Virus record (IMG/VR): IMGVR_UViG_3300046467_000596
Coordinates: 1 to 39,100 of that record
DNA: 39,100 bases
Origin: a virus
Direction: 5' to 3' (one strand)
Every line of letters begins with the position of its first letter. Position 1 is the first letter of the stretch. Shown piece by piece: positions 1 through 39,100 of this stretch. The position numbers were made by a program, and so were the translations under genes. The notes under the pieces were generated by a model. The model worked only from the letters and a program-made list of their open reading frames with translations, had not been told where the DNA came from and did not search any database.

Positions 1-2
1 AC

Positions 3-1598
3 AATAAACAGAATTTTGTTGCTGCGTATCAGGAATCGATCAGTGGTGATGGCGTTAAGCTTTCTGCCCATAAAACATCCTATAATGATATTTGTATTTC
101 TGCAGGCGGGGTTATTGATTTAGATGCCACAGAAGGTATTGAGATATCTAGTAAGGCTTCCGCTCCTTCTAGTCCTAGTAGTAAATTATATAATCATAAT
201 GGAACTTTGAAGTGGGGAACTACTACACTAACTGGCGGCAGTAGCGGTGTTGATTCTATTATTGCAGGTACTGGTATAGATGTTAGTGGCGCTACGGGAG
301 ATGTAACTGTCACCCACGAAGACTATATATCAGGCGGAACCTCTGGTGGTGTTGGCAAGTATATACGATCAATAACAGTCAATGCTCAAGGCCACGTAAC
401 CTCTATAGATCAGGAGGATGAAAGTACGATAGCGGAGACTTTCTATTGGGTGGTGGCTGCTGGGGGTACGGCTGGTACTACTCAGATTGGTCCTTCTACT
501 GAAACTCTTACGTTCAATGGTACTGGTGCTACTAGTGTTACACGGGGTACCAATACTATAGATATTGCATCCACCAACACCACCTATAGTGCTGGAACGG
601 GTATGAGTTTGGTTGGTACTACGTTCAGCAGCACTGTTACAGACACCACTTATGTTGGTTCAAGTCCTATAACTTTGACTGGTAATGCTTTTGGTTTTAA
701 TGAGACTTTGATTGGTGGTACAGGCCATAACCACAATGGCAGCACCATTAAGGCTGCTTCTGGAACTTCGGCGGCACCAGGACTTTCATTTTCTGCCGAT
801 GCAAACTTAGGTTGGTATAGGTCAGCCGAAAATGTGATGACGTTCACCGCTGGCAACAGTGTTCGTTTGCATTTAAGTCAACAGGGCATGTCGAACTGGG
901 GCGGTACCTCAGCCCTTCCGTCATATTCCTTCATAAACGACGCAAACACCGGTATGTGGCAGCCCGCAGCTGATACTATTGCTTTCTCTTGTGGGACAGG
1001 CGGCGAGCGGATGAGGATTGATAGTTCTGGTCGTCTTGGAGTTGCTGAGGCTAATCCAAGTTATACGATACATTCTGGTGGAACTATATATGCTGCCAGC
1101 ACCTTATATGCTGCCAGTAATTCGTTCCATAATGGTGCATGTATGCCGTGGAGTTCTAATGTTTCCAATCTGGGTTCTACAAGTTACTATTGGGATGATC
1201 TTTACCATTCAGGCAGTACTCAGACATCTGATGTGAGTTTGAAGGAAAACATCGAAGATGCAACGTATGGTCTTGATTTCATCAATACTTTGCGTCCTGT
1301 TACATATACGAAGAAAGCTGGTGGGACTGGAAGAAATGGTCCTAGAACACATCATGGGTTTATTGCTCAGGAGATAGAGACGTTGCTTGGTGATGATGCT
1401 GACCACATTGCTTTGTGGGCTGATGGGTATCATCCTGCTGTATCTGCTGAAGAGGATCCTTCTGGCGTTGGTCAAGATGAGGGGCATGTGCAGGGGTTGC
1501 GTTATGTTGAGTTTATTCCTATCCTAACGAAAGCGCTGCAGGAAGTATCAACAAAATTAGAGGCTGCAGAGGCCAGATTGGCGGCTTTGGAAGCCTAA
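3..1598 (+). CDS. Tail fibre / appendage protein with C-terminal S74 self-cleaving chaperone (5' partial)
   Basis: The frame is open from the window edge, so the N-terminus lies outside; the first in-frame start-like codon (TTG 207) is probably internal. The visible part is Gly/Ser/Thr/Asn-rich and beta-structured. It holds two related modules (nt about 770-870 and 915-1020) sharing SF..DAN.G....A...F....G...R..., common in phage fibres. The C-terminus has the S74 intramolecular chaperone signature: SDVSLKENI at nt 1227-1253, then LRPVTY and HHGFIAQEI. In this family the Ser/Lys pair of S-D-x-x-L-K performs autocleavage just before the Ser (here codon 1227-1229), releasing the chaperone after fibre trimerisation. 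The last about 20 residues form a short coiled coil (KLEAAEARLAALEA). It is probably a host-recognition fibre at the end of the structural module. Confidence 0.85.
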   Translation, partial: NKQNFVAAYQESISGDGVKLSAHKTSYNDICISAGGVIDLDATEGIEISSKASAPSSPSSKLYNHNGTLKWGTTTLTGGSSGVDSIIAGTGIDVSGATGDVTVTHEDYISGGTSGGVGKYIRSITVNAQGHVTSIDQEDESTIAETFYWVVAAGGTAGTTQIGPSTETLTFNGTGATSVTRGTNTIDIASTNTTYSAGTGMSLVGTTFSSTVTDTTYVGSSPITLTGNAFGFNETLIGGTGHNHNGSTIKAASGTSAAPGLSFSADANLGWYRSAENVMTFTAGNSVRLHLSQQGMSNWGGTSALPSYSFINDANTGMWQPAADTIAFSCGTGGERMRIDSSGRLGVAEANPSYTIHSGGTIYAASTLYAASNSFHNGACMPWSSNVSNLGSTSYYWDDLYHSGSTQTSDVSLKENIEDATYGLDFINTLRPVTYTKKAGGTGRNGPRTHHGFIAQEIETLLGDDADHIALWADGYHPAVSAEEDPSGVGQDEGHVQGLRYVEFIPILTKALQEVSTKLEAAEARLAALEA

Positions 1599-1619
1599 AA
1601 GTGGTATAATGGAGGTACA

Positions 1620-2237
1620 ATGCCGGATTACAACAATTACGACGCAATAAGCTGGTCCTTAGGGACTCCTATAACTGCAGGTAGATTGCAGCAAATGTCA
1701 ACAAACATTGCTCAGGTCAAGTCTGCGACAGATAAGTACGCTAAGGGTGTTCTGGTTTTGAACCAGCATACGGCTCAGATTGATGCTATAACGAATACTG
1801 TTTTACATACTGGTTTAACTACTTCTGCTTATACGATTGCTATCTTGAATAGTGCTTCTGGAAGCGGCAGTACGGATCAGCGTATTACTTTAGAGGCAAC
1901 TAGGTGGTATAAGGTGTCTTTGATTTTGCCTCATATTGTATTAACGGCAGATCATGCTGATAGCAAGTTTACGATCAAGCTTATCAAAACGGTGTCTTCC
2001 ACTGATACGACTTTGGGCGCATTTGAAGTTATGAGAACAAACAGCACCGCTGCCGGATCTATGGGAGGCGGTGTGTATAGTACTGTAATTGATACTGGTG
2101 CAGGTAGCACAACTCCACATGAGTTTAAAGCTACGATTACACAGACTGGTAGAAGCGGATCTGCGACCTATTCTGTTAATGCAGACGCAACATTCCCCCT
2201 CCAGCTCATGGTGGAAGATGTCGGAACCTCAACGTAG
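1620..2237 (+). CDS. Hypothetical protein, probable virion/tail-associated
   Basis: 205 aa, not assigned to a named family. ATG start with GGAGG at 1611-1615. The N-terminal 60 residues look helical (ITAGRLQQMSTNIAQVKSATDKYAKGV). The rest is Thr/Ser-rich and beta-strand-like, resembling phage minor tail or base-plate decoration proteins. Its position directly after the S74 fibre supports a structural role by context only. The 3' end overlaps the following HNH gene by 20 nt. Confidence 0.6.
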   Translation: MPDYNNYDAISWSLGTPITAGRLQQMSTNIAQVKSATDKYAKGVLVLNQHTAQIDAITNTVLHTGLTTSAYTIAILNSASGSGSTDQRITLEATRWYKVSLILPHIVLTADHADSKFTIKLIKTVSSTDTTLGAFEVMRTNSTAAGSMGGGVYSTVIDTGAGSTTPHEFKATITQTGRSGSATYSVNADATFPLQLMVEDVGTST

Positions 2238-2667
2238 AACCTTAGTTTCTCGTCGTGAAGACTTGAAATGGGGTAACGATGCGCGTCAGGGGAAAGGTAA
2301 TAGCAACTGGCATGGCGGCAAATATTTTGATGACAAAGGATACGTTCGAGTACGTATGCCCGATCATCCTTATGAAGTTCATGGATATGTCTATGAGCAT
2401 CGTCTTGTTGTAGAGAGAGCTTTAAACCGTTATCTCGAGTCTTGGGAATCATGTCATCATATTAATGAAATAAAAGAAGACAACAGGATCTCCAATCTGT
2501 TTCTATGCACAGTTTCTGAACATAGCACTATCCATCGTGAAGGATATAATCATACTATTGAACATAAAGACTACATGAGACAAAAAATGAAAGGCAAGCG
2601 ACCAGCAGGCTTTAAAGGAAAATCTAAAAAAATCCCTGAAATGCCGAATGATGACTTGACGGAGTGA
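2218..2667 (+). CDS. HNH homing-type endonuclease
   Basis: 149 aa from ATG 2218. The same frame stays open upstream to 2089, but that stretch lies inside the previous gene and is low-complexity. The N-terminus has the N.NWHGG..F..KGYV pattern seen before HNH domains of free-standing phage endonucleases. Then come GYVYEHRLVVE (about 57-66) and the core HHINEIKEDNRISNL (80-94), whose His pair and Asn are the HNH metal and catalytic residues. The C-terminal 40 residues are Lys-rich and probably bind DNA. The gene sits between a virion gene and the metallophosphoesterase, as expected of an inserted selfish nuclease. No intron boundary is evident. Confidence 0.8.
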   Translation: MSEPQRRTLVSRREDLKWGNDARQGKGNSNWHGGKYFDDKGYVRVRMPDHPYEVHGYVYEHRLVVERALNRYLESWESCHHINEIKEDNRISNLFLCTVSEHSTIHREGYNHTIEHKDYMRQKMKGKRPAGFKGKSKKIPEMPNDDLTE

Positions 2668-2671
2668 TACT

Positions 2672-3868
2672 ATGAGTGAATCCGACACAGGAGACGAAAT
2701 GCAAAAATGTGAAGGCGATGGGTGCGAAATCCTTTTTGCACCTAATAGCCATAATCAAAAGTATGCTGACTCAAGATGCCGAAAAGAACAGGAGTATAAT
2801 ATAGTTTGCAGCCATCGTCGTGAACTTAACGACTTTGGTGTACCAAACAATCCTATGGATGATTTACAAGTAGCAGACGAAGTAGAATTGAAACTTGCTT
2901 ATACTAAGCTAGTTCAAGAATACGAAAAAATTAAAAGCAAAAAAGATGACCTATCGGCTGCCGTTTATCGTGCAGTTTCAGATCAGGTATCTAAGTATCA
3001 GGTGCCTGCAACTCCTACACCTATAGATGATAGGAGAACTAAAGGTGAAGAAGTTGCTGTTGCAGTCTTGTCAGATTGGCAATTGGCTAAAGTAACTCCT
3101 GATTACGACTCTTCGACTTGCGAAGAGCGAATTATCAAGTATGCTGATAAAGTTGTTGATCTGACTGAAATCCAAAGAGCTGACCACCCTGTGAAAGATA
3201 TTCATGTTTGGGTGCTTGGTGATATTGTTGAGGGAGAGTTAATCTTTCCCGGTCAGAGTTTTCTTATTGATGGTGGCTTGTATCGTCAGGTCACTATTGA
3301 TGGACCTAGAATTATGACAGCGTTCTTTGATAAGATGTTGGCTAATTTTAGGAAGGTCACTGTAACCGCTGTCATTGGTAATCATGGCGCTATTGGCGGT
3401 AGGCAGAGAAAAGACCATGATCCTGAAACTAATGCAGATAGAATGCTTTATAGGATTATGGACCTCGTTTACAAGAAGGAAGATAGAATTACTTTCAACA
3501 TTCCTGATGGACGCGGGGAAGGCAATTGGTATGCTATTGACAGAATTGGTGAGTATAGTTGCTTACTATGTCATGGAGATCAGTTTAGAAGCTTCTCGTC
3601 TTTCCATCCGTTTCAAAAAAAGATATTCGGATGGAAGGTTGGAGCGATCAAAGAGGACTTTAAAGATGTTATGCTTGGACATTGGCATACGCCAACTAAG
3701 ATGACATTCAATACAGTCCAATGTAGGATCTCAGGTAGTCCTGAGTCTACTAATGAATATGCTATTGAAAAGTTAGCCGCAGTAGGCAGACCGTCACAGC
3801 ACTTACAGTTTGTGCATCCTGAAAAGGGTATTGTGACGGCTGAATATACATGTTGGCTAGACGACTAG
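2672..3868 (+). CDS. Calcineurin-like metallophosphoesterase with N-terminal zinc-ribbon-like segment
   Basis: 398 aa; ATG 2672 with GGAG at 2661-2664. Calcineurin-type motifs appear in order: SDWQ (134-137, replacing the usual D-x-H), GDIVEGE (183-189), GNHGAIG (236-242), HGDQ (301-304) and GHWH (336-339). These bind a di-metal centre and hydrolyse phosphodiesters or phosphomonoesters. An N-terminal C-x4-C...C stretch (C13, C18, C36) preceding QKYADSRCRK resembles a small zinc ribbon. A coiled helix (about 70-110) links the two parts. Related phage enzymes are placed near SbcD/Mre11-type nucleases, but whether this one cuts DNA cannot be told from sequence. It lies between an HNH gene and the holin. 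Confidence 0.8.
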   Translation: MSESDTGDEMQKCEGDGCEILFAPNSHNQKYADSRCRKEQEYNIVCSHRRELNDFGVPNNPMDDLQVADEVELKLAYTKLVQEYEKIKSKKDDLSAAVYRAVSDQVSKYQVPATPTPIDDRRTKGEEVAVAVLSDWQLAKVTPDYDSSTCEERIIKYADKVVDLTEIQRADHPVKDIHVWVLGDIVEGELIFPGQSFLIDGGLYRQVTIDGPRIMTAFFDKMLANFRKVTVTAVIGNHGAIGGRQRKDHDPETNADRMLYRIMDLVYKKEDRITFNIPDGRGEGNWYAIDRIGEYSCLLCHGDQFRSFSSFHPFQKKIFGWKVGAIKEDFKDVMLGHWHTPTKMTFNTVQCRISGSPESTNEYAIEKLAAVGRPSQHLQFVHPEKGIVTAEYTCWLDD

Positions 3869-3880
3869 GAGGATAATAAT

Positions 3881-4075
3881 ATGAGTTTATATAAAGACAT
3901 TTTAGAGCGGGCCATTTGGACTGCTGCGCAGGCCTTTTTGGCTGTGTTTACTGTAGGCGATCTATCATCAGCTAAGGCTGCTGGTGTCGCTGCAATGGGT
4001 GCTGCTATCTCGGTTGCTAAGAGTATTGTAGCAAGCAAGATGGGCGACCCATCCAATGCTTCCATGGTGAGTTGA
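3881..4075 (+). CDS. Putative holin (r1t-like)
   Basis: 64 aa; ATG 3881 after GGAGG at 3868-3872. The start MSLYKDILERAIWTAAQAFLAVF is an amphipathic/hydrophobic helix. A short polar turn and a second Ala/Gly/Val-rich helix (AAGVAAMGAAISVAKSIVAS) follow. This layout and the ERA.WTA.QAFLAV pattern match actinophage holins of the r1t family, which form membrane lesions that time lysis. Hydrophobicity is moderate, so exact membrane topology is uncertain. No endolysin is adjacent; the nearest wall hydrolase is at 38.3 kb. Confidence 0.7.
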   Translation: MSLYKDILERAIWTAAQAFLAVFTVGDLSSAKAAGVAAMGAAISVAKSIVASKMGDPSNASMVS

Positions 4076-4296
4076 TGACGACTCCATCACGCATCAGGGT
4101 GCATATAATTTGCCCCAACTGTGGCGGTAAAATAATGGAAGGGCCACGGTATAGAAGTACGATTGAATTATCATGCTTGATGTGTTGGTGGAGGGATGAG
4201 CCTTTCATAGAGCAATGGGAAGAATCTAAAAAGAAAGTTTACGAGCGAAGGTTAAAAGAGCAAAGGTTAAATGAGCGAACTAGAAAAGCTAGCTAA
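4075..4296 (+). CDS. Small zinc-ribbon-like protein
   Basis: 73 aa from ATG 4075, overlapping the holin stop as TGATG; a TTG at 4072 would add one residue. It contains CPNCGG and, about 20 residues later, CLMC, a four-Cys zinc ribbon. A Lys/Arg/Glu-rich C-terminal helix (EESKKKVYERRLKEQRLNERTRK) follows. Function unknown; nucleic-acid binding is possible. It overlaps the next gene by 26 nt. Confidence 0.6.
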   Translation: MTTPSRIRVHIICPNCGGKIMEGPRYRSTIELSCLMCWWRDEPFIEQWEESKKKVYERRLKEQRLNERTRKAS

Positions 4297-4717
4297 TAAA
4301 ATAAATGCTCAAGTAAAGGGCTTTTATATACAGGATGATGTAATCGTTAAGGCTCTTCGTTATCTTAAGCGAGACGGTAAAGTTTTGTTTAAGCGTATTG
4401 ATACAGGCGAAGAGTATCTTGACGACTACAGGGGTTCTGCTCTTTTTCGTAAGCGCGTATTCATAATAGGAGAAGTTGCTAAGATGGTTGGTAGGGCAGC
4501 AGGTACTATAAGGGACTATGAACGTTCCGGCCTGCTGCCCGCCGCCAACCGCTTTCGATATAGCAATACAGAATATAGATACTATACTTATAACGATGTT
4601 AGAGAGATAGAGTCGTTTTTTAATTCACAAAAAGTCGGCAGGCCGACGAAAAAACGTGTATACTCCCGTACAGACCTGAGCGATAAACTCAGGAAAGCCA
4701 AGAAAGGTATATTATGA
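4271..4717 (+). CDS. MerR-like helix-turn-helix protein
   Basis: 148 aa. Residues about 64-116 read as a MerR-family winged HTH: FIIGEVAKMVGRAAGTIRDYERSG, LLPA, then YRYYTYNDVREIESF, with the RYY..ND wing signature. The N-terminal 60 residues are not recognised. The C-terminal 30 are strongly basic (VGRPTKKRVYSRTD...KLRKAKK). No Cys effector-binding dimerisation arm is present. Probably a DNA-binding regulator of the early or replication genes that follow. Confidence 0.7.
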   Translation: MSELEKLANKINAQVKGFYIQDDVIVKALRYLKRDGKVLFKRIDTGEEYLDDYRGSALFRKRVFIIGEVAKMVGRAAGTIRDYERSGLLPAANRFRYSNTEYRYYTYNDVREIESFFNSQKVGRPTKKRVYSRTDLSDKLRKAKKGIL

Positions 4718-4914
4718 GTAACGAAGACAATCATGTTTGGGTGTCGATTGGCATTACAAAGAATTTAGGTAACTACGAATCAATGCGTTTAGATGCTGGT
4801 GCAAAAATGGCAGGAGATCCGCAAGATGAAAAGTTGTGGAACCAGTTATGGAAAACGGTTGATGAGCAGTTAGAAGCCAAGCTTGCAGAAATTGATAAGG
4901 GACATGCTGGGTGA
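4714..4914 (+). CDS. Conserved-type small phage protein, unknown function
   Basis: 66 aa; its ATG overlaps the previous stop (ATGA). The pattern VSIGITKNLGNYESMRLDAGAKM, a strand-turn-strand followed by a helical tail (LWNQLWKTVDEQLEAKLAEI), resembles short proteins common near replication genes of actinophages. No function can be assigned. Confidence 0.55.
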   Translation: MSNEDNHVWVSIGITKNLGNYESMRLDAGAKMAGDPQDEKLWNQLWKTVDEQLEAKLAEIDKGHAG

Positions 4915-5236
4915 TATTGATGCGTTTGAAGGTTGGCAAGCCCATGCTTTATGCAGGAGTCATAGGAATCCTGGTTGGTGGACTAGTGATGATATTGCTG
5001 AATTGGAAAACGCCAAAACTGTTTGTATGGAATGTTCGGTAAGAGTGCCATGTATAATAAGTGCTGTCACCGACCCGTACACCGATCTGGTAGAATTGCC
5101 AGTAATGGGTGTGTATGCGGGGATGTCAAGATTAGACATGTTGATGGACACTTGGAAAAGGATAGATGATGTCTCAGAATCAAACTGGAGCGGACCTGAT
5201 AAAGTTGTTGAGACAGTTATCCAGCGAGACGGGTAA
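4904..5236 (+). CDS. WhiB-like [4Fe-4S] protein (first copy)
   Basis: 110 aa from ATG 4904 (AAGGGA at 4897-4902); an upstream in-frame TTG at 4883 is less likely. The WhiB Cys set is complete: C17, C41-x2-C44 and C50. A GVYAGMS turn (69-75) replaces the canonical G-[VI]-W-G-G-x-[ST]. WhiB proteins bind a redox-sensitive cluster and contact the principal sigma factor; phage versions repress or redirect host WhiB targets. The basic AT-hook-like C-terminus of typical WhiB proteins is missing. The last 24 residues overlap the next gene. Confidence 0.8.
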   Translation: MLGDIDAFEGWQAHALCRSHRNPGWWTSDDIAELENAKTVCMECSVRVPCIISAVTDPYTDLVELPVMGVYAGMSRLDMLMDTWKRIDDVSESNWSGPDKVVETVIQRDG

Positions 5237-5483
5237 GTTCTTCCTTCCTGACATTGGAAGAGAAGAGTCTATCGCTGACAGCTTGCTAGATGCTTATAGA
5301 TTTGATGACTTGTCACAGTGCGCTAGCGCATATATAAAGAAGGCAGGCAGTCCTATTTTAATGTTTAGTTTTGCAATGGAAGTGCCGTCAATAATTCAGA
5401 AAGCAGTTACGGAAAGGGAGTCACGAGAAAAGTTTCGTTCGATTGTTGAAAAGACAAAAGAGAGAATGGATCAACGAAAGTGA
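5166..5483 (+). CDS. Hypothetical protein overlapping the WhiB gene
   Basis: 105 aa. ATG 5166 (or 5169) has a good Shine-Dalgarno, AAAAGGA at about 5155-5161. This gives a 71-nt out-of-frame overlap with the WhiB-like gene, far longer than the 4-nt overlaps elsewhere. Mostly helical with a charged C-terminus (ESREKFRSIVEKTKERMDQRK). No family recognised. It lies directly before the helicase and ends in a GTGA overlap with it. Confidence 0.55.
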   Translation: MMSQNQTGADLIKLLRQLSSETGKFFLPDIGREESIADSLLDAYRFDDLSQCASAYIKKAGSPILMFSFAMEVPSIIQKAVTERESREKFRSIVEKTKERMDQRK

Positions 5484-6697
5484 ATTATGAAGTTAAATTA
5501 CTAAATGCAGTATTAGATTCAGGTGACTATGTGTCATGTCAGAGCGAGAATGTAGGCCAAGTATTTTTAAACTATAAAGATATTTGGTCTTTTATTTCTG
5601 GCCACTACGACAAGCATAATAAGACACCGGCAAAAACTGAGATTAAGGCGCACTTTCCAGACTTTGAGTATCTGACTACAACTGAGCCTTTGGCTTATTA
5701 TATTGATCAGGCACGACAAGAGTCTATGTCTGCTCAGACAAGAGAGTTGATTGTCAATACACATGAGATGTTGAAGAGTGGCGGCCCTAAGACTGCTTTA
5801 AACTTTTTGTTGTCTAATGCCAATAAACTGGTTAAGGAAACTACAAATCTAAAGGATACAGATTTAGTTGGTGATTGGCAAAACAGAGTTGATGAATTAA
5901 AGGTTCTATCTGAGAGTGAAAATCATGGCATCATTGGTGTACCTAGTGGTATATCTGTTATTGATGCTGAGTTTGGTGGTTGGCAAGCAGGTGACTTTGT
6001 AATTCTGCTTGGCTGGACAGGTGTTGGCAAGAGTTTTGTCGCTCGTCTGTTTGCCGTTAATGCTTGGCTTGCTGGCTATCGTCCTATGATTATCTCTTTG
6101 GAGATGAATAAGCAGCAGGAAGCTCAGAGAGTTGATACTCTACTTAACAAAGGTAGAGGGTTTTTTACTCATTCTGATCTTGTAAGACCCAATGCAGAGG
6201 TTGTAGACTCGTATAAGAAGTGGGCTGAGGATACGTTCACTGATATGCATCCTTTCTATCTGATTACTTCTGATGGACTAGATGTGGTAGACCAGCATTT
6301 AGTTCAGGCTAAGATTGATCAGTATAGTCCAGATTTGGTTATTCTTGATTATCACGGTTTGTTTGATGATGCTAGTGGTGCTAAGTCTGAAACCGAGAAG
6401 GCTAAGAATCTGTCTAAGGCTTTCAAGCGTATGGCTGTGAGGAACAACGTTCCTATTATTGATGTCGCTGCTGTAACGATGCAGGATGGTCACTCTGAAC
6501 GTCCTCCTGAATTGGAGGAAGTTGCTTGGAGCAAGCAGTTGGCTTATGATGCCGATTTGGTTTTGTCTCTGCATAGGGAAATGGATTCTAGTATCTTTCA
6601 GGTGGTGAGCAGAAAAGTACGTCGTGCAAATCATTTCGGATTCTATTTAGATTGGAATCTGGATACTGGTGAGTGGAAGGAAGAATGGGGTGTCTAA
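5480..6697 (+). CDS. dnaB: DnaB-like replicative DNA helicase
   Basis: 405 aa, GTG start overlapping the previous stop (GTGA). It has an N-terminal helical region and a RecA-fold ATPase. Walker A is GWTGVGKS (178-185), followed by the SLEMNKQQEAQR region typical of DnaB motif H1a. Walker B is PDLVILDY (284-291), and the arginine-rich end SRKVRRANHFGFYLDW fits the C-terminal ring-closing region. Family function is 5'-3' unwinding at the replication fork as a hexamer. At about 400 aa it is shorter than host DnaB (about 450-470) and the N-domain is divergent. It lies directly before the primase. Confidence 0.85.
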   Translation: MNYEVKLLNAVLDSGDYVSCQSENVGQVFLNYKDIWSFISGHYDKHNKTPAKTEIKAHFPDFEYLTTTEPLAYYIDQARQESMSAQTRELIVNTHEMLKSGGPKTALNFLLSNANKLVKETTNLKDTDLVGDWQNRVDELKVLSESENHGIIGVPSGISVIDAEFGGWQAGDFVILLGWTGVGKSFVARLFAVNAWLAGYRPMIISLEMNKQQEAQRVDTLLNKGRGFFTHSDLVRPNAEVVDSYKKWAEDTFTDMHPFYLITSDGLDVVDQHLVQAKIDQYSPDLVILDYHGLFDDASGAKSETEKAKNLSKAFKRMAVRNNVPIIDVAAVTMQDGHSERPPELEEVAWSKQLAYDADLVLSLHREMDSSIFQVVSRKVRRANHFGFYLDWNLDTGEWKEEWGV

Positions 6698-6884
6698 TAT
6701 CGTGAAGGTATATGAAGGCAGCGCTAAAGATGTTGAAACTATCATCAGGCTCAAACCTTGGATAACGGATGAGATTACTCAAGAGTTGAAAGAGACCGGA
6801 GTGGAGGTAATTGAATGCAAGTTTGTATGGTCGTATGATCCTACAACAACGTACTTCAATTATACTGTCGATGCCATCGCTTGA
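6690..6884 (+). CDS. Small hypothetical protein between helicase and primase
   Basis: 64 aa. The GTG at 6690 is chosen because GGAAGGAAG lies just upstream (6676-6684); an in-frame GTG at 6669 lies inside the helicase gene and lacks this. The sequence SNIVKVYEGSAKDVETII suggests a small alpha/beta fold (VYEGS, VEVIECKFVWSYD). No family recognised. It overlaps the primase start by 14 nt. Confidence 0.5.
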   Translation: MSNIVKVYEGSAKDVETIIRLKPWITDEITQELKETGVEVIECKFVWSYDPTTTYFNYTVDAIA

Positions 6885-7776
6885 AACAACCATCAGAGAC
6901 ACTTTGCATCGGGGTGCCGTTACTATTATGAGCGAGATGGGTACTGAGATGGTGGCTTATTGTCCTTTTCATGGCAATATGAATACGCCGTCATTTTCTA
7001 TCAATAGGTATACGGGCTTATGGCAATGCTTTAACCCTGACTGCAATATGCGTGGTGGTATCAGGATGCTCAAGAAGCTTCTACTTAATGAAGATTATAG
7101 AGATCTTGAAGCTGCCTCAAAAGATTATATTGATAAACTTCTTAGTGAGGAAGAAGAGGAAGAGGATTTTGGAGAGATTGAAGAGCAATTAAATAATTGT
7201 AAAGTATCTTATAATACTGATACATCTGTATTGAATATACTCTTAGATAGAGGTTTCAGTATGGAGACGTTGGAGTATTTCGAGATAGGTTTCTCGGTTC
7301 CGAAAAGCAGAGTTGTTATCCCAGCCAGAGACCAATTTTTTAATTTGGTGGGATTGATAGGTAGAGCGGTAACAAAGGAGCAGATTCCAAGGTATCTGTA
7401 TAGCACAGGTTTTCCAAAAAGGAATATACTGTTCAATTTGAATAACGCTAAGATCTACGATGAAGTAATCATCGTGGAGGGTAGTCTTGATGCAATGAAA
7501 ATACATCAAGCAGGTTACCCTAATGTTGTGGCTACACTTGGCGCCATCATAACGGATAATCAGATGAAACTAATCAAAAATTACTTTGATTCCATCACAA
7601 TAATTCCTGACAACGATGACGCGGGTAGAGCCATGAAAGATGCTATAATACAAGGAGTGCGCAGTAAGGAAACATATTTGGCAGAATGCCCTGAAGGTTT
7701 CAAAGATGCTGCTGACTTAAATAGTAAACAAATAAGCAACATAATAGAAAATAGAAAAAATTCAATATTCAACTAG
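6871..7776 (+). CDS. dnaG: DnaG-like DNA primase (CHC2 zinc finger + TOPRIM)
   Basis: 301 aa from ATG 6871. In-frame upstream starts exist (TTG 6811 just after a GGAGGT, ATG 6835) but only add residues encoded within the previous gene. The CHC2 zinc finger is C31-x2-H34 ... C53-x4-C58 (CPFH, WQCFNPDC). A Glu-rich linker (about 90-105) precedes the catalytic half. TOPRIM is at 200-250, with the acidic motif VIIVEGSLDA and the metal motif PDNDDAGR. The helicase-binding C-domain of host DnaG is absent, as in compact phage primases. It makes RNA primers with the adjacent DnaB-like helicase. Confidence 0.85.
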   Translation: MPSLETTIRDTLHRGAVTIMSEMGTEMVAYCPFHGNMNTPSFSINRYTGLWQCFNPDCNMRGGIRMLKKLLLNEDYRDLEAASKDYIDKLLSEEEEEEDFGEIEEQLNNCKVSYNTDTSVLNILLDRGFSMETLEYFEIGFSVPKSRVVIPARDQFFNLVGLIGRAVTKEQIPRYLYSTGFPKRNILFNLNNAKIYDEVIIVEGSLDAMKIHQAGYPNVVATLGAIITDNQMKLIKNYFDSITIIPDNDDAGRAMKDAIIQGVRSKETYLAECPEGFKDAADLNSKQISNIIENRKNSIFN

Positions 7777-7786
7777 GAGAAAAAAT

Positions 7787-8437
7787 ATGAAAAGTTATAG
7801 TACACTTGCAGATATGAAGAAAACGATTGAGGAATCTAGTAGTGCCTCTGGTACGGGTAAGAGGTTTATTTACCTGCGTGATGGAGACAACTATAAGATT
7901 CGCTTTCGTCAGGAGCTTACAGAAGATGGATCAAACTTTAATGAGGATGCAGGAACGGCTGCAGTCATTCAGGTTGTTACATCTCCTATTAATTGGAAGT
8001 ACAAGGCGATGAGCACTGCTGATTCAGCAGATCATGATTATCGCTGTTGGGCTAAGGAGCAGATGGTTAGCGATAAGCGGTGGAAGCCACGGCCTGTGCT
8101 GTTGATTAATGCCGCTGTTGAGACGGAGCCGGGTAATTGGGAGCCTCGTATTATTGAGTCTACTCTTACTAATCCTCGTCACATTGGTCAGACAGTCATT
8201 GAGTATGCTGAGACGTATGGAACTATTACGGATCGCTACTACAAGTTCAGTAGGACTGGTAGTGGCCCGCAGGACACAAGCTACACTCTGATTCCGTTAG
8301 AGAATGGCGATGAGCCTGAGAGCATTACTAATCTTCAAATGCACGATTTGGAGAATGTCTATAAGGTTGTTCCTTATGACCAGCAGGAGTCCTTTTACAC
8401 TACAGGTGAAGTTGCTTCATCTGGTGGTGGTTGGTAG
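7787..8437 (+). CDS. Probable single-stranded DNA-binding protein
   Basis: 216 aa, ATG 7787 after AGGAG. The pattern FIYLRDGDNYKIRFRQEL, conserved aromatic strands and a Gly-rich C-terminal tail resemble phage ssDNA-binding proteins of the gp32-like/OB-fold group. Aromatics and basic residues are spread through the core (NWKYKAM, RCWAKEQ, RYYKFSRTG). Location between primase and polymerase fits. There is no zinc knuckle and no strongly acidic tail, so the assignment is by context and weak resemblance. A strong hairpin follows the gene. Confidence 0.5.
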   Translation: MKSYSTLADMKKTIEESSSASGTGKRFIYLRDGDNYKIRFRQELTEDGSNFNEDAGTAAVIQVVTSPINWKYKAMSTADSADHDYRCWAKEQMVSDKRWKPRPVLLINAAVETEPGNWEPRIIESTLTNPRHIGQTVIEYAETYGTITDRYYKFSRTGSGPQDTSYTLIPLENGDEPESITNLQMHDLENVYKVVPYDQQESFYTTGEVASSGGGW

Positions 8438-8450
8438 AGGTATAAAGTTG

Positions 8451-8480
8451 AAGGGGGAGGGGAGAAATCCTCTCCCCCTT
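8451..8480 (+). terminator. Stem-loop terminator candidate
   Basis: The 13-nt arms AAGGGGGAGGGGA and TCCTCTCCCCCTT pair with one mismatch around a GAAA tetraloop. The stem is very GC-rich but is followed by AAGCTTTAG rather than a long T-run. It sits in the 64-nt gap after the ssDNA-binding-protein gene. It could be a terminator, an attenuator or an RNA-stabilising 3' end that favours the abundant upstream message. Confidence 0.65.
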
Positions 8481-8501
8481 AAGCTTTAGAAAGGGTTAAA
8501 C

Positions 8502-8759
8502 ATGGGTTCTATATTTAGATTTGATTTAGATGAGCTTGTTGTAGACTCAGATGCGGATATTTCTGAGGCAACTGAAGTGTCTTTGCTGAATGTAATGCCT
8601 TATGTTGATGCTTGGCATTTTATAAATGAGTGGTTTGGTAAAGGTTTTGATATTGAATTGTTTACAGATAGGGACCTTAAGTTTAAAGATGTAACAGAGC
8701 GGTGGTTGCATGAGTGGGATATCCCTTACAACAAATTGATTTTTAGAAAGGATGTATAG
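8502..8759 (+). CDS. Small HAD-like phosphatase-type protein
   Basis: 85 aa; ATG 8502. HAD motif I is present as FDLDELVVDSD (7-17), although the usual DxDGT/V second half is modified. Motif II-like LFTDRD and the following TERWLHEWDIPYNKLIFRKD match HAD polynucleotide-phosphatase/acid-phosphatase proteins. The family transfers phosphoryl groups through the first Asp. The protein is short and lacks an evident motif IV acidic pair, so activity is uncertain. It precedes dCMP deaminase. Confidence 0.55.
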   Translation: MGSIFRFDLDELVVDSDADISEATEVSLLNVMPYVDAWHFINEWFGKGFDIELFTDRDLKFKDVTERWLHEWDIPYNKLIFRKDV

Positions 8760-8761
8760 TT

Positions 8762-9256
8762 GTGGGTAGTGGTAATGTAGAAGGTGTGAATGCAAGGCCA
8801 GATTGGGATACCTATTTCTTCCAGATGGCAACTATGGTCGCTACTAGATCCACCTGTCCGTCTAGGGCGGTTGGATGTGTGGTTGTAGATATTGATACAA
8901 AGCATGTGTTGTCTACTGGTTATAATGGAGCGCCTAAAGGCACCGCTCATTGCGGTGAAGGATGTTTGACTAGGGAGTCTGGAAAAGGCTGGAGTAAGTG
9001 TAGAGCTGTTCATGCTGAGTTGAACGCTATTGTGAATGCTGCTAAGAATGGTGTAAGCACCGATGGTTGCAGGATGTATCTTACAACGACTCCTTGTGTA
9101 TTTTGTTCTAGAACTTTAATTAATGCTGGCGTGAAGGAAGTCTACGCTATGAGTAAATATTCTCATGAAGATGCTGTGAATCTTCTAAATGAAGGCGGTG
9201 TGGAAGTTAAGATTATATCTCCGGTAGAATTAACAGACTTGGTAAGGTTCGTATGA
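8762..9256 (+). CDS. dCMP/CMP deaminase (zinc-dependent)
   Basis: 164 aa, GTG start, GAAAGGA upstream. Catalytic zinc motif HAE (84-86) and PCVFC (111-115) are intact, and GYNGAPKGTAHC fits the substrate-binding loop of deoxycytidylate deaminases. The family converts dCMP to dUMP, feeding dTMP synthesis. Additional Cys/His at 63-80 (HCGEGC, SKC) could form the second structural zinc site of T4-type dCMP deaminases. It ends in an ATGA overlap with dnaE, so it is co-translated with the polymerase. No thymidylate synthase is in this window. Confidence 0.85.
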   Translation: MGSGNVEGVNARPDWDTYFFQMATMVATRSTCPSRAVGCVVVDIDTKHVLSTGYNGAPKGTAHCGEGCLTRESGKGWSKCRAVHAELNAIVNAAKNGVSTDGCRMYLTTTPCVFCSRTLINAGVKEVYAMSKYSHEDAVNLLNEGGVEVKIISPVELTDLVRFV

Positions 9257-12200
9257 GTGACTTTGTTCATTTACATGTTCATAGCGAGTATTCTCTACTG
9301 GATGGCATGTCTACGCCAGAAGAAATGGCGCGTGCCGCTTCTACTAATGGTCAAACTTCTATAGCTATTACTGATCATGGGAGTATGGCTGGTGTTTTAA
9401 AGTTTCAAGATGCTTGCAGGGGGCAAAACGTAAAGCCTATTTTTGGCATTGAGGCTTACTTTACGCCAAGGCTGTCGGATGACAAGCTGGACGCAAAGAC
9501 TGAGAGATTTCATTTAATTCTTTTAGCTAAGAATAATGATGGCTTAAAGAAGTTGTTTAGGCTTAACAAGGAAGCCTGGACTAAGGGTTTCTACTATAAG
9601 CCACGTATGGATTTTGGCATGTTGGAGGATATTGTTGGCAATGATATTATTGCTCTTTCTGGTTGTCGTGGTAGCTCTATTGCTAAAGCTATTGAGAATG
9701 ACGATAGTGATCGTGCTGAGAGATTGACTAAGAAGTTTATTGATATATTTGGTGATGACTTCTATTTTGAGATTCAGTCATGGAACCCTGAGAAAATAAA
9801 TAAGGGCCTTATAAGCTTAGCTGATGCCTATGGAAAAATCATAGTCCCCACTCTAGATTGTCATTATCCGTTTAAAAGTGATGCGGGCATAGAGGAAGTA
9901 CTGTTGACGGTGGCGCAGTATCCTTCCATGAGCGCTGCTGATAAAAGACATGCTGTTGAGCATAATGATTGTGCCACGCATTCTGGTATGGATATAATCA
10001 AGAAGATCAATACCTTGTATCCAGAAAGAAGGCTTAGGTTTGATGATATTCAGCCTTGGATTATGAATGCATCTGATGTAAAGGATATGTTTGTTAACTT
10101 GGGTTACGGTGCTGATTATTTAGAGAACACGCTTGAAGTGGCTGATAAATGCAATGCTGAATTGTCAACTAAGAATTCATTGTTGCCAAGGTATAATCCT
10201 AAGTTTGAATCCATTTGGTACTTACGTGAAATAGCGGAAATGTCTTTATCTAGCCTTGGATTGAATGGAGAGTATAAAGATCGTTTGACAGAAGAGTTGA
10301 CTATCATAGAGCAGACTGGGTTTGCGGACTATTTCTTAATCATTTGGGATCTTGTTAATTGGGCTAGAAATAACGATATAGGCGTAGGCCCTGGAAGAGG
10401 GTCTGTTGGTGGTTCTCTATTGGCATATTTGTTGGGCATTACTATTGTTGATCCGATAGAGCATGGTTTGTTATTTGCAAGGTTTATTAATCCTGATCGT
10501 AATGATTATCCTGATATTGATTTGGATTTTGAGGATAAGCGCAGGGGTGAAGTTAAGCAGTATCTTAAAGATAAGTGGGGAGAAGACCATGTGGCTTCTA
10601 TTTCTACTTTTGGAGTATATAAGGCTAAGTCTGCTGTTAAGGATGTAGCTAGAGTCTTTGGCGTAGATTATAAAGAGATCAATGGAATCACACAGTTGTT
10701 TGATTCACTTGATGAAATGAAGCGCAATAATAAAGTTCGTGAATTTTGTACGAAGTACGTGGACGTGCATCCAGTAGCGGAAAGACTGGAAGGCAGGGTG
10801 CGTAACGCTGGAATGCACGCAGCAGGCGTTGTAGTGTCCTCTAAGCCCCTGTGGCAGGTCTGCCCTATTGAATCCCGCAAAGAGTCCACAGCGGACTACA
10901 GAACGGATGTGACGGCGTTTGACATGGAGGATGCAGAGGAAGTAGGTCTAATCAAGATTGACATCCTTGGTCTCAAGATGGTGTCAGTGATTAAGGACTG
11001 CTTCAAGAAGATCCAGGAAACATATGGTTTAGATGATGATACTGTAAAGACTTTAGAGGAAGATTCACTAGCGTTAGATGAGCAGTTCGTTTATGAACAG
11101 TTTAATATAGCTGAGACTACAGGGGTGTTTCAGGCTGATGCGGCAGCATACAGGGGGCTGTTAGATAGGATGCCTTGTGAGAGTTTTGCTGATCTTGTTA
11201 TTTCTAACGCATTGGTTCGTCCCGGTGCTTTGTTGACGCAGGGGGACGAGTTCGTTAAGAGACGCAGCGGTTCAAAAAATGTTAAGTACAAGCATGCTGT
11301 GTTGGAACCGATTTTGAAGGAGACGTATGGGACGTTTATCTTTCAGGAGCAGTTGATGCAGGCTGTTGTGGCGTTGGCTGGGTTTACTTGGTCTGATGCG
11401 GATAAGTTGCGTAAGATTATTGGTAAGAAGCGTGATATTTTAGAGTTTGAGAAGTATCGTGATAAGTTTGTGGTTAATAATCTCATGGATGAGGATGATG
11501 CTCAGAAGATGTGGGATGATTTTGAGGTTGCGTCTTTGTATATGTTTAATAAGTCGCATGCTGTGTCGTATTCGATGTTGTCGTATCAGTCGATGTGGTT
11601 GAAGATTTTGTATCCTGTCGAGTTTTGTTGGGCTTTGTTGTATAACGAAACTAACAGGGAACGTATTACTACTTATTTGCTTGAGGCGAAGCGTTTAGAT
11701 ATTGAGATTGAGCCTCCTGATGTGAATTTGTCGGAGATGTTTTTCTCTGTGGATGGTGGTTCGATTAGGTTTGGTTTGTCTAATGTTGATGGCGTTGGTG
11801 TGGGGGCTATTGATGAAATTTTGACGAAGCGTCCTTTTGCGTCTTTGGAAGAGATGACTGGTCGTTGTGAGAAGAGGAAGTTGCGTAGTAATGTTTTGGA
11901 GAATTTGGATAAGATTGGTGCTTTGAGTTCGTTGGGTCATGTTTCTGACTTTGACCATAAGAAGTATTATATGCCTTTGTTGGGTTTTCCGATTGCCGAT
12001 GCGATAGATGATGGTGGTGATTTTACGCCGGCTTCTGAGATTGAGGATGACAATATTGCTATGCATTTTGTTAAGGCTGTTGTTCGGTCTGTGAAGCGGA
12101 CTCCTAATTATGTGAGGATTGAGTTTGAGGATCCTACTGGTTCGTTTACTGTGTTTGCGGATTTGGATAATGAGCTGAAGAAGCGTGATTATGTTAATGC

Positions 12201-12633
12201 TTTGGTTGGTGACAGGACGTTGCATTGTTATGCTGACGCTACTGAGACTGTCAATGAGGTTACTGATTTGATGGATATGGTGGCGTCTGGTTTGGATCAC
12301 GATCATGCTTGGTTGTATGATCACGATCTTGGAACTATGGGGGATGGTAAGGCTTTGGTTAAGGTGGTTAATGTTCGTGCCTTCAAGACAGCGAAGGGCA
12401 AGATGATGGCGAGTATGTATGTGTGGGATGGTAACGGTTTTCATAAGATTGTTATTTTCCCGTATTTGTATGGTCGTTATGCTCAGAAGCTGAGTAAGAT
12501 TGAAGGTAAGTGGGTGGCCGTTAAGCCCACCCCCATCTCTAAGGATGATGAGGGATATAAAATTGACGGCGCAGAAGCTATTATTGATATTAATGATTAT
12601 TGTAGGAGGATGAATATAAATGTTAGTGATTGA
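9253..12633 (+). CDS. dnaE: DNA polymerase III alpha subunit (family C, DnaE-type)
   Basis: 1126 aa, close to full bacterial length (about 1160). The N-terminal PHP domain begins HLHVHSEYSLLDG (7-18), with ITDHGS (39-44). The palm carries GPGRGSVGGS (379-388), catalytic acids in YPDIDLDF (419-426) and the third Asp in IKIDILGL (567-574). RNAGMHAAGVV (518-528) is also typical. Helix-hairpin-helix and OB-fold regions follow (about 850-1050). It is the phage replicative polymerase. Codon choice changes along the gene: nt 10740-11030 uses more C-ending codons and 11300-12400 is strongly G/T-rich. It overlaps the recA-like gene by 14 nt. Confidence 0.92.
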   Translation: MSDFVHLHVHSEYSLLDGMSTPEEMARAASTNGQTSIAITDHGSMAGVLKFQDACRGQNVKPIFGIEAYFTPRLSDDKLDAKTERFHLILLAKNNDGLKKLFRLNKEAWTKGFYYKPRMDFGMLEDIVGNDIIALSGCRGSSIAKAIENDDSDRAERLTKKFIDIFGDDFYFEIQSWNPEKINKGLISLADAYGKIIVPTLDCHYPFKSDAGIEEVLLTVAQYPSMSAADKRHAVEHNDCATHSGMDIIKKINTLYPERRLRFDDIQPWIMNASDVKDMFVNLGYGADYLENTLEVADKCNAELSTKNSLLPRYNPKFESIWYLREIAEMSLSSLGLNGEYKDRLTEELTIIEQTGFADYFLIIWDLVNWARNNDIGVGPGRGSVGGSLLAYLLGITIVDPIEHGLLFARFINPDRNDYPDIDLDFEDKRRGEVKQYLKDKWGEDHVASISTFGVYKAKSAVKDVARVFGVDYKEINGITQLFDSLDEMKRNNKVREFCTKYVDVHPVAERLEGRVRNAGMHAAGVVVSSKPLWQVCPIESRKESTADYRTDVTAFDMEDAEEVGLIKIDILGLKMVSVIKDCFKKIQETYGLDDDTVKTLEEDSLALDEQFVYEQFNIAETTGVFQADAAAYRGLLDRMPCESFADLVISNALVRPGALLTQGDEFVKRRSGSKNVKYKHAVLEPILKETYGTFIFQEQLMQAVVALAGFTWSDADKLRKIIGKKRDILEFEKYRDKFVVNNLMDEDDAQKMWDDFEVASLYMFNKSHAVSYSMLSYQSMWLKILYPVEFCWALLYNETNRERITTYLLEAKRLDIEIEPPDVNLSEMFFSVDGGSIRFGLSNVDGVGVGAIDEILTKRPFASLEEMTGRCEKRKLRSNVLENLDKIGALSSLGHVSDFDHKKYYMPLLGFPIADAIDDGGDFTPASEIEDDNIAMHFVKAVVRSVKRTPNYVRIEFEDPTGSFTVFADLDNELKKRDYVNALVGDRTLHCYADATETVNEVTDLMDMVASGLDHDHAWLYDHDLGTMGDGKALVKVVNVRAFKTAKGKMMASMYVWDGNGFHKIVIFPYLYGRYAQKLSKIEGKWVAVKPTPISKDDEGYKIDGAEAIIDINDYCRRMNINVSD

Positions 12634-13537
12634 TAAAAGAAAAGGCGATCACATGCCTGAGTATGAGGTTATTCCAACACCTTCGGTGGGTTTAAACCGA
12701 GCGTTGGGTGGAGGCCTGTATTCAGGTATGACGCATTTGCTGTGGGGTACGCCTTCAGCAGGTAAGACAACGATGTGTTATCACATTATTGCGGAGGCTC
12801 AGAAGAGAGGTTTTAGACCTGTCATTATTGATTCTGAGTTTTCATATAAGGATAAGTATGCTGAACAGTGTGGGGTTGATGTTAGTGATCCTATCATTGT
12901 GCAGGGTACGGTTATTGAGGATATACTTAAGACGATTACTCCGTTGTTGGAGGATAGGGATGAGAAGCACATCTATTTGGTGGATTCTCTGTCTAACTTG
13001 ATGAAGGATGAGTTTTATGCTAAGCCTGATGGCGGCAAGGCTTTGGGTCTTGCTGCTAGGTCGCAGGGGTATTTCCTTCAAAAGTTGGTTAACTATTTGC
13101 ATAAGGAACGCAACATGATGTTGTTTGTGTCTCATCAGATGGTAGATTTGAGTGGCATGTATCCGACTTTGCGTGGCAAGTATGGTAATACGGTGCATCA
13201 TAATATGCATAACATTATCAAACTGTTTTTGTCGATGTCTCAGGCTGAGATGGAGCGGGATAATGCGAGGATGATTACTTCTCAGAAGGTTGCTTGGAGT
13301 GTTGAGAAAACTAAGCAGCGTGCTTCTATTGGTACGTCGGGTCATTATTATGTTCTGCCTCAGGAGGGTGGTATTGATACGTTGCGTGAGTTGATTGATA
13401 TTGCTGTTGAGATGGAGATCATTGAACGTCGTGGTGCTTGGTTCTACTATGGTGAAGAGAAATGGAATGGTGCTGGTAATATCAATTTGTCTGATGTGCA
13501 GCATGGTGAAATTTCTTCTAAGGTGTTGGTAGGATGA
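12620..13537 (+). CDS. RecA-like recombinase / strand-exchange ATPase
   Basis: 305 aa; ATG 12620 with AGGAGG at 12604-12609. A second possible start (ATG 12653, MPEYEV) would drop 11 residues. Walker A is GTPSAGKT (43-50) and Walker B YLVDSLS (119-125). VIIDSEFSYKDKYAEQCG matches the RecA/UvsX region after Walker A, and FVSHQMV resembles the L1-flanking strand. The family forms filaments on ssDNA and pairs homologous strands. Shorter than host RecA, it lacks its C-terminal acidic domain. Downstream nuclease genes make a recombination cluster. Confidence 0.8.
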   Translation: MLVIDKRKGDHMPEYEVIPTPSVGLNRALGGGLYSGMTHLLWGTPSAGKTTMCYHIIAEAQKRGFRPVIIDSEFSYKDKYAEQCGVDVSDPIIVQGTVIEDILKTITPLLEDRDEKHIYLVDSLSNLMKDEFYAKPDGGKALGLAARSQGYFLQKLVNYLHKERNMMLFVSHQMVDLSGMYPTLRGKYGNTVHHNMHNIIKLFLSMSQAEMERDNARMITSQKVAWSVEKTKQRASIGTSGHYYVLPQEGGIDTLRELIDIAVEMEIIERRGAWFYYGEEKWNGAGNINLSDVQHGEISSKVLVG

Positions 13538-13833
13538 AGCGCACTGAGAAGGAAGAGATCAAAAAGGATGGCGCTAAGGCTGTAAAGAATTCTGGTCGTG
13601 GTATGAGGAAGGGTGATGCGATGAAAAACAATTTTCTTATTGATTATAAGCATTGTGGAAAGTCGCATACTGTTTCTCTTGCCAACTGGAAGAAGCATGC
13701 TAAGGATGCCTGGAATGAACATTATAAGCACCCTTTGCTTTGTTTGGTGCTTGGCGAGGACAGTGAACGTAAGTTGGCTGTAGTGGAGTGGTCTGTATTC
13801 ACAGAGTTGGTGAAGGGAAGCGATTATGAGTAA
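13534..13833 (+). CDS. PD-(D/E)XK-type small nuclease, Hjc-like Holliday junction resolvase candidate
   Basis: 99 aa, ATGA overlap with the RecA-like gene. The pattern S-G-R-G-x2-R-K-G-D (20-28), then FLIDYKHC with D37-Y38-K39, is the D...(D/E)xK core of archaeal Hjc/phage resolvase-like nucleases. SLANWKKHAKDAW and a hydrophobic strand (LAVVEWSVFTEL) follow. The position after a recombinase supports branch resolution. Without a profile search, generic PD-(D/E)XK is the safer level of assignment. Confidence 0.55.
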   Translation: MKRTEKEEIKKDGAKAVKNSGRGMRKGDAMKNNFLIDYKHCGKSHTVSLANWKKHAKDAWNEHYKHPLLCLVLGEDSERKLAVVEWSVFTELVKGSDYE

Positions 13834-14350
13834 GATCAAACTTAAGCGTTCTGCTTTTGTTCGTGATGGTGTGGGCGTCTTGCAACTCACAAAAGGATAT
13901 GAGACTATTATTGATCTTGATATGTTGCCTGTGCTGGGTGCTTATAACTGGTATGCCTCTTTTAGGGGGGAGGGGCAGGAGTATCCTTATGTTAAGAGAA
14001 TGATGGGACCCCGTGGCGAAAGTAAGACGATTTGGTTGCATAGAGAAGTGCTTAGGCTTCACGGCATCGATGTTCCAAAGGGGATGGTGACAGATCATAT
14101 AAACCGTGACCCTTTAGATAATCGATTTGAAAATCTTAGAGTGATAACGAATGCTATGAATGTAAGAAATAGTGATAGATGGGATAAATCTAGAGGCACC
14201 AGTTACCGCAATGATGCCTGGAGAAAGAAAAAGTACTACGCACGTATTAGAATTGGTAAGAAGCAAATTTCTTTAGGGTACTACCTTACTGAAGAAGAGG
14301 CTCACGAAGCATACATGAAGGAAGCAAAGAAAATTGGAAGGATGCTATGA
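13826..14350 (+). CDS. HNH endonuclease with AP2-type DNA-binding domain
   Basis: 174 aa, overlapping the previous gene by 8 nt. The N-terminal beta-region ends in WLHREVLRLHG. The HNH core is VTDHINRDPLDNRFENLRVIT (positions 88-108). An AP2/ERF-like domain closes the protein (about 121-170: RGTSYR, YYARIRIGKKQISLGYYLTEEEA). This HNH-AP2 architecture is typical of free-standing homing endonucleases. It interrupts an otherwise coherent recombination cluster, suggesting insertion. Confidence 0.82.
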   Translation: MSKIKLKRSAFVRDGVGVLQLTKGYETIIDLDMLPVLGAYNWYASFRGEGQEYPYVKRMMGPRGESKTIWLHREVLRLHGIDVPKGMVTDHINRDPLDNRFENLRVITNAMNVRNSDRWDKSRGTSYRNDAWRKKKYYARIRIGKKQISLGYYLTEEEAHEAYMKEAKKIGRML

Positions 14351-14667
14351 GTAAAGATGTTATATTATCATTAGATCAGATCAGATATGCTATGGGTGAT
14401 AAGGCTGAGGAATTCGTTGAGGTGATGCTCATTGTTGACGATATTATTGAGAACCCTAGCAGATATATTGGTATGCAGGCCGCAAAGTATGCTGCTGTTT
14501 TGGCTGCGTATAGGACTAAGGTGATTATTAAAGCACAAGCATATAAGAGGAATTCAACAATTATGTCAAATGAAGATAAGATTACCAAAGATATATGGTA
14601 TACTTTACATGAAGCGCTTGAGGAAAACATTAATACTCTCAAGCTTCTGGCTAGGAGTGCTACGTGA
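14347..14667 (+). CDS. Hypothetical helical protein upstream of Cas4-like nuclease
   Basis: 106 aa, mainly helical. A hydrophobic-to-basic segment runs YAAVLAAYRTKVIIKAQAYKR. ATGA overlap upstream and GTGA overlap with the Cas4-like nuclease gene downstream suggest co-translation. No family recognised; a nuclease accessory role is only contextual. Confidence 0.55.
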   Translation: MSKDVILSLDQIRYAMGDKAEEFVEVMLIVDDIIENPSRYIGMQAAKYAAVLAAYRTKVIIKAQAYKRNSTIMSNEDKITKDIWYTLHEALEENINTLKLLARSAT

Positions 14668-15395
14668 AATCTTTACAACGGTTGAAAATGGCTGACGTTC
14701 TCGATGAGAACGCTGAGTTGTCTTTAGAGGACAAACTGGTTAAGGCTGTAGACGATTATTTGGTTGATAAGAACAAAAATGACTTTAAGCGTGTAGATGG
14801 ATTCCATCCAAGTTACACAAACCAATGCGCTAGATATTGGGTGTACTTGTTCAGGGGTGTAGCTATTGAGCCTACTTTCACAGGTCATACATATAGGCTA
14901 TTTGATAATGGTCACGCTGTTCACGACAGGCTATATGATTACTTTAGGGATATGGGTATCTTGCTGGAGGAAGAGATTCCTTTGCAGCACAAGGATCCAC
15001 CTATTAGGGGCACTGCTGATGGTATCATCAATTGGGATGGGCGAAAGTTGATTGAACTTAAGTCTATTTCTATGGAGGGGTTCCATTACAGGTTGCTGCA
15101 CAATAAACCTAAGGATGATCATATCAGGCAGGCTCAGGTTTATATGAGATGTTTGGATCTGGATGATGGTTTTGTTATTTATGAGAATAAGAACAACCAG
15201 CAGATATTGCCTATCTACATGAAGCGGGATGACGTCTATATTGACAAGTTGTTTAAGAAGTGGTCTAAGTGGTATGATGCTTTTATAGATGATAAGCTAC
15301 CTCTTAGGCCTTATAAGATTACGTCAGCTAAATGCCAAAATTGTGATGCGAAAGCATTTTGTTGGGGTGATAGCGAAGAAGGTGTCAAACTCTAG
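14664..15395 (+). CDS. Cas4/RecB-like Fe-S PD-(D/E)XK exonuclease
   Basis: 243 aa, GTG start with TAGGAG upstream. The nuclease core is GTADGII (D119), IELKSIS (E131, K133) and a downstream Gln (RQAQVYM, Q156). Four Cys are placed as in Cas4/AddB: C55 near the N-terminus and C224-x2-C227-x5-C233 at the C-terminus, which would hold a [4Fe-4S] cluster. Cas4-like enzymes degrade DNA ends, giving ssDNA for recombination. No CRISPR array or other cas gene is present, so this is a phage recombination nuclease. Confidence 0.8.
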   Translation: MKSLQRLKMADVLDENAELSLEDKLVKAVDDYLVDKNKNDFKRVDGFHPSYTNQCARYWVYLFRGVAIEPTFTGHTYRLFDNGHAVHDRLYDYFRDMGILLEEEIPLQHKDPPIRGTADGIINWDGRKLIELKSISMEGFHYRLLHNKPKDDHIRQAQVYMRCLDLDDGFVIYENKNNQQILPIYMKRDDVYIDKLFKKWSKWYDAFIDDKLPLRPYKITSAKCQNCDAKAFCWGDSEEGVKL

Positions 15396-15687
15396 AGATT
15401 GCGCCAATCCAGCTTGCAAGAAGCCTTTTACGCCTAGAGTATATAATGCTATATATTGCAATGCTGAATGTCGTAAAATAATTACTAATCAAAAGGTATT
15501 GCAAAGATACTATGACAAAAAAGCTCGTTTTACTTCTCGTAGAATATGCCTAACTGATGAATGCAATGCTGTCTTGTCTAGATATAATCAAGAAGATATT
15601 TGTGAATCGTGCAAGAGAGAAAGGCTTGTTATGCGTTTAATTGGTTGGGGTTGGGATGAAAAAAGGGTTCGTAGTGACTTTGAATGA
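15382..15687 (+). CDS. Small Cys-rich double zinc-finger-like protein
   Basis: 101 aa from GTG 15382; an in-frame ATG at 15346 would lie deeper inside the Cas4-like gene. Two Cys clusters are visible: CANPACKKPFTPR..NAIYCNAECRK and, after a basic linker, ICLTDEC...EDICESCKR. Each resembles a zinc ribbon of four Cys. The C-terminus ends GWGWDEKRVRSDFE and overlaps the RuvC-like gene (ATGA). It probably binds DNA or partners of the recombination module; exact role unknown. Confidence 0.55.
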   Translation: MSNSRDCANPACKKPFTPRVYNAIYCNAECRKIITNQKVLQRYYDKKARFTSRRICLTDECNAVLSRYNQEDICESCKRERLVMRLIGWGWDEKRVRSDFE

Positions 15688-16286
15688 AGACATTGGGTAG
15701 TTTAAAAAATAAGAAAGTTCTTGGCATTGATCCCGCAACGCATTCTTTAGCTTGGGCTTTGTGCGAGATAGACAGTCAAGGCGATGTCGATATGCTTGAT
15801 TGTGGCAAAATAGAACTTATTAAACAGAAGGGGATGGAGGTTAAGATACAGGGCGTTGTGGAGAATCTCCCCAAGGTGATTACAGTGTCTAAGCCTGACG
15901 TAGCATACATTGAGCAAACAGTATACATTCAGAATTATCAAACATCCAGGGACCTCTCCTATATTGTTGGAGCATCTATGGCTACAGCTGCTTTACATAA
16001 GATTCCAATTGTGGAGGCATCGCCTTTGGTCTGGAAGACCCAAATAGGGTATAATAGAGTTACGAAGAAAGATATTCTCGCGTGGTCTGTGACTATGGGG
16101 GAGAAGGAAGCTAAGAAAAAAGCTTCTTATGAAAGAAAACATAGGGTCAGGCGCCTGTTAGCGGATAGAATTGGTTCATATCTTCTCGATATTGAGAAGT
16201 ATAATGACGATGAGATTGATGCTATCGGTATCGCCACATGGGGATGCCAAAAAGAAATTGAAAAAAATCTTGAAGGGGTCACCTGA
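15684..16286 (+). CDS. ruvC: RuvC-like Holliday junction resolvase (RNase H fold)
   Basis: 200 aa. RuvC signature acids are in order: D16 in VLGIDPATHS, E77 in VAYIEQ, and D176/D179 in NDDEIDAIGIA. SPLVWKTQIGYNRVTKKDI corresponds to the RuvC K-x-x-x-G-x-G-x-A-x-K region. A basic insertion (EAKKKASYERKHRVRRLLADR, about 140-160) precedes the last acids and is longer than in E. coli RuvC. The family cuts four-way junctions symmetrically. A second resolvase-like gene lies 2 kb upstream. Confidence 0.75.
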   Translation: MKTLGSLKNKKVLGIDPATHSLAWALCEIDSQGDVDMLDCGKIELIKQKGMEVKIQGVVENLPKVITVSKPDVAYIEQTVYIQNYQTSRDLSYIVGASMATAALHKIPIVEASPLVWKTQIGYNRVTKKDILAWSVTMGEKEAKKKASYERKHRVRRLLADRIGSYLLDIEKYNDDEIDAIGIATWGCQKEIEKNLEGVT

Positions 16287-16301
16287 TTCACTACTGCGGC
16301 G

Positions 16302-16310
16302 TGCTAAAAT
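16302..16310 (+). promoter_or_regulatory. Candidate extended -10 promoter element
   Basis: TGCTAAAAT (extended TGn plus TAAAAT) lies in the 50-nt gap between the RuvC-like gene and the gene at 16337. Similar GTGnTAnnAT elements occur at 19351 and 23093. No good -35 is placed 16-18 nt upstream. Expected start of transcription is about 16316, leaving a short leader that includes the AAGGAG site. Confidence 0.35.
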
Positions 16311-16336
16311 ACGTTGTATACAAAAAGGAGAACAAT

Positions 16337-16609
16337 ATGAGTGATAACGATAACGATAGCGTTAAAAAGGTTTATTCGTCAAAGGCCGCAGCGCCTGCTC
16401 CGAAGCCTTACGTAGCGCCTGTTCAGACATGGACGCATAATCATAATGCAAACGTAATTGGTTTGATGAGGGCGTCTTTAGAGCATGATCATGGTATGGC
16501 TGCCAATGATCTGCCTAATTCTGATGAATCAGTTATTGATGCTTGGGGCAAGGCTGTTACCAAGAATGGTACTTTCGCAAGCGCTTTAGCAGAACTGACA
16601 GGAGAGTAA
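16337..16609 (+). CDS. Small hypothetical protein with Pro/Ala-rich N-terminus
   Basis: 90 aa. ATG 16337 is preferred over upstream in-frame starts because AAGGAG lies at 16325-16330. Residues 1-35 are acidic then Ala/Pro-rich and probably disordered (AAAPAPKPYVAPVQTW). The rest is helical (NVIGLMRASLEHDHGM, ALAELTGE). Family not recognised. It may have its own promoter. Confidence 0.55.
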   Translation: MSDNDNDSVKKVYSSKAAAPAPKPYVAPVQTWTHNHNANVIGLMRASLEHDHGMAANDLPNSDESVIDAWGKAVTKNGTFASALAELTGE

Positions 16610-16614
16610 GTTAA

Positions 16615-16914
16615 ATGGCCAAAATGGAGCCTTATAAAGATAAGGGGTGGCTGTACGAGCATTATGTTAAGAAGCGGATGAAGCTAACAGATATCTGCAA
16701 AGTGCTTAAACAGACACATAACATTGAGGTCACTCCACAGGCGTTGTACAACTGGTGTAAGAAGTATGATCTGCTTAAGTTTAAAGGTAAAGGTAGGGTA
16801 CTTAAGGGCGTTTCTCAGAGAAGGCCTAAGTCACCTATGCAGGAAAGAGTAGAGCGTATGCAGCGTGAAAGACAGAAGGCGATTAGAGCGAGAAGAAAGA
16901 AACTGGGTAGATGA
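16615..16914 (+). CDS. Putative HTH DNA-binding protein
   Basis: 99 aa. Residues about 15-55 form a helix-turn-helix-like segment: YVKKRMKLTDICKVLK, then VTPQALYNWCKKYDL, as in homeodomain-like or transposase-type HTHs. The C-terminal half is very basic (RVLKGVSQRRPK ... RMQRERQKAIRARRKKLGR). It is probably a DNA-binding regulator. ATGA overlap with the next gene. Confidence 0.55.
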   Translation: MAKMEPYKDKGWLYEHYVKKRMKLTDICKVLKQTHNIEVTPQALYNWCKKYDLLKFKGKGRVLKGVSQRRPKSPMQERVERMQRERQKAIRARRKKLGR

Positions 16915-17702
16915 CTAAGAGGGAAATACAGCCCAACGATCTTGTTAATTTTAACAGGTTGGATATGGCCTATAATAAGATTAGAGTCTTTCAGGCCAAA
17001 CATAATGAGACAGAATTTAGGTGCCTCAATTCAGGCAAGTGTTGCAATGTTGGTTTAAAAATACACTTGGCAGAGTGCGCCTATATTGCGTTTAGGATGA
17101 GGCAAGAATACTATCTTAGGATGGAGAATGAGGGTCAGGAGTCTGCCGACGCTTGGATGAATACTCGTACCGAAGCTTTAATTGATCGCATGTATGATAA
17201 GTCTTGGAATCCTGATGCGCAATCTACTGATTTGCAATGTGCATTTTGGGAGAATGGTTGCACTATCTATGGTTATCGCCCCTTGGTTTGTCGCGCTTAT
17301 GGAACCATTACAGAGGTTGATGATTTTTGCCCTAGAAGGCGCAATGATTACGGCACTATTGAGCATTTTGCTGGTAAGAGTGTAGAAGACGTTGTTCAAG
17401 AATTTCAATTGATATTGAAGAGGTATTCGGAAGATCACGATGAAAGTGATGATTATGATATTGTAGTTTATATGCCTCTTGGAGTGCTGAGTTTTCTATT
17501 GGAAGACGTTCAGATGCATGAGTTGTATGAGCAAACTGATGAGAAAATGTGGCTGGGTGATGAGGGATGGTTTAATTACCAGTCAAGATTCACTAATCTG
17601 CATGGATTAAAAGATGAATTTATTGAAGCGGAAGCAAAGTTGAGAGGATTAAATGTCAATTCAGAAGGAAGTTTACAGCGAAAGGATTCTGCGAATGAGT
17701 GA
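16911..17702 (+). CDS. YkgJ-like (CxxxxxCC) cysteine-cluster protein
   Basis: 263 aa. The cysteine pattern of the YkgJ/FliB-like family is present: C38...G-K-C44-C45 near the N-terminus and a second set C110, C117 (GCTIYGYRPLVCRAYG, C127) and C140. These residues bind a metal or Fe-S cluster. Bacterial relatives include flagellin lysine methylases and uncharacterised UPF0153 proteins. The C-terminal 110 residues are acidic and specific to this protein. The end overlaps the next gene by 50 nt. Substrate unknown. Confidence 0.65.
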   Translation: MTKREIQPNDLVNFNRLDMAYNKIRVFQAKHNETEFRCLNSGKCCNVGLKIHLAECAYIAFRMRQEYYLRMENEGQESADAWMNTRTEALIDRMYDKSWNPDAQSTDLQCAFWENGCTIYGYRPLVCRAYGTITEVDDFCPRRRNDYGTIEHFAGKSVEDVVQEFQLILKRYSEDHDESDDYDIVVYMPLGVLSFLLEDVQMHELYEQTDEKMWLGDEGWFNYQSRFTNLHGLKDEFIEAEAKLRGLNVNSEGSLQRKDSANE

Positions 17703-18003
17703 AGGTCACCCAGAGTTTTTAAGGATACTTAAAGAGATTGAAGATTTACACAGGAAGAAGAGTGCCGATTACGGGGTGGCTGATGATATATTTCTAAATA
17801 TCAGGCAGTCCTCAGATTGGGGTGTGAAGCCTTGGGTTGGCGCTATGGTGCGTGCTGGAGATAAGGTGGTGCGTTTAAAGGCTGCTGCGTCAGGCAGTAA
17901 GTTGAAGAATGAAGGCGTTGAGGATTCTTTAATCGATCTTGCTGCTTACGCTATGATTGCTTTAGCGCTATACAGGGAAGGGAAGAGCAATGACACTGAC
18001 TGA
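17653..18003 (+). CDS. DUF1599/Nmad1- or MazG-like helical protein
   Basis: 116 aa; ATG 17653 with AGAGGA upstream, although ATG 17695 is also possible. HRKKSADYG, then GAMVRAGDKVVRLKAA, and EDSLIDLAAYAMIALALYRE match the all-alpha family called DUF1599 / nucleotide-modification-associated domain 1, related to MazG-type NTP pyrophosphohydrolases. The EDSLIDLAAYA helix supplies the typical acidic metal ligands. A role in nucleotide pools is likely from context with the IMPDH-like enzyme. Confidence 0.6.
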   Translation: MSIQKEVYSERILRMSEGHPEFLRILKEIEDLHRKKSADYGVADDIFLNIRQSSDWGVKPWVGAMVRAGDKVVRLKAAASGSKLKNEGVEDSLIDLAAYAMIALALYREGKSNDTD

Positions 18004-18175
18004 GTTCATTCGTGATGAGGTAGAGCATCGGTGTGATGTTTTTACTGATGGGGATTGGTTTCAGGATAAGATTAAACAAGCTTTGTGTGAATTATTGTTC
18101 CCTGATGTAGAGTCATGCGATGGCGAGTGCTCTACTGATTTATTGGAAATGTTAAGGAAGGCTTTAAATGAGTGA
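17990..18175 (+). CDS. Small hypothetical protein
   Basis: 61 aa. Acidic, with Cys at 15, 32, 43 and 47 (HRCDVF, ALCELLFPD, SCDGEC). The N-terminal FIRDEVEHR helix resembles short phage helical proteins. Overlaps neighbours on both sides by 8-14 nt. No function assigned. Confidence 0.5.
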   Translation: MTLTEFIRDEVEHRCDVFTDGDWFQDKIKQALCELLFPDVESCDGECSTDLLEMLRKALNE

Positions 18176-18344
18176 ATCACAATGTCCTAGGTGTAACGAA
18201 CAGGGAATTATAGTACACTTTGAGAATCCTGATGAGAGCGCAGAAGACACAATAATTATACCTTGGATTCTTATCGAGAAGATGGTAGCGCAGTATTTGG
18301 ATAAGACTATTGACGATATGATCGATATTGGGAGTTTAGAATGA
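18168..18344 (+). CDS. 58-aa protein with N-terminal CxxC
   Basis: Short ORF from ATG 18168 to TGA 18342-18344, with AAGGAAG upstream. It begins MSESQCPRCNEQG, a zinc-ribbon half-site, and continues with an amphipathic helix (PWILIEKMVAQYLDKTIDDMIDIG). Its stop overlaps the IMPDH-like start (ATGA), filling exactly the gap between two coding genes, which supports it being real. Confidence 0.6.
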   Translation: MSESQCPRCNEQGIIVHFENPDESAEDTIIIPWILIEKMVAQYLDKTIDDMIDIGSLE

Positions 18345-19354
18345 AAGACGAACTGTTTAGTTTTGACGATGTGCTGCTTAAGCCGCAGTATTCTAATGTG
18401 ATGAGTAGGAAAGATGTGGATCTATCTACTTCACTTAATCCTTGGTTAAAGTTGGATATTCCCATTATCGCTGCTAACATGGATACTGTATGTGAACAGG
18501 AGATGGCTACCGCTATCAGCAAACTTGGCGGTATGGGTGTCCTTCACAGGAACCTAGCTATGGGTGATAGGATGCAGAGTGCTCGTATTTTAAACATCAA
18601 TAGTTGCCTTGCAGGTGTTGCTGTTGGAGTGAATGAACTTGACAAGCAGCATATTGAAACTCTCATTCAGTGCGGCGTCAACGCGATTGTTGTAGATGTT
18701 GCTCATGGAGATGCTTTACATGTGTATAATGCCATCATTGAAATCAAATGTTTTTTGGAACGCAATGCTGATCATGTATGTTTGATTGGTGGCAATATAG
18801 CTACTGGCGAAGCCGTAGAGCGCATGGTAAGCGCGGGTGCTGATTGCGTTAAGGTCGGAATTGGACCCGGTGCTGCTTGTTTGACTCGTATCAATACTGG
18901 TGTTGGTGTGCCGCAATTGTCGGCTATTATGGAATGTGCTGCTAGGGCTGATTATCTAGGTGTATCCTGCATTGCTGATGGTGGCATGAAGACACCCGGT
19001 GATGTTGCTAAGGCTATTGCTGCTGGCGCGGATGCTGTCATGCTTGGCGGTATGCTAGCCGGAACAGACGAAGCGCCGGGTGATATTTATACGGATGGTG
19101 ATGGTAAGCGGGTAAAGGGGTATCGTGGTATGGCGTCCAGCGGTGCAGGCTCTTCTTATGTAGAAGGTGCTGAGGGGCATGTGGCTTACAAAGGGCCTGT
19201 GGCTGATGTTATCACAAGTATTAAGCATGGTTTACGTAGTTCCATGTCTTATTCGGGTGCGTTCAATATATCTGAGTTTCATGCTAAGTCGGAGTTTGTT
19301 AGGGTTTCCCCTGCGTCCTTGAGCGAAAATGGTGCTCATGGAACTGTTTTGTGA
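18341..19354 (+). CDS. guaB: IMP dehydrogenase / GMP reductase-family enzyme, CBS-less and flap-less
   Basis: 337 aa TIM-barrel. Start [16 protein letters not shown] and AANMDTV (45-51) are family signatures. The catalytic-Cys loop is [12 protein letters not shown] (C180). [25 protein letters not shown] and YRGMASSGA (261-269) form the phosphate/IMP site. [11 protein letters not shown] resembles IMPDH rather than GMP reductase. There are no CBS domains. Between [10 protein letters not shown] and EGAEG only a few residues remain, so the mobile flap with the Arg-Tyr pair that hydrolyses the covalent XMP intermediate in IMPDH is missing. It is therefore uncertain whether it makes XMP, reduces GMP or does something else. 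Context: purine supply for phage DNA. Confidence 0.75.
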
Positions 19355-19426
19355 TACAATATAAATAAAAGAAATTTCTCTTAAATCCCCGTAGGGGTCC
19401 ATCAAGTATGGTATGATGGGTATAAT
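19352..19426 (+). promoter_or_regulatory. Intergenic regulatory region with -10-like boxes, palindrome and small hairpin
   Basis: The 93-nt gap before the DUF932-like gene contains TGATACAAT (19352-19360), the 10-bp palindrome AGAAATTTCT (19370-19379), a CCCC-GTA-GGGG hairpin (19387-19397), TGGTATGAT (19409-19417) and TATAAT (19421-19426). A strong AAGGAGG follows at 19437-19443. This looks like a promoter/operator for the downstream gene, possibly preceded by a weak terminator. No canonical -35 is seen. Confidence 0.45.
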
Positions 19427-19447
19427 GAAAAGCCTAAGGAGGCTAAA

Positions 19448-20473
19448 ATGACAGGTTGGGAATTTCCCTCAGGGGCCATCGAATTAGATGACCTAATGAA
19501 GAACTTTAGTGATATTGCAGGTAACACTTCCCATATTGAAATGGACTTGGGAAGGTCTAAGTATATTGCTAGTAATAATACACTTGTAACGGATAAGGAC
19601 GAGGGTATAGCCCTCACTACGGCTAGTTACAATCAGTTGTGTGACATGCTGGATGTGCCAACTAAGTACGGTGAAAGGATGCCCGATAAATTGGCAGACT
19701 ACACCATCAATTATTTGCTCTCAGAGGGCGCTAGGAGGCCGTATAACGCCCTCGTAGACAATGACATGGTGGTCAGGTCGTTTATGCGTCCAGACATGCC
19801 TTACGTGCGCCATGACGACCTTTTGACGTCAATTGTGGACAGTTTCGATGGTGTTGCGCCATTTGTTCATCGTTGGCAGTTGAATGGTGGTAAGTTTAAT
19901 GTTCAGTTGCGCTCACCAGAGTTGACGTTTGAAGATCCTGGTGGGTCTGTGTTGTTTGGTGGTGTGGAAGTTTCTTATGACGATAGTTGGAAGAGGCATC
20001 CCATGTTTAAGACCTTCCTGAACAGGTTGGTATGTGACAACGGAGCTTCTGTCAATGTTGAGAGTCGTAAGTTTAGGGTCGATGGGTACTCTACTGAGGG
20101 TGTGTTGTCTCAGGCTAGAGAGTTTTCATCGCTTGCTCTGGTACAGGTGCAGCAAATGGTTGAAGGACTGCTTGCTATGCAGAATGATAAGATTAAAAAT
20201 GCCGAAGCAGCTATTCGTAATCTTTGCGTACAGCATAAGCTTCCGAATAAGCTTAGGGAATTGCTCATTAGGTACTTGACTGATGATCGCTATCTTGCTA
20301 CTGTGCCGGATGGTCGGGTAGGAACCATGTATGATGTAGTGAACCTCTTTACTTTTGTTGGTACTCATGATTATAGTATTACTCAAGAGTACCGTGATCT
20401 CCTGTGTGAGATCGGTGGAGGGGCCATGTTTACACACGATGATACTTGTGTGGAGTGCGGCAGCACATTATAA
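19448..20473 (+). CDS. DUF932-like phage/plasmid protein
   Basis: 341 aa, ATG 19448 with strong AAGGAGG. The layout resembles the DUF932 phage/plasmid family: ALTTASYNQLCDMLDVPTKY, PYNALVDNDMVVRSFM and GGVEVSYDDSW...FLNRLVCDNG. Helix VLSQAREFSSLALVQVQQMVEGLLAMQ also fits. The C-terminus ends in a CVECG half zinc site. Biochemical role of the family is unknown, though it is frequent in mobile elements. It has its own likely promoter and is followed by a Shine-Dalgarno-led mini-ORF. Confidence 0.55.
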   Translation: MTGWEFPSGAIELDDLMKNFSDIAGNTSHIEMDLGRSKYIASNNTLVTDKDEGIALTTASYNQLCDMLDVPTKYGERMPDKLADYTINYLLSEGARRPYNALVDNDMVVRSFMRPDMPYVRHDDLLTSIVDSFDGVAPFVHRWQLNGGKFNVQLRSPELTFEDPGGSVLFGGVEVSYDDSWKRHPMFKTFLNRLVCDNGASVNVESRKFRVDGYSTEGVLSQAREFSSLALVQVQQMVEGLLAMQNDKIKNAEAAIRNLCVQHKLPNKLRELLIRYLTDDRYLATVPDGRVGTMYDVVNLFTFVGTHDYSITQEYRDLLCEIGGGAMFTHDDTCVECGSTL

Positions 20474-20482
20474 GGAGGTTTG

Positions 20483-20516
20483 GTGTGCTGGCTAGGAAAT
20501 GGCCTAGCCAGCACAC
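20483..20516 (+). terminator. Perfect 14-bp stem-loop before terS (terminator or attenuator)
   Basis: GTGTGCTGGCTAGG (20483-20496) pairs perfectly with CCTAGCCAGCACAC (20503-20516) around AAATGG. No T-tract follows. It occupies the whole 50-nt gap between the DUF932-like gene and terS and lies inside a mini-ORF, so it could act as an attenuator as well as a terminator. Confidence 0.65.
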
Positions 20517-20526
20517 TCGTATATGA
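20485..20526 (+). CDS. 13-codon leader-like mini-ORF overlapping terS start
   Basis: GTG 20485 lies 6 nt after an ideal AAGGAGG (20472-20478). It encodes 13 residues (MLARKWPSQHTRI) and stops at TGA 20524-20526, sharing ATGA with the terS start. The terS ATG has no Shine-Dalgarno of its own. Translation of this leader through the hairpin could therefore control terS by coupling. The reading is direct; the role is inference. Confidence 0.4.
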   Translation: MLARKWPSQHTRI

Positions 20527-21128
20527 GTACAGAATTAGAAACCACAGATAACCAGCCAAATTCTATCGTCAATGAACTTGACGATATTGAAGAGGCTGGT
20601 TTAATGTATATAAAAGGCTACAAGATGTCTGAGATAGCCACTGTGATGAGCATTACGCCTAAGAAGGCGCGCAAATACATCACTGATTATAAAGAAGTTT
20701 TAAACAGGCGCACACAAGAAGATCCTTATTTCTTGGAAAAGGTGCAGTACAACACTTTAAAAGCTTTAGATGAGTTTGATGAAGTTTCTAAAGAGGCTTG
20801 GGAAACGGTTACCATTGCAACTGATCACGGGATGATCTCTGCAAGAGTGCAGGCTTTGAAGTTGGCTGGAGAGATGGCTGCAAAGAAAGCTCAGTTGCAT
20901 CATCTGTTAGGCGGCAACAATGCGGATGCTGAATACGTTGCCCGAATGCAGCGTGCGGAATCTGTTAATCAGATTCTATCTAAGATTTTACGAGAGACTA
21001 TCTCTCAACATCCTGAAATTGCAGAAGAGGTTAGAGCAGAGTTATCTCTTGCATTTGAATTAATGGAAAGCCCTGATGAAGATCGTACTTATATCAATGC
21101 GGAAGTGGTAGATGAGCCGGGGAACTAA
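20523..21128 (+). CDS. terS: Terminase small subunit
   Basis: 201 aa. The N-terminal HTH (GLMYIKGYKMSEIATVMSITPKKARKYI..YKEVL, about 25-60) fits DNA-recognition domains of small terminases. A helical oligomerisation region with VQALKLAGEMAAKKAQLHHLLG, also seen in phage TerS, follows, with an acidic C-terminus. Placement before terL confirms it. TerS marks the packaging site on phage DNA; candidate binding repeats lie just downstream. Confidence 0.7.
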   Translation: MSTELETTDNQPNSIVNELDDIEEAGLMYIKGYKMSEIATVMSITPKKARKYITDYKEVLNRRTQEDPYFLEKVQYNTLKALDEFDEVSKEAWETVTIATDHGMISARVQALKLAGEMAAKKAQLHHLLGGNNADAEYVARMQRAESVNQILSKILRETISQHPEIAEEVRAELSLAFELMESPDEDRTYINAEVVDEPGN

Positions 21129-21131
21129 ATA

Positions 21132-21204
21132 CCCTCTATATAAAGGTCATTTCTGTATATCGATAACGCGGGGACCCATATGCCCTCTATATAAAGGTCG
21201 TTTC
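21132..21204 (+). repeat. Pair of 22-bp near-palindromic direct repeats between terS and terL
   Basis: CCCTCTATATAAAGGTC-A-TTTC at 21132-21153 and CCCTCTATATAAAGGTC-G-TTTC at 21183-21204 are identical except one base and start 51 nt apart. Each has the near-palindromic core CCTCTATATAAAGG. They fill the 92-nt terS-terL gap with a GC-rich CGCGGGGACCC between. Spacing of about five helical turns suits a protein-binding site (pac/terminase or operator). Confidence 0.7.
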
Positions 21205-21220
21205 AATATAGGAGCCAAGC

Positions 21221-22945
21221 ATGTCTGACATCTTCGGATTAAATGTAGAATTAGATTCTTTGGAGAAGCTTTTAAGGCATGAGGAATTAGATGAGATTCC
21301 TGTTCCCATTGACGTATTTGTAAGTGATAGACGTTATCTTGGTTTACCGCCATTGTCTGATATCCAAACTGAAATTGTAAAGATGAGTACACAGATATTC
21401 AGAGTTGAGACCTTGATAGAGATGTATGGTGAAGAAGAAGGTCGTCGCATGTATGATACCTATACGCAAAATGAAGTTATATGCCAGCTTGGTAAGGGAT
21501 CTGGTAAAGATCATTGTGCGAGAATTGCTCTCGCCTACACTGTGTATTTGTTGCATTGTTTAAGAGATCCCTTAGGATATTATGGCAAAGCTACTGGCAT
21601 ATATATTGATCTTCTAAATCTTGCTGTTAACGCTCAACAGGCTCAGAGAGTATTCTTTGAACCTTTTAAGAACTTACTTCTCTCGTCACCATGGTTCAAT
21701 GAGCAGGGATTTGAACCTAGGGTATCAGAAATCTTCTTCTTCTCGCGTCCAATTCGGTGTTTTTCTGGTCACTCAGAGTCAGAGGGTTGGGAAGGGTATG
21801 AGGTTATGACTGTCATCTTGGATGAGATTTCAGCCTTCAAAACAGACAATGAATTGAAGGGTGATGTCAGGTCTAAGGGGTCAGCCTCTGCTATTTATAA
21901 CATGAGTAAGCTATCAGTAATGTCTCGCTTTCCTGAGATTGGTAAGTGCATTCTGTTGTCGTTCCCTAGGTATAAAGGTGACTTCATTCAGCAAAGATAT
22001 GATAGTTCTATTGAGAAGAACGAACCTAAGACCTGGGCTATTAAAGCTGCTACTTGGGAAGTTAATCCTACTATCGAAAGGCATCAGTTAGAGTCAGAGT
22101 ATATTAGGAATCCTGTAGAGGCCAGAGCAAGATTTGAATGTGAACCGCCACATATGGAAGATGCATTTTTTAGAGATGCGGCTATAGTAAGAAGTGCATT
22201 CAATGTTGGTGAAGACCCATTAGATGAAGACGGTGCGTATAAGAAATGGTTTAACGGATCGGATAACTATACGAGGTTCATTCATGTTGACTTGGCATTA
22301 AAAAGAGATCGTGCAGCATTAGCTATGGTGCATTGCCCAGGTCTTAAAGAAATAAATACTGGTTTAGGTGTAGAAACACTACCAGTTTTAAATGTTGATT
22401 TAGTTAAGTCTTGGGAAGCTGCGCCGGGTGCTGAAATAAACTTTGCTAGTATTAGAGCTTTAATTGTTGACTTATGCCGGCGGTTCAGTGTAGGAATAGT
22501 TAGCTTTGATCAATGGCAGTCTGTAGAAATGATTCAGTCTTTAAAGGCTATGGGTATTAATGCAGACTTTCACAGTGTTAAAAAGACAGACTACGATACC
22601 TTAATGACATCTATATATGATCAGAGATTGCGTGGATACTGGAATCACATATTGGTCGAAGACGAATTGTTAAAATTAAAGTTGTTTAATGGCAATAAGA
22701 TTGATCATCCTACATCTGGTTCAAAAGATTTAGCAGACTCTGTTGCTGGCGCTATCTTTCAGGCTGTACAGAATATTCACATAGACCAAGAAATAGAGAT
22801 TGAGTTTGACACTTTTTCTTACGAAGACTATGAAACTGAATATAGTGAAGCCGACGAGCATATTAAAAAGAGCCTCACATCTGACAGAGTTGAAAGTGAT
22901 AAAATAATACCAGAAGATATTGCTTTTTGGCTGGACCTAGTTTAG
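21221..22945 (+). CDS. terL: Terminase large subunit (ATPase and nuclease)
   Basis: 574 aa, ATG 21221 with TAGGAG upstream. ATPase: Walker A-like LGKGSGKD (90-97), Walker B VMTVILDE (195-202) and the coupling segment ILLSFPR. Nuclease: RNase H-like acids at IHVDLALKRDRAAL (D357), IVSFDQWQS (D about 431) and DLADSVAGAIF near the C-terminus. The family threads DNA into proheads and cuts concatemers. Usually portal follows terL; here it does not. The stop codon lies inside a 14-bp palindrome. Confidence 0.88.
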   Translation: MSDIFGLNVELDSLEKLLRHEELDEIPVPIDVFVSDRRYLGLPPLSDIQTEIVKMSTQIFRVETLIEMYGEEEGRRMYDTYTQNEVICQLGKGSGKDHCARIALAYTVYLLHCLRDPLGYYGKATGIYIDLLNLAVNAQQAQRVFFEPFKNLLLSSPWFNEQGFEPRVSEIFFFSRPIRCFSGHSESEGWEGYEVMTVILDEISAFKTDNELKGDVRSKGSASAIYNMSKLSVMSRFPEIGKCILLSFPRYKGDFIQQRYDSSIEKNEPKTWAIKAATWEVNPTIERHQLESEYIRNPVEARARFECEPPHMEDAFFRDAAIVRSAFNVGEDPLDEDGAYKKWFNGSDNYTRFIHVDLALKRDRAALAMVHCPGLKEINTGLGVETLPVLNVDLVKSWEAAPGAEINFASIRALIVDLCRRFSVGIVSFDQWQSVEMIQSLKAMGINADFHSVKKTDYDTLMTSIYDQRLRGYWNHILVEDELLKLKLFNGNKIDHPTSGSKDLADSVAGAIFQAVQNIHIDQEIEIEFDTFSYEDYETEYSEADEHIKKSLTSDRVESDKIIPEDIAFWLDLV

Positions 22946-22954
22946 TATACTAAA
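22941..22954. repeat. 14-bp perfect palindrome at terL stop
   Basis: TTTAGTATACTAAA is a perfect inverted repeat overlapping the terL TAG. Its dyad symmetry suits a dimeric DNA-binding protein. No second copy was found nearby. Confidence 0.5.
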
Positions 22955-23068
22955 ATTGGCTCCCAAGTCTAACAGTTTCGCTGGCCGTCGAAAAAGTCGG
23001 GATTCCTTTAGAGGATTTGATACGATCTTACAAGGCTTATGCATTAGGACTCAAAGAAAATTGGTTGC

Positions 23069-23102
23069 TTGACACTACATAGCGTGGTGGGTGTGCTACG
23101 AT
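23069..23102 (+). promoter_or_regulatory. Promoter-like sequence
   Basis: TTGACA at 23069-23074 is followed 22 nt later by TGCTACGAT (extended -10, 23094-23102). The spacing is too long for a standard sigma70 promoter, but extended -10 elements can act alone. If real, the transcript would start near 23109, after the first possible start codon of the next gene. Confidence 0.35.
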
Positions 23103-23457
23103 GTTGATTCCTGAAAGCAATCTGCCACATCTAGTGTCAGAGAAAGTGATAAAGATATTTATGGTAAGTATCAAGAAGATTGAAGACTTCCCGATTTTGA
23201 CACGTACTGGTCGTCAGACTGAGGAAGTAATTATGGTCAGGGAAGCATTAAAGGCTTCCATTGATAACGATTATGAAGCATTTGAGTTGGAAGGAATCCC
23301 TAAGGATAACTACAACTCATGGCAGCAGCGTATTCGTACTCAGGCTAAGAGGCTTGGTATTAACGTTGAAGTCAGATTCAGCGCTGAAAACGGAACACTC
23401 GCTTTCAGGGCAAAGGCGCCTAAGGCTGCCAAAACAACCGATAAGGTTGCTAAGTAG
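23101..23457 (+). CDS. Small conserved-type phage protein, unknown function
   Basis: 118 aa from ATG 23101 (GGTGGG upstream); ATG 23161 (MVSIKKIEDF) is the alternative and is favoured if the promoter-like element at 23094 is used. The core ILTRTGRQTEEVIMVREALKAS, NSWQQRIRTQAKRLGINVEVRF resembles short basic phage proteins. The C-terminus is Ala/Lys-rich (RAKAPKAAKTTDKVAK). It could bind nucleic acid. It is a monocistronic gene closed by a strong terminator. Confidence 0.6.
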   Translation: MLIPESNLPHLVSEKVIKIFMVSIKKIEDFPILTRTGRQTEEVIMVREALKASIDNDYEAFELEGIPKDNYNSWQQRIRTQAKRLGINVEVRFSAENGTLAFRAKAPKAAKTTDKVAK

Positions 23458-23490
23458 TCTTAGGAAAAATGATAGTAAACACTATCACTT

Positions 23491-23532
23491 AAAATCCCCG
23501 CTTGAGATCCCCCTCCCAAGCGGGGATTTTTT
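23491..23532 (+). terminator. Strong rho-independent terminator
   Basis: AAAATCCCCGCTTG (23491-23504) and CAAGCGGGGATTTT (23517-23530) form a perfect 14-bp stem with a 12-nt loop, continuing into a run of T. A smaller hairpin, GATAGT-AAAC-ACTATC (23471-23486), precedes it. It ends the transcript of the gene at 23101. Confidence 0.9.
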
Positions 23533-23727
23533 GTGTCTCTTATAAGGCTGTGTTAAAGATGAAAGCAGATAAAGGAACTAAGGCTAAAAAATATGCACTC
23601 AACTTGGCATTGGAATAAGACTAATTGCGCCCCTGTTTCTGTTTTTATTTTTAATCGTTAGGCGTGGGGAAATGCATATTCAATATAACGGATAGTCTAT
23701 AAAGGATTGCGGTGTTATTTTTAACTT

Positions 23728-23751
23728 TTAGTCTTATGCTTAGTCTTATGC
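23728..23751 (+). repeat. 12-bp perfect tandem repeat
   Basis: TTAGTCTTATGC occurs twice head to tail. A third, diverged relative (TTAGTCTTAG) starts at 23851. Confidence 0.75.
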
Positions 23752-23840
23752 GTATTCAATTTAGTTCCTGTTCACATCAAGTCACGCGCCCGCATTAATT
23801 TTAGCTTTTAACAGTTGGAGGAAGTTATGCCTTTACCCCT

Positions 23841-23890
23841 GGCCCCAGGCTTAGTCTTAGTAGCCGGCCCCAGGAATAGCCTTAATAGCT
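23841..23890 (+). repeat. 25-bp imperfect tandem repeat
   Basis: Two adjacent 25-nt units begin GGCCCCAGG and continue CTTAGTCTTAGTAGCC (unit 1) or AATAGCCTTAATAGCT (unit 2), 20 of 25 positions alike. They are the most GC-rich part of the non-coding segment. Confidence 0.7.
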
Positions 23891-24095
23891 GGAACCTGTA
23901 GATGCTTTTAGTTCCTGTCTCTGCCGGCTGCCGATACCGTTAACTTTGGGTGCCAATCCTGGCTCTCGAGCTGCCGATTATGCGTTCTGATAAACTTGGA
24001 AACCTGTAGGTTTTATGCCATCTCTCTGCTGCTTCCATACTGTAGACTTACATTAGGCGTTAGCAGAAAGTCCCAACCGAAAGGAACTAAAGATT

Positions 24096-24497
24096 ATGAC
24101 TGGAAATAACCCTAATACTAAAACTCAAGATCAGAGCGAAGATTGTCGCTCTGATGAAACTTCTACGTCCATGTTGTTGCAGGAAGTAGAAAAGGCCAAT
24201 ACACTTATTGGTAAAGTTATTCGTAAGGATGGTGTTGATTATGGCAAGATTGTCAAGATCATTACTATCGCTAGTCATTACAGCAGAAAGCATGTTGCTG
24301 TTACTGATAAAGATATCAAGATTGACGTTGCGTCAATCTTTAGACTTATTGCTCAGTCTAATGGTAGCGAGAAGTTCTATCCTGATGGAACAAGTTATTC
24401 TGTAAGAGCAATGCGTTCTCCCAAACGTAAAGGTTCGGGACAGGCAATAACTGGTAATACTACTACTAATAGCCTCAAGAAAGAAGGCATAAACTAA
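24096..24497 (+). CDS. Hypothetical protein with disordered N-terminus
   Basis: 133 aa, ATG 24096 with AAAGGA. Residues 1-30 are polar and low-complexity. Residues 35-90 look like an alpha/beta core (LIGKVIRKDGVDYGKIVKIITI ... VASIFRLIAQ), then a Lys/Ser/Thr-rich tail. A perfect 10-bp stem-loop lies in the coding sequence 34 nt after the start. First gene of the accessory run. Confidence 0.5.
   Translation: MTGNNPNTKTQDQSEDCRSDETSTSMLLQEVEKANTLIGKVIRKDGVDYGKIVKIITIASHYSRKHVAVTDKDIKIDVASIFRLIAQSNGSEKFYPDGTSYSVRAMRSPKRKGSGQAITGNTTTNSLKKEGIN
24130..24155 (+). promoter_or_regulatory. Perfect 10-bp stem-loop inside the start of a gene
   Basis: ATCAGAGCGA (24130-24139) pairs with TCGCTCTGAT (24146-24155) around AGATTG. 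Its place just inside the coding region of the first accessory gene could affect translation or RNA processing. Confidence 0.45.
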
Positions 24498-24898
24498 TGG
24501 ATACTTATGGTTCCGTTATTGAGAATGAGGATATTGTCAATACTAAAAGTGGCACTCCTGCTGCTGGTATTGTTGTCCTCCCAGATTCAGACATAGAAGA
24601 TTCTTTGGATGTAGAATCTTTCGGTGATGTTATTCTTCCTTGTGAGATTAGGACTCATCGTAAAAGAAAGACTCCAGTATCACTTGGTCTTTCCTCTAAT
24701 GAATGGGCTGACATTAGGCAGCGTCGTGCTGATAATGGCAGAAAGCATGGGGAGGAAACAGAGTTTGAGTTGACTGATGCTCAAAAGAAAATAATAGAGC
24801 GTTGGGATGAGATCTATGAAGAAGAAGTGCTGCAAGATAAAGCAGCCTTTGAGCGTAGAATGAAAAGAAACCAACAAATCCATGGAAGGATTGGCTAA
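24497..24898 (+). CDS. Hypothetical protein, charged helical C-terminus
   Basis: 133 aa, TAATG overlap with the previous stop. The N-terminal half is acidic and extended. The C-terminal half is strongly charged and helical (QRRADNGRKHGEETEF, AQKKIIERWDEIYEEEVL, FERRMKRNQQ). No family recognised. Confidence 0.5.
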   Translation: MDTYGSVIENEDIVNTKSGTPAAGIVVLPDSDIEDSLDVESFGDVILPCEIRTHRKRKTPVSLGLSSNEWADIRQRRADNGRKHGEETEFELTDAQKKIIERWDEIYEEEVLQDKAAFERRMKRNQQIHGRIG

Positions 24899-24900
24899 TA

Positions 24901-25056
24901 ATGATTAGATCATGTAGTTGCAGTAAGTGCCGGAAAGATTCAGAACATAACCTTGGCTTTGTGTGGGAACGCAAGGGTGAGCGTTGGTTCAAGGGTTATT
25001 CAATAAAGCCTCGACCTAGGCTTATTTCTAACTTTACCCGTCTAAACTCTAACTAA
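24901..25056 (+). CDS. 51-aa Cys-containing basic protein
   Basis: Short ORF beginning MIRSCSCSKCRKDSEHN, with three closely spaced Cys, followed by an aromatic/basic segment (WERKGERWFKGYSIKPRPR). It starts two bases after the previous stop and ends 17 nt before the next start, so it fills the gap. Possibly zinc-binding; function unknown. Confidence 0.5.
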   Translation: MIRSCSCSKCRKDSEHNLGFVWERKGERWFKGYSIKPRPRLISNFTRLNSN

Positions 25057-25073
25057 CAGAAAAGAGAGAGCAA

Positions 25074-25385
25074 ATGCTAATGTCAATGTACATTGCTGAT
25101 ACTTCTCCTTATGGGGAAGATTGTGTTTGTGTGGGGGAGGATGATTATTACCCTCGTGCAAAGAAAGAGGCTAATCGTTTCCTTGCTCAAATGCGTAAGC
25201 ATTATGGTGTAGAGCCAGGAAACAGTTATTTGGAGATCAAAAAGAATCCTCATGACTTTGGTACGTATTTGAGTATCGAGTTTCATTATAACCCTGAGAA
25301 TCTAGTAGAAGCTGATTATGGCTTCAACATAGAAGGTGATACAAAGGGTGTTCTCGAAAACTGGGATAAGGAGTTTGCATCTTGA
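25074..25385 (+). CDS. Hypothetical acidic protein
   Basis: 103 aa; ATG 25074 after AGAGAGAG, with a second ATG at 25080. Acidic, with helix AKKEANRFLAQMRKHYGV and strands SYLEIKKN, TYLSIEFHY. No family recognised. TTGA overlap with the next gene. Confidence 0.5.
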   Translation: MLMSMYIADTSPYGEDCVCVGEDDYYPRAKKEANRFLAQMRKHYGVEPGNSYLEIKKNPHDFGTYLSIEFHYNPENLVEADYGFNIEGDTKGVLENWDKEFAS

Positions 25386-25645
25386 ATGAATATGGTGTTG
25401 ACTTCTATGAGTTTCATGAAGCGTTTCATAAGTGTTTGAGTGAGTATGATCCTACTCATAGGAACTACAATAAAGAAATGGTAGTTTGGCGGCAAGGACA
25501 GTTGTTCTTTAATTTGCTGTCAGGTACTAATCCAAGGGTTGCGGAGTTACTCCGTGGCTCAATCATAGATCCATTTTATCGTGATGAGGTTTCAGATAAG
25601 GTTTGGGACCTCGTTATGGATAAGTGGGAAGCGGAGGCTATCTAA
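25382..25645 (+). CDS. Hypothetical protein
   Basis: 87 aa, TTG start sharing TTGA with the previous stop. Helical and aromatic (GVDFYEFHEAFHKCLSEYDP, VWRQGQLFFNLLSGTNPRVAELLRGS). It precedes the GHKL-zincin gene by one base, so the two are probably co-translated. Confidence 0.5.
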   Translation: MNEYGVDFYEFHEAFHKCLSEYDPTHRNYNKEMVVWRQGQLFFNLLSGTNPRVAELLRGSIIDPFYRDEVSDKVWDLVMDKWEAEAI

Positions 25646-25646
25646 T

Positions 25647-27194
25647 ATGCAGTACATTAAGATAACAAATGAAGCAGATTTAGTTCCACGACTTCACTTG
25701 GAACTTCTTGGTGTTTCAACCAAACGAGATAATGATGATACTATTGGTCAGTTTGGTTCTGGCACTAAGTTTGCTCCTATTTATGCTTTGCGGCAGGGAT
25801 GGGAATGGATAAATGTTGGTAATGATAGGCATGGTGGTTACATCATGAAGTATGTCGTTGCTGATAATGAGGGAATCGATGTTGTGAAGTTCTCATATGA
25901 AGATGAGAATGGTAACGTAACAACTAAAGATTCTTCTTATTCAATGGGTGCTGGTGAACTTGGTTGGGATCATCCTTTCCAGATTTTCCGAGAAGCATTT
26001 GCTAATGCTTTGGATGCTCATTATGAGTTTGGCGCTAACTATAGCGTTGAATTGGTAGATAGTGTTGAACCTCCTGAAGAAGGAAAGTTTAGCGTCTATC
26101 TTACAGCAGTAGATGAATTGATCGAGGTTGTTGATAACTTCGATAAGTTCTTTTCGCTGGATCGTAAGCCCCTCTTTGAAGATGATAAGGGCAATAAGAT
26201 CTACGAGAAGTTGACAGGCAAAGAAGGCCCTAGGATTTATCATAAGGGTGTTCTTGTTTATGGCCCAGAACTTGATGGTTCTGATACGCAGTCCATTTTT
26301 GATTATGACTTGACGCGTGTTACTCTAAATGAGGAACGTCGCCTTAAGGATATTTCAACTAATGAGATGTATGCCATTGCTCGTGTTTTCAGCAACAATG
26401 AAAACCACACGCCCGGAGCACTCGTTCCAGTAATCAAAAGTATTGTAGATAAGATTGCTTACAATAGTTTGAGCAGCGCTCATGGTTATTGGGAATGGAA
26501 CTTCTCTTATGCTTGGGCTGGTGGTATGTATGATGAAGAATATGAGGTGGATGGATTTGGTGTAGAGTTTCACCGATATGTCAAAGATGTCATCTTGCCT
26601 AACATCAAGACAGACAGAAACAGAATTGCTTTTGTTGCAGAAGATCTAATTGACTTTGAAGAATTGGATTTGACTTTTGCAGAAAAGCAGGTTCATCCTG
26701 TTCAGGTATCTGCTGGCATGTACAATCTGTTAAATGCTACTGGTGCATCAGAACATATGGATTCTGCTGTAATGGGTGAAGAATTTGATACACCATTTAC
26801 TACATTGAGTGGTGATGATCTCAAGTTCTTTGCTTTTGCTATTGGCTTGGTTGTCAATTATGACACGGACCTTCTTAACTACAAAATTAGGGTTATGAAG
26901 GAACAGAGGAATAACCGCCACATTGATGGTAAAGCTTTGAACATAAGCAGTGATGATAAGGAAACCATCATTTGTGTTAATCAGCGTTTGATTGATCAGA
27001 GAAAGATGGAGCGGATTATTTCTACTTTGGTTCACGAATTGGATCATTGTATTACTGGTGCCAGGGATGGTTCTAGAACTTTCCGTGAAGCTGGTGATAA
27101 GCGTATTGGTAAGTTGTTGCTGAATCATTACTGTGATAAGACGGAGTTGATTCAGATGACGAATGATACAAAGATTGAGTCTGACGATGAGTAA
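25647..27194 (+). CDS. GHKL-type ATPase with permuted-looking motifs joined to a zincin-like HExxH domain
   Basis: 515 aa from ATG 25647; the open frame reaches back to 25581 inside the previous gene. Residues 22-41 (GVSTKR ... TIGQFGSGTKFA) match the G2 lid of Hsp90/GHKL ATPases (compare IGQFGVG of Hsp90). REAFANALDAH (115-125) matches the N-box (E..xNA.DA). In ordinary GHKL proteins the N-box comes first, so the order appears permuted. The middle region contains YDLTRVTLNEERRLKD. The C-terminus has STLVHELDHCITGARDGSRTF (460-480), a zincin-like H-E-x-x-H with a following Asp. ATP-dependent proteolysis or conformational switching is conceivable; substrate unknown. Confidence 0.55.
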   Translation: MQYIKITNEADLVPRLHLELLGVSTKRDNDDTIGQFGSGTKFAPIYALRQGWEWINVGNDRHGGYIMKYVVADNEGIDVVKFSYEDENGNVTTKDSSYSMGAGELGWDHPFQIFREAFANALDAHYEFGANYSVELVDSVEPPEEGKFSVYLTAVDELIEVVDNFDKFFSLDRKPLFEDDKGNKIYEKLTGKEGPRIYHKGVLVYGPELDGSDTQSIFDYDLTRVTLNEERRLKDISTNEMYAIARVFSNNENHTPGALVPVIKSIVDKIAYNSLSSAHGYWEWNFSYAWAGGMYDEEYEVDGFGVEFHRYVKDVILPNIKTDRNRIAFVAEDLIDFEELDLTFAEKQVHPVQVSAGMYNLLNATGASEHMDSAVMGEEFDTPFTTLSGDDLKFFAFAIGLVVNYDTDLLNYKIRVMKEQRNNRHIDGKALNISSDDKETIICVNQRLIDQRKMERIISTLVHELDHCITGARDGSRTFREAGDKRIGKLLLNHYCDKTELIQMTNDTKIESDDE

Positions 27195-27996
27195 TAGTCA
27201 ACCTAAAACAAAAGTATGTAATGATTGCGGCAAGCGCAAGTCAAGAAATAAGTTTGGAGTATCCAAGCGAGCATCTGATGGTATTAGGCAACCATGTAAA
27301 AAATGTCGTGAGCTAGAAACAGAACGAGGTAAGGAAAGGAAACAAGCATACGACAAGCAATACCGCATAGATAACGAAGAAAAGATAAAGAAGGATCAGG
27401 CTCAACGACGTATAGACAATAGAGAGTATTACATAGAGTATGGCAACAAACGTCGTAAGATGCCAGGACATAAAGAAGCGATGAGTGTGTATCACAAAGC
27501 TTATTATGTGGAAAATCAAGAAGCGATTAAAGCAAAAGTCAATAAGCATAGAGTAGAAAATCGTGAAGACATAAATCAAAAAAGTCGTGAGCGACAAGCA
27601 AATGAGACACCAAAGCAAAGAAAAGATAGACTTGCTTATCATCGTAAACGTTATGCTGAAACAGATAAAACAGCGCCAGAATACAAAGCAATGAAATCAT
27701 ATCACTCAAGCATAAGACGTATGAGAGTGAGGAATGTTGAATCTGATGGACATACTATTCCTGAACTTCACGAATATTGGAGAAGCAAAGGAATAGATCC
27801 AAAATATTGTACCTATTGCGATAAGTATTATCGCAAATGGCAGTCTTCAGTAGGAGATCATGTAATACCTATTACTAAAGGTGGTGGTGATGTAATGGAA
27901 AACATCGTTCCATGCTGTGGACCATGTAATAACAGTAAATTCAATAGGATTCTTTATGTAGAATGGATTCCTCCTAATGAAAGGTTAGCAGCATGA
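27187..27996 (+). CDS. HNH endonuclease with N-terminal zinc finger and basic repeats
   Basis: 269 aa from ATG 27187, overlapping the previous stop by 8 nt. The N-terminal finger is C11-x2-C14 ... C37-x2-C40. Residues 45-165 contain loosely repeated Y.K.YR.DN.E.I...-type modules rich in Lys/Arg. The C-terminal HNH is CTYC (208-211), GDHVIPITKGGGD (223-235), N about 238, and CCGPCNNSK, with the paired Cys binding structural zinc. A free-standing homing-type nuclease. Confidence 0.82.
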   Translation: MSNSQPKTKVCNDCGKRKSRNKFGVSKRASDGIRQPCKKCRELETERGKERKQAYDKQYRIDNEEKIKKDQAQRRIDNREYYIEYGNKRRKMPGHKEAMSVYHKAYYVENQEAIKAKVNKHRVENREDINQKSRERQANETPKQRKDRLAYHRKRYAETDKTAPEYKAMKSYHSSIRRMRVRNVESDGHTIPELHEYWRSKGIDPKYCTYCDKYYRKWQSSVGDHVIPITKGGGDVMENIVPCCGPCNNSKFNRILYVEWIPPNERLAA

Positions 27997-28418
27997 GTAG
28001 TGATACGGAAGAAGTATACAGCTCAGATAAGAATTCTTTCTGTGATCGATGTGAAGGTCAGGTAGAAAGAGTTTTTCCTGAGACTGAACTTAAAGGTACA
28101 GATAGGCAAATAGATAATGGTTTGCATATCTGGGCGCAAGGTTATTATGGTGGCTTTTGGGATAGTATGCCTTTTATGGGTGAAGGTCCAACAGAAGTTA
28201 CTCTTTGTCATGATTGTTGTGTTTGGTTATGTAATGAAATCCCAGCCTTGGCTAAGTCAGCTAAGGGAGGACATGGCTTTAATAGTAACACTCAAGAACG
28301 GTGTTGCTCTTATGCCGGCGATTGGGATGATCCTAATGATCCTAATAGGCAAGCAGCAGAGTCTATAAGAGAGATTCCTAAAGGCTGGCTAGGTTACAAG
28401 ATGAAGGAGAAGGCATAA
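27993..28418 (+). CDS. Hypothetical Cys-rich protein
   Basis: 141 aa, ATGA overlap. N-terminal FCDRCEGQV, central LCHDCCVWLC and later ERCCSYAGDWDDP suggest zinc binding. The conserved-looking LHIWAQGYYGGFWDSMPF is aromatic. Similar Cys-rich proteins recur downstream. No function known. Confidence 0.5.
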   Translation: MSSDTEEVYSSDKNSFCDRCEGQVERVFPETELKGTDRQIDNGLHIWAQGYYGGFWDSMPFMGEGPTEVTLCHDCCVWLCNEIPALAKSAKGGHGFNSNTQERCCSYAGDWDDPNDPNRQAAESIREIPKGWLGYKMKEKA

Positions 28419-28708
28419 TGGCTGTTGTAGAAGGTTTAGAAAATTGGCAACTCAACTTTTCAGTTGAGGTTCAAAGTGAAAAAGAAGCAGATAATATCTT
28501 TGGAGCAATTCAAGATCTAATAAATGCGATGGGTCATACTCAATGGAATGGCAAGATGTTTCGTGACCTAAAGATTGAGAAGGCTCTACAGGTCTTTAGA
28601 GATAACAAAGAAGAGATTCTGGCGAGTCTTCCTAAAGAAGTAGTTGAGGCTTATTATCCAGATAGGAAAGAAAACCGGCATTTGTCGGTAGTAACAGACG
28701 ATGAATAA
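28418..28708 (+). CDS. Hypothetical protein
   Basis: 96 aa. Alpha/beta, with NWQLNFSVEVQSEKEADNIFGAIQDLINAMG, then helical KALQVFRDNKEEILASLP. Start overlaps the previous stop by one base. No family recognised. Confidence 0.5.
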   Translation: MAVVEGLENWQLNFSVEVQSEKEADNIFGAIQDLINAMGHTQWNGKMFRDLKIEKALQVFRDNKEEILASLPKEVVEAYYPDRKENRHLSVVTDDE

Positions 28709-29201
28709 TTCAGAAAGAAGGCAGCGGGCATTTCCAGATGAGAAGAAGTGTTGTCAACCACCTGATACAAGTAATCTGGCTAATCAAGTAGTTGGTCAGT
28801 TTATCCTAAACGCTTGGAGTAACTCACATATGATGGCAGATAAAGACTTTGAGAAAGTAGCAGAGGCTAAGGCTTCTTATGATTCTCATCTTGAGAACGT
28901 AGTTGAACTATTGGCTATGGAAGATACTGATGATCAATTTGATGTGCTAGAGGGTATGGTATTGAGCCTAGATCAGAGAAGGACATTTGATATCTGTTTC
29001 GGTACTGGTGGACCTGCATATCATCTTATTGTAAACACCGACAATGGTCCTCGTTGTGATATTATCAGCATGTCTTATGAATACCATGATTGGTTTTACA
29101 AGAAGGTGTTTCCTATTGTAAGGGGAACAGATGATTGGGATCATTGGTATGACTTTGTTATGTCGTTCTATGATCCGAATGAGATTGGAGAGTTGTTGTG
29201 A
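28701..29201 (+). CDS. Hypothetical acidic protein
   Basis: 166 aa. The C-terminal half is the best-ordered part: RRTFDICFGTGGPAYHLIV, then DIISMSYEYHDWFYKKVF, a beta-alpha pattern with aromatics. GTGA overlap with the next gene. A shared pattern with other phage accessory proteins is suspected but cannot be verified here. Confidence 0.5.
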   Translation: MNNSERRQRAFPDEKKCCQPPDTSNLANQVVGQFILNAWSNSHMMADKDFEKVAEAKASYDSHLENVVELLAMEDTDDQFDVLEGMVLSLDQRRTFDICFGTGGPAYHLIVNTDNGPRCDIISMSYEYHDWFYKKVFPIVRGTDDWDHWYDFVMSFYDPNEIGELL

Positions 29202-29770
29202 GCTTTACTATTGATGAGTTGGGACTTACGACTGATAATCAGTCTAACCCTATTTGGTACATTAGTGATGATACGAGGGGGATTAGTTTACATCCAGAGC
29301 AAGAGTGGATTGCTAGTGTGCTAGATTTGGCTAGGGCCTTTGATTGGAATACAGAGTTGGGCACTAATCAAGAATCTGTTTGGGATGGCAATCTAATACC
29401 GGTACAGATTCCTATTAGAAAGACAATGTGTACTAGGTGTCGTGGTAAAGGCACTATGGCTAATCCAGCGTTCGATGGTACTTCTATTGAATGGTGGCAA
29501 GAGCATGGGGGTCCAGATTATCAAGATGATTTGTATGAATACATGCATGGCACTATGTATGATGTTCCATGTGAATACAATTGTTATAATGGAGTAGCCT
29601 ACGCTGCAGATTGGCAAAGAGTTATTGATCTTTACCGCGCATATGGCGAAAAGGAAAAAGCTAATAAGTGGATTAATACTATCTATTATGAAGTTCTTAT
29701 GGACTGGTATGAAGGTAGAGAAGCAGAAATGTCAGAAAGAGCATACTTTGATAGGGAGTGGGCAATATGA
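29198..29770 (+). CDS. Hypothetical protein with DnaJ-type CxxCxGxG zinc motif
   Basis: 190 aa, GTG start. MCTRCRGKGTM (about 80-90) is a DnaJ-like CxxCxGKG zinc half-site; VPCEYNC is a probable partner 40 residues later. The C-terminal helix-rich part has WINTIYYEVLMDWYEGRE. Function unknown; chaperone activity is not implied. Confidence 0.5.
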   Translation: MSFTIDELGLTTDNQSNPIWYISDDTRGISLHPEQEWIASVLDLARAFDWNTELGTNQESVWDGNLIPVQIPIRKTMCTRCRGKGTMANPAFDGTSIEWWQEHGGPDYQDDLYEYMHGTMYDVPCEYNCYNGVAYAADWQRVIDLYRAYGEKEKANKWINTIYYEVLMDWYEGREAEMSERAYFDREWAI

Positions 29771-30009
29771 GTAGAGAGTTGAAAGAACAGTTGCTTAATA
29801 CTGTTTTGGTAAATAATCCTAAATGTCTTATATGTGGGCATGGATCACAAACTAGAGTAGATTGGCTGAAGTACCAGAGATGGCAAAGTGGTCAATTAAT
29901 TAATACGGTATTTACCGAATTGACTCCTGCGCAAAGAGAAGTAATGATAAGTGGAACACACCCATATTGTTGGGATAAAATGTACCCGGAAGGTGAAGAC
30001 GATGAATAA
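29767..30009 (+). CDS. Small CxxC protein
   Basis: 80 aa from ATG 29767 (ATGA overlap). Contains KCLICGHG and a later HPYCWDKMYPEG, which together could bind zinc. The middle is helical (VDWLKYQRWQSGQLINTVF). Function unknown. Confidence 0.5.
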   Translation: MSRELKEQLLNTVLVNNPKCLICGHGSQTRVDWLKYQRWQSGQLINTVFTELTPAQREVMISGTHPYCWDKMYPEGEDDE

Positions 30010-30466
30010 CAAGTATTGTGATGATTGTCAACTACATTGGGATACTACCAATGATGGACATATCTGTAATGGGGTTCTTGTTAGAGTACAAGATAGTCCT
30101 GATTACATGATATCAACATGGAGTTTCTTGGATCAAGAAGATAGAATGAAAGTCTGGGATACTAACTGTAATACATCCTATACAGATAATCCTACGTTTT
30201 CTTCTAGTTGGTCGTTTGAGGCCTTTTGTTGTGCTCCAGGTCATATGATTGCTAAGGCAATGAACTTGCGAGAAGATGAAATCTTTGAAGACGTATATGA
30301 TGGAGATCCTTCATATGAAGCCTTTGATATTCATGATGAAGAGGATATGAAGCAGAGGCAAGAAAAGATAGCACATAGAGAGCGAAGGAATGAAGAGCTG
30401 GCATTTATCGCAAACTTCTATGATGAAGAGGAAGCATTCTTTGTTAGTACGGAAAGGGTATTGTGA
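30002..30466 (+). CDS. Acidic accessory protein with W..NC.T/S(W)F module
   Basis: 154 aa from ATG 30002. N-terminal YCDDCQLHWDTTNDGHIC is a possible zinc site. Residues about 36-85 (STWSFLDQEDRMKVWDTNC ... SSSWSFEAFCCAPGHMIAKAMNLREDE) closely resemble the gene at 30657, so the two appear to be paralogues. The acidic helical tail is rich in Glu. Confidence 0.5.
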   Translation: MNNKYCDDCQLHWDTTNDGHICNGVLVRVQDSPDYMISTWSFLDQEDRMKVWDTNCNTSYTDNPTFSSSWSFEAFCCAPGHMIAKAMNLREDEIFEDVYDGDPSYEAFDIHDEEDMKQRQEKIAHRERRNEELAFIANFYDEEEAFFVSTERVL

Positions 30467-30660
30467 TGGATAAGTCTTTAGAGGATCTGATAGAAGATGC
30501 TGCGGACAAAATTGTAAATGGTGGCATGTATCGTGATGGCAGGAACAGAAGATTGAACGCAGGTTTCAATGAAGAGAGAACGAAACTAAATGCATTGGTG
30601 GCAACTTTATTGATTAATGCTATAACCAGAATGAGATTTGATAAGGAGAAACAATCATGA
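30466..30660 (+). CDS. Small basic/acidic helical protein
   Basis: 64 aa from ATG 30466 (TGATG overlap). An amphipathic helix with alternating charge (SLEDLIEDAADKIVNGG, RNRRLNAGFNEERTKLNALVATLLINAITRMRF). No family recognised. Confidence 0.45.
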   Translation: MDKSLEDLIEDAADKIVNGGMYRDGRNRRLNAGFNEERTKLNALVATLLINAITRMRFDKEKQS

Positions 30661-30848
30661 CTAGAGAACATGCGTTGATTATTTGGAGATCAATGTCTTT
30701 AGCAGAACAGAAAAACTTGTGGTTAGAGAACTGCAAGACAGACCATTTTAGTAAGACATGGACATTTGGAATGTTTGCCGCATCTACTTCAGTAATGTGG
30801 CAGGCTATGAGCAGAAGGGAAGAGACAGATAATGGCATACTACGCTAA
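30657..30848 (+). CDS. Small paralogue of the gene at 30002
   Basis: 63 aa. IIWRSMSLAEQKNLWLENCKTDHFSKTWTFGMFAASTSVMWQAMSRREE aligns by eye with the central part of the 30002 product: matching W, NC, T/S-W-[ST]-F, F.A and AM..RE positions. This suggests a stand-alone domain. Overlaps neighbours by 4 and 17 nt. Confidence 0.5.
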   Translation: MTREHALIIWRSMSLAEQKNLWLENCKTDHFSKTWTFGMFAASTSVMWQAMSRREETDNGILR

Positions 30849-31107
30849 TGTTTATGAATTGGATAGAAAATATGGTGGTGATGAAGAAGGTGGTTGGTGG
30901 TTTACTACTTTCACGCCTAAGGAAAGTCGTAAGTTTAATACTAAGCTTAGGGCCAGGATTGTGCTTGAACGTATGTTGCAAGAGCGCCTTAAGGTTAAGC
31001 CTGAATACGGGTTGTATTCAGTGAACTACAATGGCGGAGTATTTAGTGGCCTTGTAGAAGATAAAGAAGCAGAGTTTTCACCGAAAGGACCGATACATTA
31101 TGCCTAA
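30832..31107 (+). CDS. Hypothetical protein
   Basis: 91 aa. Aromatic and basic, with YYANVYELDRKYGGDEEGGWWFTTFTP, then helix LRARIVLERMLQERLKV and YSVNYNGGVFSGLVE. No family recognised. Confidence 0.5.
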   Translation: MAYYANVYELDRKYGGDEEGGWWFTTFTPKESRKFNTKLRARIVLERMLQERLKVKPEYGLYSVNYNGGVFSGLVEDKEAEFSPKGPIHYA

Positions 31108-31192
31108 GAATGATCAGGGAGTAAAACTACAGGCTCTGTTGAGAAGGAATAGTCAGAGGAAGAAGTACAAGATTAAGAGAAGGAAGGTATAG
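31100..31192 (+). CDS. 30-aa highly basic peptide
   Basis: ATG 31100 to TAG 31190-31192 encodes a peptide in which about half the residues are Lys/Arg (LLRRNSQRKKYKIKRRKV). It overlaps the previous gene by 8 nt and ends 2 nt before the next start, filling the gap. It could bind nucleic acid. Short length leaves doubt. Confidence 0.4.
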   Translation: MPKNDQGVKLQALLRRNSQRKKYKIKRRKV

Positions 31193-31194
31193 CG

Positions 31195-31467
31195 ATGAAT
31201 GTAGGCTTTACTATTGATAAAGATCTCATTGAGACTGGTGAGCATAATGCTAAAGGTATTTGTTGGGCGCCGAATCTCAATGAGGCTAAGAAGATTACTA
31301 GGTTTACGCCCGGTGCTAAAAGGTTCCATGCTTATGATGATGATGGTAACCACTATTATTCAGGGTGGCTTCTTGGTGATTGTTGGGAAGTTATTTATGA
31401 ATGGGCAGCAGCCTATGGTGGTTGTACTTTAATCAAGGATGGTCAGAAGAAAGGGATAATTGGATAA
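31195..31467 (+). CDS. Hypothetical protein
   Basis: 90 aa. The ordered part is HAYDDDGNHYYSGWLLGDCWEVIYEWAAAYGGCTLIKDG. Short basic N-terminal half. Good GAAGG upstream at 31182-31186. No family recognised. Overlaps the next start by one base. Confidence 0.5.
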   Translation: MNVGFTIDKDLIETGEHNAKGICWAPNLNEAKKITRFTPGAKRFHAYDDDGNHYYSGWLLGDCWEVIYEWAAAYGGCTLIKDGQKKGIIG

Positions 31468-31637
31468 TGAGTGAACATCCTGATTGGAGGCAATTTAAGT
31501 TAGAGGAAGAACATATGGCTTATATTGCTGACTTGTTTGTGGAGACAGAAGATAACCCGCCATCTCTTTCAGAAGAAGAGTGGAAGTCGCTAATAGAAGG
31601 GTATGAGATGATGGTGGTAGATGGAGAACAAGGATGA
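31467..31637 (+). CDS. 56-aa acidic protein
   Basis: ATG 31467 (TAATG with the previous stop); the open frame upstream lies in the previous gene. Very acidic (EEEHMAYIADLFVETEDNPPSLSEEEW). Possibly a DNA mimic by charge alone, but there is no direct support. Confidence 0.45.
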   Translation: MSEHPDWRQFKLEEEHMAYIADLFVETEDNPPSLSEEEWKSLIEGYEMMVVDGEQG

Positions 31638-32100
31638 CTTAGATATTCCGTTAGGTATGGTTGATGTGTCAAATGCTATTAGCGTATTGCATATCATATC
31701 TCACATGATAGGCCATCCGAAAAATAGAGGAGGTAATGATGTTCTCAAAAGACTACAAGTACTTGGCTTTTCTGATGAGACATCATTTTACTTATTGTGG
31801 TACGCCCTTTGTGTTCTTTATCAAGAGGTGGAAGATATGACAGCAGAGTCACTAGCAATCATACAATCTTTAGGTGGTGAAATAGAAGACGTATTTGATA
31901 ATTCAGAATCTTTTCCATCGTTTTCAGAAGCACTAAGAACTGTAGTGTTTATGGATGAAGAAAGTTACTTTGGAGAGATGAAACTTTCTTGGAAAGATCA
32001 TTGGAAAGCAAGGTATATGAAGTACTGGAGAAAGTATTTAGATAACCAGGATTCATCTGTTCCGTATTTTAAAAGCGATAGAGAAGGTTCTAATGATTAG
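31621..32100 (+). CDS. Hypothetical protein
   Basis: 159 aa. Helical, with ISVLHIISHMIGHP and FYLLWYALCVLYQEVEDM, an acidic middle (GEIEDVFDNSESFPS) and a basic segment near the end (WKDHWKARYMKYWRKY). It overlaps the membrane-protein gene by 8 nt. No family recognised. Confidence 0.5.
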   Translation: MENKDDLDIPLGMVDVSNAISVLHIISHMIGHPKNRGGNDVLKRLQVLGFSDETSFYLLWYALCVLYQEVEDMTAESLAIIQSLGGEIEDVFDNSESFPSFSEALRTVVFMDEESYFGEMKLSWKDHWKARYMKYWRKYLDNQDSSVPYFKSDREGSND

Positions 32101-32218
32101 AATGTTATTCAGTCCCAGAATGTGGTTGGCAGTAACATTGTTCTTGGCTGGGTTTGCTATTATGGGACCAGTTATGATTTTGATGTTTCTATTCTTTGTT
32201 GGACTAGCAGCGGTGTAA
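32093..32218 (+). CDS. 41-aa integral membrane protein
   Basis: ATG 32093 to TAA 32216-32218. After MIRMLFSPR the rest is hydrophobic (WLAVTLFLAGFAIMGP and VMILMFLFFVGLAAV), one long or two short membrane segments. AAGGAGG near its end serves the next gene. Its coupling to a second membrane protein suggests a membrane role such as superinfection exclusion, an inference only. Confidence 0.5.
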   Translation: MIRMLFSPRMWLAVTLFLAGFAIMGPVMILMFLFFVGLAAV

Positions 32219-32229
32219 AGGAGGAAGAT

Positions 32230-32484
32230 ATGATTGGTAATGATTGGATGATAGGTGAGGATGCTAGAATGGAATATGAAGTGATAGATGACGATAGTGG
32301 CATAGATTGGGATGATCCTGATGTTATTGATGACATTTTCGCACAAACTGATACCAGAATGGATAAGATTCTTAACAAAATTGAAAACGTATTGTTTGGC
32401 AAGTACGTACATTATGCCGCAGCATTTATAGGTGGATGCCTTTCAGTATCGCTTGCAATACATCTTGTTAGGTGGATCTGGTAG
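32230..32484 (+). CDS. Tail-anchored small membrane protein
   Basis: 84 aa from ATG 32230 (AAGGAGG about 8 nt upstream). The first 55 residues are acidic and soluble (DDDSGIDWDDPDVIDDIF). A C-terminal membrane helix follows: HYAAAFIGGCLSVSLAIHLV, ending RWIW. Follows the 41-aa membrane protein at 12 nt, so the two may form a complex. Confidence 0.55.
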   Translation: MIGNDWMIGEDARMEYEVIDDDSGIDWDDPDVIDDIFAQTDTRMDKILNKIENVLFGKYVHYAAAFIGGCLSVSLAIHLVRWIW

Positions 32485-32789
32485 TGGGAGCGTTTGAAGA
32501 ATATTATATTGTGGAGTACAGGTACGCAGTAAAGGTGCCTATAAACCCTTCTAATAGAAACTCAGTACCAACGGCAGTTTCAACAGCAAATAGTATTTGT
32601 GAAAGAATACATGGGTTTAGACCTAACAATTGGTTTGCCCGCATTTTCAAGTATTCGACTAAGGAAGGAGTCATCGGGGTAGAAGAAGAGTATTTCTACA
32701 ATCCTCATGGAGCAAGTGTGAGGACAGTAGATAAGAATTGGGAAACACACCAAGAGATTATAGAAAAGGGAGAAAAGGAAAATGAGTGA
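32484..32789 (+). CDS. Hypothetical protein
   Basis: 101 aa from GTG 32484 (TAGTG overlap, AGGTGG upstream). The start YYIVEYRYAVKVPINP is a beta-strand pattern; later KYSTKEGVIGVEEEYFYNPHG. Lys/Glu-rich end. No family recognised. Confidence 0.45.
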   Translation: MGAFEEYYIVEYRYAVKVPINPSNRNSVPTAVSTANSICERIHGFRPNNWFARIFKYSTKEGVIGVEEEYFYNPHGASVRTVDKNWETHQEIIEKGEKENE

Positions 32790-33306
32790 TTCAATCAAGG
32801 TAGAACTAGGATTGACGGCTGAGCCGGTAGTAACGGTTGATTATAGCGCTTTGGCTCAGGAACTTCTTGAGGAAGTAAGTGATTCAATAGCAGAAATTGC
32901 TAATGAAGCCGTTGATCATTACATGCGATATGAATTTGATATTTCCGATCAGGTAAGCGATCAAGTTGGCGATACTATCAATGATGTTATTGATTCATTG
33001 TTGGATGATGTTACTCCGGGTAGTCTTTGCGGTATAGGCAGAAGCTTTGAAAGCGCTGTTAGAACTTTATTGATACATCATATTGACATGAGGCAGGTAC
33101 TTCTTGAAAATGTCGGGATTGAAAATAATGGTGGAATCAGTAGGGTGGTTCAGGATGCTATGAAGAAGGAAATGGTTGTGAATATTTCCTTTGTAGATAA
33201 GCAGCCGGCGGAAGTTGTTGAAGTTGTTCAAGAAACTTCTAACTCTGCTACTAACCTAATCCCAGGTCCGGTTGATGAGATTAACACTAGGAGTGAAAAT
33301 GTATAG
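32782..33306 (+). CDS. Hypothetical acidic helical protein
   Basis: 174 aa. Acidic helices (LAQELLEEVSDSIAEIANEAV, QVSDQVGDTINDVIDSLLDD) suggest a coiled or oligomeric N-terminal region. A basic/hydrophobic part RTLLIHHIDMRQVLLEN follows and the end is low-complexity. No family recognised. Confidence 0.5.
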   Translation: MSDSIKVELGLTAEPVVTVDYSALAQELLEEVSDSIAEIANEAVDHYMRYEFDISDQVSDQVGDTINDVIDSLLDDVTPGSLCGIGRSFESAVRTLLIHHIDMRQVLLENVGIENNGGISRVVQDAMKKEMVVNISFVDKQPAEVVEVVQETSNSATNLIPGPVDEINTRSENV

Positions 33307-33625
33307 TAAGGAACAGATCAAGAAGGCATTTGAGGATGAGGTTATCGTTGACGATGGTCATACGTTGATGGATCCAAAGTATTATGTGGGTTTTGATGTT
33401 GATCATCTGATTGAAGTCCATAAGTCGGATTTCAGTAGTGGTAAGTCAACAATCTTTACTGATGGAGTTCCTGTAGAGGAATTGGAAGCAGTTTACAATC
33501 TGGATTTTCTGCGGATGATTGTTCATCAGTTGGGTTTGGAATGTGATGAGCGCTATATGGGTAGAGGTTTTCAAGCCCATGAGTATTGTCGTAAGTTGCG
33601 GGAGTTTGCAGATGTCTCTGGATAG
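33299..33625 (+). CDS. Hypothetical protein
   Basis: 108 aa from ATG 33299 (AGGAG at about 33289-33293); the open frame upstream overlaps the previous gene. Contains DVDHLIEVHKSDFSSG and LDFLRMIVHQLGLECDERYMGRGFQAHEYCRKLREF. No family recognised. Confidence 0.5.
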   Translation: MYSKEQIKKAFEDEVIVDDGHTLMDPKYYVGFDVDHLIEVHKSDFSSGKSTIFTDGVPVEELEAVYNLDFLRMIVHQLGLECDERYMGRGFQAHEYCRKLREFADVSG

Positions 33626-33842
33626 AACATTAGAAGGCAGAAGGATTCGGCTAATGTATTGCGAGGATCCTTATACAAAACTGCAAGAGGGAGATCTGGG
33701 AACTATTAAGTGGCAACGTCTTGATGATTTATGGGGCGATACTGTTACTGCTGTAAATTGGGACTCAGGTTCTACACTTAGTTTGATTGAAGGTAAGGAT
33801 GGTTTCACTATCCTTCCAGAAGGAGAAGAAGATGGAAACTAA
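33612..33842 (+). CDS. DUF4314 family protein
   Basis: 76 aa from ATG 33612 (GGGAG upstream). GRRIRLMYCEDPYTKLQEGDLGTI ... WDSGSTLSLIEGKDGFTILP matches the DUF4314 pattern R-[VI]-R-L...DPYT.L..G..GT......WD.GS.L.LI.G.D. A small beta-barrel of unknown function, widespread in phages and mobile elements. Confidence 0.75.
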   Translation: MSLDRTLEGRRIRLMYCEDPYTKLQEGDLGTIKWQRLDDLWGDTVTAVNWDSGSTLSLIEGKDGFTILPEGEEDGN

Positions 33843-34143
33843 ACTGGCAGGACATTGTGGTGTGGATTCAGGACAGATAATGGTGATTGATCCATGCTAT
33901 GCATTGAAGGATGAGTTTGATGATATGAACGGTAACTATCGTAGTGTGTGTAATGTCACATTAAGCGATGATGGTTACGGAGAGTTTCCACTACCAGCTA
34001 ATGGCTACAATCAAAGTATTGGTGTAGCCACAAGTAGTGGCTATGGTGATGGTGTATATCCTGTGTATGTTGATATCAATAGTGAAGGTAGGGTAGTTGC
34101 TTTGCATATTTACTTTGATGGACTGGAGTTGGATTATGCCTAA
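33832..34143 (+). CDS. DUF4241-like small protein
   Basis: 103 aa from ATG 33832. GVDSGQIMVIDPCYAL near the start and GVATSSGYGDGVYPVYVD near the end resemble DUF4241-type phage proteins, with S-G-Y-G-D-G-x-Y-x-V-Y as the clearest pattern. Function unknown. Overlaps the next gene by 8 nt. Confidence 0.55.
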   Translation: METKLAGHCGVDSGQIMVIDPCYALKDEFDDMNGNYRSVCNVTLSDDGYGEFPLPANGYNQSIGVATSSGYGDGVYPVYVDINSEGRVVALHIYFDGLELDYA

Positions 34144-34729
34144 CTGGTGTACTAACGTATTGAGTCTTTGTGGGCCGAATGCTGAGGTTGATGGTTTTGT
34201 AACAGCCTGTAAAGCTACCGATAAAGATTCTGACTGGCAGATTCTTGATAGCCTTTATCCTGTTCCTGATGATCTAAAGAATGTCACTGCCAGATTTGGC
34301 ATTAATACTGATGATGATCCACACCATGATGTTAAGGCAAAGAACATAGAGAAGTATGGTCATGCAGATTGGTATGATTGGTCAATTGCCAACTGGGGTA
34401 CTAAGTGGGCCGATTGTCATACTGAGAAAGTTTATGAATGTGATGCTATTGCTAGTGAAGCGCATGATCTAAAGAAGGTTATGTTCAGATTTGATTCTGC
34501 TTGGTCACCACCAATTGAAGGATTTGATGCTATTGCTATGTTGTTTCCAAAGTTGGTGTTTGATCTTAGATTTGAAGAGCCGGGTATGTGTTTTCAAGGC
34601 TTTAGGACTTGGGCTAATGGTGAATGTCAAGCGGAAGGTGATATGGAATACATGATGGATGGTGATATGGCTTTTGAAACTCTGGATTGGGAGTATGATA
34701 ACTTGATCACAGAAAGTGAAGAAAAGTAA
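34136..34729 (+). CDS. YubB/DUF1281-like ferredoxin-fold protein
   Basis: 197 aa from ATG 34136; an upstream in-frame start only adds residues encoded in the previous gene. MPNWCTNVLSLCGP, IANWGTKWADC, FRFDSAWSPPIEGFDAIAMLFPKLVFDLRFEEPGMCFQG are the hallmarks of the YubB (DUF1281) family found on plasmids and phages. The family has a ferredoxin-like fold and unknown biochemistry. Confidence 0.72.
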   Translation: MPNWCTNVLSLCGPNAEVDGFVTACKATDKDSDWQILDSLYPVPDDLKNVTARFGINTDDDPHHDVKAKNIEKYGHADWYDWSIANWGTKWADCHTEKVYECDAIASEAHDLKKVMFRFDSAWSPPIEGFDAIAMLFPKLVFDLRFEEPGMCFQGFRTWANGECQAEGDMEYMMDGDMAFETLDWEYDNLITESEEK

Positions 34730-34998
34730 TGGCTGGCAACTATCCTGATGGTGTAACAGGAAACGAATATGAAATAGCAGGACCAGATTCAGAATGGGAA
34801 GACACACATTATTGTGAAAAGTGCCAGAAAGATACTCTATTCAGTTGTGAATCATTTCGAGGACAAAGATCTGGTATATGCGATAAGTGTGGTTCTGATC
34901 TTGACCTTGGTAGTGCTGATGATGATATTGATTGGGAATCAGTAGCAGAGCAGAGAGAAGATTTAGACCATTTTAGAAATGAAAGAGGTTGGAATTGA
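34729..34998 (+). CDS. Zinc-ribbon protein
   Basis: 89 aa. HYCEKCQKDTLFSCESF ... GICDKCGSDL is a two-half zinc ribbon (CxxC ... CxxC). The flanks are acidic. TGATG overlap with the next gene. Function unknown. Confidence 0.55.
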   Translation: MAGNYPDGVTGNEYEIAGPDSEWEDTHYCEKCQKDTLFSCESFRGQRSGICDKCGSDLDLGSADDDIDWESVAEQREDLDHFRNERGWN

Positions 34999-35228
34999 TG
35001 ACTGACATACAGGAAATGCTGATAGAGAAATATTTGTTTACTAAGGCGCCGGCTGGGCCTCATCATAATGCTGGTTGGCTATGCTTAGATTGCAAGATAG
35101 AGCTAATAAATCAGTATGACTTCTATCCATATTGTATATTTTGTCGAAGTGCATACTGCACAGATGAAGAATTGGAAAAGGCAAAGGCATGGATTGTCAA
35201 GACGAAAAAGGAAAGAGGTGAACTGTAG
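34998..35228 (+). CDS. Zinc-ribbon protein
   Basis: 76 aa from ATG 34998 (GAAAGAGG upstream). WLCLDCKIEL and PYCIFCRSAYC form a likely zinc site. The C-terminal helix is basic (EELEKAKAWIVKTKKER). TAGTG overlap with the next gene. Confidence 0.5.
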   Translation: MTDIQEMLIEKYLFTKAPAGPHHNAGWLCLDCKIELINQYDFYPYCIFCRSAYCTDEELEKAKAWIVKTKKERGEL

Positions 35229-35482
35229 TGCAAGTACCAACTATAAGGCAAATAGTGTGTACACCTGATGAGAGTAGTGTCATCAAGGAGATACGAATAT
35301 ATGTCAAACAAGGTAACGAAAGGTCATCTGCGAATGTAGTATTTGAATCAGGGGCAGAATACTATTACCCGGCATTGGATAATAATACAATATCCCAATG
35401 TTTGTTTGCGGACTCTATTGGGTCCACTTTCAATAAACTGGTAGCGCAGAATGATGGGATTCGTTTCAGTAAGTTGAACTGA
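35228..35482 (+). CDS. Hypothetical protein
   Basis: 84 aa, GTG start. A beta-rich protein with strands IRQIVCTPD, KEIRIYVKQGN and ANVVFESGAEYYYPAL. No family recognised. Confidence 0.45.
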   Translation: MQVPTIRQIVCTPDESSVIKEIRIYVKQGNERSSANVVFESGAEYYYPALDNNTISQCLFADSIGSTFNKLVAQNDGIRFSKLN

Positions 35483-35484
35483 TT

Positions 35485-35817
35485 GTGAATCAACGATCAG
35501 GAAAAACAAGGAGAAATATCAGGCCAGAAATTAAGGATAAGGTGCGCAAACGTGATGACTTTAGATGCAGGATATGTTTGAAGCCATCTAGTGAATTGAA
35601 AGAACAACTACAAGTGCATCATATTAGACCAGTAGAAATGGGAGGTAGAGATAGGTTCAAGAATTTGATTTGTCTATGTCAAATATGTCATAAGATAGTG
35701 CATAAAGATGTAGAGAAGCATATTGACACACTGAGAAAATATGTTAGTTTATACACGCAAACAGGTCATCGATATACTATCGATTCCATTGAGAAGGGTT
35801 ATTATCTTGAAGTCTAA
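35485..35817 (+). CDS. HNH endonuclease
   Basis: 110 aa, GTG start. A compact classical HNH: C28-R-I-C31, LQVHHIRPVEMGGRD (H45/H46), N60 and CLCQICHKIVH (C65, C68, H73). This type resembles McrA-like HNH nucleases rather than AP2-type homing enzymes. It might nick DNA in packaging or be selfish. It overlaps the next gene by 11 nt. Confidence 0.8.
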   Translation: MNQRSGKTRRNIRPEIKDKVRKRDDFRCRICLKPSSELKEQLQVHHIRPVEMGGRDRFKNLICLCQICHKIVHKDVEKHIDTLRKYVSLYTQTGHRYTIDSIEKGYYLEV

Positions 35818-36199
35818 TAAGAAGTACACAAACGAAGAGGCGACTAAGATTCTGGAAACATCTATGAAGGAGTCTTATCTCTCTAGTTTGGAGATGATTC
35901 AAGCCTTTTCTTTCGGAGGATGGAAGGATGCTGAATCTGCTTTAAATGTTCCTAAAGAGCAAGATGTGGGTATGGTATTAGGAGCATTGTTAGGTCATAC
36001 TAGAAGCATATTTGAATACGCTAGTGAACATATGGGAATGACTCCGAAAGAAGTAATGCAGGGCTATGGATTTTATTTCTATAGTCATGTGCTAACAGAC
36101 TTGGAAGAGATGTTTGCTGCCACTACTGAAATAATGGATGAGATGACTATGCTTGATGAAATGATTGGAGATGATGATGACAATGATAAGTCAGCCTGA
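35807..36199 (+). CDS. Hypothetical helical protein
   Basis: 130 aa from TTG 35807, chosen because GAGAAGGG lies at 35791-35798; the open frame upstream overlaps the HNH gene. Helices include KYTNEEATKILETSMKES, then VGMVLGALLGHTRSIFEYAS and an acidic Met-rich end (TEIMDEMTMLDEMIGDDDD). No family recognised. Confidence 0.5.
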   Translation: MKSNKKYTNEEATKILETSMKESYLSSLEMIQAFSFGGWKDAESALNVPKEQDVGMVLGALLGHTRSIFEYASEHMGMTPKEVMQGYGFYFYSHVLTDLEEMFAATTEIMDEMTMLDEMIGDDDDNDKSA

Positions 36200-36869
36200 G
36201 GATCATATTGTAGAGATGGCTAATAGAAGCCTAACAAGGCCAGATGATTTTGGCTATTGGGGCAATGCTGATCTATTCAATACTTGGGGTTGGGCAGGAA
36301 TTGATTTCAATAGAGATAGTGGAATATTGGATCGTTCCAACTATCAGGCTTTTTGGAGGGATGTTGTTCCTCTGCATAAAGATAGTTTTCTATCTGAACA
36401 GATGAATCATTGGGCTGTTGGATGGGTTGAAAGAACCTTAGTGCAGGTTTTACATAATGATGTGGATGGTGTTATCTATACTAATATCACTGAGGCATTT
36501 TGTGAAACTTTGAGTGTTCTAGAATCTCTTTCAGATTATCCTGTCCTTGATGATGCATTGTATTCTGAGATGGAATGGGAAGAGAATATCCGTATTATTG
36601 AAGAGTATGCTCCAGAGATGATTGACCGTAATGTTGAAGGTTGGTCTGAAAAGTTGTTTTCTTCACTTTTGGATAACGATGTGGAGATGTGTCCTGATGC
36701 TGATTGTTATCCTAGTGAGGAAGAAATGAAAGAGGCTGCTTATAGTTATGGACTATGCAGCAAGCATCATGAAGAAGAATGGCTAGAGTATTGCTTCGAT
36801 AATAATCTTACGAAGCCATCAATTTTTAAACCTAAGGAAACTGTTGGACAATTAGGAATGGGATTTTAG
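36177..36869 (+). CDS. Hypothetical acidic protein
   Basis: 230 aa from ATG 36177 (GGAG 6 nt upstream); ATG 36171, 36174 and 36183 are alternatives. Acidic and Trp-rich (GYWGNADLFNTWGWAGIDF). A Cys/His-rich patch near the C-terminus (MCPDADCYPSEEE, GLCSKHHEEEWLEYC) could bind metal. No family recognised. Confidence 0.5.
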   Translation: MTMISQPEDHIVEMANRSLTRPDDFGYWGNADLFNTWGWAGIDFNRDSGILDRSNYQAFWRDVVPLHKDSFLSEQMNHWAVGWVERTLVQVLHNDVDGVIYTNITEAFCETLSVLESLSDYPVLDDALYSEMEWEENIRIIEEYAPEMIDRNVEGWSEKLFSSLLDNDVEMCPDADCYPSEEEMKEAAYSYGLCSKHHEEEWLEYCFDNNLTKPSIFKPKETVGQLGMGF

Positions 36870-36871
36870 CA

Positions 36872-37021
36872 ATGGCAAACATCAAGCTAGATAGTACGCA
36901 AACTATGACGAGAGGCGAGATAATGAAAGCCAGAGAAGAAGATGCAGAGAAGATAAGGGCAGGCAACAGAAAAGTTAAGGTCATTAACCACGGAATAGCA
37001 AAAGGATACAGCGTAGCATGA
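36872..37021 (+). CDS. 49-aa basic helical protein
   Basis: ATG 36872 to TGA 37019-37021, sharing ATGA with the next gene. It encodes MKAREEDAEKIRAGNRKVKVI, an amphipathic charged helix. It exactly fills the gap between two clearer genes, which supports it. Function unknown. Confidence 0.5.
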   Translation: MANIKLDSTQTMTRGEIMKAREEDAEKIRAGNRKVKVINHGIAKGYSVA

Positions 37022-37332
37022 AGATTTTCGGAAAGTCAGAAGAAAAGCCAGAAGAGTCATTTGGAGCTGTTGTCGATATGAGCGATGTTGTATTTCATCC
37101 TCAAACTTTGATTTCTCGTGATGTTGCTTTGATTGCTAAGCTTAATAGGCTGGCACCTTTCTTTGCAATGATGAGGGATAAGGGAATGAGTCTCGTCCAG
37201 ATCTCAGACATTCTTGAGGCTCTTACTGGATTGCAGATCAAGCCAAGCAGAATTTCAAAGTACATTAAGAAGCATAATGTACCAGTGATTCGTATTACCA
37301 TAACAGACAGAATGCCTAAAGATGAGGGTTGA
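37018..37332 (+). CDS. Putative HTH protein
   Basis: 104 aa. Residues about 55-90 (DKGMSLVQISDILEALTGLQIKPSRISKYIKKHNVP) look like a helix-turn-helix in which LVQISDIL and PSRISKYI are the two helices. The N-terminal 40 residues are unassigned. It lies directly before the second WhiB-like gene and could regulate late or lysis genes. Confidence 0.5.
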   Translation: MKIFGKSEEKPEESFGAVVDMSDVVFHPQTLISRDVALIAKLNRLAPFFAMMRDKGMSLVQISDILEALTGLQIKPSRISKYIKKHNVPVIRITITDRMPKDEG

Positions 37333-37334
37333 TT

Positions 37335-37688
37335 ATGCTGTCAATTGAAAAAAGAGATTGGACACTCAAGGCTCTGTGTAAGGATTTAGAGACAGACATC
37401 TTTTATCCTCAGCGTGGAGAATCAACAGTAATTATCAAAACGATATGCAGAGCATGTCCGGTTGTAAAACCTTGTCTTGAGTATGCTATGAGAAATATGG
37501 AAAAGTTTGGCATATGGGGTGGTACATCAGAAAGAGAACGAAGAAGGATGCGGTCAGCTAAAACGCGTTATGCTAAGGATGGTGTGGATATGACCATTTC
37601 ACAGTTGATAAGGCAATCTGGAATAAATCTAACTGTATTGAAAAAGTCACAGTTGGAAGATTTCTCAGGTGAAGATTGGTATCAGTGA
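37335..37688 (+). CDS. WhiB-like [4Fe-4S] protein (second copy)
   Basis: 117 aa from ATG 37335; a TTG at 37329 would add two residues. The WhiB signature is complete: C15, C38-R-A-C41, C47 and the canonical turn GIWGGTSERERRRMR (59-73). It is more typical than the first copy at 4.9 kb. The C-terminus carries a second HTH-like segment (MTISQLIRQSGINLTVLKKS). Probably a sigma-factor partner that redirects host transcription. TGATG overlap with the exported-protein gene. Confidence 0.88.
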   Translation: MLSIEKRDWTLKALCKDLETDIFYPQRGESTVIIKTICRACPVVKPCLEYAMRNMEKFGIWGGTSERERRRMRSAKTRYAKDGVDMTISQLIRQSGINLTVLKKSQLEDFSGEDWYQ

Positions 37689-38287
37689 TGAAACTACTTC
37701 TAGCCTTAGCGATATTCTGTACAGCGATGTATCCAGTATCAGCAGGAGCTAATCATGAGGGATTGATCTATGGTCCTTGTGGGGTTGAGACAGGATACAT
37801 CCATATGACTTATTTAGAGGCTGGTGTTCAAGTCCAGGAAAGGATTAATAGTGGAGACTTGAATAGCGATGCTGTTAGTAGGAATAGTGTGGGCATTATT
37901 GTGTATGGCACTCCGCATGATATTCTTATAGCAGCCGGCGTAATACAAGAGTTTGCTGTAAATAGGTTTGATCAAGTTTTGCGATACGATGATCCATTTT
38001 GGAGTAACATAGTTAGGGAAGCATCTGGATTTACAGAATGGGAAACTGGATGTTATGGGTTAACGTATATGCCAACTACAACGACTACTACTCCGACTTA
38101 TTCATTGACTAGTGCTGAGTCGGATAACTATCCGACAGAAGAAACTAGAATCTTGCTTAAAGAAAGATACCCCTTGGGTGCAGCCAATAAGTATCATTTT
38201 GATATTGATACTGCTGTAGTATTTCTACAGCAAGGTGGTGCTTTGAGTGGCCTAGATAATGTTTGGAACATTTATGAAGAATCATGA
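37688..38287 (+). CDS. Exported protein of unknown function
   Basis: 199 aa from ATG 37688. A Sec signal peptide is visible: MKLLLALAIFCTAMYPVSAGA, with cleavage probably after VSA. The mature part contains CGVETGYIHMTYLEA and a Thr-rich linker (TTTTTTPTYS) before a C-terminal helical region (ILLKERYPLGAANKYHFD). Coupled by ATGA to a wall hydrolase-like gene, so perhaps a lysis or cell-envelope factor. Confidence 0.55.
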   Translation: MKLLLALAIFCTAMYPVSAGANHEGLIYGPCGVETGYIHMTYLEAGVQVQERINSGDLNSDAVSRNSVGIIVYGTPHDILIAAGVIQEFAVNRFDQVLRYDDPFWSNIVREASGFTEWETGCYGLTYMPTTTTTTPTYSLTSAESDNYPTEETRILLKERYPLGAANKYHFDIDTAVVFLQQGGALSGLDNVWNIYEES

Positions 38288-39051
38288 TAAGCCCGTATCG
38301 TCTACAGAGGATAAGAAGAATGCTACTGAAATCAATGACGGCAGTATTGTTGATAGGGATTGGTTCGTGTGTAAATGTGGATGCAGTAAACAATGGACCT
38401 GTGATTCAAGATGGTCCTGTAATCATTGCCAATGTTGCCCCAACCATAAAGACTATGGAGACTATGGTAGGTACACTTACTACTACAAGCACAACTATAC
38501 AGAATGCCATTGGTGTGACGATTGCCTTAAGCGTAGAGCCAGAGGTTGGACTTATCCCTCAAAATCATATTGTTGCGACTACTTCCACAGTGGTTATAGT
38601 TCCTAATGCTTTTGATGAATGGGATGCAGAACAGAAAAGAAAGGCTGGGGTGCCAGCATTAGAGGAATGTCCTATGGATGGAAGTTCCTGTGAGTTTGAT
38701 GAAGAAATATGGCTTAGTCATCTTCCTACTTTGGGAGAGTTGATTGACTCATATTTTGAATCAGAGGATAGGGCATTTATTACATGGTTGGCTTATTGTG
38801 AATCAAGCGGAGATCCGCTAGATATATATAGTGATGCTATTCAGCCACAGTCTAAAGCAACGGGATGGTTTCAGCATTTACCTAAGTTTTGGATTGAGAG
38901 ATCCGTTAAGGCAGGTTTTGTAGGGTTTTCTATTGATCATCCTGAGGCTAATGTTGGAGTGGCGTCGTGGTTATTTTATGAAGGTGGCGGTTCAAAGCAT
39001 TGGAAAGATTGCACTAAGAGATATCTACGAGAGGTTGCCATAAATGAATAA
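38284..39051 (+). CDS. Exported lysozyme/transglycosylase (SLT)-like protein
   Basis: 255 aa, ATGA overlap. The start is basic then hydrophobic: RIRRMLLKSMTAVLLIGIGSC; the Cys after IGS could be a lipobox. A Thr/Val-rich linker (40-110) leads to the catalytic part: WLAYCESSGDP (E173 candidate acid), SKATGWFQH (190-198) and NVGVASWLFYEGGG. These are the SLT/goose-lysozyme landmarks (E-S..GDP, A-x-G-x-x-Q, A..L...G). It probably cuts peptidoglycan glycan chains at lysis. Confidence 0.72.
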   Translation: MISPYRLQRIRRMLLKSMTAVLLIGIGSCVNVDAVNNGPVIQDGPVIIANVAPTIKTMETMVGTLTTTSTTIQNAIGVTIALSVEPEVGLIPQNHIVATTSTVVIVPNAFDEWDAEQKRKAGVPALEECPMDGSSCEFDEEIWLSHLPTLGELIDSYFESEDRAFITWLAYCESSGDPLDIYSDAIQPQSKATGWFQHLPKFWIERSVKAGFVGFSIDHPEANVGVASWLFYEGGGSKHWKDCTKRYLREVAINE

Positions 39052-39100
39052 ACCGCATATAGGTCAAAGAACGATGTATAACTCAACAGCGAGGTGTCCT
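39044..39100 (+). CDS. Partial gene cut by the window end
   Basis: ATG 39044, with AGAGG upstream, starts an open frame MNKPHIGQRTMYNSTARCP that runs off the window. It overlaps the previous stop by 8 nt. Too short to identify. Confidence 0.45.
   Translation, partial: MNKPHIGQRTMYNSTARCP

Follow-up and report, generated by a model that had tools for sequence, protein, structure and literature searches.

A phage protein combining a probably permuted GHKL/Bergerat-type ATPase module with a predicted minigluzincin/SprT-like domain

Phage T4 rIIA is a GHKL protein with the canonical order of motifs. The rIIA orthologues have been described as joining a GHKL domain to a variable C-terminus in counter-defence, and phage SprT-like and ArdC-like zincins as probably targeting host proteins (PMC7824862). 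Wss1 and Spartan, which act on DNA-crosslinked proteins, have been grouped with the minigluzincins (PMC4559962). Our searches of the open-licence literature for permuted, including circularly permuted, GHKL/Bergerat domains and for GHKL-zincin fusions turned up no earlier account of either, and in the open-licence papers that mention both 'circular permutation' and GHKL, the permutation concerns other domains.

Here, we analysed a 39,100-nucleotide stretch of viral DNA (IMG/VR record IMGVR_UViG_3300046467_000596, hereafter the window), and within it an ORF of 515 amino acids plus stop whose features are collected in Table 1. An in-frame GTG is present upstream at 25581; translation from this codon is unlikely, because it would overlap the conserved upstream gene and because a GGAGG lies immediately 5' of the ATG at 25647. 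The ORF translation places the lid motif, the N-box and the HELDH motif (residues 463-467) with its following Asp exactly where a preliminary description of this gene had put them. The upstream gene shows the pattern 'WRQGQ..FNLL....RVAE.LRG...DPF..D' and has no match in Pfam or PHROG. An N-box located in this upstream gene, or ahead of the lid, was considered and rejected, none being found. The actinophage setting assumed in the preliminary description was also discarded, as nothing points to such an origin; the GC content of the window is about 0.41.

Table 1. Coordinates of the features discussed in the text (nucleotide positions of the window).
Feature	Position	Strand	Basis or remark
87-aa gene, upstream	25382..25645	+	Also present close to the GHKL gene in L001, L002, L115 and L116, of the window's subfamily
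Protein with predicted permuted GHKL ATPase and minigluzincin/SprT-like domain	25647..27194	+	515 aa, whole gene; ORF, relatives, PHROG 8203
Strand and G1-equivalent, residues 3-14, N8-x-A-x-L	25653..25688	+	Ungapped correspondence of YuA-clade N-x-G-x-I with MTATph1 DDGPG; model strand 3-9
ATP-lid motif G2, TIGQFGSGTK, residues 32-41	25740..25769	+	Invariant residues; low pLDDT
Putative transposed N-box, REAFANALDAH, residues 115-125	25989..26021	+	Out-of-order match to canonical N-box profile; model helix 110-128
Second (transducer-like) domain, residues about 184-235	26196..26351	+	Aligns in order with the canonical family's profile
Predicted minigluzincin/SprT-like domain, residues about 413-495	26883..27131	+	Foldseek; Pfam SprT-like E=0.0028, below cut-off
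Presumed metal site, residues 463-474, HELDHCITGARD (HExxH-x6-D)	27033..27068	+	His463, Glu464, His467, Asp474
HNH endonuclease gene, downstream, outside the module, variable slot	27163..27996	+	Pfam HNH 8e-8

The residues Ile33, Gly34, Phe36, Gly37, Gly39 and Lys41 of the lid and Arg115, Glu116, Asn120 and Asp123 of the N-box show no substitution in any of the aligned relatives (71/71). Glu229 and Arg231 of the second domain are invariant in the same alignment (Arg231 in 71/71), and Glu464, His467 and Asp474 near the C-terminus are identical in 70/71. Glu116 is presumed to be the catalytic residue and Asn120 the Mg ligand of the transposed N-box, while Arg231 is proposed as the gamma-phosphate sensor. 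Using 20,000 shuffles of the window protein, we found GxxGxGxK, ExxxNxxD and HExxH jointly at a frequency of about 1.5e-4; ExxxNxxD alone occurred in 22% of the shuffled copies, and the presence of the motifs alone would therefore not suffice. Conservation across the aligned sequences is a stronger argument than the shuffle statistics, and it decides the question for the lid and the N-box.

The preliminary description had also noticed that the lid precedes the N-box, the reverse of the usual GHKL order, and this observation holds when the window protein is set against a non-permuted sister family, PHROG 6077. Only two PHROG families match the window protein, namely PHROG 8203, of unknown function (E=1e-14 over residues 1-234), and PHROG 6077 (6.6e-6). 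The lid stands ahead of the N-box in 90/90 permuted members examined, and the N-box comes first in 76/84 canonical members, the other eight (including one fragment) lacking the strict pattern. The PHROG 6077 proteins start with 'YV..W...EA.REL.QNAID', followed by G1 and then by 'IGxFGEGxK', and one of them reaches 27.0 bits against HATPase_c_3, above the Pfam cut-off of 25. The protein of Moorella phage MTATph1, which has the normal order, carries an intact DDGPG.

Profile comparisons gave the same picture. With hhalign, the families of PHROG 8203 and PHROG 6077 align collinearly (E=5.9e-24) with the canonical N-box omitted and a gap opposite the permuted one, and a second, out-of-order profile-profile alignment joins the two N-boxes (E=8.8e-5); repeated with larger sets, the comparison yielded 2.8e-14 for the collinear part and 7e-4 for the out-of-order N-box. 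A 30-column canonical N-box profile maps to columns 82-110 of the permuted family with a score of 38.5 against a shuffled maximum of 18.6, and the reciprocal match scores 42.0 against 19.9; among 200 column shuffles per direction, none reached the real score either way. With sliding segments, the N-box columns map behind the lid and later segments keep their order, the second domain being collinear between the two families. In a tree of the core, the permuted and canonical orders fall on opposite sides of one branch (support 100/98), so that a single transposition suffices; this tree calls for caution, its root being arbitrary, its branches long and the N-box segment having been removed before alignment.

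Could the permutation be a chance resemblance, with the true N-box elsewhere or absent and REAFANALDAH an unrelated helix? The frequency of ExxxNxxD in shuffled sequences would allow it, but the match extends over 28-30 columns, including a Trp and flanking residues, at scores far above the shuffled maxima, the motif is invariant in the aligned relatives, and no member has an N-box before the lid. We consider such a coincidence extremely improbable. By contrast, we have little doubt that the GHKL module is permuted. Sequences and models together indicate that the N-box helix was probably transposed from ahead of G1 and the lid to behind them, and the model suggests that it travelled with its following strand. 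The permuted order is the one that we take to be derived, from general knowledge of GHKL proteins. Since the normal succession of N-box, G1 and G2 is absent, the window protein is best filed as a putative permuted variant of the GHKL/Bergerat ATPases rather than as an ordinary member.

Relatives of the window protein occur in IMG/VR at 85, 69, 55 and 51% identity. A tblastn search with the window protein returned six phage relatives, all remote, two close ones in IMG/VR and none on plasmids; a scan with the subfamily alignment returned three further loci at 51-55% identity, L116 and L117 being near-copies. The family as a whole is widespread: the PHROG 8203 member of phage AH02 matched 73 phage records (Pseudomonas YuA-like, Bordetella, Stenotrophomonas, Synechococcus, Brevundimonas and other phages), and PHROG 8203 is found at at least 275 IMG/VR loci as well as at 14 loci in bacterial genomes. 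These proteins mostly go by the label 'hypothetical protein', a few records using 'HATPase' or 'hydrolase, metallopeptidase' instead. PHROG 6077, the sister family, includes members from Serratia phage ChuuTotoro, Vibrio phage 1.122.A and PaMx11, some of them labelled 'histidine kinase-like ATPase'; 114 phage records have a match to the ChuuTotoro protein, and one PHROG 6077 clade is represented at 126 IMG/VR loci. Single-protein viral scans with the ChuuTotoro and MTATph1 proteins as queries found no relatives.

The AlphaFold model of the window protein, computed from a 71-sequence alignment, has a pLDDT of 83.9 and a pTM of 0.70. It comprises a strand (3-9), a helix (15-19), a low-confidence lid, a helix (39-49) and four strands, then the N-box helix (110-128) and two strands (132-137 and 147-153); pLDDT is 53-57 in the blocks of residues 21-40, as for a mobile lid. 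Compared with the PDB by Foldseek, the model matches Hsp90 (E=1.2e-4, prob 0.96) and MORC3/4 (prob 0.4-0.7). Among viral models (BFVD), a 543-aa uncultured phage protein is matched at 6.5e-35, and the matches to the canonical family include proteins of Erwinia phage pEp_SNUABM_01 (7e-9) and Pseudoalteromonas phage H101 (2e-6). A second AlphaFold model, that of the YuA-clade protein of L018 (pLDDT 92.9), matches Hsp90 and GyrB weakly (E 0.018-0.5, prob 0.23-0.33). Part of this weakness is to be expected of an aligner that preserves the order of the sequence. A permutation would lower such sequential scores, yet the low scores also limit how firmly a Bergerat fold can be asserted. The structure prediction suggested in the preliminary description is thus moderately favourable for the window protein and weak for the L018 model. 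The profile of the canonical family matched only GHKL proteins in the PDB (MORC2, endoplasmin, HtpG, TRAP1 and Mlh1; E=0.06-2.3), and PDB sequence searches returned chance matches only, whether the query was the window protein or the profile of the permuted family. Taking sequence and model together, residues 1 to about 230 appear to comprise an ATPase module of GHKL/Bergerat type, akin to MORC and Hsp90, followed by its second domain. The geometry of the pocket and the biochemical function are inferred.

The zincin-like nature of the C-terminus, also put forward in the preliminary description, is supported by a zincin-type fold in both independent models, and a minigluzincin-type fold is very likely. 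The window model matches selecase and jannalysin (E 0.018-0.21, prob 0.91-1.0, TM about 0.5 on the target), with a minigluzincin Foldseek prob of 0.95-1.0 for most chains, and several phage SprT-like proteases in BFVD (prob 0.97-0.99); the L018 model matches selecase and abylysin with prob up to 1.0. In Pfam, the window protein has no HATPase match, and its SprT-like match reaches 18.0 bits against a curated cut-off of 25.6. Asp474, at +7 after the second His, is a candidate third zinc ligand.

Within the permuted family, an [H/E]ExxH motif is present in 86/90 members, and Asp follows at +7 in all 86 of these. The first residue of the motif is Glu in 81/86 and His in the remaining five, all from the window's branch, where HExxH is kept in L001, L002, L115 and L116; MaInes, R26L, LR500 and L032 have no C-terminal motif. 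Metalloprotease activity is plausible in the window's branch, and, because most permuted relatives carry EExxH, catalysis may be limited to this branch. EExxH in most relatives argues against peptidase activity as the common function of the family. In the YuA-clade (e.g., L018-L114), the change of the first His to Glu is nearly fixed while Glu, His and Asp(+7) are kept, and EExxH there possibly reflects a modified metal site and not mere decay. HExxH-x6-D also stands at the C-terminal end of two proteins of normal order, those of MTATph1 (HETLHKYSGARD) and Exiguobacterium phage EalM-132 (HETIHRVTGAND). The protein that the preliminary description called unusual is not unique: it belongs to a large, mostly unannotated phage family, and its combination of GHKL and HExxH has these normal-order counterparts. 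In the tree as drawn, proteins with HExxH branch off close to the base on either side, which is consistent, under an arbitrary root, with an ancestral HExxH domain whose motif later turned into EExxH in the large clade of permuted proteins and which was lost in most canonical members.

The G1 motif DxGxG is absent: Asn8, found in 71/71 aligned relatives (NxAxL in the window, NxGxI in the relatives), sits where ordinary GHKL proteins carry the adenine-binding Asp. In Hsp90, an Asp-to-Asn change abolishes ATP binding. With Asn in place of this Asp in the whole permuted family, nucleotide binding could be altered or lost, and the invariant Asn8 is the chief sign that nucleotides may be used in an uncommon way. 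The canonical sister family is itself variable at this column, with Asp, Ser, Asn or other residues. The Asn, the prevalence of EExxH and the four members devoid of the C-terminal motif would all fit a permuted scaffold without enzymatic activity, structural or nucleotide-sensing, joined to a non-peptidase metal- or peptide-binding domain and serving as a partner-binding inhibitor or adaptor. This reading seems unlikely to us, since Glu116, Asn120, the lid glycines, Lys41 and Arg231 remain invariant across very divergent phages, which suggests an active ATPase, and since HExxH is retained in the window's branch, MTATph1 and EalM-132.

The immediate neighbours of the gene in the window are the conserved 87-aa gene, small unknown genes and the HNH gene. 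A terminase gene lies ~2.7 kb upstream, and genes for helicase, primase and polymerase are found farther left. In a replication region, a 337-aa protein (18341-19354) matches PHROG 9582 'dehydrogenase' at 4e-102. The slot 3' of the GHKL gene is occupied by unrelated genes in the relatives, an HNH_3 gene in L001 (4517-5506), a 330-aa gene in L002 (4523-5515) and a short ORF in L115 (about 4551-4750), and in phage AH02 an HNH gene overlaps the start of the GHKL homologue; homing-type endonucleases appear to insert preferentially into the downstream slot. In the YuA-like clades, primase (12 loci), Mu Gam-like (8), exonuclease VIII (7) and ERF-like/phrog_7838 (6) genes lie near the gene. These neighbours point rather to a role in replication or recombination, a context that rests on other clades and not on the window's own immediate neighbours.

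They also bear on the anti-host effector suggested in the preliminary description, a claim that found no support. Such an effector, or a counter-defence protein, would cleave or remodel a host or defence protein under ATP control, in a role like that of T4 rIIA or of the phage zincins. The part played by rIIA orthologues, the probable host targets of phage zincins and the label 'RIIA lysis inhibitor' carried by canonical relatives in two records would fit. However, the window protein has no PADLOC match and no match to an annotated anti-defence family, and the conserved neighbours in other clades are replication and recombination genes; we hold this alternative to be quite improbable, more so than the inactive scaffold. 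Identity with rIIA itself was rejected, given the two PHROG matches of the window protein. In L118 (Vibrio phage 1.122.A, canonical order), the ATPase segment weakly matches the PADLOC defence protein TmtA (7e-8), which suggests that related GHKL domains exist in defence candidates.

We slightly favour a reading in which a clamp or chaperone module, gated by ATP, is coupled to a metalloprotease domain of the SprT-like type. ATP-Mg would be held between the lid and the transposed N-box, with Glu116 as base and Asn120 as Mg ligand, and Arg231 from the second domain would sense the gamma-phosphate. Lid closure would lead to closure of a dimer or clamp, and the ATP cycle would present or expose a substrate protein to the metalloprotease domain. 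By analogy with SprT, Spartan and Wss1, the likeliest setting would be the processing of proteins bound to phage DNA as it replicates or recombines. For the YuA-like branch, with Glu in first place, the fold would probably be kept, perhaps with an altered metal site and without classical peptidase chemistry. An ATP-gated protease in the window's branch is somewhat less certain, at a little under even chances, and nucleoprotein as its substrate is a tentative proposal. Equally tentative is the complete picture, in which a permuted, Asn-bearing Bergerat ATPase gates a SprT-like protease on protein-DNA complexes in phage replication, perhaps with an altered nucleotide preference. If true, a single polypeptide would constitute an ATP-switched protease of DNA-protein crosslinks or nucleoprotein.

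The permuted and ordinary forms are sister phage families with a common downstream domain, which allows a direct comparison of the order of a core ATPase motif and bench tests of the transposition. Moreover, the family is common in phages, with hundreds of loci, and nearly always labelled 'hypothetical', a label probably owed in part to motif-based models built on the usual order; the window protein, with no HATPase match in Pfam, is a case in point. The SprT-like fusion suggests ATP-gated proteolysis as a concrete hypothesis for this widespread family.

Compared with known systems, the window protein is closest to PHROG 8203, the family of Pseudomonas phage YuA gp29, with which it shares the permuted order, the second domain and the position of the C-terminal domain; the window's branch differs by its length (507-522 aa versus about 390-400 aa in YuA-type proteins, at ~20% identity) and by HExxH in place of EExxH. 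PHROG 6077 is homologous to it in the lid/G1 segment, the second domain and the sequence of the N-box, whereas the order in that family is N-box-G1-lid and most examined members are without the metalloprotease domain. Like the window protein, MTATph1 WPA89660 and EalM-132 AYP68649 unite a GHKL module and a C-terminal HExxH-x6-D domain in one protein, but both have the canonical order, the former with DDGPG and Glu for the N-box Asn (REVLQEMFD), the latter with a deviating N-box (KEFIQNAVF) and lid (PGFYGEG). T4 rIIA resembles it as a phage GHKL ATPase with an additional C-terminal part (PMC7824862), whereas no sequence family match is detectable between them. MORC, Hsp90 and sacsin share the IGxFGxGxK lid after GxSxK, the ExxxNxxD N-box and the second domain, and the window protein departs from them in the order of the elements, the Asn for Asp in G1 and the C-terminal protease-like domain. 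Finally, the minigluzincins selecase, jannalysin and abylysin, together with SprT and Wss1, have the same predicted fold and HExxH helix; the window protein is set apart from them by its GHKL fusion, by the conserved Asp at +7 after the second His and by a Pfam SprT-like score below cut-off.
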